From: an uncultured Mailhella sp.
Lineage (GTDB): Bacteria > Desulfobacterota > Desulfovibrionia > Desulfovibrionales > Desulfovibrionaceae
DNA length: 52,143 nucleotides
Assembly: GCA_944323575.1 (NCBI GenBank)
Contig: CALUTB010000007.1
Coordinates: 1 to 52,143, forward strand
Direction of reading: 5' to 3'
Part shown: one piece after another, positions 1 to 52,143 of the stretch
How the letters are laid out: each line of letters opens with the position of its first letter
Position numbering within the stretch: the first letter of the stretch is position 1
Program-made: the position numbers and the translations under genes
The notes under the pieces: model-generated
What the model was told of the DNA's origin: nothing
The model's input: the letters and a program-made list of their open reading frames with translations, nothing else
Databases searched by the model: none

Positions 1-41
1 ATAACTGCCACATAGGCCAAACAGTAGAAAAAGATGCTCAT
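1..41 (-). CDS. N-terminus of an unidentified membrane protein (partial)
   Basis: The complement of the first bases reads a good ribosome-binding site (CAGGAG) followed seven bases later by ATG (codon at 41-39) and an open frame MSIFFYCLAYVAV that runs off the window edge. The residues are hydrophobic, as expected for the first membrane segment or a signal anchor. Only 13 residues are visible, so no family can be named. It is transcribed away from cobA-hemD, so the two genes share the upstream region 42-395. Confidence 0.5.
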   Translation of the reverse strand, partial: MSIFFYCLAYVAV

Positions 42-83
42 GGTTGTCTCCTGTCGCGTTGTCCGCCAACTTGCATCCTGACA

Positions 84-98
84 GGGGCAATCTGCCCC
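84..98. repeat. Short GC hairpin upstream of divergent genes
   Basis: GGGGCA (84-89) and TGCCCC (93-98) form a perfect 6-bp stem with a 3-base loop. It lies in the presumed 5' leader of the minus-strand gene that starts at 41. No function can be assigned from sequence. Confidence 0.3.
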
Positions 99-156
99 GG
101 CCATCATTTCCGCACCACGCTTCCAAACCGCCCGCCGCAGTGTCGTTTCAGAGATA

Positions 157-181
157 AAAGTATAAGGAATTATTATACTTT
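157..181. promoter_or_regulatory. Perfect inverted repeat, possible operator/promoter
   Basis: AAAGTATAA (157-165) and TTATACTTT (173-181) are a perfect 9-bp inverted repeat around a 7-base centre, in the AT-rich part of a divergent intergenic region. Read on the minus strand, 177-172 is a consensus -10 box (TATAAT) that could serve the gene starting at 41; no good -35 box accompanies it. A repressor site overlapping a promoter is plausible but unproven. Confidence 0.35.
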
Positions 182-244
182 AACAAAACGATCCCCTTTG
201 CCGGGGCGGCAGGACCGGCGCAAGGATGCACCGGAGGAAAGCTG

Positions 245-304
245 ATGAAGATTACACCAGCAGGCGCAAAAAAACAAGCCTGCGCCGGCAAGAACTTTCA
301 CTAG
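245..304 (+). CDS. Possible 19-residue leader ORF upstream of cobA-hemD
   Basis: A strong Shine-Dalgarno (GGAGG at 233-237) stands seven bases before an ATG that opens a 19-codon frame ending in TAG at 302-304. The peptide starts MKITPAGAKKQACAG. Its coding sequence contains a GCAGGC...GCCTGC inverted repeat. The spacing to the ribosome-binding site is ideal, so translation is plausible; it would be a small protein or a regulatory upstream ORF for cobA-hemD, 91 bases downstream. There is no run of one rare amino acid that would identify a sensed metabolite. Confidence 0.35.
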   Translation: MKITPAGAKKQACAGKNFH

Positions 305-395
305 GTCACAACGCGGAGGGGACGGACCGAGGAAAGTCTTGCTCCCTCACCTTTTAATAAGTACACTGCGCCTGAATTCAAGACCCGGAGGACGG

Positions 396-1916
396 ATGTA
401 CGTTTATCTCATCGGCGCAGGCCCCGGCGATCCCGGCCTGCTCACCTGCAAAGGCAGACAGGTTCTTTCCGAAGCGGATGTCGTCGTATACGACTATCTT
501 GCCGGCAGCGAGCTTCTCGCACTGACCCGGCCCGATGCCGAGCTTATCTATGTGGGCAAGATCGCCGGCAATCATGCCATGAAGCAGGGCGACATCAACA
601 AGCTGCTCATTGCAAAGGCGAAAGAAGGCAAGATCGTTGCCCGCCTCAAGGGCGGTGATCCCTATATTTTCGGCCGCGGCGGCGAGGAAGCCGAAGAACT
701 CGTGGACGCCGGCGTTCCCTTCGAGGAAATCCCCGGCATCTCCAGCTCGATAGCCGGTCCGGCCTACGCGGGCATTCCGCTCACACATCGCGCGTGGTCT
801 TCGTCCGTCACCATCATCACCGGTCATGAAGATCCCACAAAGCCGGGATCCGTGCACAACTGGAAGGCTCTTGCACGCAGCGCCTCCACACTGGTGTTTC
901 TCATGGGCATGAAGAACCTGCCCGACATTGCGGCGAAACTCATGGAATCCGGCATGGACGGTTCCACTCCTGCCGCTCTCGTCTACTGGGGAACCACAAG
1001 CAGGCAGCGTTCCCTGGCCTCCACGCTGGCCGAACTTCCCGATGCCGCCGTGCGCGAGGGCTTCAGCAATCCTTCGATCATTGTGGTCGGAGACGTGGTG
1101 CGACTCAAGGAGAAACTCGACTGGTTCGAAAAAAAGCCCCTCTTCGGACGCACCGTCGTCGTGACAAGAGCACGTGAACAGGCAAGCGACAGTGCGGCCC
1201 TGCTTGCCTCGAAAGGCGCTCATGTCATTCAGTTCCCCACCATCAGGATCATTCCCATGCCGGACTATGCGGAACTCGATGAGGCCGTCGGCCATCTTTC
1301 CCGTTACGGGTGGGTGGTGTTCACCTCGGTGAACGGCGTGCGTTTCTTCCGGCAGCGCCTTGCGGCTCTCGGCCTCGATGCCCGTGCCCTCTGTTCCGTC
1401 AAAGTGGCCGCCATCGGTCCTGCCACGGCGAAGGCCGTGGAAGCCATGGGGATCCGCCCCGATCTCGTGCCTTCCTCCTATGTGGCCGAAGGGGTGGCGC
1501 AGGCCATGCTTGCTCTCGGCATGAAGGGACAAAAAGTGCTTCTGCCCAGAGCTGCGGAAGCCCGCGACGTACTGCCCAGGGCTCTGAGCAAAGCGGGAGC
1601 CGAGGTGGACGTCATCGCAGCCTATGAAAACGTACCTTCCGACGAGAACCGCAGGCAGGTAATGGAAGCTCTGGAAGCAGGCACGCTCGACTGCATCACG
1701 TTCGGTTCCTCCTCCACCGTCCGCAACTTTCTTGCATCCATCCCGCTGGATGAGCTTAAAAAACATCCGGGAGTGCGGTTTGCGGCCATCGGTCCCGTCA
1801 CCGCGGACACCATGCGCAATCTCGGACTCTCAGTGGACATTCAGCCGGAGGCATTCACCATTCCCGCACTGGTGGACGCCGTATGCGCCGCCTTTGCAGG
1901 CAAGGAGCACGCATGA
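396..1916 (+). CDS. cobA-hemD: Fused uroporphyrinogen-III C-methyltransferase / uroporphyrinogen-III synthase
   Basis: Cytoplasmic bifunctional enzyme of tetrapyrrole synthesis. The N-terminal half (about 1-245) is an SAM-dependent uroporphyrinogen-III methyltransferase: it opens MYVYLIGAGPGDPGLLT and has the loops RLKGGDPYIFGRG and PGISSSIAGPAYAGIPLTHR. The C-terminal half (from about 251, LFGRTVVVTRAREQ) is a HemD domain that closes hydroxymethylbilane to uroporphyrinogen III. The product, precorrin-2, leads to siroheme and, through the Ahb enzymes at the other end of the window, to heme. The start at 396 is preferred over an upstream in-frame ATG at 339 because GGAGGA lies just before it and the family begins there. 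It overlaps purN by four bases (ATGA). Confidence 0.93.
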   Translation: MYVYLIGAGPGDPGLLTCKGRQVLSEADVVVYDYLAGSELLALTRPDAELIYVGKIAGNHAMKQGDINKLLIAKAKEGKIVARLKGGDPYIFGRGGEEAEELVDAGVPFEEIPGISSSIAGPAYAGIPLTHRAWSSSVTIITGHEDPTKPGSVHNWKALARSASTLVFLMGMKNLPDIAAKLMESGMDGSTPAALVYWGTTSRQRSLASTLAELPDAAVREGFSNPSIIVVGDVVRLKEKLDWFEKKPLFGRTVVVTRAREQASDSAALLASKGAHVIQFPTIRIIPMPDYAELDEAVGHLSRYGWVVFTSVNGVRFFRQRLAALGLDARALCSVKVAAIGPATAKAVEAMGIRPDLVPSSYVAEGVAQAMLALGMKGQKVLLPRAAEARDVLPRALSKAGAEVDVIAAYENVPSDENRRQVMEALEAGTLDCITFGSSSTVRNFLASIPLDELKKHPGVRFAAIGPVTADTMRNLGLSVDIQPEAFTIPALVDAVCAAFAGKEHA

Positions 1917-2587
1917 CCCTCAGGCTCGGCATTCTTGCATCCGGCAGCGGCACGAACGCTCAGGCCATGATCGACGCCGCAGAGACCGGAAAACTGGATG
2001 CGGATATCCGCATCATCATTGCCAACCGTCCCGGAGCGCCCGTGCTTGAACGTGCCGCAAAACACGGCATTGCTCATCTGTGTCTCGATCACAAGACCTT
2101 CCCCGATCGTGAGACCTTCGATCTTCGCATGGTGAAGGAGCTGCTTGCTGCCGGTGTGGATACCGTGGCTCTTGCCGGATATATGCGTCTTGTCACGCCG
2201 ACTTTTCTGGACGCCTTCCCCAATCGCGTTCTCAACATCCACCCTGCCGTGCTTCCGGCTTTTCCCGGCACGCACGGCGCGCGTGACGCATGGACGTACG
2301 GCGCCAAATTCAGCGGATGCACGGTGCATGTCGTCGATCCCGTCATGGACGGCGGCCCCATCGTCATTCAGGCGACACTGCCCGTACGTCAGGACGAAGA
2401 CGACGAGGCACTGCTGAACCGCATCCACGTCTTTGAACACCGTATTTACGTGCAGGCGCTGCAGTGGCTGGCCGAAGGGCGTCTGCACCTCGAAGGCCGA
2501 CGCATGCTGCTGACTCCGGCTTCAAGGCCTCTCGCCCCCCAGCCGGAGCTGGCGCTTGTCTGGCCGCCTCTGGAAGAAGGCTTCTGA
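1913..2587 (+). CDS. purN: Phosphoribosylglycinamide formyltransferase (GART)
   Basis: Cytoplasmic enzyme of purine synthesis that transfers formyl from 10-formyltetrahydrofolate to GAR. The 224-residue length is typical. The phosphate loop ILASGSGTNAQ lies near the start and the catalytic region LNIHPAVLPAFPGTHG holds the conserved Asn and His; the Asp is in VDPVMDGGPI. The start at 1913 overlaps the cobA-hemD stop and follows AAGGAG. The C-terminus (after about 205) runs past the usual core into a short proline-rich tail. Translational coupling to cobA-hemD is likely although the pathways are unrelated. Confidence 0.93.
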   Translation: MTLRLGILASGSGTNAQAMIDAAETGKLDADIRIIIANRPGAPVLERAAKHGIAHLCLDHKTFPDRETFDLRMVKELLAAGVDTVALAGYMRLVTPTFLDAFPNRVLNIHPAVLPAFPGTHGARDAWTYGAKFSGCTVHVVDPVMDGGPIVIQATLPVRQDEDDEALLNRIHVFEHRIYVQALQWLAEGRLHLEGRRMLLTPASRPLAPQPELALVWPPLEEGF

Positions 2588-2687
2588 TTTGTCCGTACCA
2601 TTCATCGCCGGGTCTTGCACCGGCCCGGCCCCACCACGCGCGGTATCGCCGCGCAGACACGGCTGTCTCTCAGCCGAGGGAGATTCC

Positions 2688-3134
2688 ATGAAAGCTTTTC
2701 GTTTTTTTGCCCTGTGCGCCGTGGTTGCCTGCCTGTGCATGAGTTCCCGGGCCTTTGCCGCCGAGGAGACTCCCGTCAGGACGGAACGTCGCACGCCCGT
2801 AGTCGTGGAATTCGAAGGCAACGACAACATAGGCGTCTCGCTGTCCTCCACTCTGCAGAAAAAGATCAACAGCTCCAATCCCGCCAATCCTGCGAGAGAA
2901 GCAAAATTCCGCATCCTTCTTTCCACGGCTGAGGAATTTCCCTCCCGTCCCGGCGTCGGCTCCGTCTACGCCGTCGTCTGGACCCTGTCTCTTTCCGAAG
3001 GCTCCATGGAATACTACCTCGTGAGGGATCTCGGCATCGTCACCCCCGATACCGTGGATGAGGTCGCCGACCGCATCGTCAGCCGCACGGACGGCGTCGT
3101 TGCCCGCTACGGCTACCTCGATCGCGACAAATAG
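2688..3134 (+). CDS. Small exported protein of unknown function
   Basis: A 148-residue protein with a clear signal peptide: MKAFRFF, then a hydrophobic core (ALCAVVACLCM) and an AFA cleavage site before EETPVR. The mature part has no motif I recognise; it alternates short strands and looks like a small soluble periplasmic domain (VVVEFEGNDNIGVSLSSTL, YAVVWTLSLSEGSMEYYL). The start at 2688 follows GAGGGAG and places the signal sequence at the N-terminus; a longer in-frame reading from 2556 lacks that logic. It sits 100 bases after purN and is followed by a terminator. Confidence 0.7.
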   Translation: MKAFRFFALCAVVACLCMSSRAFAAEETPVRTERRTPVVVEFEGNDNIGVSLSSTLQKKINSSNPANPAREAKFRILLSTAEEFPSRPGVGSVYAVVWTLSLSEGSMEYYLVRDLGIVTPDTVDEVADRIVSRTDGVVARYGYLDRDK

Positions 3135-3145
3135 ATTACCTTTCC

Positions 3146-3176
3146 CCCGGCGGAGAACTCCTCCGCCGGGTTCATT
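3146..3176 (+). terminator. Intrinsic terminator after the exported protein
   Basis: CCCGGCGGAG (3146-3155) pairs perfectly with CTCCGCCGGG (3161-3170) around a 5-base loop, followed by TTCATTT. It closes the cobA-hemD/purN/exported-protein run. The U-tract is weak. Confidence 0.65.
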
Positions 3177-3287
3177 TCCCTGCCGGCACGCTCCTGCCTT
3201 TCGCTCGGACCGGCAGATCAAGGTCTGCCGCACGCCGTGTCCGGAAGATGTCCACCATCCTTTCTTCCGAACGATCCCCGACTTCCC

Positions 3288-4283
3288 ATGCATGACTTTT
3301 CCCTTCGCTCGATCCTTACCTCCGTGCGGGAATGCTGGCATGACGGACACATCGTTGCCGTCGGCATCCTCCGTTTTCTCATTCCCATCGTCATTCTCGT
3401 CAAGGTGCTGGAAGAAAGCGGCCTCATTCCATGGCTGTCCATGCCTCTTCGTCCGATCATGGACCTCATCGGACTTCCGGCAGAACTCAGTCTCGCATGG
3501 ATATCCTGCATGCTGGTCAGCATGTACTCCGGACTCATGGTGCTCATAACCCTCGCCCCGCAGCTTCCGGATCTCTCGACGGCTCAGATGACGGTCTTCG
3601 GCGTTCTTGTGCTTATCGCCCACAGTCTCGTTCTTGAAGTCCGCATAGCCGGTCAGTGCGGCGTATCCATGCCGTTCCAGTTCTTCCTCCGACTTGTGTC
3701 GGGCATATTGGCAGCCTTCCTTCTTCATCTTCTGCTCGACGGAACCGGACTCCTGCAGGAAAAGGCCGCCATACTGCTTCCCTCCGAGGCCACGACAACC
3801 TGGAGCGCATGGCTTATCCAGCAGGCCGCAACAATCGCACAGATGTATATCATCATCTGTGCGGTCATGCTGCTTCAGCGCCTTCTCGACGCCCTGCGCA
3901 TTTCCGAACTGATGGGCCGCATACTCGGTCCGGCACTGCGCATGCTGGGCATCTCGCCGAAAGCCGTCTCCATCGTCATCATAGGCTTCACCATGGGCCT
4001 GCTCTACGGCAGCGGCATTCTCATCCGGAATGTGCAGCAGGGAACGCTCTCACGACGCGACACACTTTGCGCCATCTCACTGCTGGGGCTTTCGCATTCT
4101 CTCATCGAAGACACGCTGTTGCTTTCCCTGATTGGTGGAAGTCTCTGGGGCCTGCTCGGCTTCCGGATTGTCTTCACTCTGGCGGCAGGCGCAATAATCA
4201 ACGCCTTCTACCCTGCCCTGCAACGATTTGCAGGAGCAGACCACGAGGATTCCCATGAAGACACTATGGATCAATGCCGGTGA
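3288..4283 (+). CDS. Nucleoside recognition (gate) domain inner-membrane protein
   Basis: A 331-residue polytopic membrane protein with about eight hydrophobic segments and two gate-type modules (around GILRFLIPIVILVKVLEESG and FTMGLLYGSGILIRN), the pattern of the nucleoside-recognition family found in SpmA/SpmB and the FeoB gate region. Substrate is unknown; the family name is historical and does not prove nucleoside binding. The start MHDFSLRS at 3288 fits the first membrane helix better than an upstream in-frame ATG at 3237. Its 3' end overlaps lpxB by 29 bases, so the two are co-transcribed. Confidence 0.75.
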   Translation: MHDFSLRSILTSVRECWHDGHIVAVGILRFLIPIVILVKVLEESGLIPWLSMPLRPIMDLIGLPAELSLAWISCMLVSMYSGLMVLITLAPQLPDLSTAQMTVFGVLVLIAHSLVLEVRIAGQCGVSMPFQFFLRLVSGILAAFLLHLLLDGTGLLQEKAAILLPSEATTTWSAWLIQQAATIAQMYIIICAVMLLQRLLDALRISELMGRILGPALRMLGISPKAVSIVIIGFTMGLLYGSGILIRNVQQGTLSRRDTLCAISLLGLSHSLIEDTLLLSLIGGSLWGLLGFRIVFTLAAGAIINAFYPALQRFAGADHEDSHEDTMDQCR

Positions 4284-5400
4284 AATTTCCGGCGATCTTC
4301 AGGGCGGTGCGCTGCTTGCCGCCCTGCGCGACATGGCTCCGCACAACAGTCTGCGCGTCGTAGGCATGGGCGGTGACAATCTGGCCCGTGCAGGTCAGGA
4401 AAATCTTCTGCGCGTGGAGGAGCTTTCCGTCATGGGCATCGTCGAGGTCCTTGCCGCAATCCCCCGCGCCATCCGTATGCTTCGCCGCATACGCCGGGAC
4501 ATGGAACGCATACGCCCCGATGCCGTACTGCTCATCGATGCGCCGGAATTCAATTTCCGCGTGGCGAAGATCGCTCACCGGCTCGGTATTCCGGTCTACT
4601 ATTTCATTCCACCGAAAGTGTGGGCATGGCGTACGGGCCGCGTAAAATTTCTTAAAAAACATATTCGACGCATTTTTTCCATCCTTCCCTTTGAAGTGGA
4701 CTTCTACCATGCCAACGGCATGGACGTGACCTATGTTGGCAATCCTCTGGTCGACATGGTGAACTATGAAGGCATCAGAGACGTATCCCCCGTTGCTCAC
4801 CGCATAGGACTCATGCCCGGCAGCCGGCGCAAGGAAGTGGAATCCCTGCTGCCCGCCTTCGCCGGCGCGGCACAGAAACTCGTGCGGCAATTCCCGGATC
4901 TCGAATTTCACTGCATCCGATCCTCAAACTTCACGGAAGAATATATGCGCTCGTTCTGGCACTGCTCTCTTCCGCTCGTCATGCACGACGGCAGCGACCG
5001 CTATCGTCTCATGCGTACCTTCCAGTGCATCATGGCCGCTTCCGGCACGGCCACGCTTGAAACGGGACTGGCCGGCGTACCCACACTCGTAGCCTATAAG
5101 GTGTCCCCCCTCTCCTACTGGATTGGTCTTCACGTGCTGAAAGTGAAATGGATAAGCCTGACCAACCTCATCATGAACCGCAGTGTCTTTCCCGAGCACA
5201 TCGAAAAGGATGCCGATCCGGAACCGCTGGCCGCACGCATGGAAGAGTGGCTCCGTCATCCGGAAAAACTCAATGCCGTCGTTCATGATCTGGAAGAATT
5301 GAGAAAACGCTGCGGAGACTCCGGCAGCGCTCAGCGTGCCGCCGGAGCACTTCTCGCAGAACTGAACGCTCTCCCATCCGCGGCGACGAACGCCGTCTGA
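4255..5400 (+). CDS. lpxB: Lipid-A-disaccharide synthase
   Basis: Glycosyltransferase (family GT19) that joins UDP-2,3-diacylglucosamine and lipid X to form the lipid A disaccharide at the inner face of the inner membrane. At 381 residues it has the usual length. Diagnostic motifs are INAGEISGDLQGG at the N-terminus, IDAPEFNFR, PPKVWAWRTGR, YVGNPLVD, LMPGSRRKEV and the C-terminal ASGTATLETGLAGVPTLVAYK. The start at 4255 follows GAGGATTCCC and lies inside the end of the upstream gene. Its presence confirms an LPS-bearing Gram-negative cell. Confidence 0.96.
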   Translation: MKTLWINAGEISGDLQGGALLAALRDMAPHNSLRVVGMGGDNLARAGQENLLRVEELSVMGIVEVLAAIPRAIRMLRRIRRDMERIRPDAVLLIDAPEFNFRVAKIAHRLGIPVYYFIPPKVWAWRTGRVKFLKKHIRRIFSILPFEVDFYHANGMDVTYVGNPLVDMVNYEGIRDVSPVAHRIGLMPGSRRKEVESLLPAFAGAAQKLVRQFPDLEFHCIRSSNFTEEYMRSFWHCSLPLVMHDGSDRYRLMRTFQCIMAASGTATLETGLAGVPTLVAYKVSPLSYWIGLHVLKVKWISLTNLIMNRSVFPEHIEKDADPEPLAARMEEWLRHPEKLNAVVHDLEELRKRCGDSGSAQRAAGALLAELNALPSAATNAV

Positions 5401-5535
5401 ACGACGAACGACTTCAGCCGGAAATCCCATCGACACGGCAAGGCCATGAGTCAGGACCACCCGTAAAGCGGATGTCTTGTCCGGCTCCATAAGGGTTTGT
5501 CATTTACTCGCGCATAAGGCGTCGACTTGAACTTC

Positions 5536-5982
5536 TCAGGTCGGCGCACTGTCTTTTTCAACAGTCCAATCCCCATGTGCTTTGGCTCGCAGCCTGCTCC
5601 TGAAGGAGCTTTCCCTTCTTCGAATCAAACGGATCCATATATTTCTTGCACGTTCTTTTATCGGGCATGACATCTTCTCGGTCCGTTCCCGTATATATTT
5701 TCTGATTGCCGCTTCGTTCAAGCCTACTATGCTGATGCCATGCTCCACACTCCAGAATCTCCGATTGCCGTACCTGTATTTCAGCTGAGAAAATTTATCA
5801 AAAATCATCAGGGAACTCTTGCCCTTTATATATCCCATGACTGACGATATTGCATACTTGGGCGGCATCAGGACAAGCATATGCACAGGATCAACCATCG
5901 TATGCCCTTCAATAATTTCAATTCCCTTATGATTACAAAGCGGTCGTATGATTTTTCCCATCTCTTTTAGGTATAATCATTT
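5536..5982 (-). pseudogene. Decayed IS200/IS605-type transposase (TnpA, Y1 family)
   Basis: The readable minus frame (5961-5536, from MGKIIRPLCNHKGIEIIEG) matches the central and C-terminal TnpA pattern: GHTMVDPVHMLVLMPPKY, MGYIKGKSSLMIFDKF, YRYGNRRFWSVEHG and IRKYIRERTE with the nucleophile-position Tyr. The N-terminal region is missing: in frame, a TGA stands seven codons upstream, and the neighbouring frame still reads MIIPK, recalling the family's IPKYRR, so a frameshift or truncation occurred. The catalytic HUH motif is PVH, so the first metal-binding His is lost. I infer an inactive relic. The C-terminal tail reads through a small hairpin. Confidence 0.75.
5596..5609. repeat. Subterminal hairpin in the IS200-like relic
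   Basis: GCTCCT (5596-5601) and AGGAGC (5604-5609) form a perfect palindrome inside the 3' tail of the transposase relic. IS200/IS605 elements carry such subterminal hairpins at their ends, where TnpA binds; that this is the old right end is inference. Confidence 0.4.
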
Positions 5983-6052
5983 TAAGGTCCAGCCGCGTAG
6001 CCGGTGTCTTTCTGTCTCAGTCGCTTCCGTTCCCTCAACCTGAAGGCATTAA

Positions 6053-6083
6053 CCCAAAAAGCCCCCGGACACATCCGGGGGCT
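6053..6083 (-). terminator. Intrinsic terminator of rlpA
   Basis: AGCCCCCGGA (6060-6069) pairs with TCCGGGGGCT (6074-6083) over a CACA loop. On the minus strand the hairpin is followed by TTTTTGGG, so it ends the rlpA transcript. Confidence 0.85.
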
Positions 6084-6152
6084 TTCGCGCATCGTCATTG
6101 CGGCGTCTCTCACGCGCCGCACGGGCATTTCACCTTTTCCGAGGGCGAACGC

Positions 6153-6833
6153 CTATCTTGCGGCCACGACCTGAACGGCCGGGGCCATCGAGCTTTTCTC
6201 CGCAAGCATGATGCTGGCGCCGGGATGGGTAGTCGCCACGCGCACCAGCGCATCCTGCGATTCCTGGAAACTGGCATACGGACCGATGGCCATGACGCCG
6301 TCGCTGACGTGGAGCAGCGAAGCCGCGTCATACAGGCCCAGGCAGATGAGACGACGCAACTGCTGTGCCACAGCATCGGAGGAGGCCTGATCGTCCGTCA
6401 GCCTGACGAAAAAGGCCTGTGACCCTGACAGGGGATGTCCCTCGCGGTCTCCCACGATTTCAAGACTCACGCGGGAAAGACCGACCTCGCTGAGACCGAG
6501 GCTGTCAGCAGCCGCATACGACAAATCGATAATTCTGTTCTTGACATAGGGGCCGCGGTCATTGATGCGTACGATCACGCTTTTACCGCTGTCCATATGT
6601 TCCACTTTGACCAGTGTGCCGAGAGGAAGCGTACGATGAGCCGCCGTCATGGCGAACATGTCGAAGGCTTCCCCCGTAGCGGTAGATTTTCCATGATGCC
6701 AGGGGCCATACCACGAGGCCACACCCGACTGGAAAAAGGCATCCTGGCCATAAGCCGACGGCAAGGCAAGAAGCAGGCAAAGCAGCCATGCCCCCGCAAA
6801 CGCCATCAGACTTCGGTAGGAAGATGATGTCAT
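6153..6833 (-). CDS. rlpA: RlpA-like septal-ring lytic transglycosylase family protein
   Basis: A 226-residue secreted protein. Residues 1-29 are a signal peptide (hydrophobic LLCLLLALPSAYG). A double-psi beta-barrel domain follows (about 36-115): SGVASWYGPWHHGKSTATGE, AAHRTLPLGTLVKV and VRINDRGPYVKNRIIDLS, which carry the conserved His and Asp of the family. The C-terminal 80 residues (FFVRLTDDQASS..., AIGPYASFQESQDALVRV) resemble a SPOR domain, which binds denuded glycan at the septum. There is no lipobox Cys, so it should be soluble periplasmic. The start at 6833 is set by the signal peptide; upstream in-frame residues lack coding character. Confidence 0.88.
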   Translation of the reverse strand: MTSSSYRSLMAFAGAWLLCLLLALPSAYGQDAFFQSGVASWYGPWHHGKSTATGEAFDMFAMTAAHRTLPLGTLVKVEHMDSGKSVIVRINDRGPYVKNRIIDLSYAAADSLGLSEVGLSRVSLEIVGDREGHPLSGSQAFFVRLTDDQASSDAVAQQLRRLICLGLYDAASLLHVSDGVMAIGPYASFQESQDALVRVATTHPGASIMLAEKSSMAPAVQVVAAR

Positions 6834-7266
6834 GCAGACTCCGGGTTGAGATGAAGTCACGCCGCCGATCTGTCTGCGATCCTGGCAGCGTGGAGCGGAA
6901 ATCGCCCTTTTTCCTCTGTCCGCCGCGATCACTCCCGGAACGGGGCGCGGCTCCGATGCGCGAAGACAAGCCGAAAGTCCATCCTGCAGGGCCTCGGGAG
7001 AACGGAGGAAAACGACGGCATTGATGAAGTTCCGAAAACGGCATCGATACCGTACACGTCTCATAGGGACGCAAGTATCTCATCCGGCAGGACTTATGTC
7101 AAGCAGGCCTGTACAATACCTCGATTTCTCCTCCAACTCTATAATATTCTTCTGTATGATTCCGTTATTTTTCACCTTCCATCCGATGGGCGGCCGCCTT
7201 CGACAGCTTGCGTGCGGATGCCTGTCGTACTACTATGAAACACCATTTTCTGCCGCAGGTACCGCC
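6834..7266. other. Divergent intergenic region rlpA / large membrane protein
   Basis: These 433 bases separate divergent genes. On the plus strand TATAAT at 7140-7145 is a possible -10 box for the downstream gene but lacks a recognisable -35. In-frame ATGs exist at 7021 and 7024, but the translated stretch before 7267 is unlike the rest of the protein. No RNA gene or clear operator was seen. Confidence 0.3.
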
Positions 7267-10200
7267 ATGACACACCGTTCCCTTCGCTTCGATCCTCAGG
7301 ATTACCAGCTTCTCTCCATGATCAACAGGACAGTGAAGAACAGCCGCAAAGGACTGCCCAGTCTCATGCCGCAGCTGAGTCCATCGGGCATCATGGAGCT
7401 GGCCGTACCGGTGGAACTGCGCATGGCTTCGGCCGTTCTGCGTCTGCTCGACACGCTTGCGCAGGGACAGGCCAACGACAGAATCGAGGCGCTCACCGCT
7501 CTGCACGACGAAGTGCTTGTCATGGCCCGCACGTCCCTGCGCATCAATACGGGACGCGTTCTGGTCCAGCTCATGAAGGAGCTTGTGCGTGCCCATGGCG
7601 ATTTCGAAACCCAGCTCCGGCTTGCTCACGACTTCCGGCAGGCGGCAGGAGGCCGTCATGCCGTGGTGCGCAGGCTCCTGCACCGATACTATATGCTGGA
7701 GATGCCGGAGGACTGGAATCAGGCCGTATTCGACAATCATGTGCATGACGCCAACACCAAGGGCCGGAAGAACGCCACTCATCTCATCATGGACGCATGG
7801 CTCAAGGGCATACGTTCTCTCACCGTCATCTACTACAATTACGTCGCCCCGGAGGCTGCCAGCGAACTTATCCGCGCCGCACGCATCATGGGCATCACCG
7901 TGCGCATAGGTCTGCTTTTCCATGCTCCCCATCTCGGGCGCTTTGTGGATCTTATCTGGATTCCGCGCGGGTTCACCAATGATGAAGACTTCATCGCCTT
8001 TCTGTCCACACCGGCCATGTCCACGCTGATGAACGAGGGTCGTGCTGCCACGCGCTGGCTGGAAAAACGCATTCTGCGCATGCTCAACTACTGGAACAAC
8101 GTGGAAAGGCAGCGGCTTTTCCCCATGCTGCGTGCCGTGCCCGAGCCTCTCGATCAGCGCGAGTTCATGCTCTTTGTGGGGTACGGACAGGCATCTCTTC
8201 TTCACCTCGCCGAATTCATTCATAAAAAACTTTTTCCACTTCTGGGGGAACGCGCCGCCGCCATCAGAGAAGCCATTGACGCGCCCGGCACCTCCGATGA
8301 AAACAGGGAAAGTCTTCTCCAGGAACTGGAAGAACTGGACAGATTCACCACCGAAGCCGTTCTTGCACGCCTGAACGATCCCGAACTCTTTCCCGAAACC
8401 GCCGCACTCCAGAACTCCTGCGAATCGGCAGACTGTCCAGACCTGCTGAATCAGACACCTCTGCACCTGCTCACTCGTCTGTGCGATCTCAAGAGCGGCT
8501 GCCGCATCACTCTGAATCTGGCCAGGCTGACCGCCGAGGACGTGCTCAATCTTCTCTGGGACTGTCAGGGTCGCATCACACATCTGGAGCTGTTCAACCT
8601 CAAAGACTGGCAGAACGGCGATCTGGAACACCTGCAGGCCATCAACGAACTGCAGCGAGCCATCAACGAAGGGAGCGTACCGAGGCTCAAACAGATCATC
8701 ATCGCCATGCTCAGGGAAACCGCTCCCGGTTCGCTGTCCGACATTTCCGAAGAAGAAAGCTTCAGCACTCCGCGAGGCAGCGCAACCCTGCACTCCGCCG
8801 ACGCCTCGAAATCCCCCAGAGTCCGCAAGCTGCGCATCATTCTTCAGAATATTCCCGTACTCTGCGGCTACTATCAGACGGCAAAGCTGCGCGCCACCAT
8901 GGGTACCGACTCCACAAGCCGTCCCGGTCACCGTTACGGCATGGGACTGGCCTATCCGGAGACCCTGCCCCTGAGGGCACGCAGGGAACTGAATGATCCC
9001 GGCCGTTCCGCACATCTGCTCCTGCCTCTTCGAACAGAACTTCTGGAACAGATCACCTACAGTTCCGACGCTCCCGGAGACTCCCCATCCCGTCTGACGT
9101 CGACACTGCGCAGAATCCCCGGACTGCGGCATTTCGGACAAAGCAGACATACGGAATGGATTCCGGTTTCGGAAAACACCGTGATCTGCAACAACGGCAA
9201 CTGCTCGATCGCCACGGCCGACGTCGGCTCCATTCGGGGAAACATCATCACGCTCGGCGGTACGGAAGCCCACATGAACAACGGCTTCATGCCCGCTCCT
9301 CCACAGACGGAAAGCCTGACGGAAACATGTCGCTACATCAACACGGGACTGGCCAATACCCTGCGCGTCATTGCGGGATTCATTCCCGCATGGCTCTCCT
9401 TTCTCGCCACCCAGACAGGCTGGCTGGCATGGATCGGCGCGCCTCTGTGGTTCCTCATCTCAGGACTTCGGAACATTCTTCAGGCCGTGCTCGGCAGCGG
9501 AGGACTGCACCGCTCCTCGGTGCTGCACTGGAAAAGCTATGTCAGCTGGTCCGCGCTGTATGTGTCTCTCATGTACAACGGGCTTTCCGTCGTTCTGCTC
9601 GAACCGGTTCTGCGCTGCCGCATTCTGGAACAGGGCATGGGCATCAATGCCGTCAACGCGCCTGCGACCACCTATTCCATGCTCATGGCCGGATGCTGTT
9701 TGTTCAAGATGGTCACCCATCTGATGCGGGGTTTTTCCACAAAAAGCATCCTCGCTGACATCGTATGTACGGCTCTTTCCCTTCCTCTGGCTCTTTTTCT
9801 CCATGCCGTTCTGACCATGCTCGTCTCCGGCATGGGCGGCAATCCGGAGTCTCTGGCCGCAGCTTCCGTATTTGTGGTCAAGCTGGCTTCGGATACCGTC
9901 ATCGGCGTGGTGGACGGCATCATGGACAGAGAAACCAACATACGCAGACGCATGGTGGATTATCGCAGCCGCCTGCATGAAGCGCTGGCTCTGTACGGAA
10001 GGCTCGAAGAGCTTTTCCCGGAAAAAAACGTCATGACGCTGCTGGAACGACCCGACGTTCTGCCGAAGACTCTGAAAAGCATTGATCCCAGGCTCTGGAT
10101 CAGCATGGTCATCAATGCACTCGATCTCATGTACTTCTGGTTCTACCAGCCGCGGGCCAATTATGCGCTTGACATTCTTCTGCAGCGCTACTCGAAGAGC

Positions 10201-10386
10201 GAACGCATGGTACTCCTGCGCATGCAGCAGATTCTCATGCTGGAAAAAGAAGTGAGCCAGCTTCTTGTGGACGGACTTGCAGGAAGGAACTTTGCCGCTC
10301 CGCTTTCCTTCTATCTGGCAAGGAACGAAGAGTATCTGCGACAGATGAAGGCCATGTGCATACCGCAGGATGCACAGAACCGATGA
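7267..10386 (+). CDS. Large membrane protein with a PHP-like N-terminal motif, function unknown
   Basis: A 1039-residue protein. Residues about 156-215 read DNHVHDANTKGRKNATHLIM, then KGIRSLTVIYYN and AARIMGITVRIGLLF; this order (an HxH opening, then a strand and an alpha/beta unit ending in a strand) resembles the start of PHP phosphoesterases, although the other metal ligands cannot be placed with confidence. The middle is mostly soluble helix. From about 699 to 890 there are four to six hydrophobic segments (FIPAWLSFLATQTGWLAWIG, ALYVSLMYNGLSVVLLEPVL, ALSLPLALFLHAVLTMLVSG). The tail is helical and soluble. The ATG at 7267 is preferred over one at 7021. It stands alone, divergent from rlpA. 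Confidence 0.6.
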   Translation: MTHRSLRFDPQDYQLLSMINRTVKNSRKGLPSLMPQLSPSGIMELAVPVELRMASAVLRLLDTLAQGQANDRIEALTALHDEVLVMARTSLRINTGRVLVQLMKELVRAHGDFETQLRLAHDFRQAAGGRHAVVRRLLHRYYMLEMPEDWNQAVFDNHVHDANTKGRKNATHLIMDAWLKGIRSLTVIYYNYVAPEAASELIRAARIMGITVRIGLLFHAPHLGRFVDLIWIPRGFTNDEDFIAFLSTPAMSTLMNEGRAATRWLEKRILRMLNYWNNVERQRLFPMLRAVPEPLDQREFMLFVGYGQASLLHLAEFIHKKLFPLLGERAAAIREAIDAPGTSDENRESLLQELEELDRFTTEAVLARLNDPELFPETAALQNSCESADCPDLLNQTPLHLLTRLCDLKSGCRITLNLARLTAEDVLNLLWDCQGRITHLELFNLKDWQNGDLEHLQAINELQRAINEGSVPRLKQIIIAMLRETAPGSLSDISEEESFSTPRGSATLHSADASKSPRVRKLRIILQNIPVLCGYYQTAKLRATMGTDSTSRPGHRYGMGLAYPETLPLRARRELNDPGRSAHLLLPLRTELLEQITYSSDAPGDSPSRLTSTLRRIPGLRHFGQSRHTEWIPVSENTVICNNGNCSIATADVGSIRGNIITLGGTEAHMNNGFMPAPPQTESLTETCRYINTGLANTLRVIAGFIPAWLSFLATQTGWLAWIGAPLWFLISGLRNILQAVLGSGGLHRSSVLHWKSYVSWSALYVSLMYNGLSVVLLEPVLRCRILEQGMGINAVNAPATTYSMLMAGCCLFKMVTHLMRGFSTKSILADIVCTALSLPLALFLHAVLTMLVSGMGGNPESLAAASVFVVKLASDTVIGVVDGIMDRETNIRRRMVDYRSRLHEALALYGRLEELFPEKNVMTLLERPDVLPKTLKSIDPRLWISMVINALDLMYFWFYQPRANYALDILLQRYSKSERMVLLRMQQILMLEKEVSQLLVDGLAGRNFAAPLSFYLARNEEYLRQMKAMCIPQDAQNR

Positions 10387-10437
10387 CGTTTTTTCTCCGT
10401 GAACCGCGTATTGTCTGCGCCTGCCTTCGTCGCCGGA

Positions 10438-10899
10438 TCACCATGCTTCGAGAGCGTTCAATCCTGCAAGCGCCATATATAGGATGATCCCCGCCGACGT
10501 GGACAGGTTGAGACTGCGTATGCAGTCCTTCACGGGAATGCGCACATGTGCAGCCGCACGTGCCTGCACATCGTCGGGCAGTCCCACGGACTCCGGCCCG
10601 AAAAGCAGCGCGTCATGTTCCGTAAAGAAAAAATGCTGCACGCTCTCTCCATGCCTTGCACTGGTGGACACCAACCTCCGACCCGCGCCGTCGGCCTTCA
10701 GATACGCGTCGAGCGACGGCCAGACCGTCACATCCACATACGGCCAGTAATCAAGCCCGGCCCGGCGAAGATGCCGGTCGTCGATGGAAAAGCCCAGAGG
10801 TTCTATGAGATGAAGCCTGGTCCCCGTTCCCGCGCAAAGTCTGGCGATATTGCCGGTATTCGGGGGAATCTCCGGATGATACAGAACGATATGCAGCAT
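10438..10899 (-). CDS. trmL: tRNA (cytidine/uridine-34 2'-O)-methyltransferase, SPOUT family
   Basis: A 153-residue SpoU/TrmD-fold methyltransferase that 2'-O-methylates the wobble base of certain leucine tRNAs. The family opening is MLHIVLYHPEIPPNTGNIAR; the C-terminal knot carries FGPESVGLPDD, RIPVKDCIRSLNLSTSAGI and a short tail. Length is typical. The start at 10899 is chosen by that opening; an upstream in-frame ATG at 10944 adds unrelated residues. The gene converges with the large membrane protein, with 51 bases between their stops and no clear terminator. Confidence 0.93.
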   Translation of the reverse strand: MLHIVLYHPEIPPNTGNIARLCAGTGTRLHLIEPLGFSIDDRHLRRAGLDYWPYVDVTVWPSLDAYLKADGAGRRLVSTSARHGESVQHFFFTEHDALLFGPESVGLPDDVQARAAAHVRIPVKDCIRSLNLSTSAGIILYMALAGLNALEAW

Positions 10900-10952
10900 G
10901 GGTATCTCACGTGGAGGCAGACCTTGCCGTCCTGCCGCGGACAAAAGACATC

Positions 10953-10984
10953 AAAAAAACGTCCGTGCCGTTGAGCGCGGACGT
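10953..10984 (-). terminator. Intrinsic terminator of the 30-residue microprotein gene
   Basis: ACGTCCGTGC (10959-10968) and GCGCGGACGT (10975-10984) form a 10-bp stem with one G-U pair and a 6-base loop; on the minus strand a run of Us follows (10958-10953). It lies between the small gene at 11073-11165 and trmL, so it supports the small gene as its own transcription unit. Confidence 0.8.
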
Positions 10985-11072
10985 CAAAAAAGACGGCAGA
11001 ACCGGCAGGCTGCCAGCATTATTGTCATAGACGGACGGCGGAACAGGATGCCCTCTTCCGCGCATGCTCGCA

Positions 11073-11165
11073 TCAATGATGATGTCTGTTGGGAGAACTC
11101 TTCTTGATATAGGTGAGGGCACAGATCACCGCGAGGATGCCGACAAAAAAGAAAAGAAAGTCCAT
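11073..11165 (-). CDS. 30-residue single-pass membrane microprotein
   Basis: The minus strand carries AGGAGAG four bases before an ATG that opens 30 codons ending in TGA. The peptide has one hydrophobic segment (MDFLFFFVGILAVICALTY) followed by a basic, His-ending tail (IKKSSPNRHHH), so the C-terminus is likely cytoplasmic by the positive-inside rule. A strong intrinsic terminator follows 89 bases downstream. Size and topology recall small membrane subunits or regulators; no family is recognised. The ribosome-binding site, topology and dedicated terminator together make it a probable gene. Confidence 0.6.
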   Translation of the reverse strand: MDFLFFFVGILAVICALTYIKKSSPNRHHH

Positions 11166-11405
11166 GACGCTCTCCTGGGCTTGAAAGGGAAGCCGCCGTT
11201 CAGGCGGACAATGCCTGCTCATCATACGCGCAAGCGTCTGTTTACGCAAGAGGGCACAGGGAAAGAAGACGCTCTTCCCAAAGAAAACGCCCCTTCCCTG
11301 ACGCCTCCGTGGACGACGACTTCCCGATGTCCGATCATTGCAGAGGAAGAGGGCATGGGCTATCATGACCGCATTCTCCATTTTCACGTCTTCACAGGAA
11401 AAAAC

Positions 11406-12266
11406 ATGATACGAGTTGATCTTCATACCCATACCAACCATTCCCATGCCCGTGACAGCGTCCGGCAGATGTTCGATGCAGGTCAGGCCAGAGGCCTTCT
11501 GGTTCAGGGTTTTTCCGAGCACTCCCCCCGTCCCGAAGGATACGACTACCCTGAAGAGTACCGCGAACATCTTGCCGCAACCTTCGACGAATACCTGGCC
11601 GAAGTCGCCGATCTCAGAGAGGAGCAGAAAAGCAGGGGCATCACCGTACTTCTCGGTCTGGAAGTGGATTGGCTGGAAGAGGAAATTCCCTATATCCGCC
11701 GCATGACGCAATCCCATCCGTATGACTACCTCATCGGAGGCATCCATTTTCTCGGCCGCTGGGGCTTCGACTCTTCCGCAGACGGCTGGAAGGATCTGTC
11801 CTTCGAGGAACGCTGCGATCTGTACGTCCGCTACTACCGCACCATGAAAAGCATGGCGGAAACCCGTCTTTTCCATATCGTCGCACACCCCGACCTCATC
11901 AAGATCTTCTCCGTGGACGACTTTCACCGCTGGCTGGAACTTCCGGCCAGCATGGATCTTGTCGGAGATGCGCTCACGGCCGTGCGCGACGCGGGCATGG
12001 CCATGGAAATCTCTTCCGCCGGACTGCGCAAGAGCTGCCGCGAGATCTACCCCGGGCCGAAAATTCTGCATCTGGCCAGGAATCTCGGTCTGCCCATCAC
12101 CTTTGCCTCCGACAGCCACGCAACGGATCAGGTGGCTTGGAACTTCGACACCCTGGCCCGATACGCAGCATCCGAGGGATGGACGGAAAGTCTCGTCTTC
12201 TGCAAAGGACACGTCACGACCATGGCCTTCAGCGTCGATCCCCTGCTCCGCCCCGTCCGGAAATAG
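11406..12266 (+). CDS. hisJ: PHP-family histidinol-phosphatase
   Basis: A 286-residue cytoplasmic metallophosphatase of the PHP superfamily, which removes phosphate from L-histidinol phosphate in histidine synthesis. Metal ligands are visible in order: DLHTHTNHSHA at residues 5-15, FSEHSPRPEGYDYP, GLEVDWLEEE, GGIHFLGRWGFD, HIVAHPDLIKIF and the C-terminal FASDSHATDQVAWNF. These match the HisK/YtvP-type phosphatases more than other PHP branches, but substrate is not proven by sequence. The start at 11406 follows AGGAAAA and gives the canonical opening; the frame is open further upstream (ATG at 11354), which I consider untranslated. Confidence 0.82.
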   Translation: MIRVDLHTHTNHSHARDSVRQMFDAGQARGLLVQGFSEHSPRPEGYDYPEEYREHLAATFDEYLAEVADLREEQKSRGITVLLGLEVDWLEEEIPYIRRMTQSHPYDYLIGGIHFLGRWGFDSSADGWKDLSFEERCDLYVRYYRTMKSMAETRLFHIVAHPDLIKIFSVDDFHRWLELPASMDLVGDALTAVRDAGMAMEISSAGLRKSCREIYPGPKILHLARNLGLPITFASDSHATDQVAWNFDTLARYAASEGWTESLVFCKGHVTTMAFSVDPLLRPVRK

Positions 12267-12365
12267 CTCTGCAAGACTTTGCAAGCTTTCCGCCCTTGGC
12301 AGAGGAAAAAACCATGGTTATTCTTCCTTTCAGGCCTTAAGGACCTGTCAACTTCAGGAGTGACT

Positions 12366-13226
12366 ATGACCAGCCAACTCAAGACCCTTCTGCTCATGGC
12401 CGGCCTTTCTGCCGTGCTCATCGTCATGGGCAGCGCCCTCGGCGGGCGACAGGGCATCATCATCGCCCTCGTGCTTGCCGTCATCATGAACATCGGAAGC
12501 TTCTGGTTTTCAGACAAGATAGTGCTTTCCATGTACCGAGCCCAGGAGCTTGCACCCGAAGACGCTCCCATGGTGCATCAGATAGTGGAAGAACTTGCCC
12601 AAAGAGCAGGCGTTCCCAAGCCCCGACTGTTCATCGTGCCGCAGGAAGCCCCCAACGCCTTTGCCACGGGACGTGATCCGGAACACGGAGTCATCGCCGT
12701 GACCGAGGGAATCATGCGTCTTCTGCCGCCCGAACAGCTGCGCGGCGTGCTCGGACATGAAATGGCCCACATCGCCCATCGCGACATTCTCATTCAGACC
12801 GTGGCCGGCGTGCTGGCCTCGGCCATAACGGCCATTGCCAACATGCTTCAGTTCTCCATGATCTTCGGCGGCGCACGCGACGAGGAAGGCAACAGCAATC
12901 CCCTCGGGGCCATTGCCATGATGATACTCGGCCCTCTTGCCGCAACTCTCATACAAATGGCCATTTCCCGCCGGCGCGAATACATGGCGGACGCCGCCGG
13001 CGCCTCATACTGCGCCGACCCCATGGCTCTCGCCGGAGCGCTGAACAATCTCGACGCCTACAGCCGTCATATTCCCATGCAGGCCAATCCCGCCACGGAA
13101 AACATGTTCATCGTGTCCCCTCTCACCGGCGATACCCTGCGCCGCATGTTCAGCACGCATCCTCCGATGGAGGAACGCATAGCAAATCTTCAGGAAATGG
13201 CCCGTACCGGACACTATCCGGCATAA
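12366..13226 (+). CDS. htpX: Zinc metalloprotease HtpX
   Basis: A 286-residue inner-membrane M48 peptidase with its active site facing the cytoplasm, involved in quality control of membrane proteins. Two N-terminal hydrophobic segments (LLLMAGLSAVLIVMGSALGG and IIIALVLAVIMNIGSFWFS) precede the zinc motif HEMAH at residues 131-135; the third ligand is probably the Glu of RRREYMADAAGA. Two further hydrophobic stretches follow the motif. The start at 12366 has CAGGAG before it. It is 99 bases after hisJ and ends in a strong terminator. Confidence 0.95.
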   Translation: MTSQLKTLLLMAGLSAVLIVMGSALGGRQGIIIALVLAVIMNIGSFWFSDKIVLSMYRAQELAPEDAPMVHQIVEELAQRAGVPKPRLFIVPQEAPNAFATGRDPEHGVIAVTEGIMRLLPPEQLRGVLGHEMAHIAHRDILIQTVAGVLASAITAIANMLQFSMIFGGARDEEGNSNPLGAIAMMILGPLAATLIQMAISRRREYMADAAGASYCADPMALAGALNNLDAYSRHIPMQANPATENMFIVSPLTGDTLRRMFSTHPPMEERIANLQEMARTGHYPA

Positions 13227-13247
13227 GGTTCTCCCTCCGACCGTTCA

Positions 13248-13290
13248 GAGGCGGGGTCCGCGAAAGAGGCGGATCCCGCCTCTTTCGTCT
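13248..13290 (+). terminator. Intrinsic terminator of htpX
   Basis: GAGGCGGGGTCCGC (13248-13261) pairs with GCGGATCCCGCCTC (13269-13282) with one G-U pair over a 7-base loop, followed by TTTCGTCT. Confidence 0.85.
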
Positions 13291-13372
13291 CATTTTGGTC
13301 TTGCTTTTCCGAGGCGATTACGCCACCTTCTCAGCATACAGGCCGAATCCCTTTTCCAGCACAGGACGCTCC

Positions 13373-14881
13373 ATGACCACACCGCTTTTTTCCGTTCCCG
13401 ACAGTTTTGCCAGCCGAGGGCTGGAATATCTGTTTCACGTTCTGGACGAAGTCATGCCCATGCACGGCTCCCAGAAACGCGATCTTGCTCCGGCATGCCG
13501 CGACCTTTCCGCACTCCTTACCACCGATCGAGACGGCCTCAGCCGACCGTACTGGACGTCCCCGCGTCTGACCTCAGCCTATCTTCGCTATTTTCTTCCC
13601 TGGAATCTCGTACGACTCTCCGCCCTGCTGCCGGGACTCGATTTTGGTCCCGTGCCCGACGAACCGCTCATTCTCGACATGGGCAGCGGTCCGTTCACCC
13701 TGCCTCTCGGATTGTGGCTTTCCCGGGCGGATCTCAGAAAACGTCCGGTCACCATTGTGGCCAGCGATACCACGCCTCATATTCTCGAACTCGGACGCAG
13801 CATCTTTGAAGGCATGCGTTCAGAACTCGATCCCGATTGTCCGTGGACGCTGCGCATCATGCGCGCATCCGTGCAGCAGGCCCCGCGCCGTCTGTATGCA
13901 AAGCCCGGCAGCGTATGGATGATGACCATGGGCAATGTGCTCAACGAAATGGAGGAGCGTCGGGCGAAACCCGGCCACCAGATGACGGACCGTATGCGTG
14001 AGCTTCTGGAAAACGCATGGGACATGCTGGCGGAAAACGGCCTTGTGCTGTCCGTGGAACCGGGGACACGGCAGGGGGGACGTCTTATCTCACACCTGCG
14101 CAAAAGTGCGCTCGGAGGCGTGGAAGAGGAACCCGAATACGAGGACCTCACCGCCTTCGCCCTGCGGGAGGAACAGACCGGACGACGCGTGTATGAAGAT
14201 GACGACATGGACGACGATATGTCGGATTTCGGTCTGCCTCCGCTTTTCACTCCTCTTTCTCCCTGCCCTCATACGGACAGCTGTCCCATGCTGAACCGCA
14301 GATCCACGGCATGGTGTCATGTAAACGCTCCGGCAGAACACGCCCCCCGGATTCTGCGTGAGCTTTCCGTCCGTGCGGGGCTGGACAAGGACTCCGTCAG
14401 CCTCTCCTTCGTACTTCTCAGAAAACTGGAAGAAGACGAGGAAATTCCGGCTTCACCGGTCCGCAGACGGGGCAAAGTGGCCGCACGTATCGTGTCAGAT
14501 GCCTTCACCGTCCCCGGGTATCCGGGCAGAGCACGCTATGCCTGCACGCCGCTGGGGCTGGCGCTCATCCCGACATCATCGCATCTTCCCCCGGGAGCGC
14601 TCTGCGAAGCCTGGATCACGCCGGAACACGATCGAAAATCCCGCGCCGTCATTCTCAAACTTGAGGATCACTCCCCTCGTCGGCCTGCCTCCGGTACACG
14701 GGACGGACGTTCCTCTTCAAAACTCCGCCCCGACTACCCTGAACGTCGCCCTGCCGGAAAACGGAACGTCTTCCGAAACGGACACAGCGATAAAATTGAA
14801 GAAAAACAAAGGGATGATGTCCGAAAAAAACGTCTCCCGTCGAAAGGAAGCCCTGCGGAAAAACGACGGGAAAAAGCCTGA
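13373..14881 (+). CDS. Small ribosomal subunit Rsm22 / METTL17-family protein
   Basis: A 502-residue protein with a class-I methyltransferase fold: ILDMGSGPFTLPLGL is the SAM-binding glycine loop (about residues 100-114), and MMTMGNVLNEME and ENGLVLSVEPGTRQGGR are later strands. After an acidic insert (EDDDMDDDMSD) it has the family's cysteine set CPHTDSCPML...STAWCH, which in mitochondrial homologues binds an iron-sulfur cluster. A C-terminal beta region is followed by a lysine/arginine-rich tail of about 70 residues that could contact RNA. Mitochondrial Rsm22 acts in small-subunit assembly; the bacterial role is inferred. Start at 13373; an in-frame ATG at 13295 overlaps the htpX terminator region. 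Confidence 0.82.
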   Translation: MTTPLFSVPDSFASRGLEYLFHVLDEVMPMHGSQKRDLAPACRDLSALLTTDRDGLSRPYWTSPRLTSAYLRYFLPWNLVRLSALLPGLDFGPVPDEPLILDMGSGPFTLPLGLWLSRADLRKRPVTIVASDTTPHILELGRSIFEGMRSELDPDCPWTLRIMRASVQQAPRRLYAKPGSVWMMTMGNVLNEMEERRAKPGHQMTDRMRELLENAWDMLAENGLVLSVEPGTRQGGRLISHLRKSALGGVEEEPEYEDLTAFALREEQTGRRVYEDDDMDDDMSDFGLPPLFTPLSPCPHTDSCPMLNRRSTAWCHVNAPAEHAPRILRELSVRAGLDKDSVSLSFVLLRKLEEDEEIPASPVRRRGKVAARIVSDAFTVPGYPGRARYACTPLGLALIPTSSHLPPGALCEAWITPEHDRKSRAVILKLEDHSPRRPASGTRDGRSSSKLRPDYPERRPAGKRNVFRNGHSDKIEEKQRDDVRKKRLPSKGSPAEKRREKA

Positions 14882-14998
14882 TTCTCCTGTCTTCTTCTCT
14901 TTCCGCAAATCGCAGGGCTTTGCCTCTGGCTTTTTTTTGTGAAAGGAGCATACTTTTTTTCATCCGCTCCAAACAGGCCTTTCCCGCAAGGAGATCCC

Positions 14999-15430
14999 AT
15001 GAACTCTACCGTTATCGTCACCATAGTCGTCGTCATCATAGCCGTCGTCGCGGTGCTCCTCATCAAGAAAAAGACTTCCTCCACCCTGGACAAGGACAAT
15101 TCCGGACACGAAGAACATCAGGGGGATCAGGAACTGTACGCTCTCGGCATGAATCCCGTTTCCCCCAAACCCATCATGTACGCCCTCACCACATGCCAGC
15201 ACTGCAAGAACACCAGAAAATTTCTTGACGAGAACAATGTAGACTACATTGTCATCTATCTGGACGAATATTCCGGTTCGCAGCGTTCCGATCTCATGGA
15301 AAAAGTGCGTACCTACAATCCCCGCGGAACGTTCCCCACCATACTGGTGCCGGGGGGCAAGGTCATTGTGGGGTTCCGCAAACAGCTCATGCAGGAGGCT
15401 CTGCTCCATGACGCCGGAACAACTGCTTGA
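14999..15430 (+). CDS. Membrane-anchored glutaredoxin-like protein
   Basis: A 143-residue protein with one N-terminal transmembrane helix (VIVTIVVVIIAVVAVLLIKKK, about residues 5-25), a charged linker, and a glutaredoxin domain from about 60: IMYALTTCQHCKNTRKFLDE holds the CxxC redox pair, then a strand, GTFPTILVPGG with the cis-proline, and VIVGFRKQ. The start at 14999 follows AAGGAG. It overlaps the FTR-like gene by 23 bases. By context it would be the thiol partner reduced by that iron-sulfur protein; the domain side of the membrane is probably cytoplasmic because KKK follows the helix. Confidence 0.82.
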   Translation: MNSTVIVTIVVVIIAVVAVLLIKKKTSSTLDKDNSGHEEHQGDQELYALGMNPVSPKPIMYALTTCQHCKNTRKFLDENNVDYIVIYLDEYSGSQRSDLMEKVRTYNPRGTFPTILVPGGKVIVGFRKQLMQEALLHDAGTTA

Positions 15431-15737
15431 ACATCTGGCCAGATGCGCCGCAACCAAAGGATACTATCTCCACGCAGACCATGATCACTGTCTGGGCACT
15501 GCGGAAAGTCTGCTGGCCAACAAGGAACGGTACGGTTATATGTGCTGTCCCTGCAGACTGGCCTGTTCGGACAAACAGCAGGACAGCGACATCATCTGTC
15601 CCTGCATCTATCGTGATGCCGACATAGCCGAGTACGGAGCCTGCTTCTGTTCCTTCTATGTATCCGAGGAACACAAGGACGATCCGGACTTTTTTCCCGA
15701 AGTGGAAGAACGACGCGACCCCTCCCGGGGATTGTAG
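15408..15737 (+). CDS. Ferredoxin:thioredoxin reductase catalytic-chain homologue
   Basis: A 109-residue protein with the three cysteine pairs of the FTR catalytic chain: YMCCPCRLAC, IICPCIYRD and GACFCSFYVSEE. These ligate one [4Fe-4S] cluster and form the active-site disulfide that is reduced by ferredoxin electrons. Plant FTR has CHC at the third pair; here it is CFC, so the histidine next to the cluster is replaced. The start is inside the end of the glutaredoxin gene (23-base overlap), implying coupled translation and a shared pathway. No variable FTR chain is nearby. Which thioredoxin or glutaredoxin it reduces is inference. Confidence 0.85.
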   Translation: MTPEQLLEHLARCAATKGYYLHADHDHCLGTAESLLANKERYGYMCCPCRLACSDKQQDSDIICPCIYRDADIAEYGACFCSFYVSEEHKDDPDFFPEVEERRDPSRGL

Positions 15738-16120
15738 TGCATCCGGACAACACACCTCCTCTCCGTTGCAGATCTTCACGGCAGAAAAAGCCATTCCATG
15801 ACCAGTCTCCGAGTGCCGCCGATACCTTTTTCTTCCGCACTATTCTGCTAAAAGCCGCCGCGCAGCAGAGAACGCCCGACGTCGGACGTACCAGCAGGAG
15901 ACATTGCCGTCCGGATCTTCCGCCTCCGGGGGAGTCTTCGGCATAATCCTTCCGCGCAGCTTTCTACGGTTCGCCGTCTCTCGCCTGACCCGCGACGGAC
16001 CACACTCTCCTTTTCCAGACAGAACTTTTCAGAACATGTCAATCTAAGAGACAAAAATCCTTGCCCATCCCCCTCGGCGCGTGACATACTTTTTCAAAAA
16101 CAGGAAAAGGAGCTCTGATC
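15738..16120 (+). other. Intergenic region upstream of the acid phosphatase
   Basis: No gene or terminator is evident in these 383 bases. A weak promoter candidate lies at the end: TTGCCC (16061-16066) and CATACT (16085-16090), 18 bases apart, about 30 bases before the phosphatase start codon. Confidence 0.3.
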
Positions 16121-17614
16121 ATGCGCTGCGTTTCTGCCGTTGCCGCCGTTCTGGCGACCTTTGTTTTCTGTTTCCTGCCCCCCTGTTCTTGTCAAGCCGG
16201 GAGAGAAGAGAGCATTGTCCCCAGGCTGCTCAAGGTCGTTGCACTGAGCCGTCACGGCGTACGTTCTCCCACGCAGTCGCCGGAAACCCTTGCTTCATGG
16301 AGCACACGCCGCTGGCCGGTCTGGAACGTTTCTCCCGGCGACCTTACCGAACGTGGCGCCGATCTCATTCGTGCAGAATGGGCGGGCATGCGAAAGGCAC
16401 TCGCCTTCGACGATCTGCTTCCCGCATCGGAATGTCCCGGTGAGGGCAGCATCCTCGTCTACGCCGACAATGAAGAACGCACGATGGCCACGGCCAGAGC
16501 CATGCTTGAAGGTCTCGCGCCCGGTTGCGGAATGAAAATTCTCTCACGCCCGAAAGGAACGGATCCCGTCTTTCATCCCGTGCGCAGCGGATTCATGAAG
16601 TCTCCCGTCCTCTCCCCTGCGGAACGGGCGACGCTCGCAGGAGAACTTTCCGCGTTGCAGACGGAACTTGGTGAAGACATAGCGCGGATAGCCTCTCTGC
16701 TCGGTCCTGCCGCCCCGTCGCTCTGTGCTCCGGGGCAGACCTGTTGCACGCTCGGCAGCATTCCCACGGTACTGGAATTTCCAGGAAAAAACTCACGCGG
16801 CAACGTCTCCCTGCACGGCGGACTGGCCATGGCCTCGACCGCAGCCGAAATTCTGCTGCTGGAAAGCCTTGAACGACCTGAACAGGCACAGGTCGTTCCA
16901 GCCCGTCTGCCCGATGCCAGGCCGCAGTATCCAGGCACGCCCGTGGAACGGAAGGCCCGGCAGATCATCATGGCTCCGCGCAGCGACAGACCCGACACGC
17001 TGCCTCTTGTCTTCGCCCCACGCTGGAAACCGACCCCGGTTCAGCTGAAAAACAATGAACTGCTGATCAATCCCGCTGCTGCGTTCAAGCTGCTGCGCGT
17101 GCATACCAGAGTACAGAACGCCGTACAGCGCTTTTCTCCCGTGGCCCGACAGGACGGCATGCCGCTGCTGCTGCTCATGACGGAAGTTCTGGCCGGAACC
17201 TCTCCGCTGAAAGAAGCCAACCGGGCGCAAGTCGTCGTCTTCTCCGGCCACGACACGAACATCGTCAATCTGGCGGGACTGCTCGGTCTTCACTGGAACA
17301 ACACTCCTTTTCCCGCAGACAGCACTCCTCCCGGATCCATGCTGCTCTTCCGCCTCTGGGACACGCCGCAGGGAAGAGTCGTACAACCTTCGTTTCTGTG
17401 TCAGACCGGTACGGCCTTTCTCAGTACGGACGAAGCCGTCATGAGCGGCGCCGCTCTTCGACAGGAATCCCTTCTGCTTCCCAAAGCCTTCACAGAAACA
17501 CCGGCAGGTCCCGGACTGACTCTGGATTCCTTTCTTGTCCTGGTGCACGGTCTTGCAGGAGACGAACTAGCCTCACGTCTGCCAGGACTTTTCACCGAAG
17601 AAAACAGACACTGA
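16121..17614 (+). CDS. Secreted histidine-type acid phosphatase (phytase/glucose-1-phosphatase family)
   Basis: A 497-residue exported phosphomonoesterase. The N-terminus is a signal peptide (MRCVSAVAAVLATFVFCFLP). The catalytic nucleophile motif RHGVRSP is at residues 44-50 and the proton-donor motif GHDTN at about 377; in the family the His of RHG is phosphorylated. Several cysteines (for example CAPGQTCC) suit a periplasmic, disulfide-bearing protein. It is longer than AppA or Agp (about 410-430). Substrate (phytate, sugar phosphates or others) cannot be told from sequence. Start at 16121 follows AAAGGAG. It converges with the trp operon. Confidence 0.85.
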   Translation: MRCVSAVAAVLATFVFCFLPPCSCQAGREESIVPRLLKVVALSRHGVRSPTQSPETLASWSTRRWPVWNVSPGDLTERGADLIRAEWAGMRKALAFDDLLPASECPGEGSILVYADNEERTMATARAMLEGLAPGCGMKILSRPKGTDPVFHPVRSGFMKSPVLSPAERATLAGELSALQTELGEDIARIASLLGPAAPSLCAPGQTCCTLGSIPTVLEFPGKNSRGNVSLHGGLAMASTAAEILLLESLERPEQAQVVPARLPDARPQYPGTPVERKARQIIMAPRSDRPDTLPLVFAPRWKPTPVQLKNNELLINPAAAFKLLRVHTRVQNAVQRFSPVARQDGMPLLLLMTEVLAGTSPLKEANRAQVVVFSGHDTNIVNLAGLLGLHWNNTPFPADSTPPGSMLLFRLWDTPQGRVVQPSFLCQTGTAFLSTDEAVMSGAALRQESLLLPKAFTETPAGPGLTLDSFLVLVHGLAGDELASRLPGLFTEENRH

Positions 17615-17652
17615 CATTCCTGATCGACCTGAACGGCGTATCCGATCCTGAC

Positions 17653-17692
17653 AAAAAGCGGCCGTCTGCCCCGGACAGACGACCGCTCTTTG
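17653..17692. terminator. Bidirectional terminator between the phosphatase and the trp/DUF1848 unit
   Basis: AGCGGCCGTCTG (17657-17668) pairs with CAGACGACCGCT (17676-17687) with one mismatch over a 7-base loop; CTTTG follows on the plus strand and U5 (17657-17653) on the minus strand. It sits between convergent genes and serves both. Confidence 0.75.
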
Positions 17693-17698
17693 CATAGA

Positions 17699-18631
17699 TC
17701 AGTCAAGCAGCGACAAATGCCTCTGCCGCTGCGCGCAGGAACGCATGACCCGATCCGTGACGACATCCTCCCGATGGAGCGTACCTATCAGCAGCGGAGA
17801 ATCGGGATTCTGTCCTTCATCCACCGCTCTGCCCGTCCCGGCATAGCAGTAAAGACAACCGTGCCTGCAGCTGCCGTAGGCACCTATGTCGATACTCTCT
17901 GCGCATCCGCAGGCCGGACGTTGATTCCCGTCCCTTTTCGCCTTCAGAGATGCATCCCCTATTCTGCCGATCAGCTCCGCATCCACGCACCGCCCGTGAG
18001 CTATCCCGAAGCGTGAAAGATCCATGTTCTCTGCACAGCTTTCCACGCGAAGGCCGTACGCGTGAGCCGCATCCGCCAGCTTTCCGACCAGATTCTCCTG
18101 CATTTCGGGAGGAAAATCCCGAAGACCGAGAGAGGCCATACTGTTCCTCGTATCGCGGTAGAAATCCAGAAAACTGATGACGCACTTTTCCGTGCAGGGG
18201 GCAAGCAGTGCGGCCAGTCTTTCAAACCAGCGCACATGATACTCGAACGTATACGTTCTGCTGAGAAAAACAGGATCGTAGCGCCAGATGACGCGATGCC
18301 TGCCCAAAAGGGAGGACAGTTTGCGGAAGGCAGGAATGAGCACGTCTCTTTTCGAGGGCAGTCCCGGTTCAGCATCTCTGCCGTACGGAGTCAGCGTAAA
18401 CTGGAAATAATACGCATACTCCTTGAGCAGAGAAAGACGCTCCAGCATGGGCAGGGGATTCTTCGTCCAGAACACGAACCCGTCCACCACTTCGGGGGAA
18501 AGGCACACGCGACTCACCCTGCGTGGATTCACGGGATGACGCACAAGCACGAATCCTTCCTGAAGTCTGCGGAAGAACCAGTCCGCATGGCATGCCGGTA
18601 TGTCCGTCCGACGGCTGACGCTTATGATCAT
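17699..18631 (-). CDS. DUF1848 family protein with a C-terminal cysteine cluster
   Basis: A 310-residue cytoplasmic protein of unknown function. It opens MIISVSRRTDIPACHADWF, contains VFWTKNPLPML and YYFQFTLTPYG, and ends with CGCAESIDIGAYGSCRHGCLYCYA, a cysteine-rich segment typical of DUF1848. The final CxxCxxC-like spacing (CRHGCLYC) resembles a radical-SAM or iron-sulfur ligand set placed at the C-terminus instead of the N-terminus. It starts only 13 bases after trpA, with GGAAAGAGAG as ribosome-binding site, so it is probably the last gene of the trp transcript. A role in tryptophan metabolism is not implied by any motif. Confidence 0.8.
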   Translation of the reverse strand: MIISVSRRTDIPACHADWFFRRLQEGFVLVRHPVNPRRVSRVCLSPEVVDGFVFWTKNPLPMLERLSLLKEYAYYFQFTLTPYGRDAEPGLPSKRDVLIPAFRKLSSLLGRHRVIWRYDPVFLSRTYTFEYHVRWFERLAALLAPCTEKCVISFLDFYRDTRNSMASLGLRDFPPEMQENLVGKLADAAHAYGLRVESCAENMDLSRFGIAHGRCVDAELIGRIGDASLKAKRDGNQRPACGCAESIDIGAYGSCRHGCLYCYAGTGRAVDEGQNPDSPLLIGTLHREDVVTDRVMRSCAQRQRHLSLLD

Positions 18632-18644
18632 GCTCTCTTTCCGT

Positions 18645-19415
18645 TCAGCTTCTCCACATTCTCATGAAATCCGCCGGGGATCCTCCTTCCGCAATGTGCC
18701 GCAGAAGCGAACTGCCGAACACCGCGGCATCGGGACGTACCTTCTGCGGAAGCGCAGCAAGCTGCTGCGGCGAGCGCAGGCCGAAGCCGAGCACCACGGG
18801 CAGCGTAAATTCCCCGCGCACACGGGAAAGCAGTTCCGGAACTTCGGGAGGAAGCTCTGCACGCTCGCCGGTCGTACCCATGACGGATACCGCATACACA
18901 TATCCTTCCGATACGCCCGCGTAAAGTTTCATGCGCTCCTTACCGGTATTTGGTCCCACAAGAGGAATCAACGCCATTCCGTGCGCGGCGAGCACGGCGC
19001 GCATCGCTCCCGCCTCATCGAAAGGCAGATCAGGAACGATGAAGCCGTGCACGCCAGCCTCACCGGCATCGCGGGCAAGTTTTTCGACTCCGTACTGCAG
19101 AAAGGGATTCATGTATCCCATGAGCACCAGTCCGGCTCGGAATCTTCCCCGGCGTTCAAGCAGTCCCTCCATGATCCGGTGCAGCGTCATGCCGTTTTCA
19201 AGAGCAATCACGGAAGCTCCTTCCACCACAGGACCGTCGGCTACGGGATCGGAAAAGGGAACGCCTATTTCAATAATGTCCGCACCGCTTTCATCAAGTT
19301 CCCCAACAATGTTCCAGAACGCTTCCACCGAGGGATACCCCGCCGTGACAAAAGGAATGAGTGCCGTGCGTCCTTCGGCGGAGGCATCGCGGATCTTCTT
19401 TTCCAGAATATGCAT
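18645..19415 (-). CDS. trpA: Tryptophan synthase alpha chain
   Basis: A 256-residue TIM barrel that cleaves indole-3-glycerol phosphate to indole and glyceraldehyde 3-phosphate within the alpha2-beta2 complex. The catalytic Glu is in DIIEIGVPFSDPVADGPV (with the catalytic Asp of the family nearby at about 60), MGYMNPFLQYG is the next conserved strand, and the phosphate-binding end is LGFGLRSPQQ and AAVFGSSLLRHI. Length is slightly below the usual 265. It follows trpB by 32 bases in the minus-strand operon. Confidence 0.97.
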   Translation of the reverse strand: MHILEKKIRDASAEGRTALIPFVTAGYPSVEAFWNIVGELDESGADIIEIGVPFSDPVADGPVVEGASVIALENGMTLHRIMEGLLERRGRFRAGLVLMGYMNPFLQYGVEKLARDAGEAGVHGFIVPDLPFDEAGAMRAVLAAHGMALIPLVGPNTGKERMKLYAGVSEGYVYAVSVMGTTGERAELPPEVPELLSRVRGEFTLPVVLGFGLRSPQQLAALPQKVRPDAAVFGSSLLRHIAEGGSPADFMRMWRS

Positions 19416-19447
19416 GATATCGTCCTTTGCGGCGATGCCGCGTAAGA

Positions 19448-20617
19448 TCAGAGATTGAGAGCCTTTTCCACGATGTCCATGTCCTTGTCGCCACGGCCGG
19501 AAAGATTGACCAGTACCCGGCTTCCGGGAGCAAAGTCTCCGGCATGCTCCAGCACCCAGGCCAGCGCATGGGAGGATTCCAGCGCGGGAAGAATGCCTTC
19601 CTCTCGGCAGAGAACCTGGAATGCGGCAAGCGCCTCATGGTCATAGACCACGCCGTACTTCACGCGGCCCGTGGCGGCAAGATATGCGTGCTCCGGCCCT
19701 ACGCCCGGGTAGTCCAGACCCGCGGAAACGGAACCTGAAGGCAGAATCTGCCCGTCTTCGTCCTGAAGCAGCATTGTGTACTCTCCGTGGAGAACCCCGG
19801 GTCTTCCAAGGTTGATGGCGGCAGAATGCATGCAGCCCGGCTCGCCGCTGCCTCCTGCCTCCACTCCTATGATCCGCACCGATGCATCAGCCACGAAAGG
19901 CGTGAACATTCCTATGGCATTGGAACCTCCGCCTACGGCCGCCACCACATAGTCGGGCAGAGCTCCCGTGCGTTCCAACATCTGGGCACGGGCCTCACGG
20001 CCGATCACGCTCTGAAATTCACGGACAAGATCAGGAAAGGGATAAGGTCCCGCCGCCGTGCCGAAGCAGTAATGCGTACTGCTCTGAAGGGAAATCCACG
20101 CTCTGAGCGCAGCATTGATGGCATCCTTCAGGGTGCGGGAGCCGCTCTCCACGGCAACGACTTCCGCTCCCAGCAGCCGCATCCGCCGCACGTTGGAAGA
20201 TTGCCGTTCCACATCCTCCGCCCCCATGTATACGATGCACTTCATGCCCAGTCTCGCCGCAGCTGCCGCCGTGGCCACGCCGTGCTGACCGGCGCCGGTT
20301 TCCGCGATGAGCTGCGTCTTGCCCATGTGCCGGGCCAAAAGAGCCTGTCCCAGCGTGTTATTGATCTTGTGCGCACCGGTATGCAGAAGATCCTCCCGTT
20401 TCAGCCACAGCTCGAAACCGAGTTTCCTCGAAAGCGAGGGACAGAACGTAAGCGGAGTCTCCCGTCCGGCAAAATTCACCAGGAGATCGCGCAGCTGCCG
20501 CTGAAACGTTTCCGAGGGCAGAATGGCCTTCATGGCCTCTTCCAGCTCCATGAGGGGCGGCATGAGCAGTTCCGGCACGAAACAACCGCCGAATTCACCG
20601 AAATATCCTTTTTTCAT
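19448..20617 (-). CDS. trpB: Tryptophan synthase beta chain
   Basis: A 389-residue PLP enzyme (TrpB1 type) that condenses indole with L-serine. The PLP lysine is in [12 protein letters not shown], the glutamate in [13 protein letters not shown], and the phosphate-binding glycine loop is [11 protein letters not shown]. The C-terminus carries [12 protein letters not shown]. Its start overlaps the trpF stop by four bases (ATGA), so translation is coupled. It is the usual partner of the TrpA encoded next. Confidence 0.98.
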
Positions 20618-21279
20618 GATCTGTCACCTGTCCTTCCGTTTACCGTATCACCCATGGAGCTTAAAGCCGGACGCTCCTGCGCCCGCACCACTGCCACGGT
20701 CTCGGCCATTTTCTCCCGGCTCTTTATGCCCGGAGAGATTTCCAGTCCCGAATTGAAGTCCAGCCCGTCCGGAGAACAGACGGACAACGCCCTCGCCACA
20801 TTCTCAGGCGAAAGTCCGCCGGAAAGAAACCACGGATGCGGAAATGAAAGCCCGCGAAGAGACTGCCAGTCCAGTACCCTGCCGCTGCCCATGCCCGCAT
20901 CCAGAAGATACAGACCGCACGTTCCGGCAAGGGACGCGATGTCCTTTTCCAGAGCCTGCCGCGTGGCATATTGCGACGGCCACAGCACCCGGATCACCCG
21001 TTCCGCGGGAAAAAATTCCACGGCAGCCGCGCTCCGCTCTCCATGCAGCTGAACGTAGTCCAGCCCGGCAAGACGAACGATGCTGCGTATCTCCTCCGCG
21101 CTCTGGTTCACGAACACTCCCACGCGCTTCATGCCGTGGGTATCGAACCGGGAAACCTGCTGCGGCGTGACGTTGCGGGGGCTTTTCTCATGGAATACGA
21201 AGCCGCAGAACTCCACGCCCAGCGCGGCCGCCTCGTCGATGCGCCGCTGATCGCTCATGCCGCATATTTTAATCCGCAT
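20614..21279 (-). CDS. trpF: Phosphoribosylanthranilate isomerase
   Basis: A 221-residue TIM barrel that performs the Amadori rearrangement of phosphoribosyl anthranilate. It opens [14 protein letters not shown] with the catalytic Cys of KICG; the catalytic Asp is in [14 protein letters not shown], and the phosphate site is [11 protein letters not shown] and [15 protein letters not shown]. The last 20 residues are a poorly conserved tail. It overlaps trpC by 11 bases and trpB by 4. Confidence 0.95.
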
Positions 21280-22087
21280 GACCGTGCTCCTCCCCCGTCA
21301 GAAGCCTGCGCAGCGCTTCTCCCGGCCGGCCGCCCTCCATGATCGCGGAGCCGACGAGCACGGCGGAAAATCCGCAGCGGGCGGCCTCTTCCAGATCCCG
21401 GCGTCGGCTCATGCCGCTTGCCGCCACCCACAGCTCACCGCTGCGGGGTGGGCAGCTTTTCGCAAGACGCAGACAGGCAGGTCTGTCCACGCGAAGCGAG
21501 ACAAGGTCACGAGCGTTCACCTGAATGATGCGCGCGCCGCTCTCACGAGCGAGAGCGAGGTCATGTTCAGAAAACACCTCGACCACGGCTTCGACTCCGC
21601 CGGCTTCGGCCTGTTCACGAAGATCGCGAAGCAGGCGGACGTCCGGCGTCAGTCTCACGATGAGAAGAAGCGCAGATGCCGGAGTGGCCAGCGTGGCCGT
21701 CACCTGAAGAGGATGGAACAGAAAATCCTTGCGGAGCATGGGAACGGGCCTTCCGCATTCTGTCACGGTTCCGGCCATGCGGAAAAGAAAGTCGATCGAA
21801 CCGTGAAAGTACCGCTCCTCGGTCAGCACGGACAGAGCGTTCGCACCACTTCCGACATACTGCCGGGCGACTTCCTCCGGTTCCAGAGACCCACATATCA
21901 CACCCCGCGAAGGAGACGCCCTCTTGTATTCCGCAACCACGGCCGGAAGACCCGGCACGTTGCTCTTCAGAGCCTGCAGAAAAGGAGCCCTTATGCCCTG
22001 CCACGGCCTCATCGAGTTCTCGTCCATGCGTTCAAGAGCCGCCATCTCCTCTCTTTTGGCATCGATGAAACGTTCCAGTCCCGTCAT
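21269..22087 (-). CDS. trpC: Indole-3-glycerol-phosphate synthase
   Basis: A 272-residue TIM barrel that closes the indole ring. Conserved elements are AEYKRASPSRG (catalytic Lys), ALSVLTEERYFHGS, MLRKDFLFHPLQV (catalytic Lys), EVFSEHDLALA, VNARDL (normally NNRDL, here a Val for the first Asn) and the phosphate loop AASGMSRRRDL and VGSAIMEG. The start at 22087 overlaps the trpGD stop by four bases; the frame is open further upstream inside trpGD but that part is a shadow. It is separate from trpF, unlike the E. coli fusion. Confidence 0.95.
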   Translation of the reverse strand: MTGLERFIDAKREEMAALERMDENSMRPWQGIRAPFLQALKSNVPGLPAVVAEYKRASPSRGVICGSLEPEEVARQYVGSGANALSVLTEERYFHGSIDFLFRMAGTVTECGRPVPMLRKDFLFHPLQVTATLATPASALLLIVRLTPDVRLLRDLREQAEAGGVEAVVEVFSEHDLALARESGARIIQVNARDLVSLRVDRPACLRLAKSCPPRSGELWVAASGMSRRRDLEEAARCGFSAVLVGSAIMEGGRPGEALRRLLTGEEHGHAD

Positions 22088-23670
22088 GCGAGTACCCTCA
22101 TGCCGGCACCTTCGGACACGCCCTTTCTGGCCATGGCCACACATTCCTCAAGCGTTCTTTCCTCTTCCAGCATATGAATGGCGAAGGCTGCATTCACCGC
22201 AACCATGTCCATCATGGCCCTAGGACCGCGACCTGCAAGAATCTCCTTCAGAACCGCGGCTGCTTCCTCCTTGTCCCTGACTTCCAGATCCTCCGGTTCG
22301 CACGGTTCAAATCCGTAGAGCGCAGGATCAAAGGTCATCTCATCCATCACCCCGTCGGTAATGAGCACGATGCGCGTCCTGCCCATGGTGGTCAGCTCGT
22401 CGTATCCGCCTGCGCCGTGGAACACTGCAACCTTATGGAAGGGACGCTTCTGAAGCGTGGCTGCAATGAGATCCACCTGGGACGGATCGCCGACTCCCAT
22501 CATGAGATAATCGGGGCAGGCGGGATTGAGCATGGGACCGAGCATATTGAACAGCGTACGCATGCCGAGCTGCTTGCGAACAGGTCCCACGTTGGCAAAG
22601 GCCGGATGAAAATACGGCGCAAACTGAAAGGCAAAATTGCGCTCCTTCAGCATGTCCACAATGGCATCGGGATTCTTTTCCAGCGGCAAGCCAAGGCCTT
22701 CCAGTGCATCGGCGGCTCCAGACGTGGACGATACGGCACGGTTGCCATGCTTGAGCATGCGGTATCCCATGCCGGCCAGCGTGAGCGAGGTGGCCGTGGA
22801 GCAGTTGAAGGAGTGCTTGCCGTCGCCGCCCGTTCCCACGATGTCGATGCACTTTTCAGGAATGCCCGTCACCTTGACGGAACGAGCCAGCATGATGCGG
22901 ATGGCCGCAGCAAGCTCCGACGGTTTTTCTCCCTTCATCCGCAATCCCATGAGCAGAGCGCCGGCCTGAGCGGGCGTCATGGTGCCGTCCAGCATGGAAC
23001 CGAACGCCACTTCGGATTCCTCCTCCGTCATATCCCTGCCTCTGGACACCGACTCCAGAATGGAACTGATGGTGGGAGCTGCATGAACCGTGGGCAGAAG
23101 ACTTCCGGGAAAGTTCTCCAGAAGCCGCAGACCGTCCGGCGTGAGAATGGATTCAGGATGATACTGCACCCCCACCCACGGCCTGTCCCTGAAGCGTATG
23201 GACATGACCTCTCCCTGCGGCCCGCGTGCGGAAACGGAAAGCAGCGGATTGGGATGCTCATCGTCCACGCGAACCACAAGAGAATGATACCGCCCCACCA
23301 CCATGGGATTGGGCATTCCTCTGTACAGCCCCTTTCCGTCGTGCACGATTTCCGACGTCCTGCCGTGCATGATCACGGGGGCCGTCACCACATCGGAGCC
23401 GGCGTAAAGGCCGAGAATCTGATGGCCGAGACACACACCGAGCACGGGAATGCGGGAACTGAGCTGCCGGAGAAAGTCCAGACAGTATCCGGCTTGAGAA
23501 GGATGCCCCGGTCCGGGCGAAATGCAGACCATGCGAAGAGACGGATCATTGGCCAGAGCCACAAGACCGGGATCATCATTTCTGACCACGCGGGGACGAT
23601 GTCCGAGCCGGCAGAAGGCCTGAACCAGATTGTAGGTAAAGGAATCGTAGTTATCGATGAGCAGGAACAT
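22084..23670 (-). CDS. trpGD: Fused anthranilate synthase component II / anthranilate phosphoribosyltransferase
   Basis: A 528-residue fusion. The TrpG glutamine amidotransferase (about 1-195) opens MFLLIDNYDSFTYNLVQ and has the nucleophile in LGVCLGHQILG and the His-Glu pair in VQYHPESILTPDG; it feeds ammonia to TrpE. The TrpD part (about 205-528) has the phosphoribosyl-diphosphate loop DIVGTGGDGKHSFNCSTA, KHGNRAVSSTSGAAD and GPMLNP, and attaches the ribose phosphate to anthranilate. The start at 23670 is fixed by the TrpG opening and lies inside the end of trpE (20-base overlap). Confidence 0.97.
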   Translation of the reverse strand: MFLLIDNYDSFTYNLVQAFCRLGHRPRVVRNDDPGLVALANDPSLRMVCISPGPGHPSQAGYCLDFLRQLSSRIPVLGVCLGHQILGLYAGSDVVTAPVIMHGRTSEIVHDGKGLYRGMPNPMVVGRYHSLVVRVDDEHPNPLLSVSARGPQGEVMSIRFRDRPWVGVQYHPESILTPDGLRLLENFPGSLLPTVHAAPTISSILESVSRGRDMTEEESEVAFGSMLDGTMTPAQAGALLMGLRMKGEKPSELAAAIRIMLARSVKVTGIPEKCIDIVGTGGDGKHSFNCSTATSLTLAGMGYRMLKHGNRAVSSTSGAADALEGLGLPLEKNPDAIVDMLKERNFAFQFAPYFHPAFANVGPVRKQLGMRTLFNMLGPMLNPACPDYLMMGVGDPSQVDLIAATLQKRPFHKVAVFHGAGGYDELTTMGRTRIVLITDGVMDEMTFDPALYGFEPCEPEDLEVRDKEEAAAVLKEILAGRGPRAMMDMVAVNAAFAIHMLEEERTLEECVAMARKGVSEGAGMRVLA

Positions 23671-25084
23671 GGAACTCTCCCGTTGTGAAGCATACCTGAC
23701 GCATGATGGCCGACTTGTTGCACACCTCCTTCCACTCCAGAGCCGGAACGGAATCGTGAACGATTCCTGCGCCGGCCTGCCAGTACAGGCGCCCATCGCG
23801 TACCCACATGCTGCGGATGGTGATGCCCGTATCGAGATTGACGCCGTCCCTGTCGAGCCCGAGCCAGCCTATGCAGCCCGCATAGGGGCCTCTCGGACAG
23901 GATTCGGTATCGGCTATGATCTCCATGGCCCGCAGCTTGGGCGCTCCGCTCACGGTTCCGGCCGGAAACGTGGCGGCCAGCACGTCCACGGCATCCAGCC
24001 CGTCCTCAAGAAGCGCGGTGACGCGACTTGTCAGGTGCATGACATGGGAAAAACGTTCCACCATCATGAGCTTCTCGACCTCCACGCTGCCGGGTCTGGC
24101 CAGACGTCCGAGATCGTTGCGGGCAAGATCCACGAGCATCATGTGCTCCGCCCGTTCCTTGGGATCGGCCAGAAGTTCTGCAGCCAGAGCCTCGTCCTCC
24201 GCCACGCCTGCGCCGCGTCTGCGCGTTCCGGCAATGGGCGCGGAAAGAAGTCTGCCGTTCTCGCAGCGCACCATGACCTCGGGAGAAGATCCGAACAGCG
24301 TCATGCCCGGAAGACGCATGAAGAACATGTACGGCGAGGCGTTCTCGCTGCGCATGCGGCGGTACAGACTGAAGGGATCTCCGGTGAACGGCATGCTGAA
24401 CCGCACGGAGGGAACCACCTGGATGGCCTCTCCCATGCGCAGCATTTCCCGTATGTGCCCCACAGATGCCTGAAAAACGGCTTCGGACGGTTCGGCATCC
24501 ACGTCAGACTGGGCCGCAGAAGTGCCGCAGCTCCGGGCAAACGCAGCGCAGCGATCCATGTCCCTGTGACTGCCGAGACTTACCTGCGCGAGCCTGTTGT
24601 ACATATGATCGAAGAGCAGCAGCGTCCCGGGAAGGCAGAGCACGCACTCCGCATCTTCCGGCTTCATGACCGGGGCCAGCTTCGGATGAAAAAGCGACGC
24701 CATGCCGAAACCGAAATATCCGCACAATGAACGGGTGATGGGCGGCAGATCCGGAGCCTTCGGATCAGGCAGCACTTCCAGAGCGCGCATGACGGATCTC
24801 AGCCCCTCCACAAAGGGCATGCCGCTGAACCTGGAAAGTCCGGAAAGACGATCATCCCTTATGAGGCAATCAAGTTTTCCCTCACGGCACCTCAGATAGA
24901 GCGCCATGTCGCAGGCCAGCACGCTGTAGCGTCCCCATCGTCCGTCGACTTCCGCGCTTTCCAGAAGTATGCCGTCCCCTCCCCGGGCCATGTCCAGGAA
25001 AAGACTGATGGGCGTATCCATGTCCGCCGGAAGATGGCGGACATGCTGGCGTACCCGAATGGGCGATGTCCTGATTGTCGTCAT
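23651..25084 (-). CDS. trpE: Anthranilate synthase component I
   Basis: A 477-residue chorismate-utilising enzyme that forms anthranilate with TrpG. The N-terminal LLES motif (GDGILLESAEVDGRWGRYS) is the tryptophan feedback site, so the enzyme is probably inhibited by Trp. The catalytic half has PYMFFMRLPGMTLFGSSPE, PIAGTRRRG, ELLADPKERAEHMMLVDLAR, FPAGTVSGAPKLRAME and GCIGWLG. The start at 25084 lies 19 bases after the attenuator U-run; an in-frame ATG inside the terminator is not credible. First structural gene of the operon. Confidence 0.97.
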   Translation of the reverse strand: MTTIRTSPIRVRQHVRHLPADMDTPISLFLDMARGGDGILLESAEVDGRWGRYSVLACDMALYLRCREGKLDCLIRDDRLSGLSRFSGMPFVEGLRSVMRALEVLPDPKAPDLPPITRSLCGYFGFGMASLFHPKLAPVMKPEDAECVLCLPGTLLLFDHMYNRLAQVSLGSHRDMDRCAAFARSCGTSAAQSDVDAEPSEAVFQASVGHIREMLRMGEAIQVVPSVRFSMPFTGDPFSLYRRMRSENASPYMFFMRLPGMTLFGSSPEVMVRCENGRLLSAPIAGTRRRGAGVAEDEALAAELLADPKERAEHMMLVDLARNDLGRLARPGSVEVEKLMMVERFSHVMHLTSRVTALLEDGLDAVDVLAATFPAGTVSGAPKLRAMEIIADTESCPRGPYAGCIGWLGLDRDGVNLDTGITIRSMWVRDGRLYWQAGAGIVHDSVPALEWKEVCNKSAIMRQVCFTTGEFHVPAHR

Positions 25085-25102
25085 ATCGAACCTCGTGAAG
25101 TT

Positions 25103-25139
25103 AAAAAAAAATGCCGTCCCCCGGAGAGGGGACGGCATT
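25103..25139 (-). terminator. trp attenuator (terminator hairpin)
   Basis: On the minus strand AATGCCGTCCCC (25139-25128) pairs perfectly with GGGGACGGCATT (25121-25110) over a 6-base loop, followed by eight Us (25110-25103). It sits between the leader peptide stop and trpE, so it is an attenuator. The competing antiterminator can be drawn: GGAGAGG (within 25197-25190, inside the leader) pairs with CCTCTCC in the left arm and loop, and after a 2x2 internal loop GCGG pairs with CCGT. Confidence 0.9.
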
Positions 25140-25170
25140 CACGTTTCCACCAGAAACAGCAACTTTTCAG

Positions 25171-25260
25171 CTACGCGTCAAGACCGCATCCTCTCCCTGA
25201 AGAAAAGATACGCCACCACCACTGACCGGCGAAGGACATGATGAAGACGGATGCGGACAT
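25171..25260 (-). CDS. trpL: trp operon leader peptide
   Basis: A 29-codon frame on the minus strand with AGGAG as ribosome-binding site. The peptide begins MSASVFIMSFAGQWWWRIF: three consecutive Trp codons (25221-25213) stand just before the antiterminator strand. This is the classical leader-peptide design: a ribosome stalled at the Trp codons when charged tRNA-Trp is short would let the antiterminator form, whereas a ribosome reaching the stop at 25171 favours the terminator. Confidence 0.92.
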   Translation of the reverse strand: MSASVFIMSFAGQWWWRIFSSGRGCGLDA

Positions 25261-25295
25261 GAAACACTCCTGAACGTCACTGACAAATTTATTTC

Positions 25296-25324
25296 TGTGT
25301 ATGCAAGAACGTTTTTTTTGTCAA
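25296..25324 (-). promoter_or_regulatory. Promoter of the trp operon
   Basis: On the minus strand a consensus -35 TTGACA (25324-25319) is followed after 17 bases by TACACA (25301-25296), a weak -10. Initiation near 25288 would give a 28-base lead before trpL. No TrpR-like palindrome was seen. Confidence 0.65.
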
Positions 25325-25453
25325 TGCGGCAGAACTATATTTCTTCAGCTTCCCGATTTTTCTTTTGAAAAACGGCTTTTCTCCCCCTGACAGGCCATGA
25401 AGGACTGCTCCGTCCCTTCCCGTGCACGGCAGAGACGGCCCATTAAATATGAA

Positions 25454-25479
25454 CGCATGAAAAAAGACTTTTTCATGCG
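25454..25479 (+). promoter_or_regulatory. Perfect palindrome abutting the aroA'-1 promoter (possible operator)
   Basis: CGCATGAAAAA (25454-25464) and TTTTTCATGCG (25469-25479) form a perfect 11-bp inverted repeat over AGAC. It ends one base before the -35 box at 25481, where an activator or repressor would bind. As RNA it could also be a terminator for transcription arriving from either side, since the arms carry A and T runs. Confidence 0.5.
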
Positions 25480-25480
25480 C

Positions 25481-25510
25481 TTGACAGTTTTTCCAAACCG
25501 GAGCTATGAA
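25481..25510 (+). promoter_or_regulatory. Promoter of the first aroA' gene
   Basis: Consensus -35 TTGACA (25481-25486) and TATGAA (25505-25510) with an 18-base spacer. Initiation near 25517 leaves a very short lead to the leader peptide ATG at 25531. Confidence 0.65.
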
Positions 25511-25530
25511 GAAGAAAAAGGTTGGAAATC

Positions 25531-25629
25531 ATGTTCAGCACGTTCCGTCCCGGCTATTTTACCATCGCCAGCAGCTTCGGTTGCTGGTGCTATGCGTATT
25601 ATCCCCGGCCATGCGGCGGGCTGTGCTGA
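25531..25629 (+). CDS. Aromatic-rich leader peptide of aroA'-1
   Basis: A 32-codon frame right after the promoter, followed by a terminator and then the aldolase gene. It carries nine aromatic codons: four Phe, four Tyr and one Trp, ending in the cluster GCWCYAYYP (Tyr codons at 25591, 25597 and 25600). The only Shine-Dalgarno-like sequence is GGTTGGA. The tandem Tyr codons lie 10 bases before the antiterminator strand and the stop lies 10 bases after it, the geometry needed for attenuation. I infer control mainly by tRNA-Tyr, with Phe and Trp codons contributing. Confidence 0.7.
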   Translation: MFSTFRPGYFTIASSFGCWCYAYYPRPCGGLC

Positions 25630-25652
25630 TTTCTTCCGTCACACAGGAATAT

Positions 25653-25687
25653 AAAGCCGCAGGCATATGCAAGCCGGCGGCTTTTTT
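25653..25687 (+). terminator. Attenuator upstream of aroA'-1
   Basis: AAAGCCGC (25653-25660) pairs with GCGGCTTT (25677-25684), with an inner GGC:GCC stem, and T6 ends the structure at 25687. The alternative strand TGCGGC (25612-25617), inside the leader peptide, is complementary to GCCGCA (25656-25661) of the left arm and can form an antiterminator. The core GCCGCAGGC...CAAGCCGGCGGC is shared with the attenuator of aroA'-2. Confidence 0.8.
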
Positions 25688-25723
25688 CATAGACGCCGGA
25701 AGCCTGCAAAGAAGAGGTTTCAC

Positions 25724-26521
25724 ATGGAAGTCGGCGCTCTCAGAAGATTCAACCGCATCATCAATCCCAAAACAGGCCGCGCCATCATCGTTCCCATGGA
25801 TCACGGCATGTCCGACGGCGCTCCCCGCGGACTGAAGGACATGGTCAAGGCCATCCACGACATGGACGCGGGCATGGCAGACGCCGTGCTTCTCCACAAG
25901 GGACTCATCCACAAGGCCGATTACGAATCCCATATGCGTCTCGGCTTCATCATGCACATTTCAGCTTCCACCTGTCTGTCGCGCAGACCCAACAAGAAGA
26001 TGCTGGTCGGCGACGTGGAAGAGGCCGTACGGCTCGGTGCGGATGCCGTATCCATCCACATCAATCTCGGCGACGACGATGAAAGCATGATGATGTCCGA
26101 TGCCGGCAGGATCGCCAAGGAATGCAGCCTCTGGGGCATGCCTCTGCTCATGATGGTATATGCCCGCGGCCACGACGTGGACAGCTATGATCCGCGCAAC
26201 ATCGCCCACTGCGCCCGCGTGGGCGCGGAACTCGGCGCCGACATCGTGAAGGTTCCCTATACCGGCGATCCGGAGACCTTCGCCGACGTGGTGGAAGACT
26301 GCGGCGTTCCCGTGCTCATTGCCGGAGGCCCCAAGCTTGATTCCACGCGCAAGCTTCTGGACATGGTATACGGTTCCCTGCAGGCCGGAGGGTCCGGTCT
26401 TTCCGTGGGCCGCAACGTCTTCGAACATCCGCGTCGCGTGGCACTGCTCAAGGCTCTGCGCGCCATGGTGCACGGCAACGCCTCCGTGGAGGAAGCCCTG
26501 GAACTCATGGACGAAAAGTAG
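25724..26521 (+). CDS. 2-amino-3,7-dideoxy-D-threo-hept-6-ulosonate synthase (AroA'), paralogue 1
   Basis: A 265-residue class-I (Schiff-base) aldolase of the DhnA/FbaB fold. Conserved parts are IVPMDHGMSDGAPRGL, AVLLHKGLI, DAVSIHINLGDDDE, GMPLLMMVYARG, the Schiff-base lysine region ADIVKVPYTGDPETF, and the phosphate site GLSVGRNVFEH. In archaea (MJ0400) this enzyme makes the precursor of 3-dehydroquinate from L-aspartate semialdehyde and a deoxyhexulose phosphate; its position beside DHQ synthase II indicates that role over fructose-bisphosphate aldolase. It appears monocistronic with its own attenuator. The second copy lies 310 bases downstream. Confidence 0.85.
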   Translation: MEVGALRRFNRIINPKTGRAIIVPMDHGMSDGAPRGLKDMVKAIHDMDAGMADAVLLHKGLIHKADYESHMRLGFIMHISASTCLSRRPNKKMLVGDVEEAVRLGADAVSIHINLGDDDESMMMSDAGRIAKECSLWGMPLLMMVYARGHDVDSYDPRNIAHCARVGAELGADIVKVPYTGDPETFADVVEDCGVPVLIAGGPKLDSTRKLLDMVYGSLQAGGSGLSVGRNVFEHPRRVALLKALRAMVHGNASVEEALELMDEK

Positions 26522-26565
26522 ACGGGCAGGAACGCAAAAAGCTTCCGACTTCCGATATTTTCCTG

Positions 26566-26596
26566 TTGACAGATTTCTTTCTCTGGGATTAGTAAT
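26566..26596 (+). promoter_or_regulatory. Promoter of the second aroA' gene and the aromatic operon
   Basis: Consensus -35 TTGACA (26566-26571) with an AT-rich -10 region TAGTAAT (26590-26596), spacing 18-19. Transcription would start about 20 bases before the leader ATG at 26623. Confidence 0.55.
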
Positions 26597-26610
26597 TTTT
26601 TAAACTTTCA

Positions 26611-26724
26611 ATGGTTGTTGTCATGCATACTCTGTATTCCGCCACCGCCCAGTTTGAAACCAACGGCTTTACCTTTGGTTTCTACTTTTATTTTACCGGG
26701 TCCTGTGGTCGGAAGGATTGCTGA
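26611..26724 (+). CDS. Phe/Tyr-rich leader peptide of aroA'-2 and the aro operon
   Basis: A 33- or 37-codon frame (ATG at 26623 or in-frame at 26611) ending in TGA at 26722. It contains the run FTFGFYFYF, with six Phe and three Tyr codons in all and no Trp. No strong Shine-Dalgarno precedes it. The Phe/Tyr run ends at 26694, eight bases before the antiterminator strand 26702-26710, and the stop lies 12 bases after that strand. The layout equals that of E. coli pheL-type leaders, so sensing of charged tRNA-Phe (and Tyr) is inferred. Confidence 0.8.
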   Translation: MVVVMHTLYSATAQFETNGFTFGFYFYFTGSCGRKDC

Positions 26725-26746
26725 CAACCAGAGTTTGCAAAACTTC

Positions 26747-26780
26747 GGGCCGCAGGCGAAACAAGCCGGCGGCCCTTTTT
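26747..26780 (+). terminator. Attenuator upstream of aroA'-2
   Basis: GGGCCGC (26747-26753) pairs with GCGGCCC (26769-26775) with an inner GGC:GCC stem, then T5. The antiterminator is strong: CCTGTGGTC (26702-26710) pairs over nine contiguous positions, two of them G-U, with GGCCGCAGG (26748-26756) of the left arm. The terminator core is nearly identical to that before aroA'-1, which points to duplication of gene plus leader. Confidence 0.85.
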
Positions 26781-26830
26781 GTATGCTGACGCCGCCATGC
26801 AGCCCCAACTTTCAAAAGAAGGAACTCCTT

Positions 26831-27634
26831 ATGGAACTCGGCACCAAGAAAAGACTGACCCGCATCTTCAATCCCGACACCAACCGCACCATCATCGTTC
26901 CCATGGATCACGGCATGACCATCGGTGCTCCCGACGGACTGGTGGACATCCGCAAGGCGGTTGACGACATGAATGAGGGCGGCGCCAACGCCGTGATCAT
27001 GCACAAGGGGCTCATCCGCGCTTCCGGTTGTGCCGACGCCAATGCCGATCTCGGCCTCATCATGCACATTACCGCCTCCACGGAACTGTGCCCCAGCGGC
27101 AACACCAAGGTACTCACCGGATCGGTGGAGGAAGCCATCCGTCTCGGTGCGGACGCCGTCTCCATCCACATCAACCTCGGCGACGCCAACGAACGCGAAA
27201 TGCTCTACAACGCGGGCGTGATTGCCGATCATTGCAACCGCTGGGGCATGCCTCTGCTCATGATGCTCTACGGCCGCGGCGGTCTCATCCGCGACAGCTT
27301 CACCACCGAAGTCGTGGCCCACTGCGCCCGCGTGGGTGCGGAACTCGGCGCCGACATCGTAAAGGTCTCCTACACCGGCAGTCCCGAGTCCTTCCATCGC
27401 GTCACCGCATGCTGCTGCGCTCCCGTAGTCATCGCCGGCGGCGAACGCATCGACTCCACGCGCAAGCTGCTGCAGATGGTCTATGACTCCCTGCAGGCCG
27501 GAGGCGCCGGCCTTTCCATCGGCCGCAACGTGTTCGAGCATCCCCGCCGTGTGAACCTCATGCGCGCCATGAACGCCATCGTGCACTCGAATGCCTCCGT
27601 AGACGACGCCATGGCTCTCGTCGGCGAAGACTAG
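26831..27634 (+). CDS. 2-amino-3,7-dideoxy-D-threo-hept-6-ulosonate synthase (AroA'), paralogue 2
   Basis: A 267-residue paralogue of the preceding aldolase, with IVPMDHGMTIGAPDGL, AVIMHKGLI, DAVSIHINLGDANE, GMPLLMMLYGRG, the Schiff-base lysine region ADIVKVSYTGSPESF, GERIDSTRKLLQMVYDSLQ and GLSIGRNVFEH. It is 16 bases upstream of DHQ synthase II and thus first gene of the aromatic operon. A short cysteine run (TACCCAP) replaces EDCGVP of paralogue 1. The copies are full length with all motifs, so both are expected to be active isozymes under different attenuators. Confidence 0.87.
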   Translation: MELGTKKRLTRIFNPDTNRTIIVPMDHGMTIGAPDGLVDIRKAVDDMNEGGANAVIMHKGLIRASGCADANADLGLIMHITASTELCPSGNTKVLTGSVEEAIRLGADAVSIHINLGDANEREMLYNAGVIADHCNRWGMPLLMMLYGRGGLIRDSFTTEVVAHCARVGAELGADIVKVSYTGSPESFHRVTACCCAPVVIAGGERIDSTRKLLQMVYDSLQAGGAGLSIGRNVFEHPRRVNLMRAMNAIVHSNASVDDAMALVGED

Positions 27635-27650
27635 TTAGCAAGGATCTCCC

Positions 27651-28619
27651 ATGAACATCTATTTCAAGAGCGTGCCCTTCAGCAAAAACGACGTGACTCT
27701 GGCGCTGGAATCCGGTGTGGACGGCGTCATCGTTCCTGCCGACAAAGTTGATTCCGTTGCCGTACTGTCCCGGATTCCCGTTCTGGCGGAAAAAGACATG
27801 CCATCCTGCACCATGAATGCCAAGGCCGACGAGGAAGCCATCCGCGACAGTCTCCGGGCGGGCAGACAAGTGACGCTGGCCCGGGGCTGGGAAGTCATTC
27901 CTGTGGAAAACCTTCTTGCTCAGTGCGACAACGTCGTCGCCGAAGCAGGCAGTCTGGAGGAAGCCGTTCTGGCGTCCGGCATTCTGCAGCGCGGGGTGCA
28001 GGGCATCGTGGTGCTGCCCGAAGCCATCGGCGACCTCAAGGAAATCATCGCACGCTGCAAGATCAGCCGCGAACATGAAGAGCTTCAGGAAGCCGTGATC
28101 ACCCGCGTGGAACCTGCGGGACTCGGACACCGCGTATGCATCGACACCATGTCCATGCTGCATTGCGGTCAGGGCATGCTGGTGGGAAATTCCAGCGCAT
28201 TCACCTTTCTCGTCCATGCGGAGACCGAACACAACGAATATGTGGCCTCCCGTCCCTTCCGCGTGAACGCCGGTGCGGTGCACGCCTACATCCGCCTGCC
28301 CGGAGACACTACGACCTATCTTTCGGAAGTGGTTTCCGGCACACAGATGCTGGTGGTGGATCACACGGGCGCGACCAGTCTCGCCACGGCGGGAAGGGTC
28401 AAGATCGAAGTGCGTCCCATGCTCCTTGTGGAAGCAAAGATCGGCGACAAGACGGGAGCGGTGTTTCTTCAGAACGCCGAAACCATCCGTCTCACCGCGC
28501 CTGACGGCACACCCGTAAGCGTAGTTTCGCTGAAACCCGGCGACAAGGTGCTCTGCCGCACCGATGAGGCCGGACGCCACTTCGGCATGCGCATCAAGGA
28601 AGACATTCAGGAGAAATAG
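27651..28619 (+). CDS. 3-dehydroquinate synthase II (archaeal type)
   Basis: A 322-residue enzyme of the MJ1249 family, unrelated to AroB, which oxidatively deaminates and cyclises the AroA' product to 3-dehydroquinate with NAD. Family hallmarks are VDGVIVPADKVD near the N-terminus, RVCIDTMSMLHCGQGMLVGN, SSAFTFLVHAET, RPFRVNAGAVHAYI, TYLSEVVSGTQMLVVDH and the C-terminal KPGDKVLCRTDEAGRHFGM. No classical AroB or DAHP synthase gene is in the window. Three bases separate it from pheA. It confirms that the cell uses the aspartate-semialdehyde entry to the shikimate pathway. Confidence 0.92.
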   Translation: MNIYFKSVPFSKNDVTLALESGVDGVIVPADKVDSVAVLSRIPVLAEKDMPSCTMNAKADEEAIRDSLRAGRQVTLARGWEVIPVENLLAQCDNVVAEAGSLEEAVLASGILQRGVQGIVVLPEAIGDLKEIIARCKISREHEELQEAVITRVEPAGLGHRVCIDTMSMLHCGQGMLVGNSSAFTFLVHAETEHNEYVASRPFRVNAGAVHAYIRLPGDTTTYLSEVVSGTQMLVVDHTGATSLATAGRVKIEVRPMLLVEAKIGDKTGAVFLQNAETIRLTAPDGTPVSVVSLKPGDKVLCRTDEAGRHFGMRIKEDIQEK

Positions 28620-28622
28620 ATC

Positions 28623-29762
28623 ATGGCTGAGCCTTTCCAGATTCCCGGTCTCACAGAACTGCGCGAACAGATAGACGACGTGGACTCCCGTCTGCTGGAA
28701 CTCATGAACCGGCGTGCCAGCCTCAGCGTGGCCGTGGGGGAAGCAAAGAAACAGGTTTCGGGCAAAGTCTTCGATCCGGCCAGAGAGGCCCGTCTTCTGG
28801 AAAGGCTCGCCGAGCGCAATACAGGGCCGCTGAAGAAAGAGCACATCGCGGCCATATGGCGCGCCATACTCTCCGCTTCACGCGCCCTTCAGAAGCCGTG
28901 CACCGCAGCCTATCTCGGTCCGGAAGGAACCTTTTCCTACTTCGCTGCCAGAGACTTCCTCGGCGAGTCCATGGCCTTCGTGCCCTGCCGTGATTTCAAC
29001 GAAATCTTCCGCGGCATCAGCCTCGAAGAATTCGACATGGGCGTCATTCCCCTGGAAAACTCCATACACGGCACCATCACGCAGAGCTTCGATCTGTTCT
29101 CCCAGTATCAGGTAAGCATACAGGCAGAGTTCTACTCCCGCATCTCCAACAGTCTTCTCAGCCGGGAAACGATGCTGGAGGACGTCAAGACCGTCTATTC
29201 CCATCCCCAGCCTCTTGGCCAGTGTGCCTCCTGGCTGCGCGCCCATCTTCCCGCCGCCAGACTCGTGTCCGTGGAATCCACGGCCGCAGCCGCATGGAAG
29301 GCGGCAGACGAAAAAGGCGCAGCATCCATAGGACACCGCAGCATGGCGGAAAAACTCGGCATGCACGCTCTTGCCGACAACATTCAGGACGATGCCTCCA
29401 ACTGGACACGCTTCGTGCTCGTCCGTCCCGGGGATGCTCCTGCCGGAGGAGGCCATCCGGAAGAGCCTGGCCGCTTCAAGTCTTCCCTGCTCTTCACTGT
29501 TCCCAACAGAGCCGGAACGCTCAGCGACGTTTTGAACGTCTTCTCAGCTCATGGCGTGAACATGACAAAACTGGAATCACGTCCCATGAAGGGCAGCTGC
29601 TGGGACTACATCTTCTTTGCCGACGTGGAATGTGATCTCTCCTCTTCCGACAGAGCAGAACTCATCCGCGACCTCGGCGCATACTGCACCTCCGTGCGCG
29701 TTCTCGGATGCTACCCCGAAGGGCCGCGCCTCGACTCCACCGTCAACACTACAGGTTTCTGA
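28623..29762 (+). CDS. pheA: Chorismate mutase / prephenate dehydratase (P-protein)
   Basis: A 379-residue bifunctional enzyme of phenylalanine synthesis. Residues about 8-92 are an AroQ chorismate mutase (LREQIDDVDSRLLELMNRRA, VFDPAREARLLERL). The prephenate dehydratase domain (about 98-275) has AYLGPEGTFSYFAA, GVIPLENSIHGTITQSFDL, SHPQPLGQC and the catalytic-Thr motif NWTRFVLV. An ACT domain follows (about 290-365) with NRAGTLSDVL and the Phe-binding ESRP motif, so feedback inhibition by Phe is expected. It precedes aroA by three bases. Confidence 0.96.
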   Translation: MAEPFQIPGLTELREQIDDVDSRLLELMNRRASLSVAVGEAKKQVSGKVFDPAREARLLERLAERNTGPLKKEHIAAIWRAILSASRALQKPCTAAYLGPEGTFSYFAARDFLGESMAFVPCRDFNEIFRGISLEEFDMGVIPLENSIHGTITQSFDLFSQYQVSIQAEFYSRISNSLLSRETMLEDVKTVYSHPQPLGQCASWLRAHLPAARLVSVESTAAAAWKAADEKGAASIGHRSMAEKLGMHALADNIQDDASNWTRFVLVRPGDAPAGGGHPEEPGRFKSSLLFTVPNRAGTLSDVLNVFSAHGVNMTKLESRPMKGSCWDYIFFADVECDLSSSDRAELIRDLGAYCTSVRVLGCYPEGPRLDSTVNTTGF

Positions 29763-29765
29763 TTC

Positions 29766-31085
29766 ATGATCACGCTCCAAGCCCCCGCTTCAAAATCCGT
29801 CTCCCATCGAACCCTCATCGCCGCCGCCCTGGCACACGGGTCCTCGCAGGTGCATCACGTACTCTCAAGTGCCGATCTGGAACGCACGCGCGGCATTCTC
29901 CATGCCGCCGGAGCCGTGCTGAAGGACCTGGGGGACGGCAGCTGGAGCGTACAGGGCATGGAGCACGGACCTGTCGGGGGGACGAAGAATGCGCTCGACT
30001 GTCAGGTGGGAGAATCCGGCACGACCTGCCGTCTGCTTACTGCAGTTCTCGCCGCCGGACACGGTTCCTTCCGCGTTCACGGAGTGGAAAGAATGCACGA
30101 GCGTCCCATAGGAGCCCTGACGACGGCCCTTCAGACACTCGGAGTACGCATCGACTTCGAGAACAAAAACGGATATCCGCCTCTTGTCATTCATACCGAC
30201 GGGCTTGCCGGAGGCGATGCGGAGCTGAGCATGGACGAATCGAGTCAATATCTTTCCGGCCTGCTGCTCGCCGCTCCGCTCGCACGACGTTCCACGCGGA
30301 TCTCCCTCGTAGGCAGGAAGGCGGTATCCTGGCCCTATGTGGGACTGACTCTTCAGGTCCTGGAAGATTTCGGCATCGACTTCACCGTTGAAGTTCAGGA
30401 AGACGAACTCTGGAAGAGCGTCCCCTGGAGGAGCGTGACCAAAGCCATACCCGGGCATCTTCGCATCACCGTGCGCCCCGGCAGCTACAGAAGCGGCGAC
30501 TACAGGGTGGAAGGCGACTGGTCCGGAGCCTCCTATCTGCTTGCGGCCGGAGCCGTAGGGCGGGAACCGGTTCTGGTTACGGGACTTCGTTCCGACTCCC
30601 TGCAGGGCGACCGCGCCATTCTGGATATTCTCCGGAACATGGGAGCCTCCGTCGAACTCCGGAAAGACGGTATTCTGGTCAGCCCCTCGTCTCTCCACGG
30701 CATCACCGTGGACATGGGGGCCTGTCCCGACCTTGTTCCCACCGTGGCCATGATTGCCGCCTCCGCCTCCGGCGAAACCCGCATCACCAACATTGCCCAT
30801 CTGCGCATCAAGGAATGCGACCGCCTTTCCGCCTGTGCCACGTCCCTGTCACTTATCGGCGTCGGAGCGGAAGAAGGGCCGGACCATCTCACGATTCACG
30901 GTATGTTCCCGCAGGTTCCCGCCATACCCGAAGGCACGGTCTTTCCCACATGGAACGATCATCGAATGGCCATGTCCGTCTCCCTGCTCGGTCTTGCCCG
31001 CGGTCAGCGCGTACTCGTGGACGATCCCGCCGTGGTGCGCAAGTCCTTTCCCGATTTCTGGAATGTATGGAGCGCTCTTGTATGA
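29766..31085 (+). CDS. aroA: 3-phosphoshikimate 1-carboxyvinyltransferase (EPSP synthase)
   Basis: A 439-residue two-domain enzyme that joins shikimate 3-phosphate and phosphoenolpyruvate. Motifs: PASKSVSHRTLIAAAL at the N-terminus, GESGTTCRLLTAVL, ERPIGALTTAL, DESSQYLSGLLLAAPLA, DLVPTVAMIAA with the catalytic Asp, LRIKECDRLSA and WNDHRMAMS. The first motif has PASKS where class I enzymes have PGSKS, an Ala at the glycine position near the glyphosate pocket. It overlaps tyrA by four bases. Confidence 0.95.
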   Translation: MITLQAPASKSVSHRTLIAAALAHGSSQVHHVLSSADLERTRGILHAAGAVLKDLGDGSWSVQGMEHGPVGGTKNALDCQVGESGTTCRLLTAVLAAGHGSFRVHGVERMHERPIGALTTALQTLGVRIDFENKNGYPPLVIHTDGLAGGDAELSMDESSQYLSGLLLAAPLARRSTRISLVGRKAVSWPYVGLTLQVLEDFGIDFTVEVQEDELWKSVPWRSVTKAIPGHLRITVRPGSYRSGDYRVEGDWSGASYLLAAGAVGREPVLVTGLRSDSLQGDRAILDILRNMGASVELRKDGILVSPSSLHGITVDMGACPDLVPTVAMIAASASGETRITNIAHLRIKECDRLSACATSLSLIGVGAEEGPDHLTIHGMFPQVPAIPEGTVFPTWNDHRMAMSVSLLGLARGQRVLVDDPAVVRKSFPDFWNVWSALV

Positions 31086-31918
31086 GCGAGCGCATCGTCA
31101 TCGTCGGCTGTCGCGGACGCATGGGTTCCATGCTCATGGAGCGTTTCCGTCATGAGTCCGGAATATCACCCGCAGGCATCGACATTCCCTTTGAAAACGG
31201 CACCGTTGCGGAAGCATGCCGGGGGGCACGCATGGTGCTTCTCTGCATTCCGGCCACTGCCATTGCCGACACCATAGACATCCTGCGTCCTTTCATGTCG
31301 CCGGACACCATTCTTGCCGACATCACCTCGGTGAAGGAACTGCCCATGCAGCACATGGAAAGCCTGTGGGATGGCCCGGTGGTCGGAACGCATCCGCTTT
31401 TCGGTCCGGTTCCGGCGCAGGACCTGGAACTGCGCGTGACCATAGTACCGGGCATGAGGGCTTCAGAAGACGACATACTATTCGTGGAAGGCCTGTTTCA
31501 GGGCTTCGGCTGCGTGACATTCCGCGCCACGGCCGAAGAACACGACATCGCGGAAGCCAAGATACAGGGCATGAACTTCATTACAAGCGCGGTGTATTTC
31601 GCCATGACGGCGGAAGACCCCGCGCTTCTTCCGTACATAACGCCATCTTTTCTGAGGCGCATGAATTCCACGGAAAAACAGCTCATGGAAGACGGGGAAC
31701 TCTTCACATGGCTTTTTGAAGCCAATCCCCACAGTCAGGCCATGACGCGTCAGTACCGCAATCTGCTTTCTCTCGCCGCTGCCGGCGATATTGACCTTAT
31801 TCTGCATAAGGCAAGATGGTGGTGGATGGAAGGCGAGGACAGAAAAACCATACACGAGGAAGCCCGTAAGGTGGCCCTCCAGTCGGCCCGCATGGGGTTG
31901 AAAAAAGGACAACAATAA
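31082..31918 (+). CDS. tyrA: Prephenate dehydrogenase family protein
   Basis: A 278-residue protein with an N-terminal NAD(P)-binding fold (ERIVIVGCRGRMGSMLMERF), VLLCIPATAIADTIDIL, DITSVKELPMQHM and the signature GTHPLFGP; the catalytic His of the family lies in that last motif. The C-terminal helical half has EEHDIAEAKIQGMNF. It converts prephenate to 4-hydroxyphenylpyruvate for tyrosine. The glycine motif is GCRGRMG, with one extra-bulky residue compared with GxGxxG, which is common in this branch. Start 31082 overlaps the aroA stop (ATGA); its stop shares one base with the aroC start (TAATG). Confidence 0.9.
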   Translation: MSERIVIVGCRGRMGSMLMERFRHESGISPAGIDIPFENGTVAEACRGARMVLLCIPATAIADTIDILRPFMSPDTILADITSVKELPMQHMESLWDGPVVGTHPLFGPVPAQDLELRVTIVPGMRASEDDILFVEGLFQGFGCVTFRATAEEHDIAEAKIQGMNFITSAVYFAMTAEDPALLPYITPSFLRRMNSTEKQLMEDGELFTWLFEANPHSQAMTRQYRNLLSLAAAGDIDLILHKARWWWMEGEDRKTIHEEARKVALQSARMGLKKGQQ

Positions 31919-32976
31919 TGCGTTACAGTCTGTTCGGCGAATCCCACGGCCCGGCCATCGGCATCGTGCTGCAGGGCGTTCCTTCGGGACTTGACATCGA
32001 CACGGATTTCATCCGCAGCGAAATGGCGCGCCGCGCCCCGGGGCGCTCCCCGCTTGCCACGGCACGCAATGAAAAGGACGAAGTGCGCATTCTGAGCGGC
32101 GTGTTCGAAGGCAAGACCTGCGGCACGCCTCTTTGCGGCGTCATAGAAAATACCGACACACGCTCACGGGATTACGCCGCCACCCGCTGGCTCGCCAGAC
32201 CGGGCCATGCCGACTTCGCAGCGCACCTTCGCTATCATGGATTTGAGGACTACCGCGGCGGCGGACATTTTTCCGGACGCCTCACCGCGCCTCTGGTCTT
32301 CGCCGGAGCCGTGGCAAAGCTTGCGCTGCGGGAAAAAGGGGTGGAAGTACTGGCCCGCATCAGAAGTGCGGCGGGCATCGATGACGTTCCCCTCAATCCC
32401 GCCCGTCCCGACGTTGAGGCTCTGCGCGCGGCAGGGAAAAAAAACTTTCCCGTGATCGACGATGCACAGGGAAATGCCATGCAGGATGCCATTCTTGCGG
32501 CCCGTGCCGAGGGAGACTCCGCAGGCGGACTTATCGAATGTCTTGCTCTCGGCCTTCCCGCCGGACTCGGAAGTCCGGACTTCGATGAAAATCTCGAAAG
32601 CATCATCGCCCGCCACGTGTTTGCGGTACCGGCCGTCAAGGGACTCTCCTTCGGAGCCGGCTTCGCCCTTGCCTCCATGCGCGGAAGCGAAGCCAACGAC
32701 GTTTTTGTGCCGGGCGACACACTGCGGACCCGTACCAACAACAACGGAGGCATCAACGGAGGCATCTCCAACGGCATGCCCGTGGTCTTTACCGTGGTCA
32801 TCAAACCTACGCCTTCCATCGGAAGGGAGCAGAAAACCGTGGATATGCGGACTGGCGAAGCTGCACTGCTTACCATCACCGGCAGGCACGATCCGTGCAT
32901 TCTTTCCCGCGCCGTTCCCGTCATAGAGGCCGCCTGCGCACTGGCCGTCACGGAAATTCCGGGAGTGCTTTCATGA
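31918..32976 (+). CDS. aroC: Chorismate synthase
   Basis: A 352-residue flavin-dependent enzyme that makes chorismate from EPSP by 1,4-elimination; it needs reduced FMN. Motifs: FGESHGPAIG, RRAPGRSPLATARNEKDEV, RPGHADFAAHLRYHGFEDYR, GGGHFSGRLTAPL, NNNGGINGGISNGMPV and the C-terminal RHDPCILSRAVPVIEA. Length is typical. It overlaps tyrA by one base and aroK by four. Flavodoxin, encoded just downstream, could supply electrons for FMN reduction, which is inference. Confidence 0.97.
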   Translation: MRYSLFGESHGPAIGIVLQGVPSGLDIDTDFIRSEMARRAPGRSPLATARNEKDEVRILSGVFEGKTCGTPLCGVIENTDTRSRDYAATRWLARPGHADFAAHLRYHGFEDYRGGGHFSGRLTAPLVFAGAVAKLALREKGVEVLARIRSAAGIDDVPLNPARPDVEALRAAGKKNFPVIDDAQGNAMQDAILAARAEGDSAGGLIECLALGLPAGLGSPDFDENLESIIARHVFAVPAVKGLSFGAGFALASMRGSEANDVFVPGDTLRTRTNNNGGINGGISNGMPVVFTVVIKPTPSIGREQKTVDMRTGEAALLTITGRHDPCILSRAVPVIEAACALAVTEIPGVLS

Positions 32977-33488
32977 AAAATCTCGTGCTGATCGGCCTTT
33001 CCGGCTGCGGCAAGAGCACCATTGGAAAGCGTCTTGCCCGAAAACTCCGCATGCCGCTTCTGGACACCGACACCATGATCGAAAAAAACTCGGGACGCAC
33101 CATTCCCGATATTTTCGCCCGGGACGGTGAAGAAGGGTTCAGAACCATGGAATCAGCCTGTGCCCGGGAAGCCGCCGCATATGACGGCGCCGTCATATCC
33201 ACGGGGGGAGGCATGATCCTGCGCGGAGAGAATATGGATGCACTGTCAAAAAACGGCATCATCGTGTTCATAGACCGGCATCCTTCCCATATTCTGCGTT
33301 CCACGACACTGGGCGACCGTCCTCTCGTACAGAATGACAGAGACAGACTCTTCCGTCTGTACGCCGAACGAATCGCTCTGTATCGACGCCATGCAGATGT
33401 GACCATTCCCAATCATGGTGGTCCCCGTACCCTCAAAAGGCGCATTCTGCAGATTCTGCGTCATTACCACCGCATAGCCAGCGACTGA
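32973..33488 (+). CDS. aroK: Shikimate kinase
   Basis: A 171-residue P-loop kinase that phosphorylates shikimate with ATP. The Walker A is IGLSGCGKSTIGK (residues 7-19), the shikimate-binding DTDTMIEKNSGRTI follows (second Asp and Arg), then EEGFRTMES, ISTGGGMIL with the GGG loop, and the lid LGDRPLVQ. Start at 32973 overlaps the aroC stop. Confidence 0.95.
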   Translation: MKNLVLIGLSGCGKSTIGKRLARKLRMPLLDTDTMIEKNSGRTIPDIFARDGEEGFRTMESACAREAAAYDGAVISTGGGMILRGENMDALSKNGIIVFIDRHPSHILRSTTLGDRPLVQNDRDRLFRLYAERIALYRRHADVTIPNHGGPRTLKRRILQILRHYHRIASD

Positions 33489-33500
33489 ACCGGAGTTCCC

Positions 33501-34367
33501 ATGAGTCACTTTCTCGACGGAAAAAAACTGGCCGTCATCGGCGACCCCATAGAGCACAGTCTTTCCCCGATCATCCAGCAGGCCATGCTGGATGAACTGG
33601 GACTGGCCTGCATCTACGAACGCATTCGAGTCCCCGCGGGAACCGCCGCAGTCTGGCTTTCCGGTGCTGCGTCCATGAATCTGGCCGGATTCAACGCCAC
33701 CATGCCGCACAAGACCGATCTCGTCCCGCTCATGGACACACTCTCCGACGACGCCCGCATGTACCGCTCCGTGAACACCGTGGTCATGCGCGACGGGCGC
33801 TTTCACGGATACAATACCGACGGCGCAGGCTTTCTTCACGCTCTTCACGACGAAGGCATCCGACCTGAAGGTCGCCATGTCGTCGTATTCGGAGCCGGCG
33901 GAGCCGCCCGATCCGTCGTACTCAAGCTGACTTCCGAAGGCGTGGCATCCATCACCGTCTGCTGCCGCACCCCTTCGAAAGCTGAAGAGCTTGTCAGAAG
34001 CTCCGATCGCGTGCATGTGGCCCCTCTCGGCGGGCAAGACACGCTGAAGGCTCTGCACGGGGCAGAACTGTTCATCAACTGTACCCCTCTCGGCATGCAG
34101 GGTGTCCCTGCACAGTTCTCCGATTTCGAGTTTCTCGACGCGCTTCCGGTCTCGTCCCCGGTATGTGATCTTATCTACCGCCCGCTCAGAACCAGACTTC
34201 TGGAAGAAGCGCAAAAACGCGGTCATCAGACCGTGAACGGTCTCGGCATGCTCATCCATCAGGCCATTCTTGCTCTGGAGCAGTTTGCCTCTCAGCCGCT
34301 TGATGCCTCCCGCATGAAGGCCGCCGTTGAAAAAAGGCTTCTGCCCGTCCTCAAACAGGGCCTCTGA
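33501..34367 (+). CDS. aroE: Shikimate dehydrogenase
   Basis: A 288-residue NADP-dependent enzyme reducing 3-dehydroshikimate. It opens with GDPIEHSLSPIIQQAML (shikimate site), has NLAGFNATMPHKTDLVPLMD with the catalytic Lys, YNTDGAGFL with the Asp, the nucleotide loop VFGAGGAARSVVLKL, the phosphate-recognition segment CCRTPSKAEEL, and NCTPLGMQG. There is no fused dehydratase domain. It is the last gene of the operon. 3-dehydroquinate dehydratase, the one step missing here, must be elsewhere. Confidence 0.96.
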   Translation: MSHFLDGKKLAVIGDPIEHSLSPIIQQAMLDELGLACIYERIRVPAGTAAVWLSGAASMNLAGFNATMPHKTDLVPLMDTLSDDARMYRSVNTVVMRDGRFHGYNTDGAGFLHALHDEGIRPEGRHVVVFGAGGAARSVVLKLTSEGVASITVCCRTPSKAEELVRSSDRVHVAPLGGQDTLKALHGAELFINCTPLGMQGVPAQFSDFEFLDALPVSSPVCDLIYRPLRTRLLEEAQKRGHQTVNGLGMLIHQAILALEQFASQPLDASRMKAAVEKRLLPVLKQGL

Positions 34368-34386
34368 CAGAGACTCCGACTGCATG

Positions 34387-34424
34387 AAAAAGGAGTCGGT
34401 GGAAAACCATCGACTCCTTTTTTT
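34387..34424 (+). terminator. Intrinsic terminator of the aromatic operon
   Basis: AAAAAGGAGTCGGTGG (34387-34402) pairs with CCATCGACTCCTTTTT over an AAAA loop with one G-U pair, ending in T7 (34418-34424). Very strong. Confidence 0.92.
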
Positions 34425-34539
34425 CAGTCCATACCAATAGTATCTGCGCTTGTCATGCTCCGGCGTCAGCACTCTGAACGAACGTCCATGCACGCCGCAG
34501 GGAGAGCAGGATTCTCATCCGAAGTTCCCGCCGACACGA

Positions 34540-34983
34540 TCACAACGCCGCAATGATGCGGTCGCACCAGCCATCGACCTCGTTCCTGCTGCCGGAATAG
34601 TCGCCTTCCACCTTGAGACCTTCCTCCATGATCTCCGCGCCGAGTCCGGCAAGACGGCCTTCAATGACGTCCACGGCTCCGCAGAAATGCTCGAAACTGC
34701 TGTCGCCGCTGGCAAAACAGGCCGCCTTCTTGCCCTTCACGCCGATACGATCGAATTCCTCATACAGCGCGTTGAAATCGTCCTGCATTTCCACCTCATC
34801 GGTTCCCCATGCGGAACAACCGAACAGAACTGCGTCATAACCGTTGCACAGTCCTTCCGCAGTCACGTCGGCGGCATTGCTCACCGTTACATCATGTCCG
34901 GCATGACCTATCCGTTCACCAAGAGCCTCGGCAATACCAGCGGTATTGCCCGTCGTTGAGCCATAAACAATAAGCACTTTCAT
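34540..34983 (-). CDS. Flavodoxin (Desulfovibrio type)
   Basis: A 147-residue FMN electron carrier. The phosphate loop is YGSTTGNTAG at residues 7-16; the FMN ring is flanked by CSAWGTDEVEMQDDF (Trp of the first loop) and the third loop is ASGDSSFEHFCGAVDVIE, where Phe and His occupy the positions of the usual Tyr stacking residue SSYEYFCGA. It otherwise closely follows the classic Desulfovibrio flavodoxin. The start at 34983 is fixed by MKVLIVYG; GGAG stands ten bases upstream. Flavodoxins often replace ferredoxin under iron limitation; a Fur-like promoter lies 0.9 kb upstream on the same strand. Confidence 0.95.
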   Translation of the reverse strand: MKVLIVYGSTTGNTAGIAEALGERIGHAGHDVTVSNAADVTAEGLCNGYDAVLFGCSAWGTDEVEMQDDFNALYEEFDRIGVKGKKAACFASGDSSFEHFCGAVDVIEGRLAGLGAEIMEEGLKVEGDYSGSRNEVDGWCDRIIAAL

Positions 34984-35005
34984 ATCGTTTTTTCTCCAGC
35001 CCCCG

Positions 35006-35069
35006 AAAAAAGCAGGCGACAGGGCAGCCATCCGCCCCGACACCACGCCGGGGTACGGACAAAGCCTGC
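35006..35069 (-). promoter_or_regulatory. Possible terminator-type leader structure upstream of flavodoxin
   Basis: On the minus strand GCAGGC (35069-35064) pairs with GCCTGC (35017-35012), enclosing an inner CCCCG/CGGGG hairpin (35053-35049 with 35039-35035), and U6 follows (35011-35006), 23 bases before the flavodoxin start. It may be an attenuator or terminate the upstream transcript. The outer stem is short for its loop, so this is tentative. Confidence 0.35.
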
Positions 35070-35150
35070 CTTCCCGGGGAATATGTGTCCGCTTTTTTTG
35101 TTCGGCGAAGATAGGCCGTCTTTCTCCGCCGTGCACGACCAGGAACTACG

Positions 35151-35720
35151 CGCCCCTGCAACAAGGAAGGGGCGGATGCAGAACAGAAATATCCGGCCGG
35201 ACGCACGCTGTGAGTCGGGCGTCCGGCCGAGGGGGGGGGAGGAGACTGAAGCACAAGGCTTCAGAGCAAATTTTTGCCGGTATGCCGTTCTCATGCATAC
35301 CGGCAATGCGGAGGAGACTTTCCGGGAGTACCTGTATGTCCCGAAAAGTATGGCGAACATGATGATGGATCTGCAGGTCCATGCTCCTGCCGCTCGGCAG
35401 AGAAATTTTGCCGGAACATCCAGACATATGTTCCGGCATGAACGCCGCCTCGGAGTCTGCGACGCTCTTTATGGAGGCCCGAAGACGCTCGGATCGCCTT
35501 CGGACTGTATGGGCTGTGATCATGTGCCCGGCGTCTCTCGGACCGTTCCCCACCATGGGGAACGGTCCTGCCGCACCAGGAGACTGAGGTATCCACCTCA
35601 GCAAGGGAATACGACCCGGTCGTATTCCGATATCTTGCGGGAAAACCCGCGAAATTTTGCCGCCTGACGCCTCCGGCACCGACCGGATCAAGCTGTCGTC
35701 AGGCGGCCTTGGGGGGGGGG
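35151..35720. repeat. Modular hairpin array bracketed by G9 and G10 tracts, unknown
   Basis: A noncoding stretch built of at least eleven inverted repeats. Two short motifs alternate: AGGAGACT at 35240, 35312 and 35578, and AAATTTTGCCG-type at 35268, 35403 and 35652, each of the latter running into a long perfect hairpin (stems 35275-35305, 35409-35438, 35659-35707). A degenerate copy (AGAAATATCCGG) leads into the hairpin 35194-35229. Hairpin 35194-35229 is followed by G9 (35231-35239) and hairpin 35659-35707 by G10 (35711-35720). Arms differ in sequence between modules but keep pairing. Other stems are 35151-35174, 35246-35264, 35318-35347, 35387-35400, 35540-35568, 35584-35601, 35606-35628 and 35637-35650. 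Confidence 0.6.
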
Positions 35721-35903
35721 AGGTCAATGTCTTACCGATCCCTGCTCGGCCGTTGCGAACACTCTGAAATTTTCAATGAGCCGTCTGTCCTTGTCTCTGC
35801 GTCAACCGGACTTCTCTTGTTGCCCGGCAGTCCTGCTGCGCGAGGACAACTTCTTCCGGGAATGAACCGCCTGCGTTCCTGCTGTTCATCCCTGTTGAAA
35901 TCG

Positions 35904-35932
35904 ACACTAATGAAAACGAATTTCAATGTCAA
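35904..35932 (-). promoter_or_regulatory. Fur-box promoter reading toward the hairpin array and flavodoxin
   Basis: On the minus strand TTGACA (35932-35927) and TAGTGT (35909-35904) are 17 bases apart. The spacer is filled by the palindrome TGAAAACGAATTTCA (35911-35925), close to the Desulfovibrio Fur-box pattern TGAAAATnATTTTCA. An iron-repressed transcript toward flavodoxin is inferred; no convincing protein-coding gene lies between. Confidence 0.5.
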
Positions 35933-35960
35933 CTTAAATTCGATTTTTTCTCGCTATTTT

Positions 35961-35975
35961 TGAAAAATAATTTCA
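35961..35975. promoter_or_regulatory. Second Fur-like box
   Basis: TGAAAAATAATTTCA is a symmetric palindrome (TGAAA...TTTCA) of the same kind as the box at 35911-35925, 50 bases away in an AT-rich island. It could regulate either strand. Confidence 0.45.
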
Positions 35976-36155
35976 ACTATGAGGTATCCCAGTAATTTAA
36001 TATATAAAATTATTTCTTACAGCATCAGCATTCCGCAGACGCCATGACGCGGCATACCATCATGCGCGTGCATCAGGCACAACGGTTGTCCGCAGTTCCG
36101 CCACGGCCGCAGCAGTTCCGGATATGCTCATCCGCTGCAGACATCGTACGGAAAA

Positions 36156-36199
36156 GCCGCCCGGAAGCAGCGCATCTTCCTGAGGGCGGCTTTTCATAC
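36156..36199. terminator. Hairpin terminator, bidirectional
   Basis: AAAAGCCGCCC pairs perfectly with GGGCGGCTTTT around a 21-base loop that itself contains GGAAG/CTTCC. It would end a short plus-strand transcript starting near the Fur-like boxes, possibly a small RNA, since no credible ORF lies between. On the minus strand it faces the AlaX-like gene, although 230 bases away. Confidence 0.6.
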
Positions 36200-36424
36200 A
36201 ATGCATATTTATTGATACGGGCGGTGGATTCCCATCCTTAAAGAAGGAGAAAGACCTGCCGGACGCTCATCGGAGATACCCCGGACCGTCGTCCTTCCGG
36301 CACAAGGCGCCGAGATGGACTCTTGTCTGCAGCCGAAACAGGATCCCCTGGCGTGCGCGGGATACTCTCTCATCGGAGTCCTCGGGACAGAGCCGGAGAA
36401 AATTGCTCTACAGCCGCCCTTCCC

Positions 36425-36892
36425 TTAATGTTCCAGCTTGAAACGTATGCGCAGAACGCCGCCGTCATCCGGCTTCCATTCATGGGAAACCCAGACGAAC
36501 TTCCCGCATTCGGCCGTATGAGCAACATGCTCCCCTATGCAGGGACAGGCATCCAGCGGGCCTTCCGGCGCATCAGGATCGCCTATATAGACGATACGCA
36601 GCGTATCGCCGGCGCCTTCCGGCAGACGGGCAAGGCTGAACATCCGGGCCGCCTCCTCGCGGCTCATGTTTCGAGCCACCACAGGCAGATCACGGGCCAG
36701 AACTTCATTCACCTCCGCACTGACGGACGCCGCGTCTTCTGCGGAAAGATCGTGCGGAAAATGAAAGTCCACCTTGGACTTGTCGGCATTGATATGCGTG
36801 GAAAAACAGCGGGGGCAGCCGTAGCGGCGGATGAGAACGCCGCTCAGCGCATGCTCCGCCGTATGCATCCGAGGATCATATTTCTTACTCAT
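36425..36892 (-). CDS. Free-standing alanyl-tRNA editing (AlaX/SAD-domain) protein
   Basis: A 155-residue protein homologous to the editing domain of alanyl- and threonyl-tRNA synthetases. The zinc-site motifs are HTAEHALSG near the N-terminus and CPCIGEHVAHTAECG in the C-terminal part. Such proteins hydrolyse mischarged tRNA, for example Ser-tRNA-Ala. It is short compared with AlaX-M and lacks the N-terminal beta-barrel. RYGCPRCFSTHI adds a CxxC pair that could be structural. The start at 36892 lies next to GAGTGAGAC, a moderate ribosome-binding site. Its substrate is inferred from family only. Confidence 0.75.
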   Translation of the reverse strand: MSKKYDPRMHTAEHALSGVLIRRYGCPRCFSTHINADKSKVDFHFPHDLSAEDAASVSAEVNEVLARDLPVVARNMSREEAARMFSLARLPEGAGDTLRIVYIGDPDAPEGPLDACPCIGEHVAHTAECGKFVWVSHEWKPDDGGVLRIRFKLEH

Positions 36893-37493
36893 GAGTGTCT
36901 CACTCCTTGTTTTCTGCTGTGCTACCGCAAAAACACGGGAAGGAAAAGATGAAGAGGTCGGCCCAAGTCGGACGCTTCGCCCTTTTCTCTCCAGACAAAG
37001 AGGGGAAAAACCTTTCTTTCCCCTGGTCGAGTCCGATCAGCTCCCTCTGATGCGGCTTCCACGGATCAGCGTCCGGCAGGAAGTACGCAACTCCTCAATT
37101 CAATTTTTTTTACCGATTAAGGCCGATTCAAGGGCCATTCCGCCTTCTTTTCGACGCATTTTTCCGCCTGACGGGGCTTCCGCAAGCCTTTTCCGAGTGC
37201 CGGATCATTTTCACAGAAGAAGGACAAGAGGATATTTTTATATATTATTTCAATATATTATAAATATTATCAAGTCTGTGACACGAGAGCGGAGTTTTTT
37301 TGACAGTCAATTATAACACATTGAATTAATAAAAAAATATGAAAAATTTTTCAACTTTTTACTGAAAAATATTATTTTGTTAACATTTTTTTATTGCTTA
37401 AATAACAACTTAATTCTAAGCTGCGCTCATGGAAAAAGAGGGATTTTCCATATTGGTGTTAATCAACCACTTTTTTTCAAAGGAATGATTACC
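36893..37493. other. AT-rich regulatory region upstream of the porin
   Basis: The first 330 bases hold no recognisable gene. From 37235 to 37430 the sequence is very AT-rich, unlike the rest of the window, and includes TTGACA at 37300-37305, a possible -35 box of the porin promoter, with several AT-only candidates for the -10. A perfect 8-bp hairpin (ATGGAAAA 37429-37436 with TTTTCCAT 37444-37451) lies in the expected porin 5' leader, 43 bases before the start codon, where it could stabilise the mRNA. Confidence 0.45.
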
Positions 37494-38846
37494 ATGAAAA
37501 AGCTTGCTACTCTTCTTCTGGCTGCCGGCATGGTTGTTGCCGCATCCGCTCCTGCGTCTGCTGTCGACGTGAAGATGGACGGTGAATATATATTCACCTT
37601 CATCACCGGTCAGAGAATCGACTCCGCCAGCAACTTCGACGGTGCTGGTCAGCGTTTCCGTCTCGGCATGACCTTTACCGCCTCTGAAGACCTCTCCGGC
37701 TATGTGCAGCTGCAGGCCGGTATCGACGCCGAGGACGACACCATCTACGACTGGGGCACCAGCAACAACGCCAAGACCAAGCTTGGCGTTCGTCAGGCTT
37801 ACATCGACTGGATGATTCCCAGCACCACCGTCAAGGTTCGCATGGGTAAGCAGCTCGTCGGTCTTCCCGAAGATGCCTTCGGCAAGAACGCCATCATGCA
37901 TCCCGGCCTGAACAGCCGTGACGGCGTTGTACTCTCCTCTCCCGTGACCGACTGGCTGGATCTCACTGCTTTCTGGGTGCGTGCTGGCTACAACAACTGG
38001 GAAGACAGAGATGCTGAACTCGATTACGGCAACGACACCAGCCTCGCCAGCAAGTCCGATCTGTTCGCGCTGTCTGCCGCCCTGAAGTTCGACGGCCTCT
38101 CCGTCACTCCTTACGCCATGTACGGCTCCATTGATGACGGTGCCAACACGCCCTACTCCAGCGATGACGGTGGATTTGACGGCAGCGGCGACGCCTACTG
38201 GTTCGGTGTGACCAGCACCTTGAACTACTTTGATCCCTTCGTGCTGAAGCTCTCCGGCGCTTACGGCGGCGTGGCTTATGATGCCACCGAAAACTTCGAC
38301 CGTTCCGGCTGGTATGTGCAGGCCAAGGCTTCCTACAAGACCGCTTATGGTACCCCCGTTCTGGGTGCCTGGTACGGCTCCGGTGACGACAGCGACTCCA
38401 AGGCCATCCATCAGAACTGGATTCCTTCCGTCGGCGGCCGTTTCCATCCTTCCTTCAACTTCGCTCCCGGTGAATACGGTCTGTATGACCCCCAGAGCAC
38501 TGCTCACCACTCCATCGCCGGTACTTGGGGTATAAAGGCCGGTATCGAAGACGTCAGCTTCCTTGAAGATCTGACTCACGACTTCGCCGTGATCATGTAC
38601 AGAGGTAACAACAGCAGCAAGTGGGCTGCCGATGAGAACCCCATCGCCTACATGACCTCCTCTGACACCGTGGTGGAATTCAACCTGTCCTCCACCTACC
38701 AGATCTACAAGAACCTGGCCGCCAACCTCGAACTCGCGTACCTCATCAACGACTTCGACAAGAATGACCACGCTGGCTTCGCCCTGGACAACGACATGGA
38801 CGAAGACGCCTGGAGCGCTGCTCTCAGCTTCGCCTACAAGTTCTAA
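37494..38846 (+). CDS. Outer-membrane porin (Desulfovibrio homotrimeric type)
   Basis: A 450-residue outer-membrane beta-barrel. A signal peptide (MKKLATLLLAAGMVVAASAPASA) precedes VDVKMDGEY. The mature part is made of alternating amphipathic strands rich in Tyr, Trp and Gly, includes VRQAYIDWMIPSTTVKVRMG, and ends with SFAYKF, the C-terminal Phe needed for barrel assembly. It is probably the major general porin: codon use is narrow and unlike its neighbours, with frequent GGT, GCT and CGT, typical of very high expression. The start at 37494 follows AAAGGAAT. A perfect terminator follows. Confidence 0.92.
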   Translation: MKKLATLLLAAGMVVAASAPASAVDVKMDGEYIFTFITGQRIDSASNFDGAGQRFRLGMTFTASEDLSGYVQLQAGIDAEDDTIYDWGTSNNAKTKLGVRQAYIDWMIPSTTVKVRMGKQLVGLPEDAFGKNAIMHPGLNSRDGVVLSSPVTDWLDLTAFWVRAGYNNWEDRDAELDYGNDTSLASKSDLFALSAALKFDGLSVTPYAMYGSIDDGANTPYSSDDGGFDGSGDAYWFGVTSTLNYFDPFVLKLSGAYGGVAYDATENFDRSGWYVQAKASYKTAYGTPVLGAWYGSGDDSDSKAIHQNWIPSVGGRFHPSFNFAPGEYGLYDPQSTAHHSIAGTWGIKAGIEDVSFLEDLTHDFAVIMYRGNNSSKWAADENPIAYMTSSDTVVEFNLSSTYQIYKNLAANLELAYLINDFDKNDHAGFALDNDMDEDAWSAALSFAYKF

Positions 38847-38890
38847 TTCGACGCGGACTTAGTCCGCATCGGGTCTGGACCTGATACCTG

Positions 38891-38922
38891 CGGGAGAGGA
38901 TGAAAATCCTCTCCCGTTTTTT
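38891..38922 (+). terminator. Intrinsic terminator of the porin gene
   Basis: CGGGAGAGGAT (38891-38901) pairs perfectly with ATCCTCTCCCG (38906-38916) over a GAAA tetraloop, followed by T6. A smaller palindrome (GCGGACT/AGTCCGC, 38853-38867) lies between the stop codon and this structure. Confidence 0.93.
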
Positions 38923-39474
38923 CGTGCCGTTGTTTTCCACGGATCTGACGTTCAAACACGACTTTGCGCACCGACCGGGGGAAAAACCTGCATCCTCATT
39001 CAGCACTCTTCCGGAACCCGCAGGTTCTTTATCTTCCCGCACACGGAACAGTCCCTGTTCCGCCGTCCGATTCATGACGCCCGCCGCGTGATGTCAGGAA
39101 TATCCCGACAGGTAGACAACGGGGCACCGCCGAAAGGCGCGTTTCAAACTCCGTCACCTTTTGGCAGGCAGGGGCTTTCTGAACTTTCCTTTCTCCGTGT
39201 GGCCGCTCTTGCGCAGCAGAGCCTCGGAACACGATGAGCACTGCTGATGCAGCCTCAGATATCGGCATGCCCATGCCCGTTCCGAACGTCACCCCCATGC
39301 CGACGGCATGAAAACAGACCTGCCGGGCGCAAATGCGGGGACGCGTCACCATGCTTTTCCTGCATCGCTCCGGAACAGCCGGAATGCCTTCCTATCGAAA
39401 ACTCTCCGGTTCGGAGCAGGTCTTTTCCAGTGCGTCCGCCTGCGTTCACTTCCTTCGGACGGAACGAAGCCGTA
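38923..39474. other. Gene-poor stretch between porin and ktrA
   Basis: About 550 bases in which I cannot support a gene. Open frames exist on both strands (for example minus 39352-39029) but lack ribosome-binding sites, family motifs or plausible composition. It may hold a degraded gene or unrecognised RNA; no terminator is visible for the minus-strand ktrA unit. Confidence 0.3.
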
Positions 39475-40125
39475 TCATTTGCCGCGCAGAAGACTCTGCA
39501 CATCCTTGTCATGGCCGAGAACGAGTACGCTTTCCCCGGCCTGAAAACAATGCGACGGTCCGGGCATGGGCTGAAGGTCCTTGCCCTTCTTCACTCCGAG
39601 CACGTTGAGCCGATACCGCTGCCGCACGGCCAGCTCCATGACGGTTTTGCCTTCCCATTCGCGGGGAGTGGCAATTTCATAGATGGAATAATCGGGAGAC
39701 AGGCTTATGTAATCGAAAATATGATCGCTGCTGTATCGCATGGCCGCCCAGTCGGCCATCTGTCGTTCCGGATACACGACATCATCCGCACCGTTGCGCA
39801 GAAGAAACTTGGCATGCACTTCCCGCGAGGCGCGCGAAAGCACGAATCGCGCACCGTGCTCCTTCAAGAGAGCGGTCGTCTCCAGAGAACTCTGAAAATC
39901 ATCACCGATAGCCACCACGCACAGATCGAAATTGCTCACGCCCACGGAACGTATGAACGTCTCACTCGTGGCATCCGCTATCTGGGCGCTGGTCACGAAC
40001 TCCAGCGCTTCGTTGACTCTCTGCTCGTTTCTGTCGATGGCGAGAACCTCATGATCCAGTTCACGCAGTTTTCTCGCCATGCGGCGACCGAAGCGCCCCA
40101 GCCCAATAAGCAGTACGGATTTCAT
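39475..40125 (-). CDS. ktrA: Potassium uptake regulatory subunit (KtrA/TrkA, RCK domain)
   Basis: A 216-residue cytoplasmic gating subunit of a Ktr/Trk channel. The N-terminal RCK domain is a Rossmann fold (VLLIGLGRFGRRMARKL, then EVLAIDRNEQRV with the acidic residue, DLCVVAIGDDFQSSL), which binds ATP/ADP or NAD(H). The C-terminal RCK_C domain (about 135-212) includes SIYEIATPREWEGKTVMEL and GESVLVLGHDKDVQSL. Its size equals KtrA (single RCK), not the double TrkA. It starts 13 bases after the ktrB stop and should be co-translated with it. Confidence 0.92.
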   Translation of the reverse strand: MKSVLLIGLGRFGRRMARKLRELDHEVLAIDRNEQRVNEALEFVTSAQIADATSETFIRSVGVSNFDLCVVAIGDDFQSSLETTALLKEHGARFVLSRASREVHAKFLLRNGADDVVYPERQMADWAAMRYSSDHIFDYISLSPDYSIYEIATPREWEGKTVMELAVRQRYRLNVLGVKKGKDLQPMPGPSHCFQAGESVLVLGHDKDVQSLLRGK

Positions 40126-40138
40126 GCAGCAACTCCTG

Positions 40139-41482
40139 TCAGCCTACGGCCACATCTTCGGAAGGATAGCGGAATTCGTCCTGCCTGAGTCCGGAGGACA
40201 CCGCGAAAAGCACTGTGAGACTGCCCACTCTTCCGAAATACATGAGCAGTATCAGAATCCCGCGCGAAGCATCGGAGAGTTCCGGCGTCGCACCCAGAGA
40301 AAGACCTACCGTACCTATGGCCGATGCCGCCTCGAAAAAAGCCGTCATGAGCGGCAGCTCATCAAGTGCGGAGATCACCATGCCTCCGGCAAGAAAAAGC
40401 AGAATGTAGAACATGAATATGCCGGAGGCCCGACGCAGCACCATGTCGGTGAGGCGGCGACCGAAGCCCCTCACATCTCTGCGGTGCAGAAAGATGGACA
40501 TGAGTCCCAGCAGAAGTACCGCCAGCGTCGTCACCTTGAAGCCCCCTCCCGTGGAACCGGGAGCCGCGCCCACCAGCATGAGCAGTATGGTGAACAGCTT
40601 GCCGAGCGGACTCAGGGCCGCGAGATCCACGCTGTTGAAGCCCGCCGTACGGGGACTTACCGCATGGAACATGGACGCCAGCGCCGCCTCCGAACTCGAC
40701 ATATTCCAGCTTTCCCTCTGAAATTCCCAGAAGAAGAAAAACAGGAATCCCACGACGAGCAGCAGCATGCTGGTGATAAGAACCAGCTTGCTCTGAAGAT
40801 GGTAGCGCCTCACATCGAATCCGAATGAACGGATATCGTCCAGCGTAAGAAAACCTATGCCGCCCGTAGCGATGAGCAGCGCAATGACGGTGCATACCAG
40901 CGGATCCGCTGCATAGGCCGTGAGCGAAGAATACGGATGTGCTGCTCCCATGAGATCGAAACCGGCGTTGCAGAAGGCTGAAACAGCATGAAAGAATGCC
41001 ATCCAGAGCCCCTGTCCCAACCCCATTTCGGGACAGAAACGAAGCGCCAGCAGCACGGTCCCCGTCAGTTCGACGGCAAGCACGGTACGGAAGATGAAAC
41101 CCGTCAGCCTCACGATACCCGCAAGCTGAGGTGCGGAAATGGATTCCTGCATCACCCAGCGCAGGCGGAAGCCGATCTTCTGACCGGCGAGTACGGCCAC
41201 GGCCACGGCCATGCTCATGACGCCGAGACCTCCGGCCTGTATGAGCATCAGAAGAATGAACTGCCCGAAAGGAGACCAGTACCGCACGGTGTCATGCACC
41301 ACAAGTCCCGTCACGGTAATGGCGGATGTAGCCGTAAAAAGAGCATCTCCAAAATCCGCACCAAGCCCATCCCTTGTGGTTCCGGGCAGCATGAGCAGGC
41401 CCGTGCCGAAGACAATGAAGAAAAAATATCCCAGGATGATGATCTGCGAAGGACTGATGCGCAATGTGTTCCAGAATGGCAT
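40139..41482 (-). CDS. ktrB: Potassium uptake membrane subunit (KtrB/TrkH)
   Basis: A 447-residue inner-membrane protein of the SKT superfamily with four pore repeats. Selectivity-filter-like segments are SAITVTGLVV, SAFCNAGFDLMG, SPRTAGFNSVDL and SAIGTVGLSLG; the third-repeat membrane helix loop GAAPGSTGGGFKVTT is the gating glycine-rich loop. It forms a dimeric channel or transporter with the KtrA ring. The start MPFWNTLRISPSQ at 41482 is chosen because GGAGC lies six bases before it; in-frame ATGs at 41602 and 41548 have no ribosome-binding site. Confidence 0.93.
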   Translation of the reverse strand: MPFWNTLRISPSQIIILGYFFFIVFGTGLLMLPGTTRDGLGADFGDALFTATSAITVTGLVVHDTVRYWSPFGQFILLMLIQAGGLGVMSMAVAVAVLAGQKIGFRLRWVMQESISAPQLAGIVRLTGFIFRTVLAVELTGTVLLALRFCPEMGLGQGLWMAFFHAVSAFCNAGFDLMGAAHPYSSLTAYAADPLVCTVIALLIATGGIGFLTLDDIRSFGFDVRRYHLQSKLVLITSMLLLVVGFLFFFFWEFQRESWNMSSSEAALASMFHAVSPRTAGFNSVDLAALSPLGKLFTILLMLVGAAPGSTGGGFKVTTLAVLLLGLMSIFLHRRDVRGFGRRLTDMVLRRASGIFMFYILLFLAGGMVISALDELPLMTAFFEAASAIGTVGLSLGATPELSDASRGILILLMYFGRVGSLTVLFAVSSGLRQDEFRYPSEDVAVG

Positions 41483-41702
41483 AGCAGCTCCGACATCGGA
41501 CGCCGATTGTTCATGAGAAAGGCCTGTACCGCCTGCTTCAAGTACCATGTCGCCGATGTCGAAGCAAGTTTCCTCTCTCTTCAATCCCTGGATCACGACC
41601 ACAGCTGCCGACGCTTCCGGTCGGAGATGTCAAAAAAGAAGGAACGCCTCCAGGGATCGGAACACGGTCCGGATCCGAAACTCCCCGCAATGGCTGCGGA
41701 AA

Positions 41703-43166
41703 TCATCCCTGCTGGGATTCGGAAGGCTCTATATAGGTGGTCTCAAGATCGTCGAAGGCTGTGAATTCCGGCCTGTAGGCCAGTTCCACCGTGCCCGTGG
41801 GACCGTTTCTGTGCTTGCCGATGATGATTTCGGCAATGCCGGTCTTCGGACGGTCGCCCTTCTTGTTGTAGGCGTCCTCCCGATGAATGAACATGATGAG
41901 GTCGGCGTCCTGTTCGATGGCGCCGGACTCGCGCAGGTCGGAGAGCACGGGCCGCTTGTCGGTCCTCTCCTCAACCTTTCGATTGAGCTGGGAAAGAGCG
42001 ATGACGGGTACCTTCATCTCCTTGGCCAGGGCCTTCAGATTACGCGAGATATCGGAAATTTCCAGCTCACGGGAATCATTGCGGGCGGAATGCATGAGCT
42101 GGAGATAGTCCACCATGACGAGATCCAGACCGTACTCGGCCTTGAGGCGGCGGCAGCGGGCACGCAGCGCCAGCGGCGTAAGACCGGCGGTATCGTCGAT
42201 GAATATCTTGGCGCGGGAAAGCGCATCGGCGGAAGCGGAAAGCTTGGCCCAGTCGTCGTCCTCAAGAAAACCGCGTCTTACGCGGGAAAGTTCCACTCTG
42301 CCCCATGCGCAAAGCATGCGGTCCATGAGCGATTCCTTGCTCATTTCCAGAGAGAAGATGGCGACCGTCGCGCCTCCGGAAAGGGCTGCGCGCATGGCCA
42401 CATTCAAAGCAAAGGCCGTCTTGCCCATGGAGGGACGTGCCGCAACGATGATGAGATCGGTAGGCTGAAGTCCCGCCGTCATCTTGTCGAGCTGCATGTA
42501 GCCTGTGGGCACGCCGGTGGTCACGCTCTTGTTGTTGTAGCGGGCAAGCAGCTCGTCAAACACGGAACGAACAAGTTCACTGCTGCTGGAAAACGTCTTG
42601 CTGTTGGCGCGTTCGGAAATGGAAAAAATGGCGCGCTCCGACTCGTCAAGCAGCGTGGGAACGTCCTTGGAGGCATCATAGCAGTTGCTGATGATCTGAG
42701 CGGAGGTGTCGATGAGCGCACGCTGCATGGCCTTGTCGCGCACGATTTTGGCCCAGTGCACGGCATTGGCGCCGCTCACCACGGCCCGGGAAAGATCTCC
42801 GAGATACGCGGCGCCGCCCGCGGCCTCAAGCTGAGAATGACTGACAAGCCAGTCGAACACCGTCACTTCGTCCACAGGCGTGTTCTGCTCAAACAGCGCC
42901 ATGAACGCCCCGAAGATCACTCGGTGCGCGGGAATGTAGAAATCGGTGTCCCGAAGCTGATCGATGATTTCCTGAAGCAGGTCCGGCCGAAGAAACACGC
43001 CGCTCAAAACAGCCTGCTCGGCCTCTTCACTGTGCGGAGGAACACGGCGCAGCAGGTCATCACGTGCGCGCTCGGAAAGATCGGCGTTCTCACGGGAAGA
43101 ACGACGAGAGCCGCCGCTCCGCGAAGGAGCGACGGCTTCATTCATGACGGTATCCGGGCTGTCCAT
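41703..43166 (-). CDS. dnaB: Replicative DNA helicase DnaB
   Basis: A 487-residue hexameric 5'-3' helicase. Residues about 40-145 are the N-terminal collar domain (RRVPPHSEEAEQAVLSGVFL, DFYIPAHRVIF). The RecA-like motor has the Walker A VAARPSMGKTAFAL, Walker B DLVMVDYLQLM, the SQLNRKVEERTDKRPVLSDL signature and the arginine-finger region GKHRNGPTGTVEL. No intein interrupts it. An N-terminal Ser/Arg-rich extension of about 40 residues is poorly conserved. It is the last gene of the rpsF-rpsR-rplI-dnaB cluster; 27 bases separate it from rplI. The start could also be the ATG at 43145. Confidence 0.96.
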   Translation of the reverse strand: MDSPDTVMNEAVAPSRSGGSRRSSRENADLSERARDDLLRRVPPHSEEAEQAVLSGVFLRPDLLQEIIDQLRDTDFYIPAHRVIFGAFMALFEQNTPVDEVTVFDWLVSHSQLEAAGGAAYLGDLSRAVVSGANAVHWAKIVRDKAMQRALIDTSAQIISNCYDASKDVPTLLDESERAIFSISERANSKTFSSSSELVRSVFDELLARYNNKSVTTGVPTGYMQLDKMTAGLQPTDLIIVAARPSMGKTAFALNVAMRAALSGGATVAIFSLEMSKESLMDRMLCAWGRVELSRVRRGFLEDDDWAKLSASADALSRAKIFIDDTAGLTPLALRARCRRLKAEYGLDLVMVDYLQLMHSARNDSRELEISDISRNLKALAKEMKVPVIALSQLNRKVEERTDKRPVLSDLRESGAIEQDADLIMFIHREDAYNKKGDRPKTGIAEIIIGKHRNGPTGTVELAYRPEFTAFDDLETTYIEPSESQQG

Positions 43167-43193
43167 GACTCGTCAGGCTTCCGAAGAAGCTGA

Positions 43194-43712
43194 TCAGGCA
43201 TTTTCAGCAGGAGCTTCAGCTTCGGCAGCAGGAGCTTCCACGGGGGCTTCTTCTTCAACGATGTGCTTTTCTTCGGACACGATCTTCACGATGAAGGAAG
43301 GAACCACGTCAGCATGCAGACGGGCGCGCACATTGTGCTCACCCAGAGTGCGGATGGAGCCGTCCAGAAGCAGACGATGACGATCCACTTCGATGCCCAT
43401 GGCGGCAAGGGCGTCGCCGATCATGGCAGGAGTGACGGAACCGTAGAGCTTGTCGTTTTCGCCGACACGCATGCTGATGGTCACCACCACGCCTTCGAGC
43501 TTGGCGGCGAGGTCGGAAGCGGCGGCACGCAGGGCGTCCATACGGGCCTGAAGCTTCTTGCGTTCGAGTTCGAACACGCGGATGTTGGCGGGAGTGGCAA
43601 GGCTGGCCAGCTGCTGAGGCAGCAGATAGTTACGACCGTAGCCGGGCTTGACATTGACGATGTCGCCAAGGTGACCGAGCTTTTCAACGTCGGCACGAAG
43701 AATAACTTTCAT
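43194..43712 (-). CDS. rplI: 50S ribosomal protein L9
   Basis: A 172-residue ribosomal protein. The N-terminal domain MKVILRADVEKLGHLGDIVNV and VKPGYGRNYLLPQQLA binds 23S rRNA; a long helix (ELERKKLQARMDALRA) leads to the C-terminal domain (KLYGSVTPAMIGDAL, LLDGSIRTLGEH). The last 25 residues are an extra Ala/Glu/Pro-rich acidic tail, which makes it longer than the usual 148-150 residues. Seventeen bases after rpsR. Confidence 0.97.
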   Translation of the reverse strand: MKVILRADVEKLGHLGDIVNVKPGYGRNYLLPQQLASLATPANIRVFELERKKLQARMDALRAAASDLAAKLEGVVVTISMRVGENDKLYGSVTPAMIGDALAAMGIEVDRHRLLLDGSIRTLGEHNVRARLHADVVPSFIVKIVSEEKHIVEEEAPVEAPAAEAEAPAENA

Positions 43713-43729
43713 TTTGCTCTCCTATGCCG

Positions 43730-43993
43730 TTAGATGTTGGTCTTCTTCTTCACTTCGCTGGAATGGGCGGAAGTGTAGAACAGCAGGGCCATCTGGCGGG
43801 CACGCTTGATTTCGGTGGTCAGAGCGCGCTGATGCTTGGCGCAGGTGCCGGTAATGCGACGGGCGACGATCTTGCCGCGTTCGGTGATGAAGTCGCGGAG
43901 AATGTCGGGACGCTTGTAGTCGAGAGCCAGTTCGGCGTCGGCGCAGAAGCGGCAGAACTTGCGGCGAGGAGCAAACTTCTTACGGAAAGCCAT
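43730..43993 (-). CDS. rpsR: 30S ribosomal protein S18
   Basis: An 87-residue ribosomal protein that pairs with S6. It carries KFCRFCADA with a Cxx[33 protein letters not shown] and [14 protein letters not shown]. Cys residues CxxC...CxxH could bind zinc (a C+ type protein). The start shares one base with the rpsF stop. Confidence 0.97.
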
Positions 43994-44307
43994 TACGCGA
44001 CCTCCTCGGTGGCTTCGACGGAATCGGCCAGCTTGACGGTCATGAACTTGAACACGCCGTCGGTGATGCGGATGATGCGTTCCAGTTCAGCGACGAGCTG
44101 AGAAGGAGCTGCGTATTCGAGGCGGACATAGAAGCCGCGCATCTGCTTACGGACAGGATAGGCCAGATCGCGCATACCCCACTGATCCACGAGAAGCATC
44201 TTGCCGCCTTCGCGGGCAACGACGTCATCCATGGTCTTCAGGATGGTTTCGCGCTCTTCCACAGACAGCTCCGGAGAAAGGAGCAGCAGGGTTTCCATTT
44301 TGCGCAT
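43993..44307 (-). CDS. rpsF: 30S ribosomal protein S6
   Basis: A 104-residue ribosomal protein. It opens [20 protein letters not shown] and has [25 protein letters not shown], written in the family pattern. Start 44307 is nine bases after GGAG; an in-frame ATG three codons later is too far from it, and the frame open to 44367 has no family counterpart. First gene of the cluster. Confidence 0.96.
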
Positions 44308-44335
44308 GTAAGATATCTCCTTACGGTCAGAGGTC

Positions 44336-44373
44336 CGCCGCTCCCGACTTCCTGTCGGAAAAACCATACGGCG
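44336..44373 (-). promoter_or_regulatory. Putative S6:S18 autoregulatory leader
   Basis: In the rpsF leader (minus strand) CGCCG (44373-44369) pairs with CGGCG (44340-44336), enclosing a hairpin CCGAC/GTCGG (44358-44354 with 44048+ equivalents at 44348-44344). A stem-bulge-hairpin containing CCG upstream of rpsF is the arrangement by which the S6:S18 complex represses its own operon in many bacteria. The assignment rests on position and shape only. Confidence 0.4.
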
Positions 44374-44390
44374 AACAAGGTGAACTGTTA

Positions 44391-44419
44391 TATTTACTAG
44401 GGTCGACGTCGTCTGTCAA
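44391..44419 (-). promoter_or_regulatory. Promoter of rpsF-rpsR-rplI-dnaB
   Basis: On the minus strand TTGACA (44419-44414) and TAAATA (44396-44391) are 17 bases apart, 84 bases before rpsF. The adjoining ATAAC makes the -10 region AT-rich. Confidence 0.65.
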
Positions 44420-44603
44420 GTCCCTGCCGCTTTCGACCGCAGAAACGACACCTTGGCGGCAGATGGCTCCAAGCTGCCGCAATTCCCTTCCTTTTTCCCG
44501 GAGAATTTTCAGACGACATGGGTCGGGAGTGCGGAAGAAGATCAGAGGGAGCCGACTCCGGACAAAGACGGTTCCGCATTCCGGTCACGTATGAATGAAC
44601 CGG

Positions 44604-45344
44604 CTAGAAGAGAAGAAATCCGTTCATGGTAACGGAGCCAAGTACCGGAGAGAGCAGCATATCCGAAATGGCAAGGCGGCCGGAGGACACGGGAGTTACC
44701 GGCATGGACACACCGCCGAGCGTGAATGCCTGCTGCGATCTCTCGATAAAGGCCGTCATGTCGGAGAGACGGGGATTCATGCCGTCAAGAAACTCCGGCG
44801 CCGGTTCGCGGTATTCCACGATGAGCTTATCCCTCTGCGTCGCATTCGTCCACTCATAGCGGGCCACGAGCGTGGATCCTTCCCACTGCGTTCTGCCGGC
44901 CGAGGCAAAGAGCTTCGACCAGGGATCCATGGATGCCGGACGGATATAGACATGAACGGTGGCATCATCGGGAGCGACTCCGTTCTTCTCATAAAATACC
45001 TTCAAACGCTGGAAATCCACGCCGACGGGACGCACTTCCCAGATCTTGTCAGATCCGCATTCCGCGAGCACCGTGACGAGCTGCGAGCCTTCCCTGTCCT
45101 GCAGAGATGCCCACACACCCGCCAGGGACATGCCCATCATGCTGTCCTCAAAGGATACCCGGCACAGCGTATAGCCTGAGAGCACGTTCTCATAATCTTC
45201 TGCAGCTGTTACGCTCACGACCGGAGAATGCGTGGATACGAAGGCGCCGCTTGCAGCGTCCATACCACGGTATATGGAAGACCCGGCACAACCACCGAGC
45301 AGAACGGATACGGCAAGAGTCGCGGCAATCAGTATGTTTTTCAT
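44604..45344 (-). CDS. Lipoprotein of unknown function
   Basis: A 246-residue lipoprotein. The signal sequence MKNILIAATLAVSVLLGGC has a lipobox LGGC with the acylated Cys at 19, followed by AGSS, so it should be released to the outer membrane (no Asp at +2). The mature domain (TAAEDYENVLSGYTLCRVSFED, DATVHVYIRPASMDPWSKLF, STLVARYEWTNATQRDKLIVEY) looks like a beta-rich globular domain. I do not recognise a named family. Start 45344 follows GAGGTG; a longer frame to 45491 would bury the signal peptide. Divergent from mnmA. Confidence 0.75.
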   Translation of the reverse strand: MKNILIAATLAVSVLLGGCAGSSIYRGMDAASGAFVSTHSPVVSVTAAEDYENVLSGYTLCRVSFEDSMMGMSLAGVWASLQDREGSQLVTVLAECGSDKIWEVRPVGVDFQRLKVFYEKNGVAPDDATVHVYIRPASMDPWSKLFASAGRTQWEGSTLVARYEWTNATQRDKLIVEYREPAPEFLDGMNPRLSDMTAFIERSQQAFTLGGVSMPVTPVSSGRLAISDMLLSPVLGSVTMNGFLLF

Positions 45345-45601
45345 GAAGAACACCTCACTTGAACGCATGGCGAAGCCGTTCCGCCGCACTCCGTAACCTC
45401 GGCAGAGACGGAATTTCCGTTGCGGCGTCGGCAGATCGGTCTGCGGCAGATCGGAAGAACGATAAAAAAATACGTTCCGAACCTCCGACATCGTTTCCGA
45501 TCATAGAATGTTTACCCCGGCTTTGCAACGAAAAGCCGGGTACTCTTCCGGAGGAGCGAAAAGACCTTGCCCTCATGCGCTCCCGATGGCACACTCTGCC
45601 C

Positions 45602-46642
45602 ATGAACGTCACAGTCGCCATAAGCGGAGGAACCGACAGCCTGTTCGCTCTGCTCTTTTTAAAAGAACAGGGACACACGGTCACGGCCCTGCATGCGCGT
45701 TTTCTCAAGGATGCGGAAGACGACGCTTCTCTTGCCGACATGGAGAACATCTGCCGCCTGCACGGCATTCCCCTGCACGTCATCGATCTTTCCGACTCCT
45801 TCCGCCGCGAAGTCGTGGTCCCCTTTGCCCTTGCCCATGCCGGGGCACGAACGCCCAATCCCTGCGCCATGTGCAACCGTGCCATGAAATTCGGGCTGCT
45901 GCTCGATCACGCCATGCGGTACGGCGACACCTTCATCACCGGGCACTATGCGGCGATGGTCCGACATCCGCGATACGGACTCTCCCTCCGCGCCGGAAGC
46001 GACAGCAGGAAGGATCAGAGCTACTTTCTCGCCCTGGTTCCCGCAGAACGCCTGCGCCGCTGCCTTTTCCCCCTCGCGGAACGGAAAAAATCCGACATCC
46101 GAGACTGGCTGACAGCACGCGGCATCACGCCTCCCGTTCCCGCAGAAAGTCAGGAAATCTGCTTCATTCCCAACGACGATCACTACGCATGGCTCAGAAA
46201 CCTTCAGAAAAAAGGACTTCGTCTGCCCGGTCCAGGTCCTGTGCTGCTTGCCGGTGAAAACCGCATCATTGCACAACACAGAGGACTTTGGCACTACACT
46301 GAAGGTCAGCGTCGAGGCGTCGGCATCGCATGGAAGGAACCGCTCTACGTGCTGAAAAGACTGCGTGAGAGCAATACCCTTGTCGTCGGCCCCAAGAATC
46401 TGCTGCCCGTCCTCTCCTGCAATGCGGCGGAACTGAATCTCATGGTCGATCCCGCGCTGTGGCCGCAGGAACTTCTGGTACGGGTACGCTATCATCAGAC
46501 GCCTTCTCCGGCCCGGATCGAGCTAGGAAACGAATGCATGACCATTCAATTTGAGACTCCGCAGCAGCCTCCGGCTCCGGGCCAGATTGCCGCCGTATAT
46601 GATGCGGAAGGCTTCGTGCTGGCCGGCGGCGTTCTTGAATGA
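45602..46642 (+). CDS. mnmA: tRNA-specific 2-thiouridylase
   Basis: A 346-residue enzyme that thiolates U34 of Lys, Glu and Gln tRNAs. The ATP-pyrophosphatase loop is VAISGGTDSLFALLF at the N-terminus (Thr replaces the usual Val in SGGVDS); the two catalytic cysteines are in RTPNPCAMCNRAMKFG and ESQEICFIPNDD; DSRKDQSYFLALV and YTEGQRRGVGIAWKEPLYV are further signatures. It is slightly shorter than E. coli MnmA because the C-terminal barrel is reduced. The start at 45602 fits the family; an in-frame ATG at 45575 and GGAGGAG at 45550-45556 make a longer form possible. Confidence 0.92.
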   Translation: MNVTVAISGGTDSLFALLFLKEQGHTVTALHARFLKDAEDDASLADMENICRLHGIPLHVIDLSDSFRREVVVPFALAHAGARTPNPCAMCNRAMKFGLLLDHAMRYGDTFITGHYAAMVRHPRYGLSLRAGSDSRKDQSYFLALVPAERLRRCLFPLAERKKSDIRDWLTARGITPPVPAESQEICFIPNDDHYAWLRNLQKKGLRLPGPGPVLLAGENRIIAQHRGLWHYTEGQRRGVGIAWKEPLYVLKRLRESNTLVVGPKNLLPVLSCNAAELNLMVDPALWPQELLVRVRYHQTPSPARIELGNECMTIQFETPQQPPAPGQIAAVYDAEGFVLAGGVLE

Positions 46643-46684
46643 CGCGGCTGAGCCGGAAGCTTCGTGTCGGGTTGCCGTGGTCAC

Positions 46685-46713
46685 TTGATTACTGATTTCT
46701 CTACGGCTATAAT
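46685..46713 (+). promoter_or_regulatory. Promoter of ahbC
   Basis: TTGATT (46685-46690) and the consensus TATAAT (46708-46713) are exactly 17 bases apart. Initiation near 46720 gives a leader of about 100 bases, which contains a hairpin at 46768-46788. Confidence 0.8.
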
Positions 46714-46767
46714 ATTGCCCGGCCTGTCGCCGGAATGCGGCAAGCCTTCCTTTTCTTTCAACATGGC

Positions 46768-46791
46768 GGCGGAGGTCATGCCTCCGCCTTT
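46768..46791 (+). promoter_or_regulatory. Hairpin in the ahbC leader, possible weak attenuator
   Basis: GGCGGAGG (46768-46775) pairs perfectly with CCTCCGCC (46781-46788) over 5 bases and is followed by TTT, 28 bases before ahbC. A short frame from 46763 ends in TGA overlapping the ahbC ATG (ATGA), but it has no ribosome-binding site. Confidence 0.35.
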
Positions 46792-46818
46792 CCCATACAA
46801 GCCCAGCGAGGATCATAC

Positions 46819-48003
46819 ATGATCGGTATTTCCAAGCTTTACTGCGGACAGGTGGAACCGTCCGACGCGCTGCGTTACGGCCGCCACTCCGGCAAGCTTC
46901 CTTCCCACCTTCTCCAGTTCTCCGCCGACAAGAAACCGGTGATCGTCTGGAACATGACGCGCCGATGCAACCTGAAATGCGTGCACTGCTACGCCCAGGC
47001 CGAAACGGACAAGGGGGGCGATCCCATTTCCACCGAACAGGCCAAGGTCATGATCGACGATCTCGCCGCCTACGGCGCGCCGGTCATGCTTTTCTCCGGC
47101 GGTGAACCCACCATCCGCAAGGATATGCCCGAACTTGCCAGTTATGCCACCAGCAAGGGAATGCGTGCCGTCATTTCCACCAACGGCACGCTCATTGACC
47201 GCGCCATGGCCAGACAGCTCAAGGAAGTCGGCCTGTCCTACGTGGGCGTTTCCCTCGACGGCGGCGAAGACGTGCATGACCATTTCCGCGGCGTCAAAGG
47301 CTCCTTTCGCCGCGCCCTCGAAGGCCTCGACTACTGCCGGGAAGAAGGCATCAAGGTAGGCCTGCGCTTCACCATCAACAAGCGCAACGCCGTGGAAATT
47401 CCCAAAATTTTCGACATACTGCGCGAACGTGACATTCCCCGCGTCTGCTTCTATCACCTGGTCTATTCCGGACGCGGCACCGAGCTCATCAATGAAGACC
47501 TGAACCATCAGGAAACCCGCGCCGTGGTAGACCTCATCATGGACAAGACCCGCGAATGCTTCGACGCCGGTACGCCCAAGGAAGTACTCACCGTGGACAA
47601 TCACGCCGACGGCCCCTACGTATGGATGCGCCTTCTCAAGGAAGACCCCAAGCGTGCCGAAGAAGTGTTCCAGCTTCTGCAGTTCAATGAAGGCAACAGC
47701 TCCGGCCGCGGCATAGGCTGCATTTCCTGGAACGGCGACGTGTCCGCCGACCAGTTCTGGCGTCATCATGTGTTCGGCAACGTGCTCGAACGCCCCTTCT
47801 CCGAAATCTGGGACGATCCGAACATCGAACTGCTGCACAAGCTCAAGGACAAGAAGCCCCACGTCAAGGGCCGCTGCGCCAAGTGCCGCTTCCTCAACAT
47901 CTGCGGCGGCAACTTCCGCTCCCGCGCCGAAGCCTACTACGGCGACGAATGGGCCGAAGATCCGGCCTGCTATCTCACCGATGAGGAAATCGGCATTAAA
48001 TAG
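46819..48003 (+). CDS. ahbC: 12,18-didecarboxysiroheme deacetylase (radical SAM)
   Basis: A 394-residue radical-SAM enzyme of the siroheme-to-heme route, which removes the acetate side chains of 12,18-didecarboxysiroheme to give iron-coproporphyrin III. The cluster motif CNLKCVHCYA is at about residues 54-63, FSGGEPTIRKDMPELA and STNGTLIDRAMA follow, and a C-terminal SPASM-type region has CISWNGDVSADQFWRHHVFGNV and CAKCRFLNICGGNFRSRAEAY. Assignment to AhbC over other SPASM proteins rests on the close link with hemB and ahbD. It has its own promoter and terminator. Confidence 0.9.
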   Translation: MIGISKLYCGQVEPSDALRYGRHSGKLPSHLLQFSADKKPVIVWNMTRRCNLKCVHCYAQAETDKGGDPISTEQAKVMIDDLAAYGAPVMLFSGGEPTIRKDMPELASYATSKGMRAVISTNGTLIDRAMARQLKEVGLSYVGVSLDGGEDVHDHFRGVKGSFRRALEGLDYCREEGIKVGLRFTINKRNAVEIPKIFDILRERDIPRVCFYHLVYSGRGTELINEDLNHQETRAVVDLIMDKTRECFDAGTPKEVLTVDNHADGPYVWMRLLKEDPKRAEEVFQLLQFNEGNSSGRGIGCISWNGDVSADQFWRHHVFGNVLERPFSEIWDDPNIELLHKLKDKKPHVKGRCAKCRFLNICGGNFRSRAEAYYGDEWAEDPACYLTDEEIGIK

Positions 48004-48020
48004 CTACTGAATCATCCACG

Positions 48021-48055
48021 ACGGCGGGGAGGCTCAAGCCTTCCCGCCGTTTCAC
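48021..48055 (+). terminator. Intrinsic terminator of ahbC
   Basis: ACGGCGGGGAGGC (48021-48033) pairs with GCCTTCCCGCCGT (48038-48050) over a TCAA loop with one G-U pair. The U-tract (TTCAC) is poor. Confidence 0.7.
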
Positions 48056-48072
48056 TATTTCGGAAAAGCATT

Positions 48073-49000
48073 ATGACCATCCCTCATCTTGATGATTATC
48101 TTTTTGCTACGCTTGTAATTGCTTCAGAAGATAAAACCTTTTCTCTTAAAGACATTACGGAGCCTACAGCTCAAAGACTTCAACTCACCGAAGAGGATCT
48201 GACCATTGCTCTTCGAAGTGGAAGGTCAAAGCATAGAAGTCAAATCAGATGGTCTCTCGTTTTACTTACCATGGCCAATTTACTTATTCGCGTTCGTCGT
48301 GGAATATATAAAATATCACCAAATGGCATCAGTGATCGTAATAAAAATGACAACTTGACAAGAAAAGACTTATATAATTTTTTAAGAATATCGTAAATGG
48401 ATAGATAATATAAATAAAACTAAAAATAATAAAATAAATAATATTCATCATCGACAAATTTCTTTTGGCAATACTCCAGACGAAGACATAGATAACGCCA
48501 TAGCAACTATTAATGGTACCCTGGCATCATAGCTTCTCGATGCCGTCAAAGCAAATAGTCCCCAGTTTTTGAACAACTTGTGGTCGACCTTATGCTTGCC
48601 ATGGGCTATGGATGTTCCATTGCAGATGCAGAAAAAAACATTTAAAACAACCGGTGATGGCGGCATTGACGGAATTATTAAAGAGGATAAACCAGACCTA
48701 AGTAATATTTATATCCAATCCAAGCGATGAAAAAATACAATTGAAAGACAATAAATACAAGCATTTGATGAGTAATTATTGGAAAACATTCCACACGTTG
48801 TGTTTTTATTACAACATCAAAATTCTCAAATAAAGCTATAAATCATGTAAAATCATTATCACAGCCTGTAATTATTCTTATTAATGGAGAAAAACTTGTA
48901 CAGCTTATGATTGATTACGGAGTTTGTGTTTCCACCTATAAAACGTATGCAATCAAACGCCTTGATTCTGACTATTTCAATGAAGATGCATCATTAACCT
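48073..49000 (+). pseudogene. Decayed Mrr-type restriction endonuclease gene
   Basis: An AT-rich tract with pieces of one Mrr-like protein in order but in different frames. The intact first frame (48073-48396) codes a winged-helix N-terminal domain (LFATLVIASEDKTFSLKDI, IRWSLVLLTMANLLIRVRRG). Around 48570-48625 another frame reads EQLVVDLMLAMGYG, around 48651-48727 GDGGIDGIIKEDK...YIQSKR (the catalytic Asp and QxK motif), and 48907-48996 MIDYGVCVSTYKTYAIKR. Stops and frameshifts separate them. The protein in life would cleave methylated DNA. Low GC and codon use unlike neighbours indicate horizontal origin. The N-terminal piece may still be translated. Confidence 0.8.
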
Positions 49001-49036
49001 GCTCTTCAATCTTCGCCTTTCTTTGTGAGTCCGTCC

Positions 49037-49964
49037 ATGATGATTTCCCTTCTTCTCGGCAAGCAGATCGCGGCCATGCTCCTCATGGTACTCATGGGGT
49101 TCGCCATGGTGCGTCTGCGGCTGCTTCGTGCCGAGGACAGCGCGCCTCTCTCCGCCGTAGCGCTGTACATCGTCGGTCCCTGCATGATGCTCGACGCCTT
49201 TCAGGTGGAATTCTCCGGAGAAAAGCTGCACGGTCTTCTTCTCTCTCTCGCGGCGGCTGCTCTTTCCCAGTCCCTGGCCATTGTCCTCACAGCCGTCATA
49301 CGACGCCCCCTGCGTCTTGACCCCGTGGAGCACGGCTTCCGCCATCTACTCCAACGGCGGCAACCTCATCATTCCCATCGTTACCTACGTGTTCGGTCCG
49401 GAATGGGTGCTCTACACCAGCGGTTTTCTTGTCGGGCAGACCATTCTCTTCTGGACTCACTGTTACACCCTGCTTCGCAAAAACGGTCAGGTGCATCTGA
49501 AGAACATTCTCTTCAACGTCAATATTCTGGCCATGCTTGCAGGAACCGTTCTCTTTGTCTCCGGTCTGCATTTTCCAGAAGTGCCGCGTCTTGCCGTGCA
49601 CGCAGTGGGCAGCATGATAGGCCCCCTGTGCATGATTGTCACAGGCATGCTCATCGGCTCCATGAAGCTGCGTCGCGTCCTTGCCTACAGAAAGCTTTCC
49701 CTCATCGTGGTCCTGCGTCTGCTGATCCTGCCACTCGCCACGCTGATCGTCTTCCGCATGAGCGGCCTCGCCCTCTGGACCGGAGACGGCTCCACCATTC
49801 TGCTCATCAGCTTCCTTGCGGCTGCCGCTCCCTGCGCCTCCACCGTCACTCAGATGGCACATCTCTACGGGCACAACGGTGAATACGCGAGTCTCATCAA
49901 CGTGATCTCCACATTGCTGTGCGTCGTCACCATGCCCGTCATGGTTCTGCTCTTCCAGCTCTGA
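49037..49964 (+). pseudogene. AEC-family (auxin efflux carrier type) transporter, frameshifted
   Basis: The N-terminal part reads in one frame from ATG 49037 (MMISLLLGKQIAAMLLMVLMGFAMVRLRLL) to about 49330; the rest reads in another frame from about 49318 (ASAIYSNGGNLIIPIVTYVFG, FLVGQTILFWTHCYTLL, ISFLAAAAPCASTVTQMAHLYG) to the stop at 49964. Joined, they make a normal AEC permease of about 305 residues with ten membrane helices and the SNxGNL motif. One base has been lost or gained near 49320-49335, after a CCCC run. It is either a real frameshift mutation or a sequence error, because the reading on both sides is undamaged. Confidence 0.82.
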
Positions 49965-50132
49965 CTGCCCGCGCTTTCCCGCATCGCTCTTCCGTCAGAC
50001 AGCGTTTCAAAAAATTCCACTCCCCTAATCGTGACGGCAGCCCTTTTCAAAGGCCGAGGGCGGTGTTATCTTCCATCACGTTTTCATTGACCGTCGACGC
50101 GCCGTTACGGCGCAAGGAATAAGGATACCATC

Positions 50133-51131
50133 ATGACTGAACTTTCCTTCCATCGCGGCCGCCGTCTGCGCCGCACCCCCGCCATCCGCGACATGGTACG
50201 CGAGACGACCCTGTCCGCTGCCGATCTCATCATGCCCTATTTCGTCGCGGACACCCCCGACCAGGCCTTCCGACGGCCCATCGCATCCATGCCCGGTCAG
50301 TTTCAGCTCTCCCTTGCCGAACTTGAAAAGGAAATCGGCGAAGCCGTTAAGCTCGGTCTGCGCGCCATCCTTCTGTTCGGCATTCCCGCATCCAAGGATC
50401 CCGTGGGGTCCGGAGCCTACGCCGAAGACGGCATCGTGCAGCGCGCTACGCGCATGATAAAGAAGAACTGGCCCGATCTCGTCGTGATCACCGACCTGTG
50501 CCTTTGTGAATACACTTCACACGGACACTGCGGCATCATTGCCGACGGCGACACCTCCGGTCACGTCCTCAACGACCAGACTCTCGATCTGCTGGCCAGA
50601 ACCGCCGTTTCCCAGGCTGAAGCCGGTGCGGACATCATCGCTCCTTCCGACATGATGGACGGCCGGGTGCTCGCTCTGCGCACTGCGCTGGACAAGGCCG
50701 GATTCGAGGAAACCCCCATCATGTCCTACGCCGTGAAGTACGCCTCCGCCTACTACGGCCCCTTCCGCGACGCCGCAGAATCCGCACCTCACTTCGGCGA
50801 CCGCCGTACCTATCAGATGGATCCCGGCAACGTACAGGAAGCGCTGCGCGAAATGCAGGCCGACATCGACGAAGGAGCGGACATCTTCATCGTGAAGCCC
50901 GCCGGTCCCTATCAGGACGTCATCCGCCTCATGCACGACAGCTTCGATGTGCCGCTGGTCTCCTATCAGGTAAGCGGTGAATATTCCCTCATCTGCGCTG
51001 CCGCCCAGAACGGCTGGATCGACCGCAAGGCCGTCATCATGGAATCCCTCACGGGACTCAAGCGTTCCGGTTCCAAGATGATCATCACCTACTTCGCTGC
51101 GGAAGCCCTCCGCGAAGGATGGATTCGCTGA
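50133..51131 (+). CDS. hemB: Delta-aminolevulinic acid dehydratase (porphobilinogen synthase)
   Basis: A 332-residue TIM-barrel enzyme joining two 5-aminolevulinates to porphobilinogen. The zinc-type cysteine cluster is [16 protein letters not shown]; the active-site lysines are in [19 protein letters not shown] and [21 protein letters not shown]-like [14 protein letters not shown] and the allosteric [10 protein letters not shown] are also conserved. The start follows AAGGATACC at 50133. Its stop shares one base with the start of ahbD (TGATG), so the pair is translationally coupled. Confidence 0.97.
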
Positions 51132-52143
51132 TGAGCGGCCATGCTTCCGCCCCGTCCTCTCTCGGCGCCTGTCATCCCGGCGGACACCCTCTCGGCCGTC
51201 CCGTCGACGGCATGCCGGGCGGTCATCCTGCCACGGGAAAGCCCCGCTTTCTGCCCGACGGATCCCCCAAATGCCGTCTCATCGCATGGGAAGTGACGCG
51301 TTCCTGCAACCTTGCCTGCAAACACTGCCGTGCCGAAGCCCATCCCGCCCCCTATCCGGGAGAGCTCTCCACCCAGGAAGCCAAGGCGCTCATCGACACC
51401 TTCCCCGAAGTAGGCGAACCCATCATCATCTTCACCGGCGGCGATCCCATGATGCGCGCCGACGTCTATGAACTGGCCGCCTATGCCCGCGACAAGGGGC
51501 TGCGCTGCGTCATGTCACCCAACGGCACGCTCATCACGCCGGAGTCCGCCCACAAGATCAGGGAAGCCGGATTCCAGCGCTGCTCCATCTCCATCGACGG
51601 AGCCGACGCGGCCAGTCACGACGCCTTTCGCGGTGTACCCGGAGCCTTCGACGCCTCCATGCGCGGCATCGAATACCTGAAGGCCGAAGGCGTGGAATTC
51701 CAGATCAACACCACGGTGACCAAGAGCAATCTGCACTCATTCAAGGATATCTTCCATCTCTGCGAACGCATCGGCGCCGTGGCGTGGCACATCTTCCTGC
51801 TCGTGCCCATGGGACGGGCCGCCGAAATTCAGGAAGAAGTCATCACCGCCGAGGAATACGAGGAAGTGCTGCACTGGTTCTATGACTTCCGCAAGACGAC
51901 CTCCATGCACCTCAAGGCCACCTGTGCACCGCATTACTATCGCATCATGCGCCAGAAGGCCCACGAGGAAGGCGTGACCGTAAACATGGAAAACTTCGGC
52001 ATGGATGCCATGACCCGCGGCTGTCTCGGCGGCACGGGCTTCTGCTTCATCAGTCATACCGGCCAGCTCCAGCCCTGCGGCTACCTCACCCTCGACTGCG
52101 GCAACGTGCGGGACACCCCCTTCCCCGAACTTTGGAAAAATAC
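51131..52143 (+). CDS. ahbD: Heme synthase AhbD (radical SAM), 3' end beyond the window
   Basis: At least 337 residues are encoded before the window ends. The radical-SAM motif is SCNLACKHCRAEA (about residues 57-69), followed by FTGGDPMMRADVYELA, SPNGTLITPESA, SISIDGADAASHDAF and, near the end, CLGGTGFCFISHTGQLQPCGYL, part of a SPASM auxiliary-cluster region. AhbD converts the propionates at C3 and C8 of iron-coproporphyrin III to vinyl groups, giving heme. The first 45 residues are an unusual Gly/His/Pro-rich extension (SLGACHPGGHPLGRPVDG). Position after hemB supports AhbD, not AhbC. Confidence 0.9.
   Translation, partial: MSGHASAPSSLGACHPGGHPLGRPVDGMPGGHPATGKPRFLPDGSPKCRLIAWEVTRSCNLACKHCRAEAHPAPYPGELSTQEAKALIDTFPEVGEPIIIFTGGDPMMRADVYELAAYARDKGLRCVMSPNGTLITPESAHKIREAGFQRCSISIDGADAASHDAFRGVPGAFDASMRGIEYLKAEGVEFQINTTVTKSNLHSFKDIFHLCERIGAVAWHIFLLVPMGRAAEIQEEVITAEEYEEVLHWFYDFRKTTSMHLKATCAPHYYRIMRQKAHEEGVTVNMENFGMDAMTRGCLGGTGFCFISHTGQLQPCGYLTLDCGNVRDTPFPELWKN

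Follow-up and report, generated by a model that had tools for sequence, protein, structure and literature searches.

The window (the whole stretch of DNA analyzed here, 52,143 nucleotides) lies on contig 7 of a Mailhella (Desulfovibrionaceae) genome of 2.77 Mb. It carries two tandem genes for the archaeal-type AroA' enzyme, aroA'1 and aroA'2, which are 62% identical. A trp operon on the minus strand runs divergently from aroA'1, with the trpE start at 25084. As the original prediction had it, a promoter-like site, an aromatic ORF, an antiterminator strand, and a terminator all lie in the sequence before each paralogue. The features of the region, with the basis for each, are as follows.

25109–25140, minus strand: trp terminator hairpin, a 14-pair stem followed by a T-run, before trpE
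25171–25260, minus strand: trp leader peptide, MSASVFIMSFAGQWWWRIFSSGRGCGLDA then stop, with Trp-Trp-Trp, of the divergent trp operon
25481–25509, plus strand: promoter-like site of aroA'1, TTGACA, 17 nt, CTATGA (read by eye; kept in Mailhella copy-1 upstreams)
25531–25629, plus strand: leader peptide 1, MFSTFRPGYFTIASSFGCWCYAYYPRPCGGLC then stop (conserved in ten Mailhella-lineage loci)
25585–25602, plus strand: leader 1 control codons, Trp at 25585–25587 and Tyr at 25591–25593, 25597–25599, and 25600–25602 (directly 5' of strand 2, the placement seen family-wide)
25608–25617, plus strand: leader 1 antiterminator strand 2, GCCATGCGGC, with one bulge; partner 25656–25664 (fold, -24.2 kcal/mol)
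25653–25687, plus strand: terminator 1, hairpin 25653–25684 and T-run 25682–25687 (conserved)
25724–26521, plus strand: aroA'1, ADH synthase (P0001; TIGR01949, 330.1 bits)
26566–26594, plus strand: promoter-like site of aroA'2, TTGACA, 17 nt, TTAGTA (read by eye; kept in Mailhella copy-2 upstreams)
26623–26724, plus strand: leader peptide 2, MHTLYSATAQFETNGFTFGFYFYFTGSCGRKDC then stop (conserved in the Mailhella lineage)
26668–26694, plus strand: leader 2 control codons, FTFGFYFYF (position before the antiterminator conserved)
26702–26715, plus strand: leader 2 antiterminator strand 2, CCTGTGGTC-G-GAAG; partners 26743–26746 and 26748–26756 (covariation)
26747–26780, plus strand: terminator 2, hairpin 26747–26775 and T-run 26776–26780 (fold, covariation)
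26831–27634, plus strand: aroA'2, ADH synthase (P0002; TIGR01949, 341.7 bits)
27651–34367, plus strand: aroB', pheA, aroA, tyrA, aroC, aroK, and aroE, behind attenuator 2 (gaps of at most 25 bases, or overlaps)

Both AroA' copies scored above the curated equivalog cut-off of TIGR01949 (299.45 bits), on which the ADH synthase call is based. The putative aroB' (27651–28619), named from its position and sequence as the gene for the partner enzyme DHQ synthase II, adjoins aroA'2 here and likewise in relatives. Attenuator 2 heads eight genes, aroA'2-aroB'-pheA-aroA-tyrA-aroC-aroK-aroE, in an order identical to that of another Mailhella locus (L172); since this cluster includes pheA and tyrA, the arrangement is better described as an extra isozyme plus an operon than as two simple isozymes. 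Profile searches revealed no ordinary DAHP synthase in the genome: PF01474 gave zero matches, and the sole PF00793 match was KdsA, encoded beside kdsB. Because the genome is without a DAHP synthase, AroA' is likely the entry point to its shikimate pathway. Just past aroE, T-runs flank a strong inverted repeat (34375–34433), which is probably the bidirectional terminator of the aro cluster; an Rfam match to mir-627 at this site is due to chance.

Leader 1 contains four Phe, four Tyr, and one Trp codons, and leader 2 carries FTFGFYFYF with no Trp codon, both as originally counted. Leader 1 does not end in YAYY as had been stated; PRPCGGLC comes after this aromatic cluster. Aromatic residues make up 9 of 32 positions in leader 1 and 9 of 33 in leader 2, compared to a background of 5.9% in 15 proteins of the window. 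An ATG ORF as rich in aromatic codons as leader 1 arose in 1 of 2000 dinucleotide shuffles, and one as rich as leader 2 in 30 of 2000. The leader 1 and leader 2 regions also fold more stably than shuffled sequence (z = -5.0 and -4.8, respectively), with 0 of 200 shuffles as low in either case. An automatic promoter consensus scan at a 9/12 threshold missed both promoters; the sites were found by eye and by conservation. A contrast of synonymous and non-synonymous change in the Mailhella leader ORFs displayed no surplus of synonymous change, and we therefore claim conservation for the aromatic cluster, whose control-window codons are retained within Mailhella, and for the part engaged in RNA pairing, rather than for the whole peptide.

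The two antiterminators differ in strength. In leader 2, 13 of 14 positions pair, at -30.2 kcal/mol, when the RNA left free ahead of a stalled ribosome is folded. The leader 1 antiterminator is bulged and weaker; the energy listed for it was obtained by folding the RNA that a ribosome halted at Tyr21 would leave unoccupied. In most Mailhella species the energy of this duplex is only slightly better than that of shuffled sequences (z about -0.4 to -2.0). Complete antiterminators are found in two other copy-1 leaders, L007 and L044. Covariation support for an antiterminator that competes with the terminator is strong for leader 2 and for the family and weak for leader 1 alone, and the leader 1 antiterminator is the least secure part of the whole account.

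The element is not confined to this genome. An ATG leader with a terminator precedes 94 of the 114 Desulfovibrionaceae aroA' copies examined. Among the copies lacking it are second genes of tandem pairs and six third copies that form a leaderless clade: L118, L121, L124, L140, L148, and L099. In L118, L121, and L148 the gene is preceded by the end of a coding sequence of similar appearance. Elsewhere in the family, in other genera, single-copy aroA' genes are preceded by this element too, there with mixed clusters, for example, WYFFAYF or FYFYFYF. In other families of Thermodesulfobacteriota, about 13 of 20 sampled loci carry it, and it is also present in Desulfobacterales loci retrieved by name; the archaeal AroA' genes in the sample had none.

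Alignment of the relatives' leaders supported the central claim, that each of the two AroA' isozymes has a separate attenuator with an aromatic leader peptide: the ORFs, the position of the control codons, and both alternative helices are conserved, and the helices covary. Across 19 aligned leaders, 90.7% of antiterminator cells are paired, compared to 33–46% in slid versions, with eight two-sided changes against a shuffle mean of 2.0 (0 of 500 as high). The terminator in the same leaders is 100% paired, with seven two-sided changes against 1.3 in shuffles (0 of 500). When 89 leaders were considered, 89.8% of antiterminator cells paired in register, compared to 37–42% when slid. An internal mismatch in the terminator stem is especially informative. 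In most leaders the arm base at this position has no partner within the terminator and nevertheless varies in step with the leader base (T:A 40, C:G 23, and T:G 14; n = 89), so that conservation through the antiterminator is the sole explanation. Within Mailhella, a compensatory T:A to C:G change of this kind is present in L008 and L042.

Spacing is also regular. The gap between the last aromatic codon and the antiterminator has quartiles of 5, 5, and 6 nt (106 leaders), and the stop codon lies at quartiles of 22, 24, and 27 nt from the terminator; the 8–10 bases originally given for the former were too many, the gap being about 5–7 nt. Variable codons held at a constant distance from a fixed RNA strand are what control by ribosome stalling would predict. 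In folds representing the stage at which strand 4 is still to be transcribed, strand 2 was paired to the terminator arm in 96 of 104 leaders. With a ribosome at the stop codon the terminator alone remains foldable, and with a stalled ribosome the antiterminator forms. When all strands are present, the terminator is usually favored at equilibrium; control would therefore be kinetic, in keeping with the classical model.

The anatomy, conservation, covariation, spacing, and duplication of the elements are matters of observation. With high probability, the element before each AroA' gene is a ribosome-mediated transcription attenuator and belongs to a large Thermodesulfobacteriota family. Stalling and readthrough are inferred, as is the amino acid sensed by each leader, which is read here from its codons. 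When the leader is translated without a pause, the ribosome at the stop codon would cover strand 2, strands 3 and 4 would pair, and transcription would end. If charged tRNA matching the control codons runs low, the ribosome would stall on the aromatic cluster; strand 2 would then pair with strand 3 as it emerges, ahead of the synthesis of strand 4, no terminator would form, and the genes would be transcribed. Leader 1 (Trp-Cys-Tyr-Ala-Tyr-Tyr) would report mainly on Tyr, with some response to Trp and Phe, and govern aroA'1, the additional isozyme. Leader 2 (Phe-x-Phe-Gly-Phe-Tyr-Phe-Tyr-Phe) would report on Phe and Tyr and govern the aroA'2-to-aroE cluster, including pheA and tyrA. Transcription from promoter 1 may read through into the second unit. 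Trp would be sensed apart, by the Trp-Trp-Trp attenuator of the divergent trp operon. With its leader and terminator before trpE, the locus holds three attenuators in about 1.7 kb, which would share out Trp, Tyr, and Phe/Tyr sensing among three transcription units.

Both leaders are conserved across about ten loci of the Mailhella lineage. The terminators of the pair share GCCGCAGGC...CAAGCCGGCGGC (25656–25681 in terminator 1 and 26749–26773 in terminator 2), from which a duplication of gene plus leader had been proposed. The shared motif is real, and the duplication is supported by the gene tree, which places the two Mailhella copies as sister clades; the motif itself does not prove it, as it precedes nearly every aroA' of the family. 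The sister relationship also sets the Mailhella duplication apart from older ones. The copy-1 cluster is mostly W-C-Y-A-Y-Y across the ten loci (WYYYF in L044 and GWWYP in L007), and FGFYFYF is nearly invariant in copy 2. The expected divergence of the sensor peptides is thus found in the control windows, Trp/Tyr in copy 1 versus Phe/Tyr without Trp in copy 2, but it does not separate Tyr cleanly from Phe. The sensors overlap, with Tyr codons inside the Phe run of leader 2 and Phe and Trp codons in leader 1; since both control windows keep Tyr, specialization is partial. In two basal Mailhella-like loci, L038 and L041, aroA'2 follows straight after aroA'1 without a leader of its own (L041: 2134–3801), and L008 and L042 have no neighboring aroA'1. 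One Mailhella genome has a third, divergent AroA'-like gene (L142, G147:C13:162656), leaderless, with 50% identity and a very long branch.

Leaders with more uniform control codons were found in other genera. In many Desulfovibrionaceae, AroA' is encoded by two unlinked genes. One, with a mixed leader, heads aroA'-aroB'-pheA-aroA-tyrA, often running on into trp, and the other was solitary in all five neighborhoods checked (L174–L178). Separate paralogues have Phe-only leaders, such as AFFFSFFFFR (L122) and RFFFFFGFFFR (L157), or Tyr-only leaders, such as YAYYYYY (L107) and PYYYYG (L134), on the same RNA scaffold as the mixed ones. Further loci are L101, L120, L123, L100, L143, and L152 in the Phe-only group, and L135, L139, and L154 in the Tyr-only group. 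The control window holds a single kind of aromatic residue in 12 leaders, compared to a mean of 1.2 and a maximum of 6 when aromatic residues were exchanged among leaders in 2000 rounds. On the tree, most Phe-leader enzymes belong to two closely placed clades, and Tyr-leader enzymes are spread over a few. Among operons containing trp genes, Trp codons adjoin the antiterminator in 16 of 18; among those lacking them, in 3 of 15 (Fisher 9e-5 by rows). This match is suggestive and confounded by ancestry because just two tree transitions separate the groups.

We weighed whether the leaders are selective. One scaffold appears to have been copied repeatedly with AroA' paralogues and retuned by swapping the codon cluster, giving Phe-only, Tyr-only, and mixed Phe/Tyr/Trp versions, the last on operon heads, and in Mailhella a Tyr-biased and a Phe/Tyr version, so that each isozyme would answer a different shortage with no need of a repressor. 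We lean modestly towards this reading. A less probable one, though one to be taken seriously, is that the attenuators are real and unselective: any aromatic shortage would trigger both, and the two genes would represent an increase in dosage under redundant control. The Tyr codons near the antiterminator in both Mailhella leaders fit this possibility, as do the Phe and Trp codons of leader 1 and the mixed leaders of single-copy relatives, a state that looks ancestral. The one-residue control windows and the clustering of Phe-leader enzymes speak against it and indicate that selectivity has been selected in relatives; leader 2, moreover, has no Trp codon in a genome where trp forms a separate operon.

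Leader 1 could also be decaying, its antiterminator weakened after duplication so that aroA'1 is mostly constitutive or mostly off. The bulged helix and poor shuffle z-scores in core Mailhella species are what such decay would produce, and turnover is visible in the leaderless aroA'2 of L038 and L041 and the missing aroA'1 of L008 and L042. We consider this unlikely, as ten loci keep the ORF, Tyr cluster, and terminator of leader 1 despite clear sequence divergence, L007 and L044 have complete antiterminators, and the fold with a ribosome at Tyr21 still yields an antiterminator of -24.2 kcal/mol.

That a protein or small molecule binds the leader RNA in the manner of a riboswitch, T-box, or TRAP, the short ORF being incidental, would suit the highly conserved strand 2/3/4 RNA and a C-terminal peptide conservation (CGRK) largely due to RNA pairing, but it is very improbable, given that Rfam models, the T-box included, gave no relevant match in the window or in 12 related loci (with sub-threshold matches in relatives only), that the conserved folds seen are the alternative hairpins alone, that the aromatic codons keep a constant distance from strand 2, and that codon identity varies among Phe-only, Tyr-only, and mixed leaders on an unchanged scaffold.

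Returning to attenuation by a stalled ribosome, the closest models are the E. coli trp and pheA attenuators, in which antiterminator and terminator are mutually exclusive and a ribosome at the stop codon masks strand 2. The elements described here are alike in their control-codon ORF, exclusive hairpins, and masking of strand 2. They differ in their target, an archaeal-type AroA' missing from E. coli, and in combining mixed and single-residue sensors on one scaffold that has no Rfam match. E. coli AroF, AroG, and AroH likewise form a set of first-shikimate-step isozymes tuned to different aromatic amino acids; they are controlled by TyrR/TrpR repression and feedback inhibition, and the enzyme is unrelated to AroA'. 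The parallel with such amino acid-specific DAHP synthases, originally drawn for this locus, fits better in the genera with Phe-only and Tyr-only leaders; judged by codon make-up, Mailhella would match an amino acid-specific isozyme set only in part.

Separate leader peptides on isozymes of one biosynthetic step are also known from the E. coli acetohydroxyacid synthase operons ilvGMEDA and ilvBN, each with its own leader peptide (PMC6123439). Those belong to the branched-chain pathway, whereas the paralogues here share one attenuator scaffold and differ in their aromatic codons. In Acholeplasma, the uORFC-13-1 motif places a Phe-coding uORF and then a terminator before aroF (PMC8632094), similarly ahead of the first shikimate enzyme; it belongs to another phylum and an ordinary DAHP synthase gene, and paralogue-specific sensors are not described for it. 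For leader-peptide attenuators of amino acid operons in general, a possible gamma-proteobacterial origin with few transfers has been suggested (PMC3766115).

The original statement that no description of this arrangement was known was too strong. PMC1173090 (2005), which also covers the TyrR regulon, includes in Table 7 a putative attenuator before the D. vulgaris operon aroA'>aroB'>pheA>aroA>tyrA>[trp], based on database-predicted terminator/antiterminator structures. This entry corresponds to the attenuator before a relative's operon-head aroA'; leader peptide, sensing residue, paralogue, and duplication are not given in it. Further leaders of this family may already have been predicted earlier. 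In the open-access literature we found no description of aromatic leader peptides on AroA' paralogues or of their retuning. The attenuation mechanism is known; within that literature, the AroA' target and the variation of the sensor are apparently new. As a family-wide pattern, AroA' paralogues with predicted Phe-only or Tyr-only sensors, mixed ones on operon heads, and Trp codons where trp follows also seem to be new.

These findings describe a deeply conserved attenuator family in Thermodesulfobacteriota, acting on the archaeal-type enzyme at the entry to the shikimate pathway. Its natural variants differ in their sensing codons only, with spacing and pairing fixed, and so provide a series for relating codon identity and position to attenuator specificity. 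They offer a regulatory reading of why these bacteria retain several AroA' copies, and the leaders could serve to predict the amino acid served by each isozyme.
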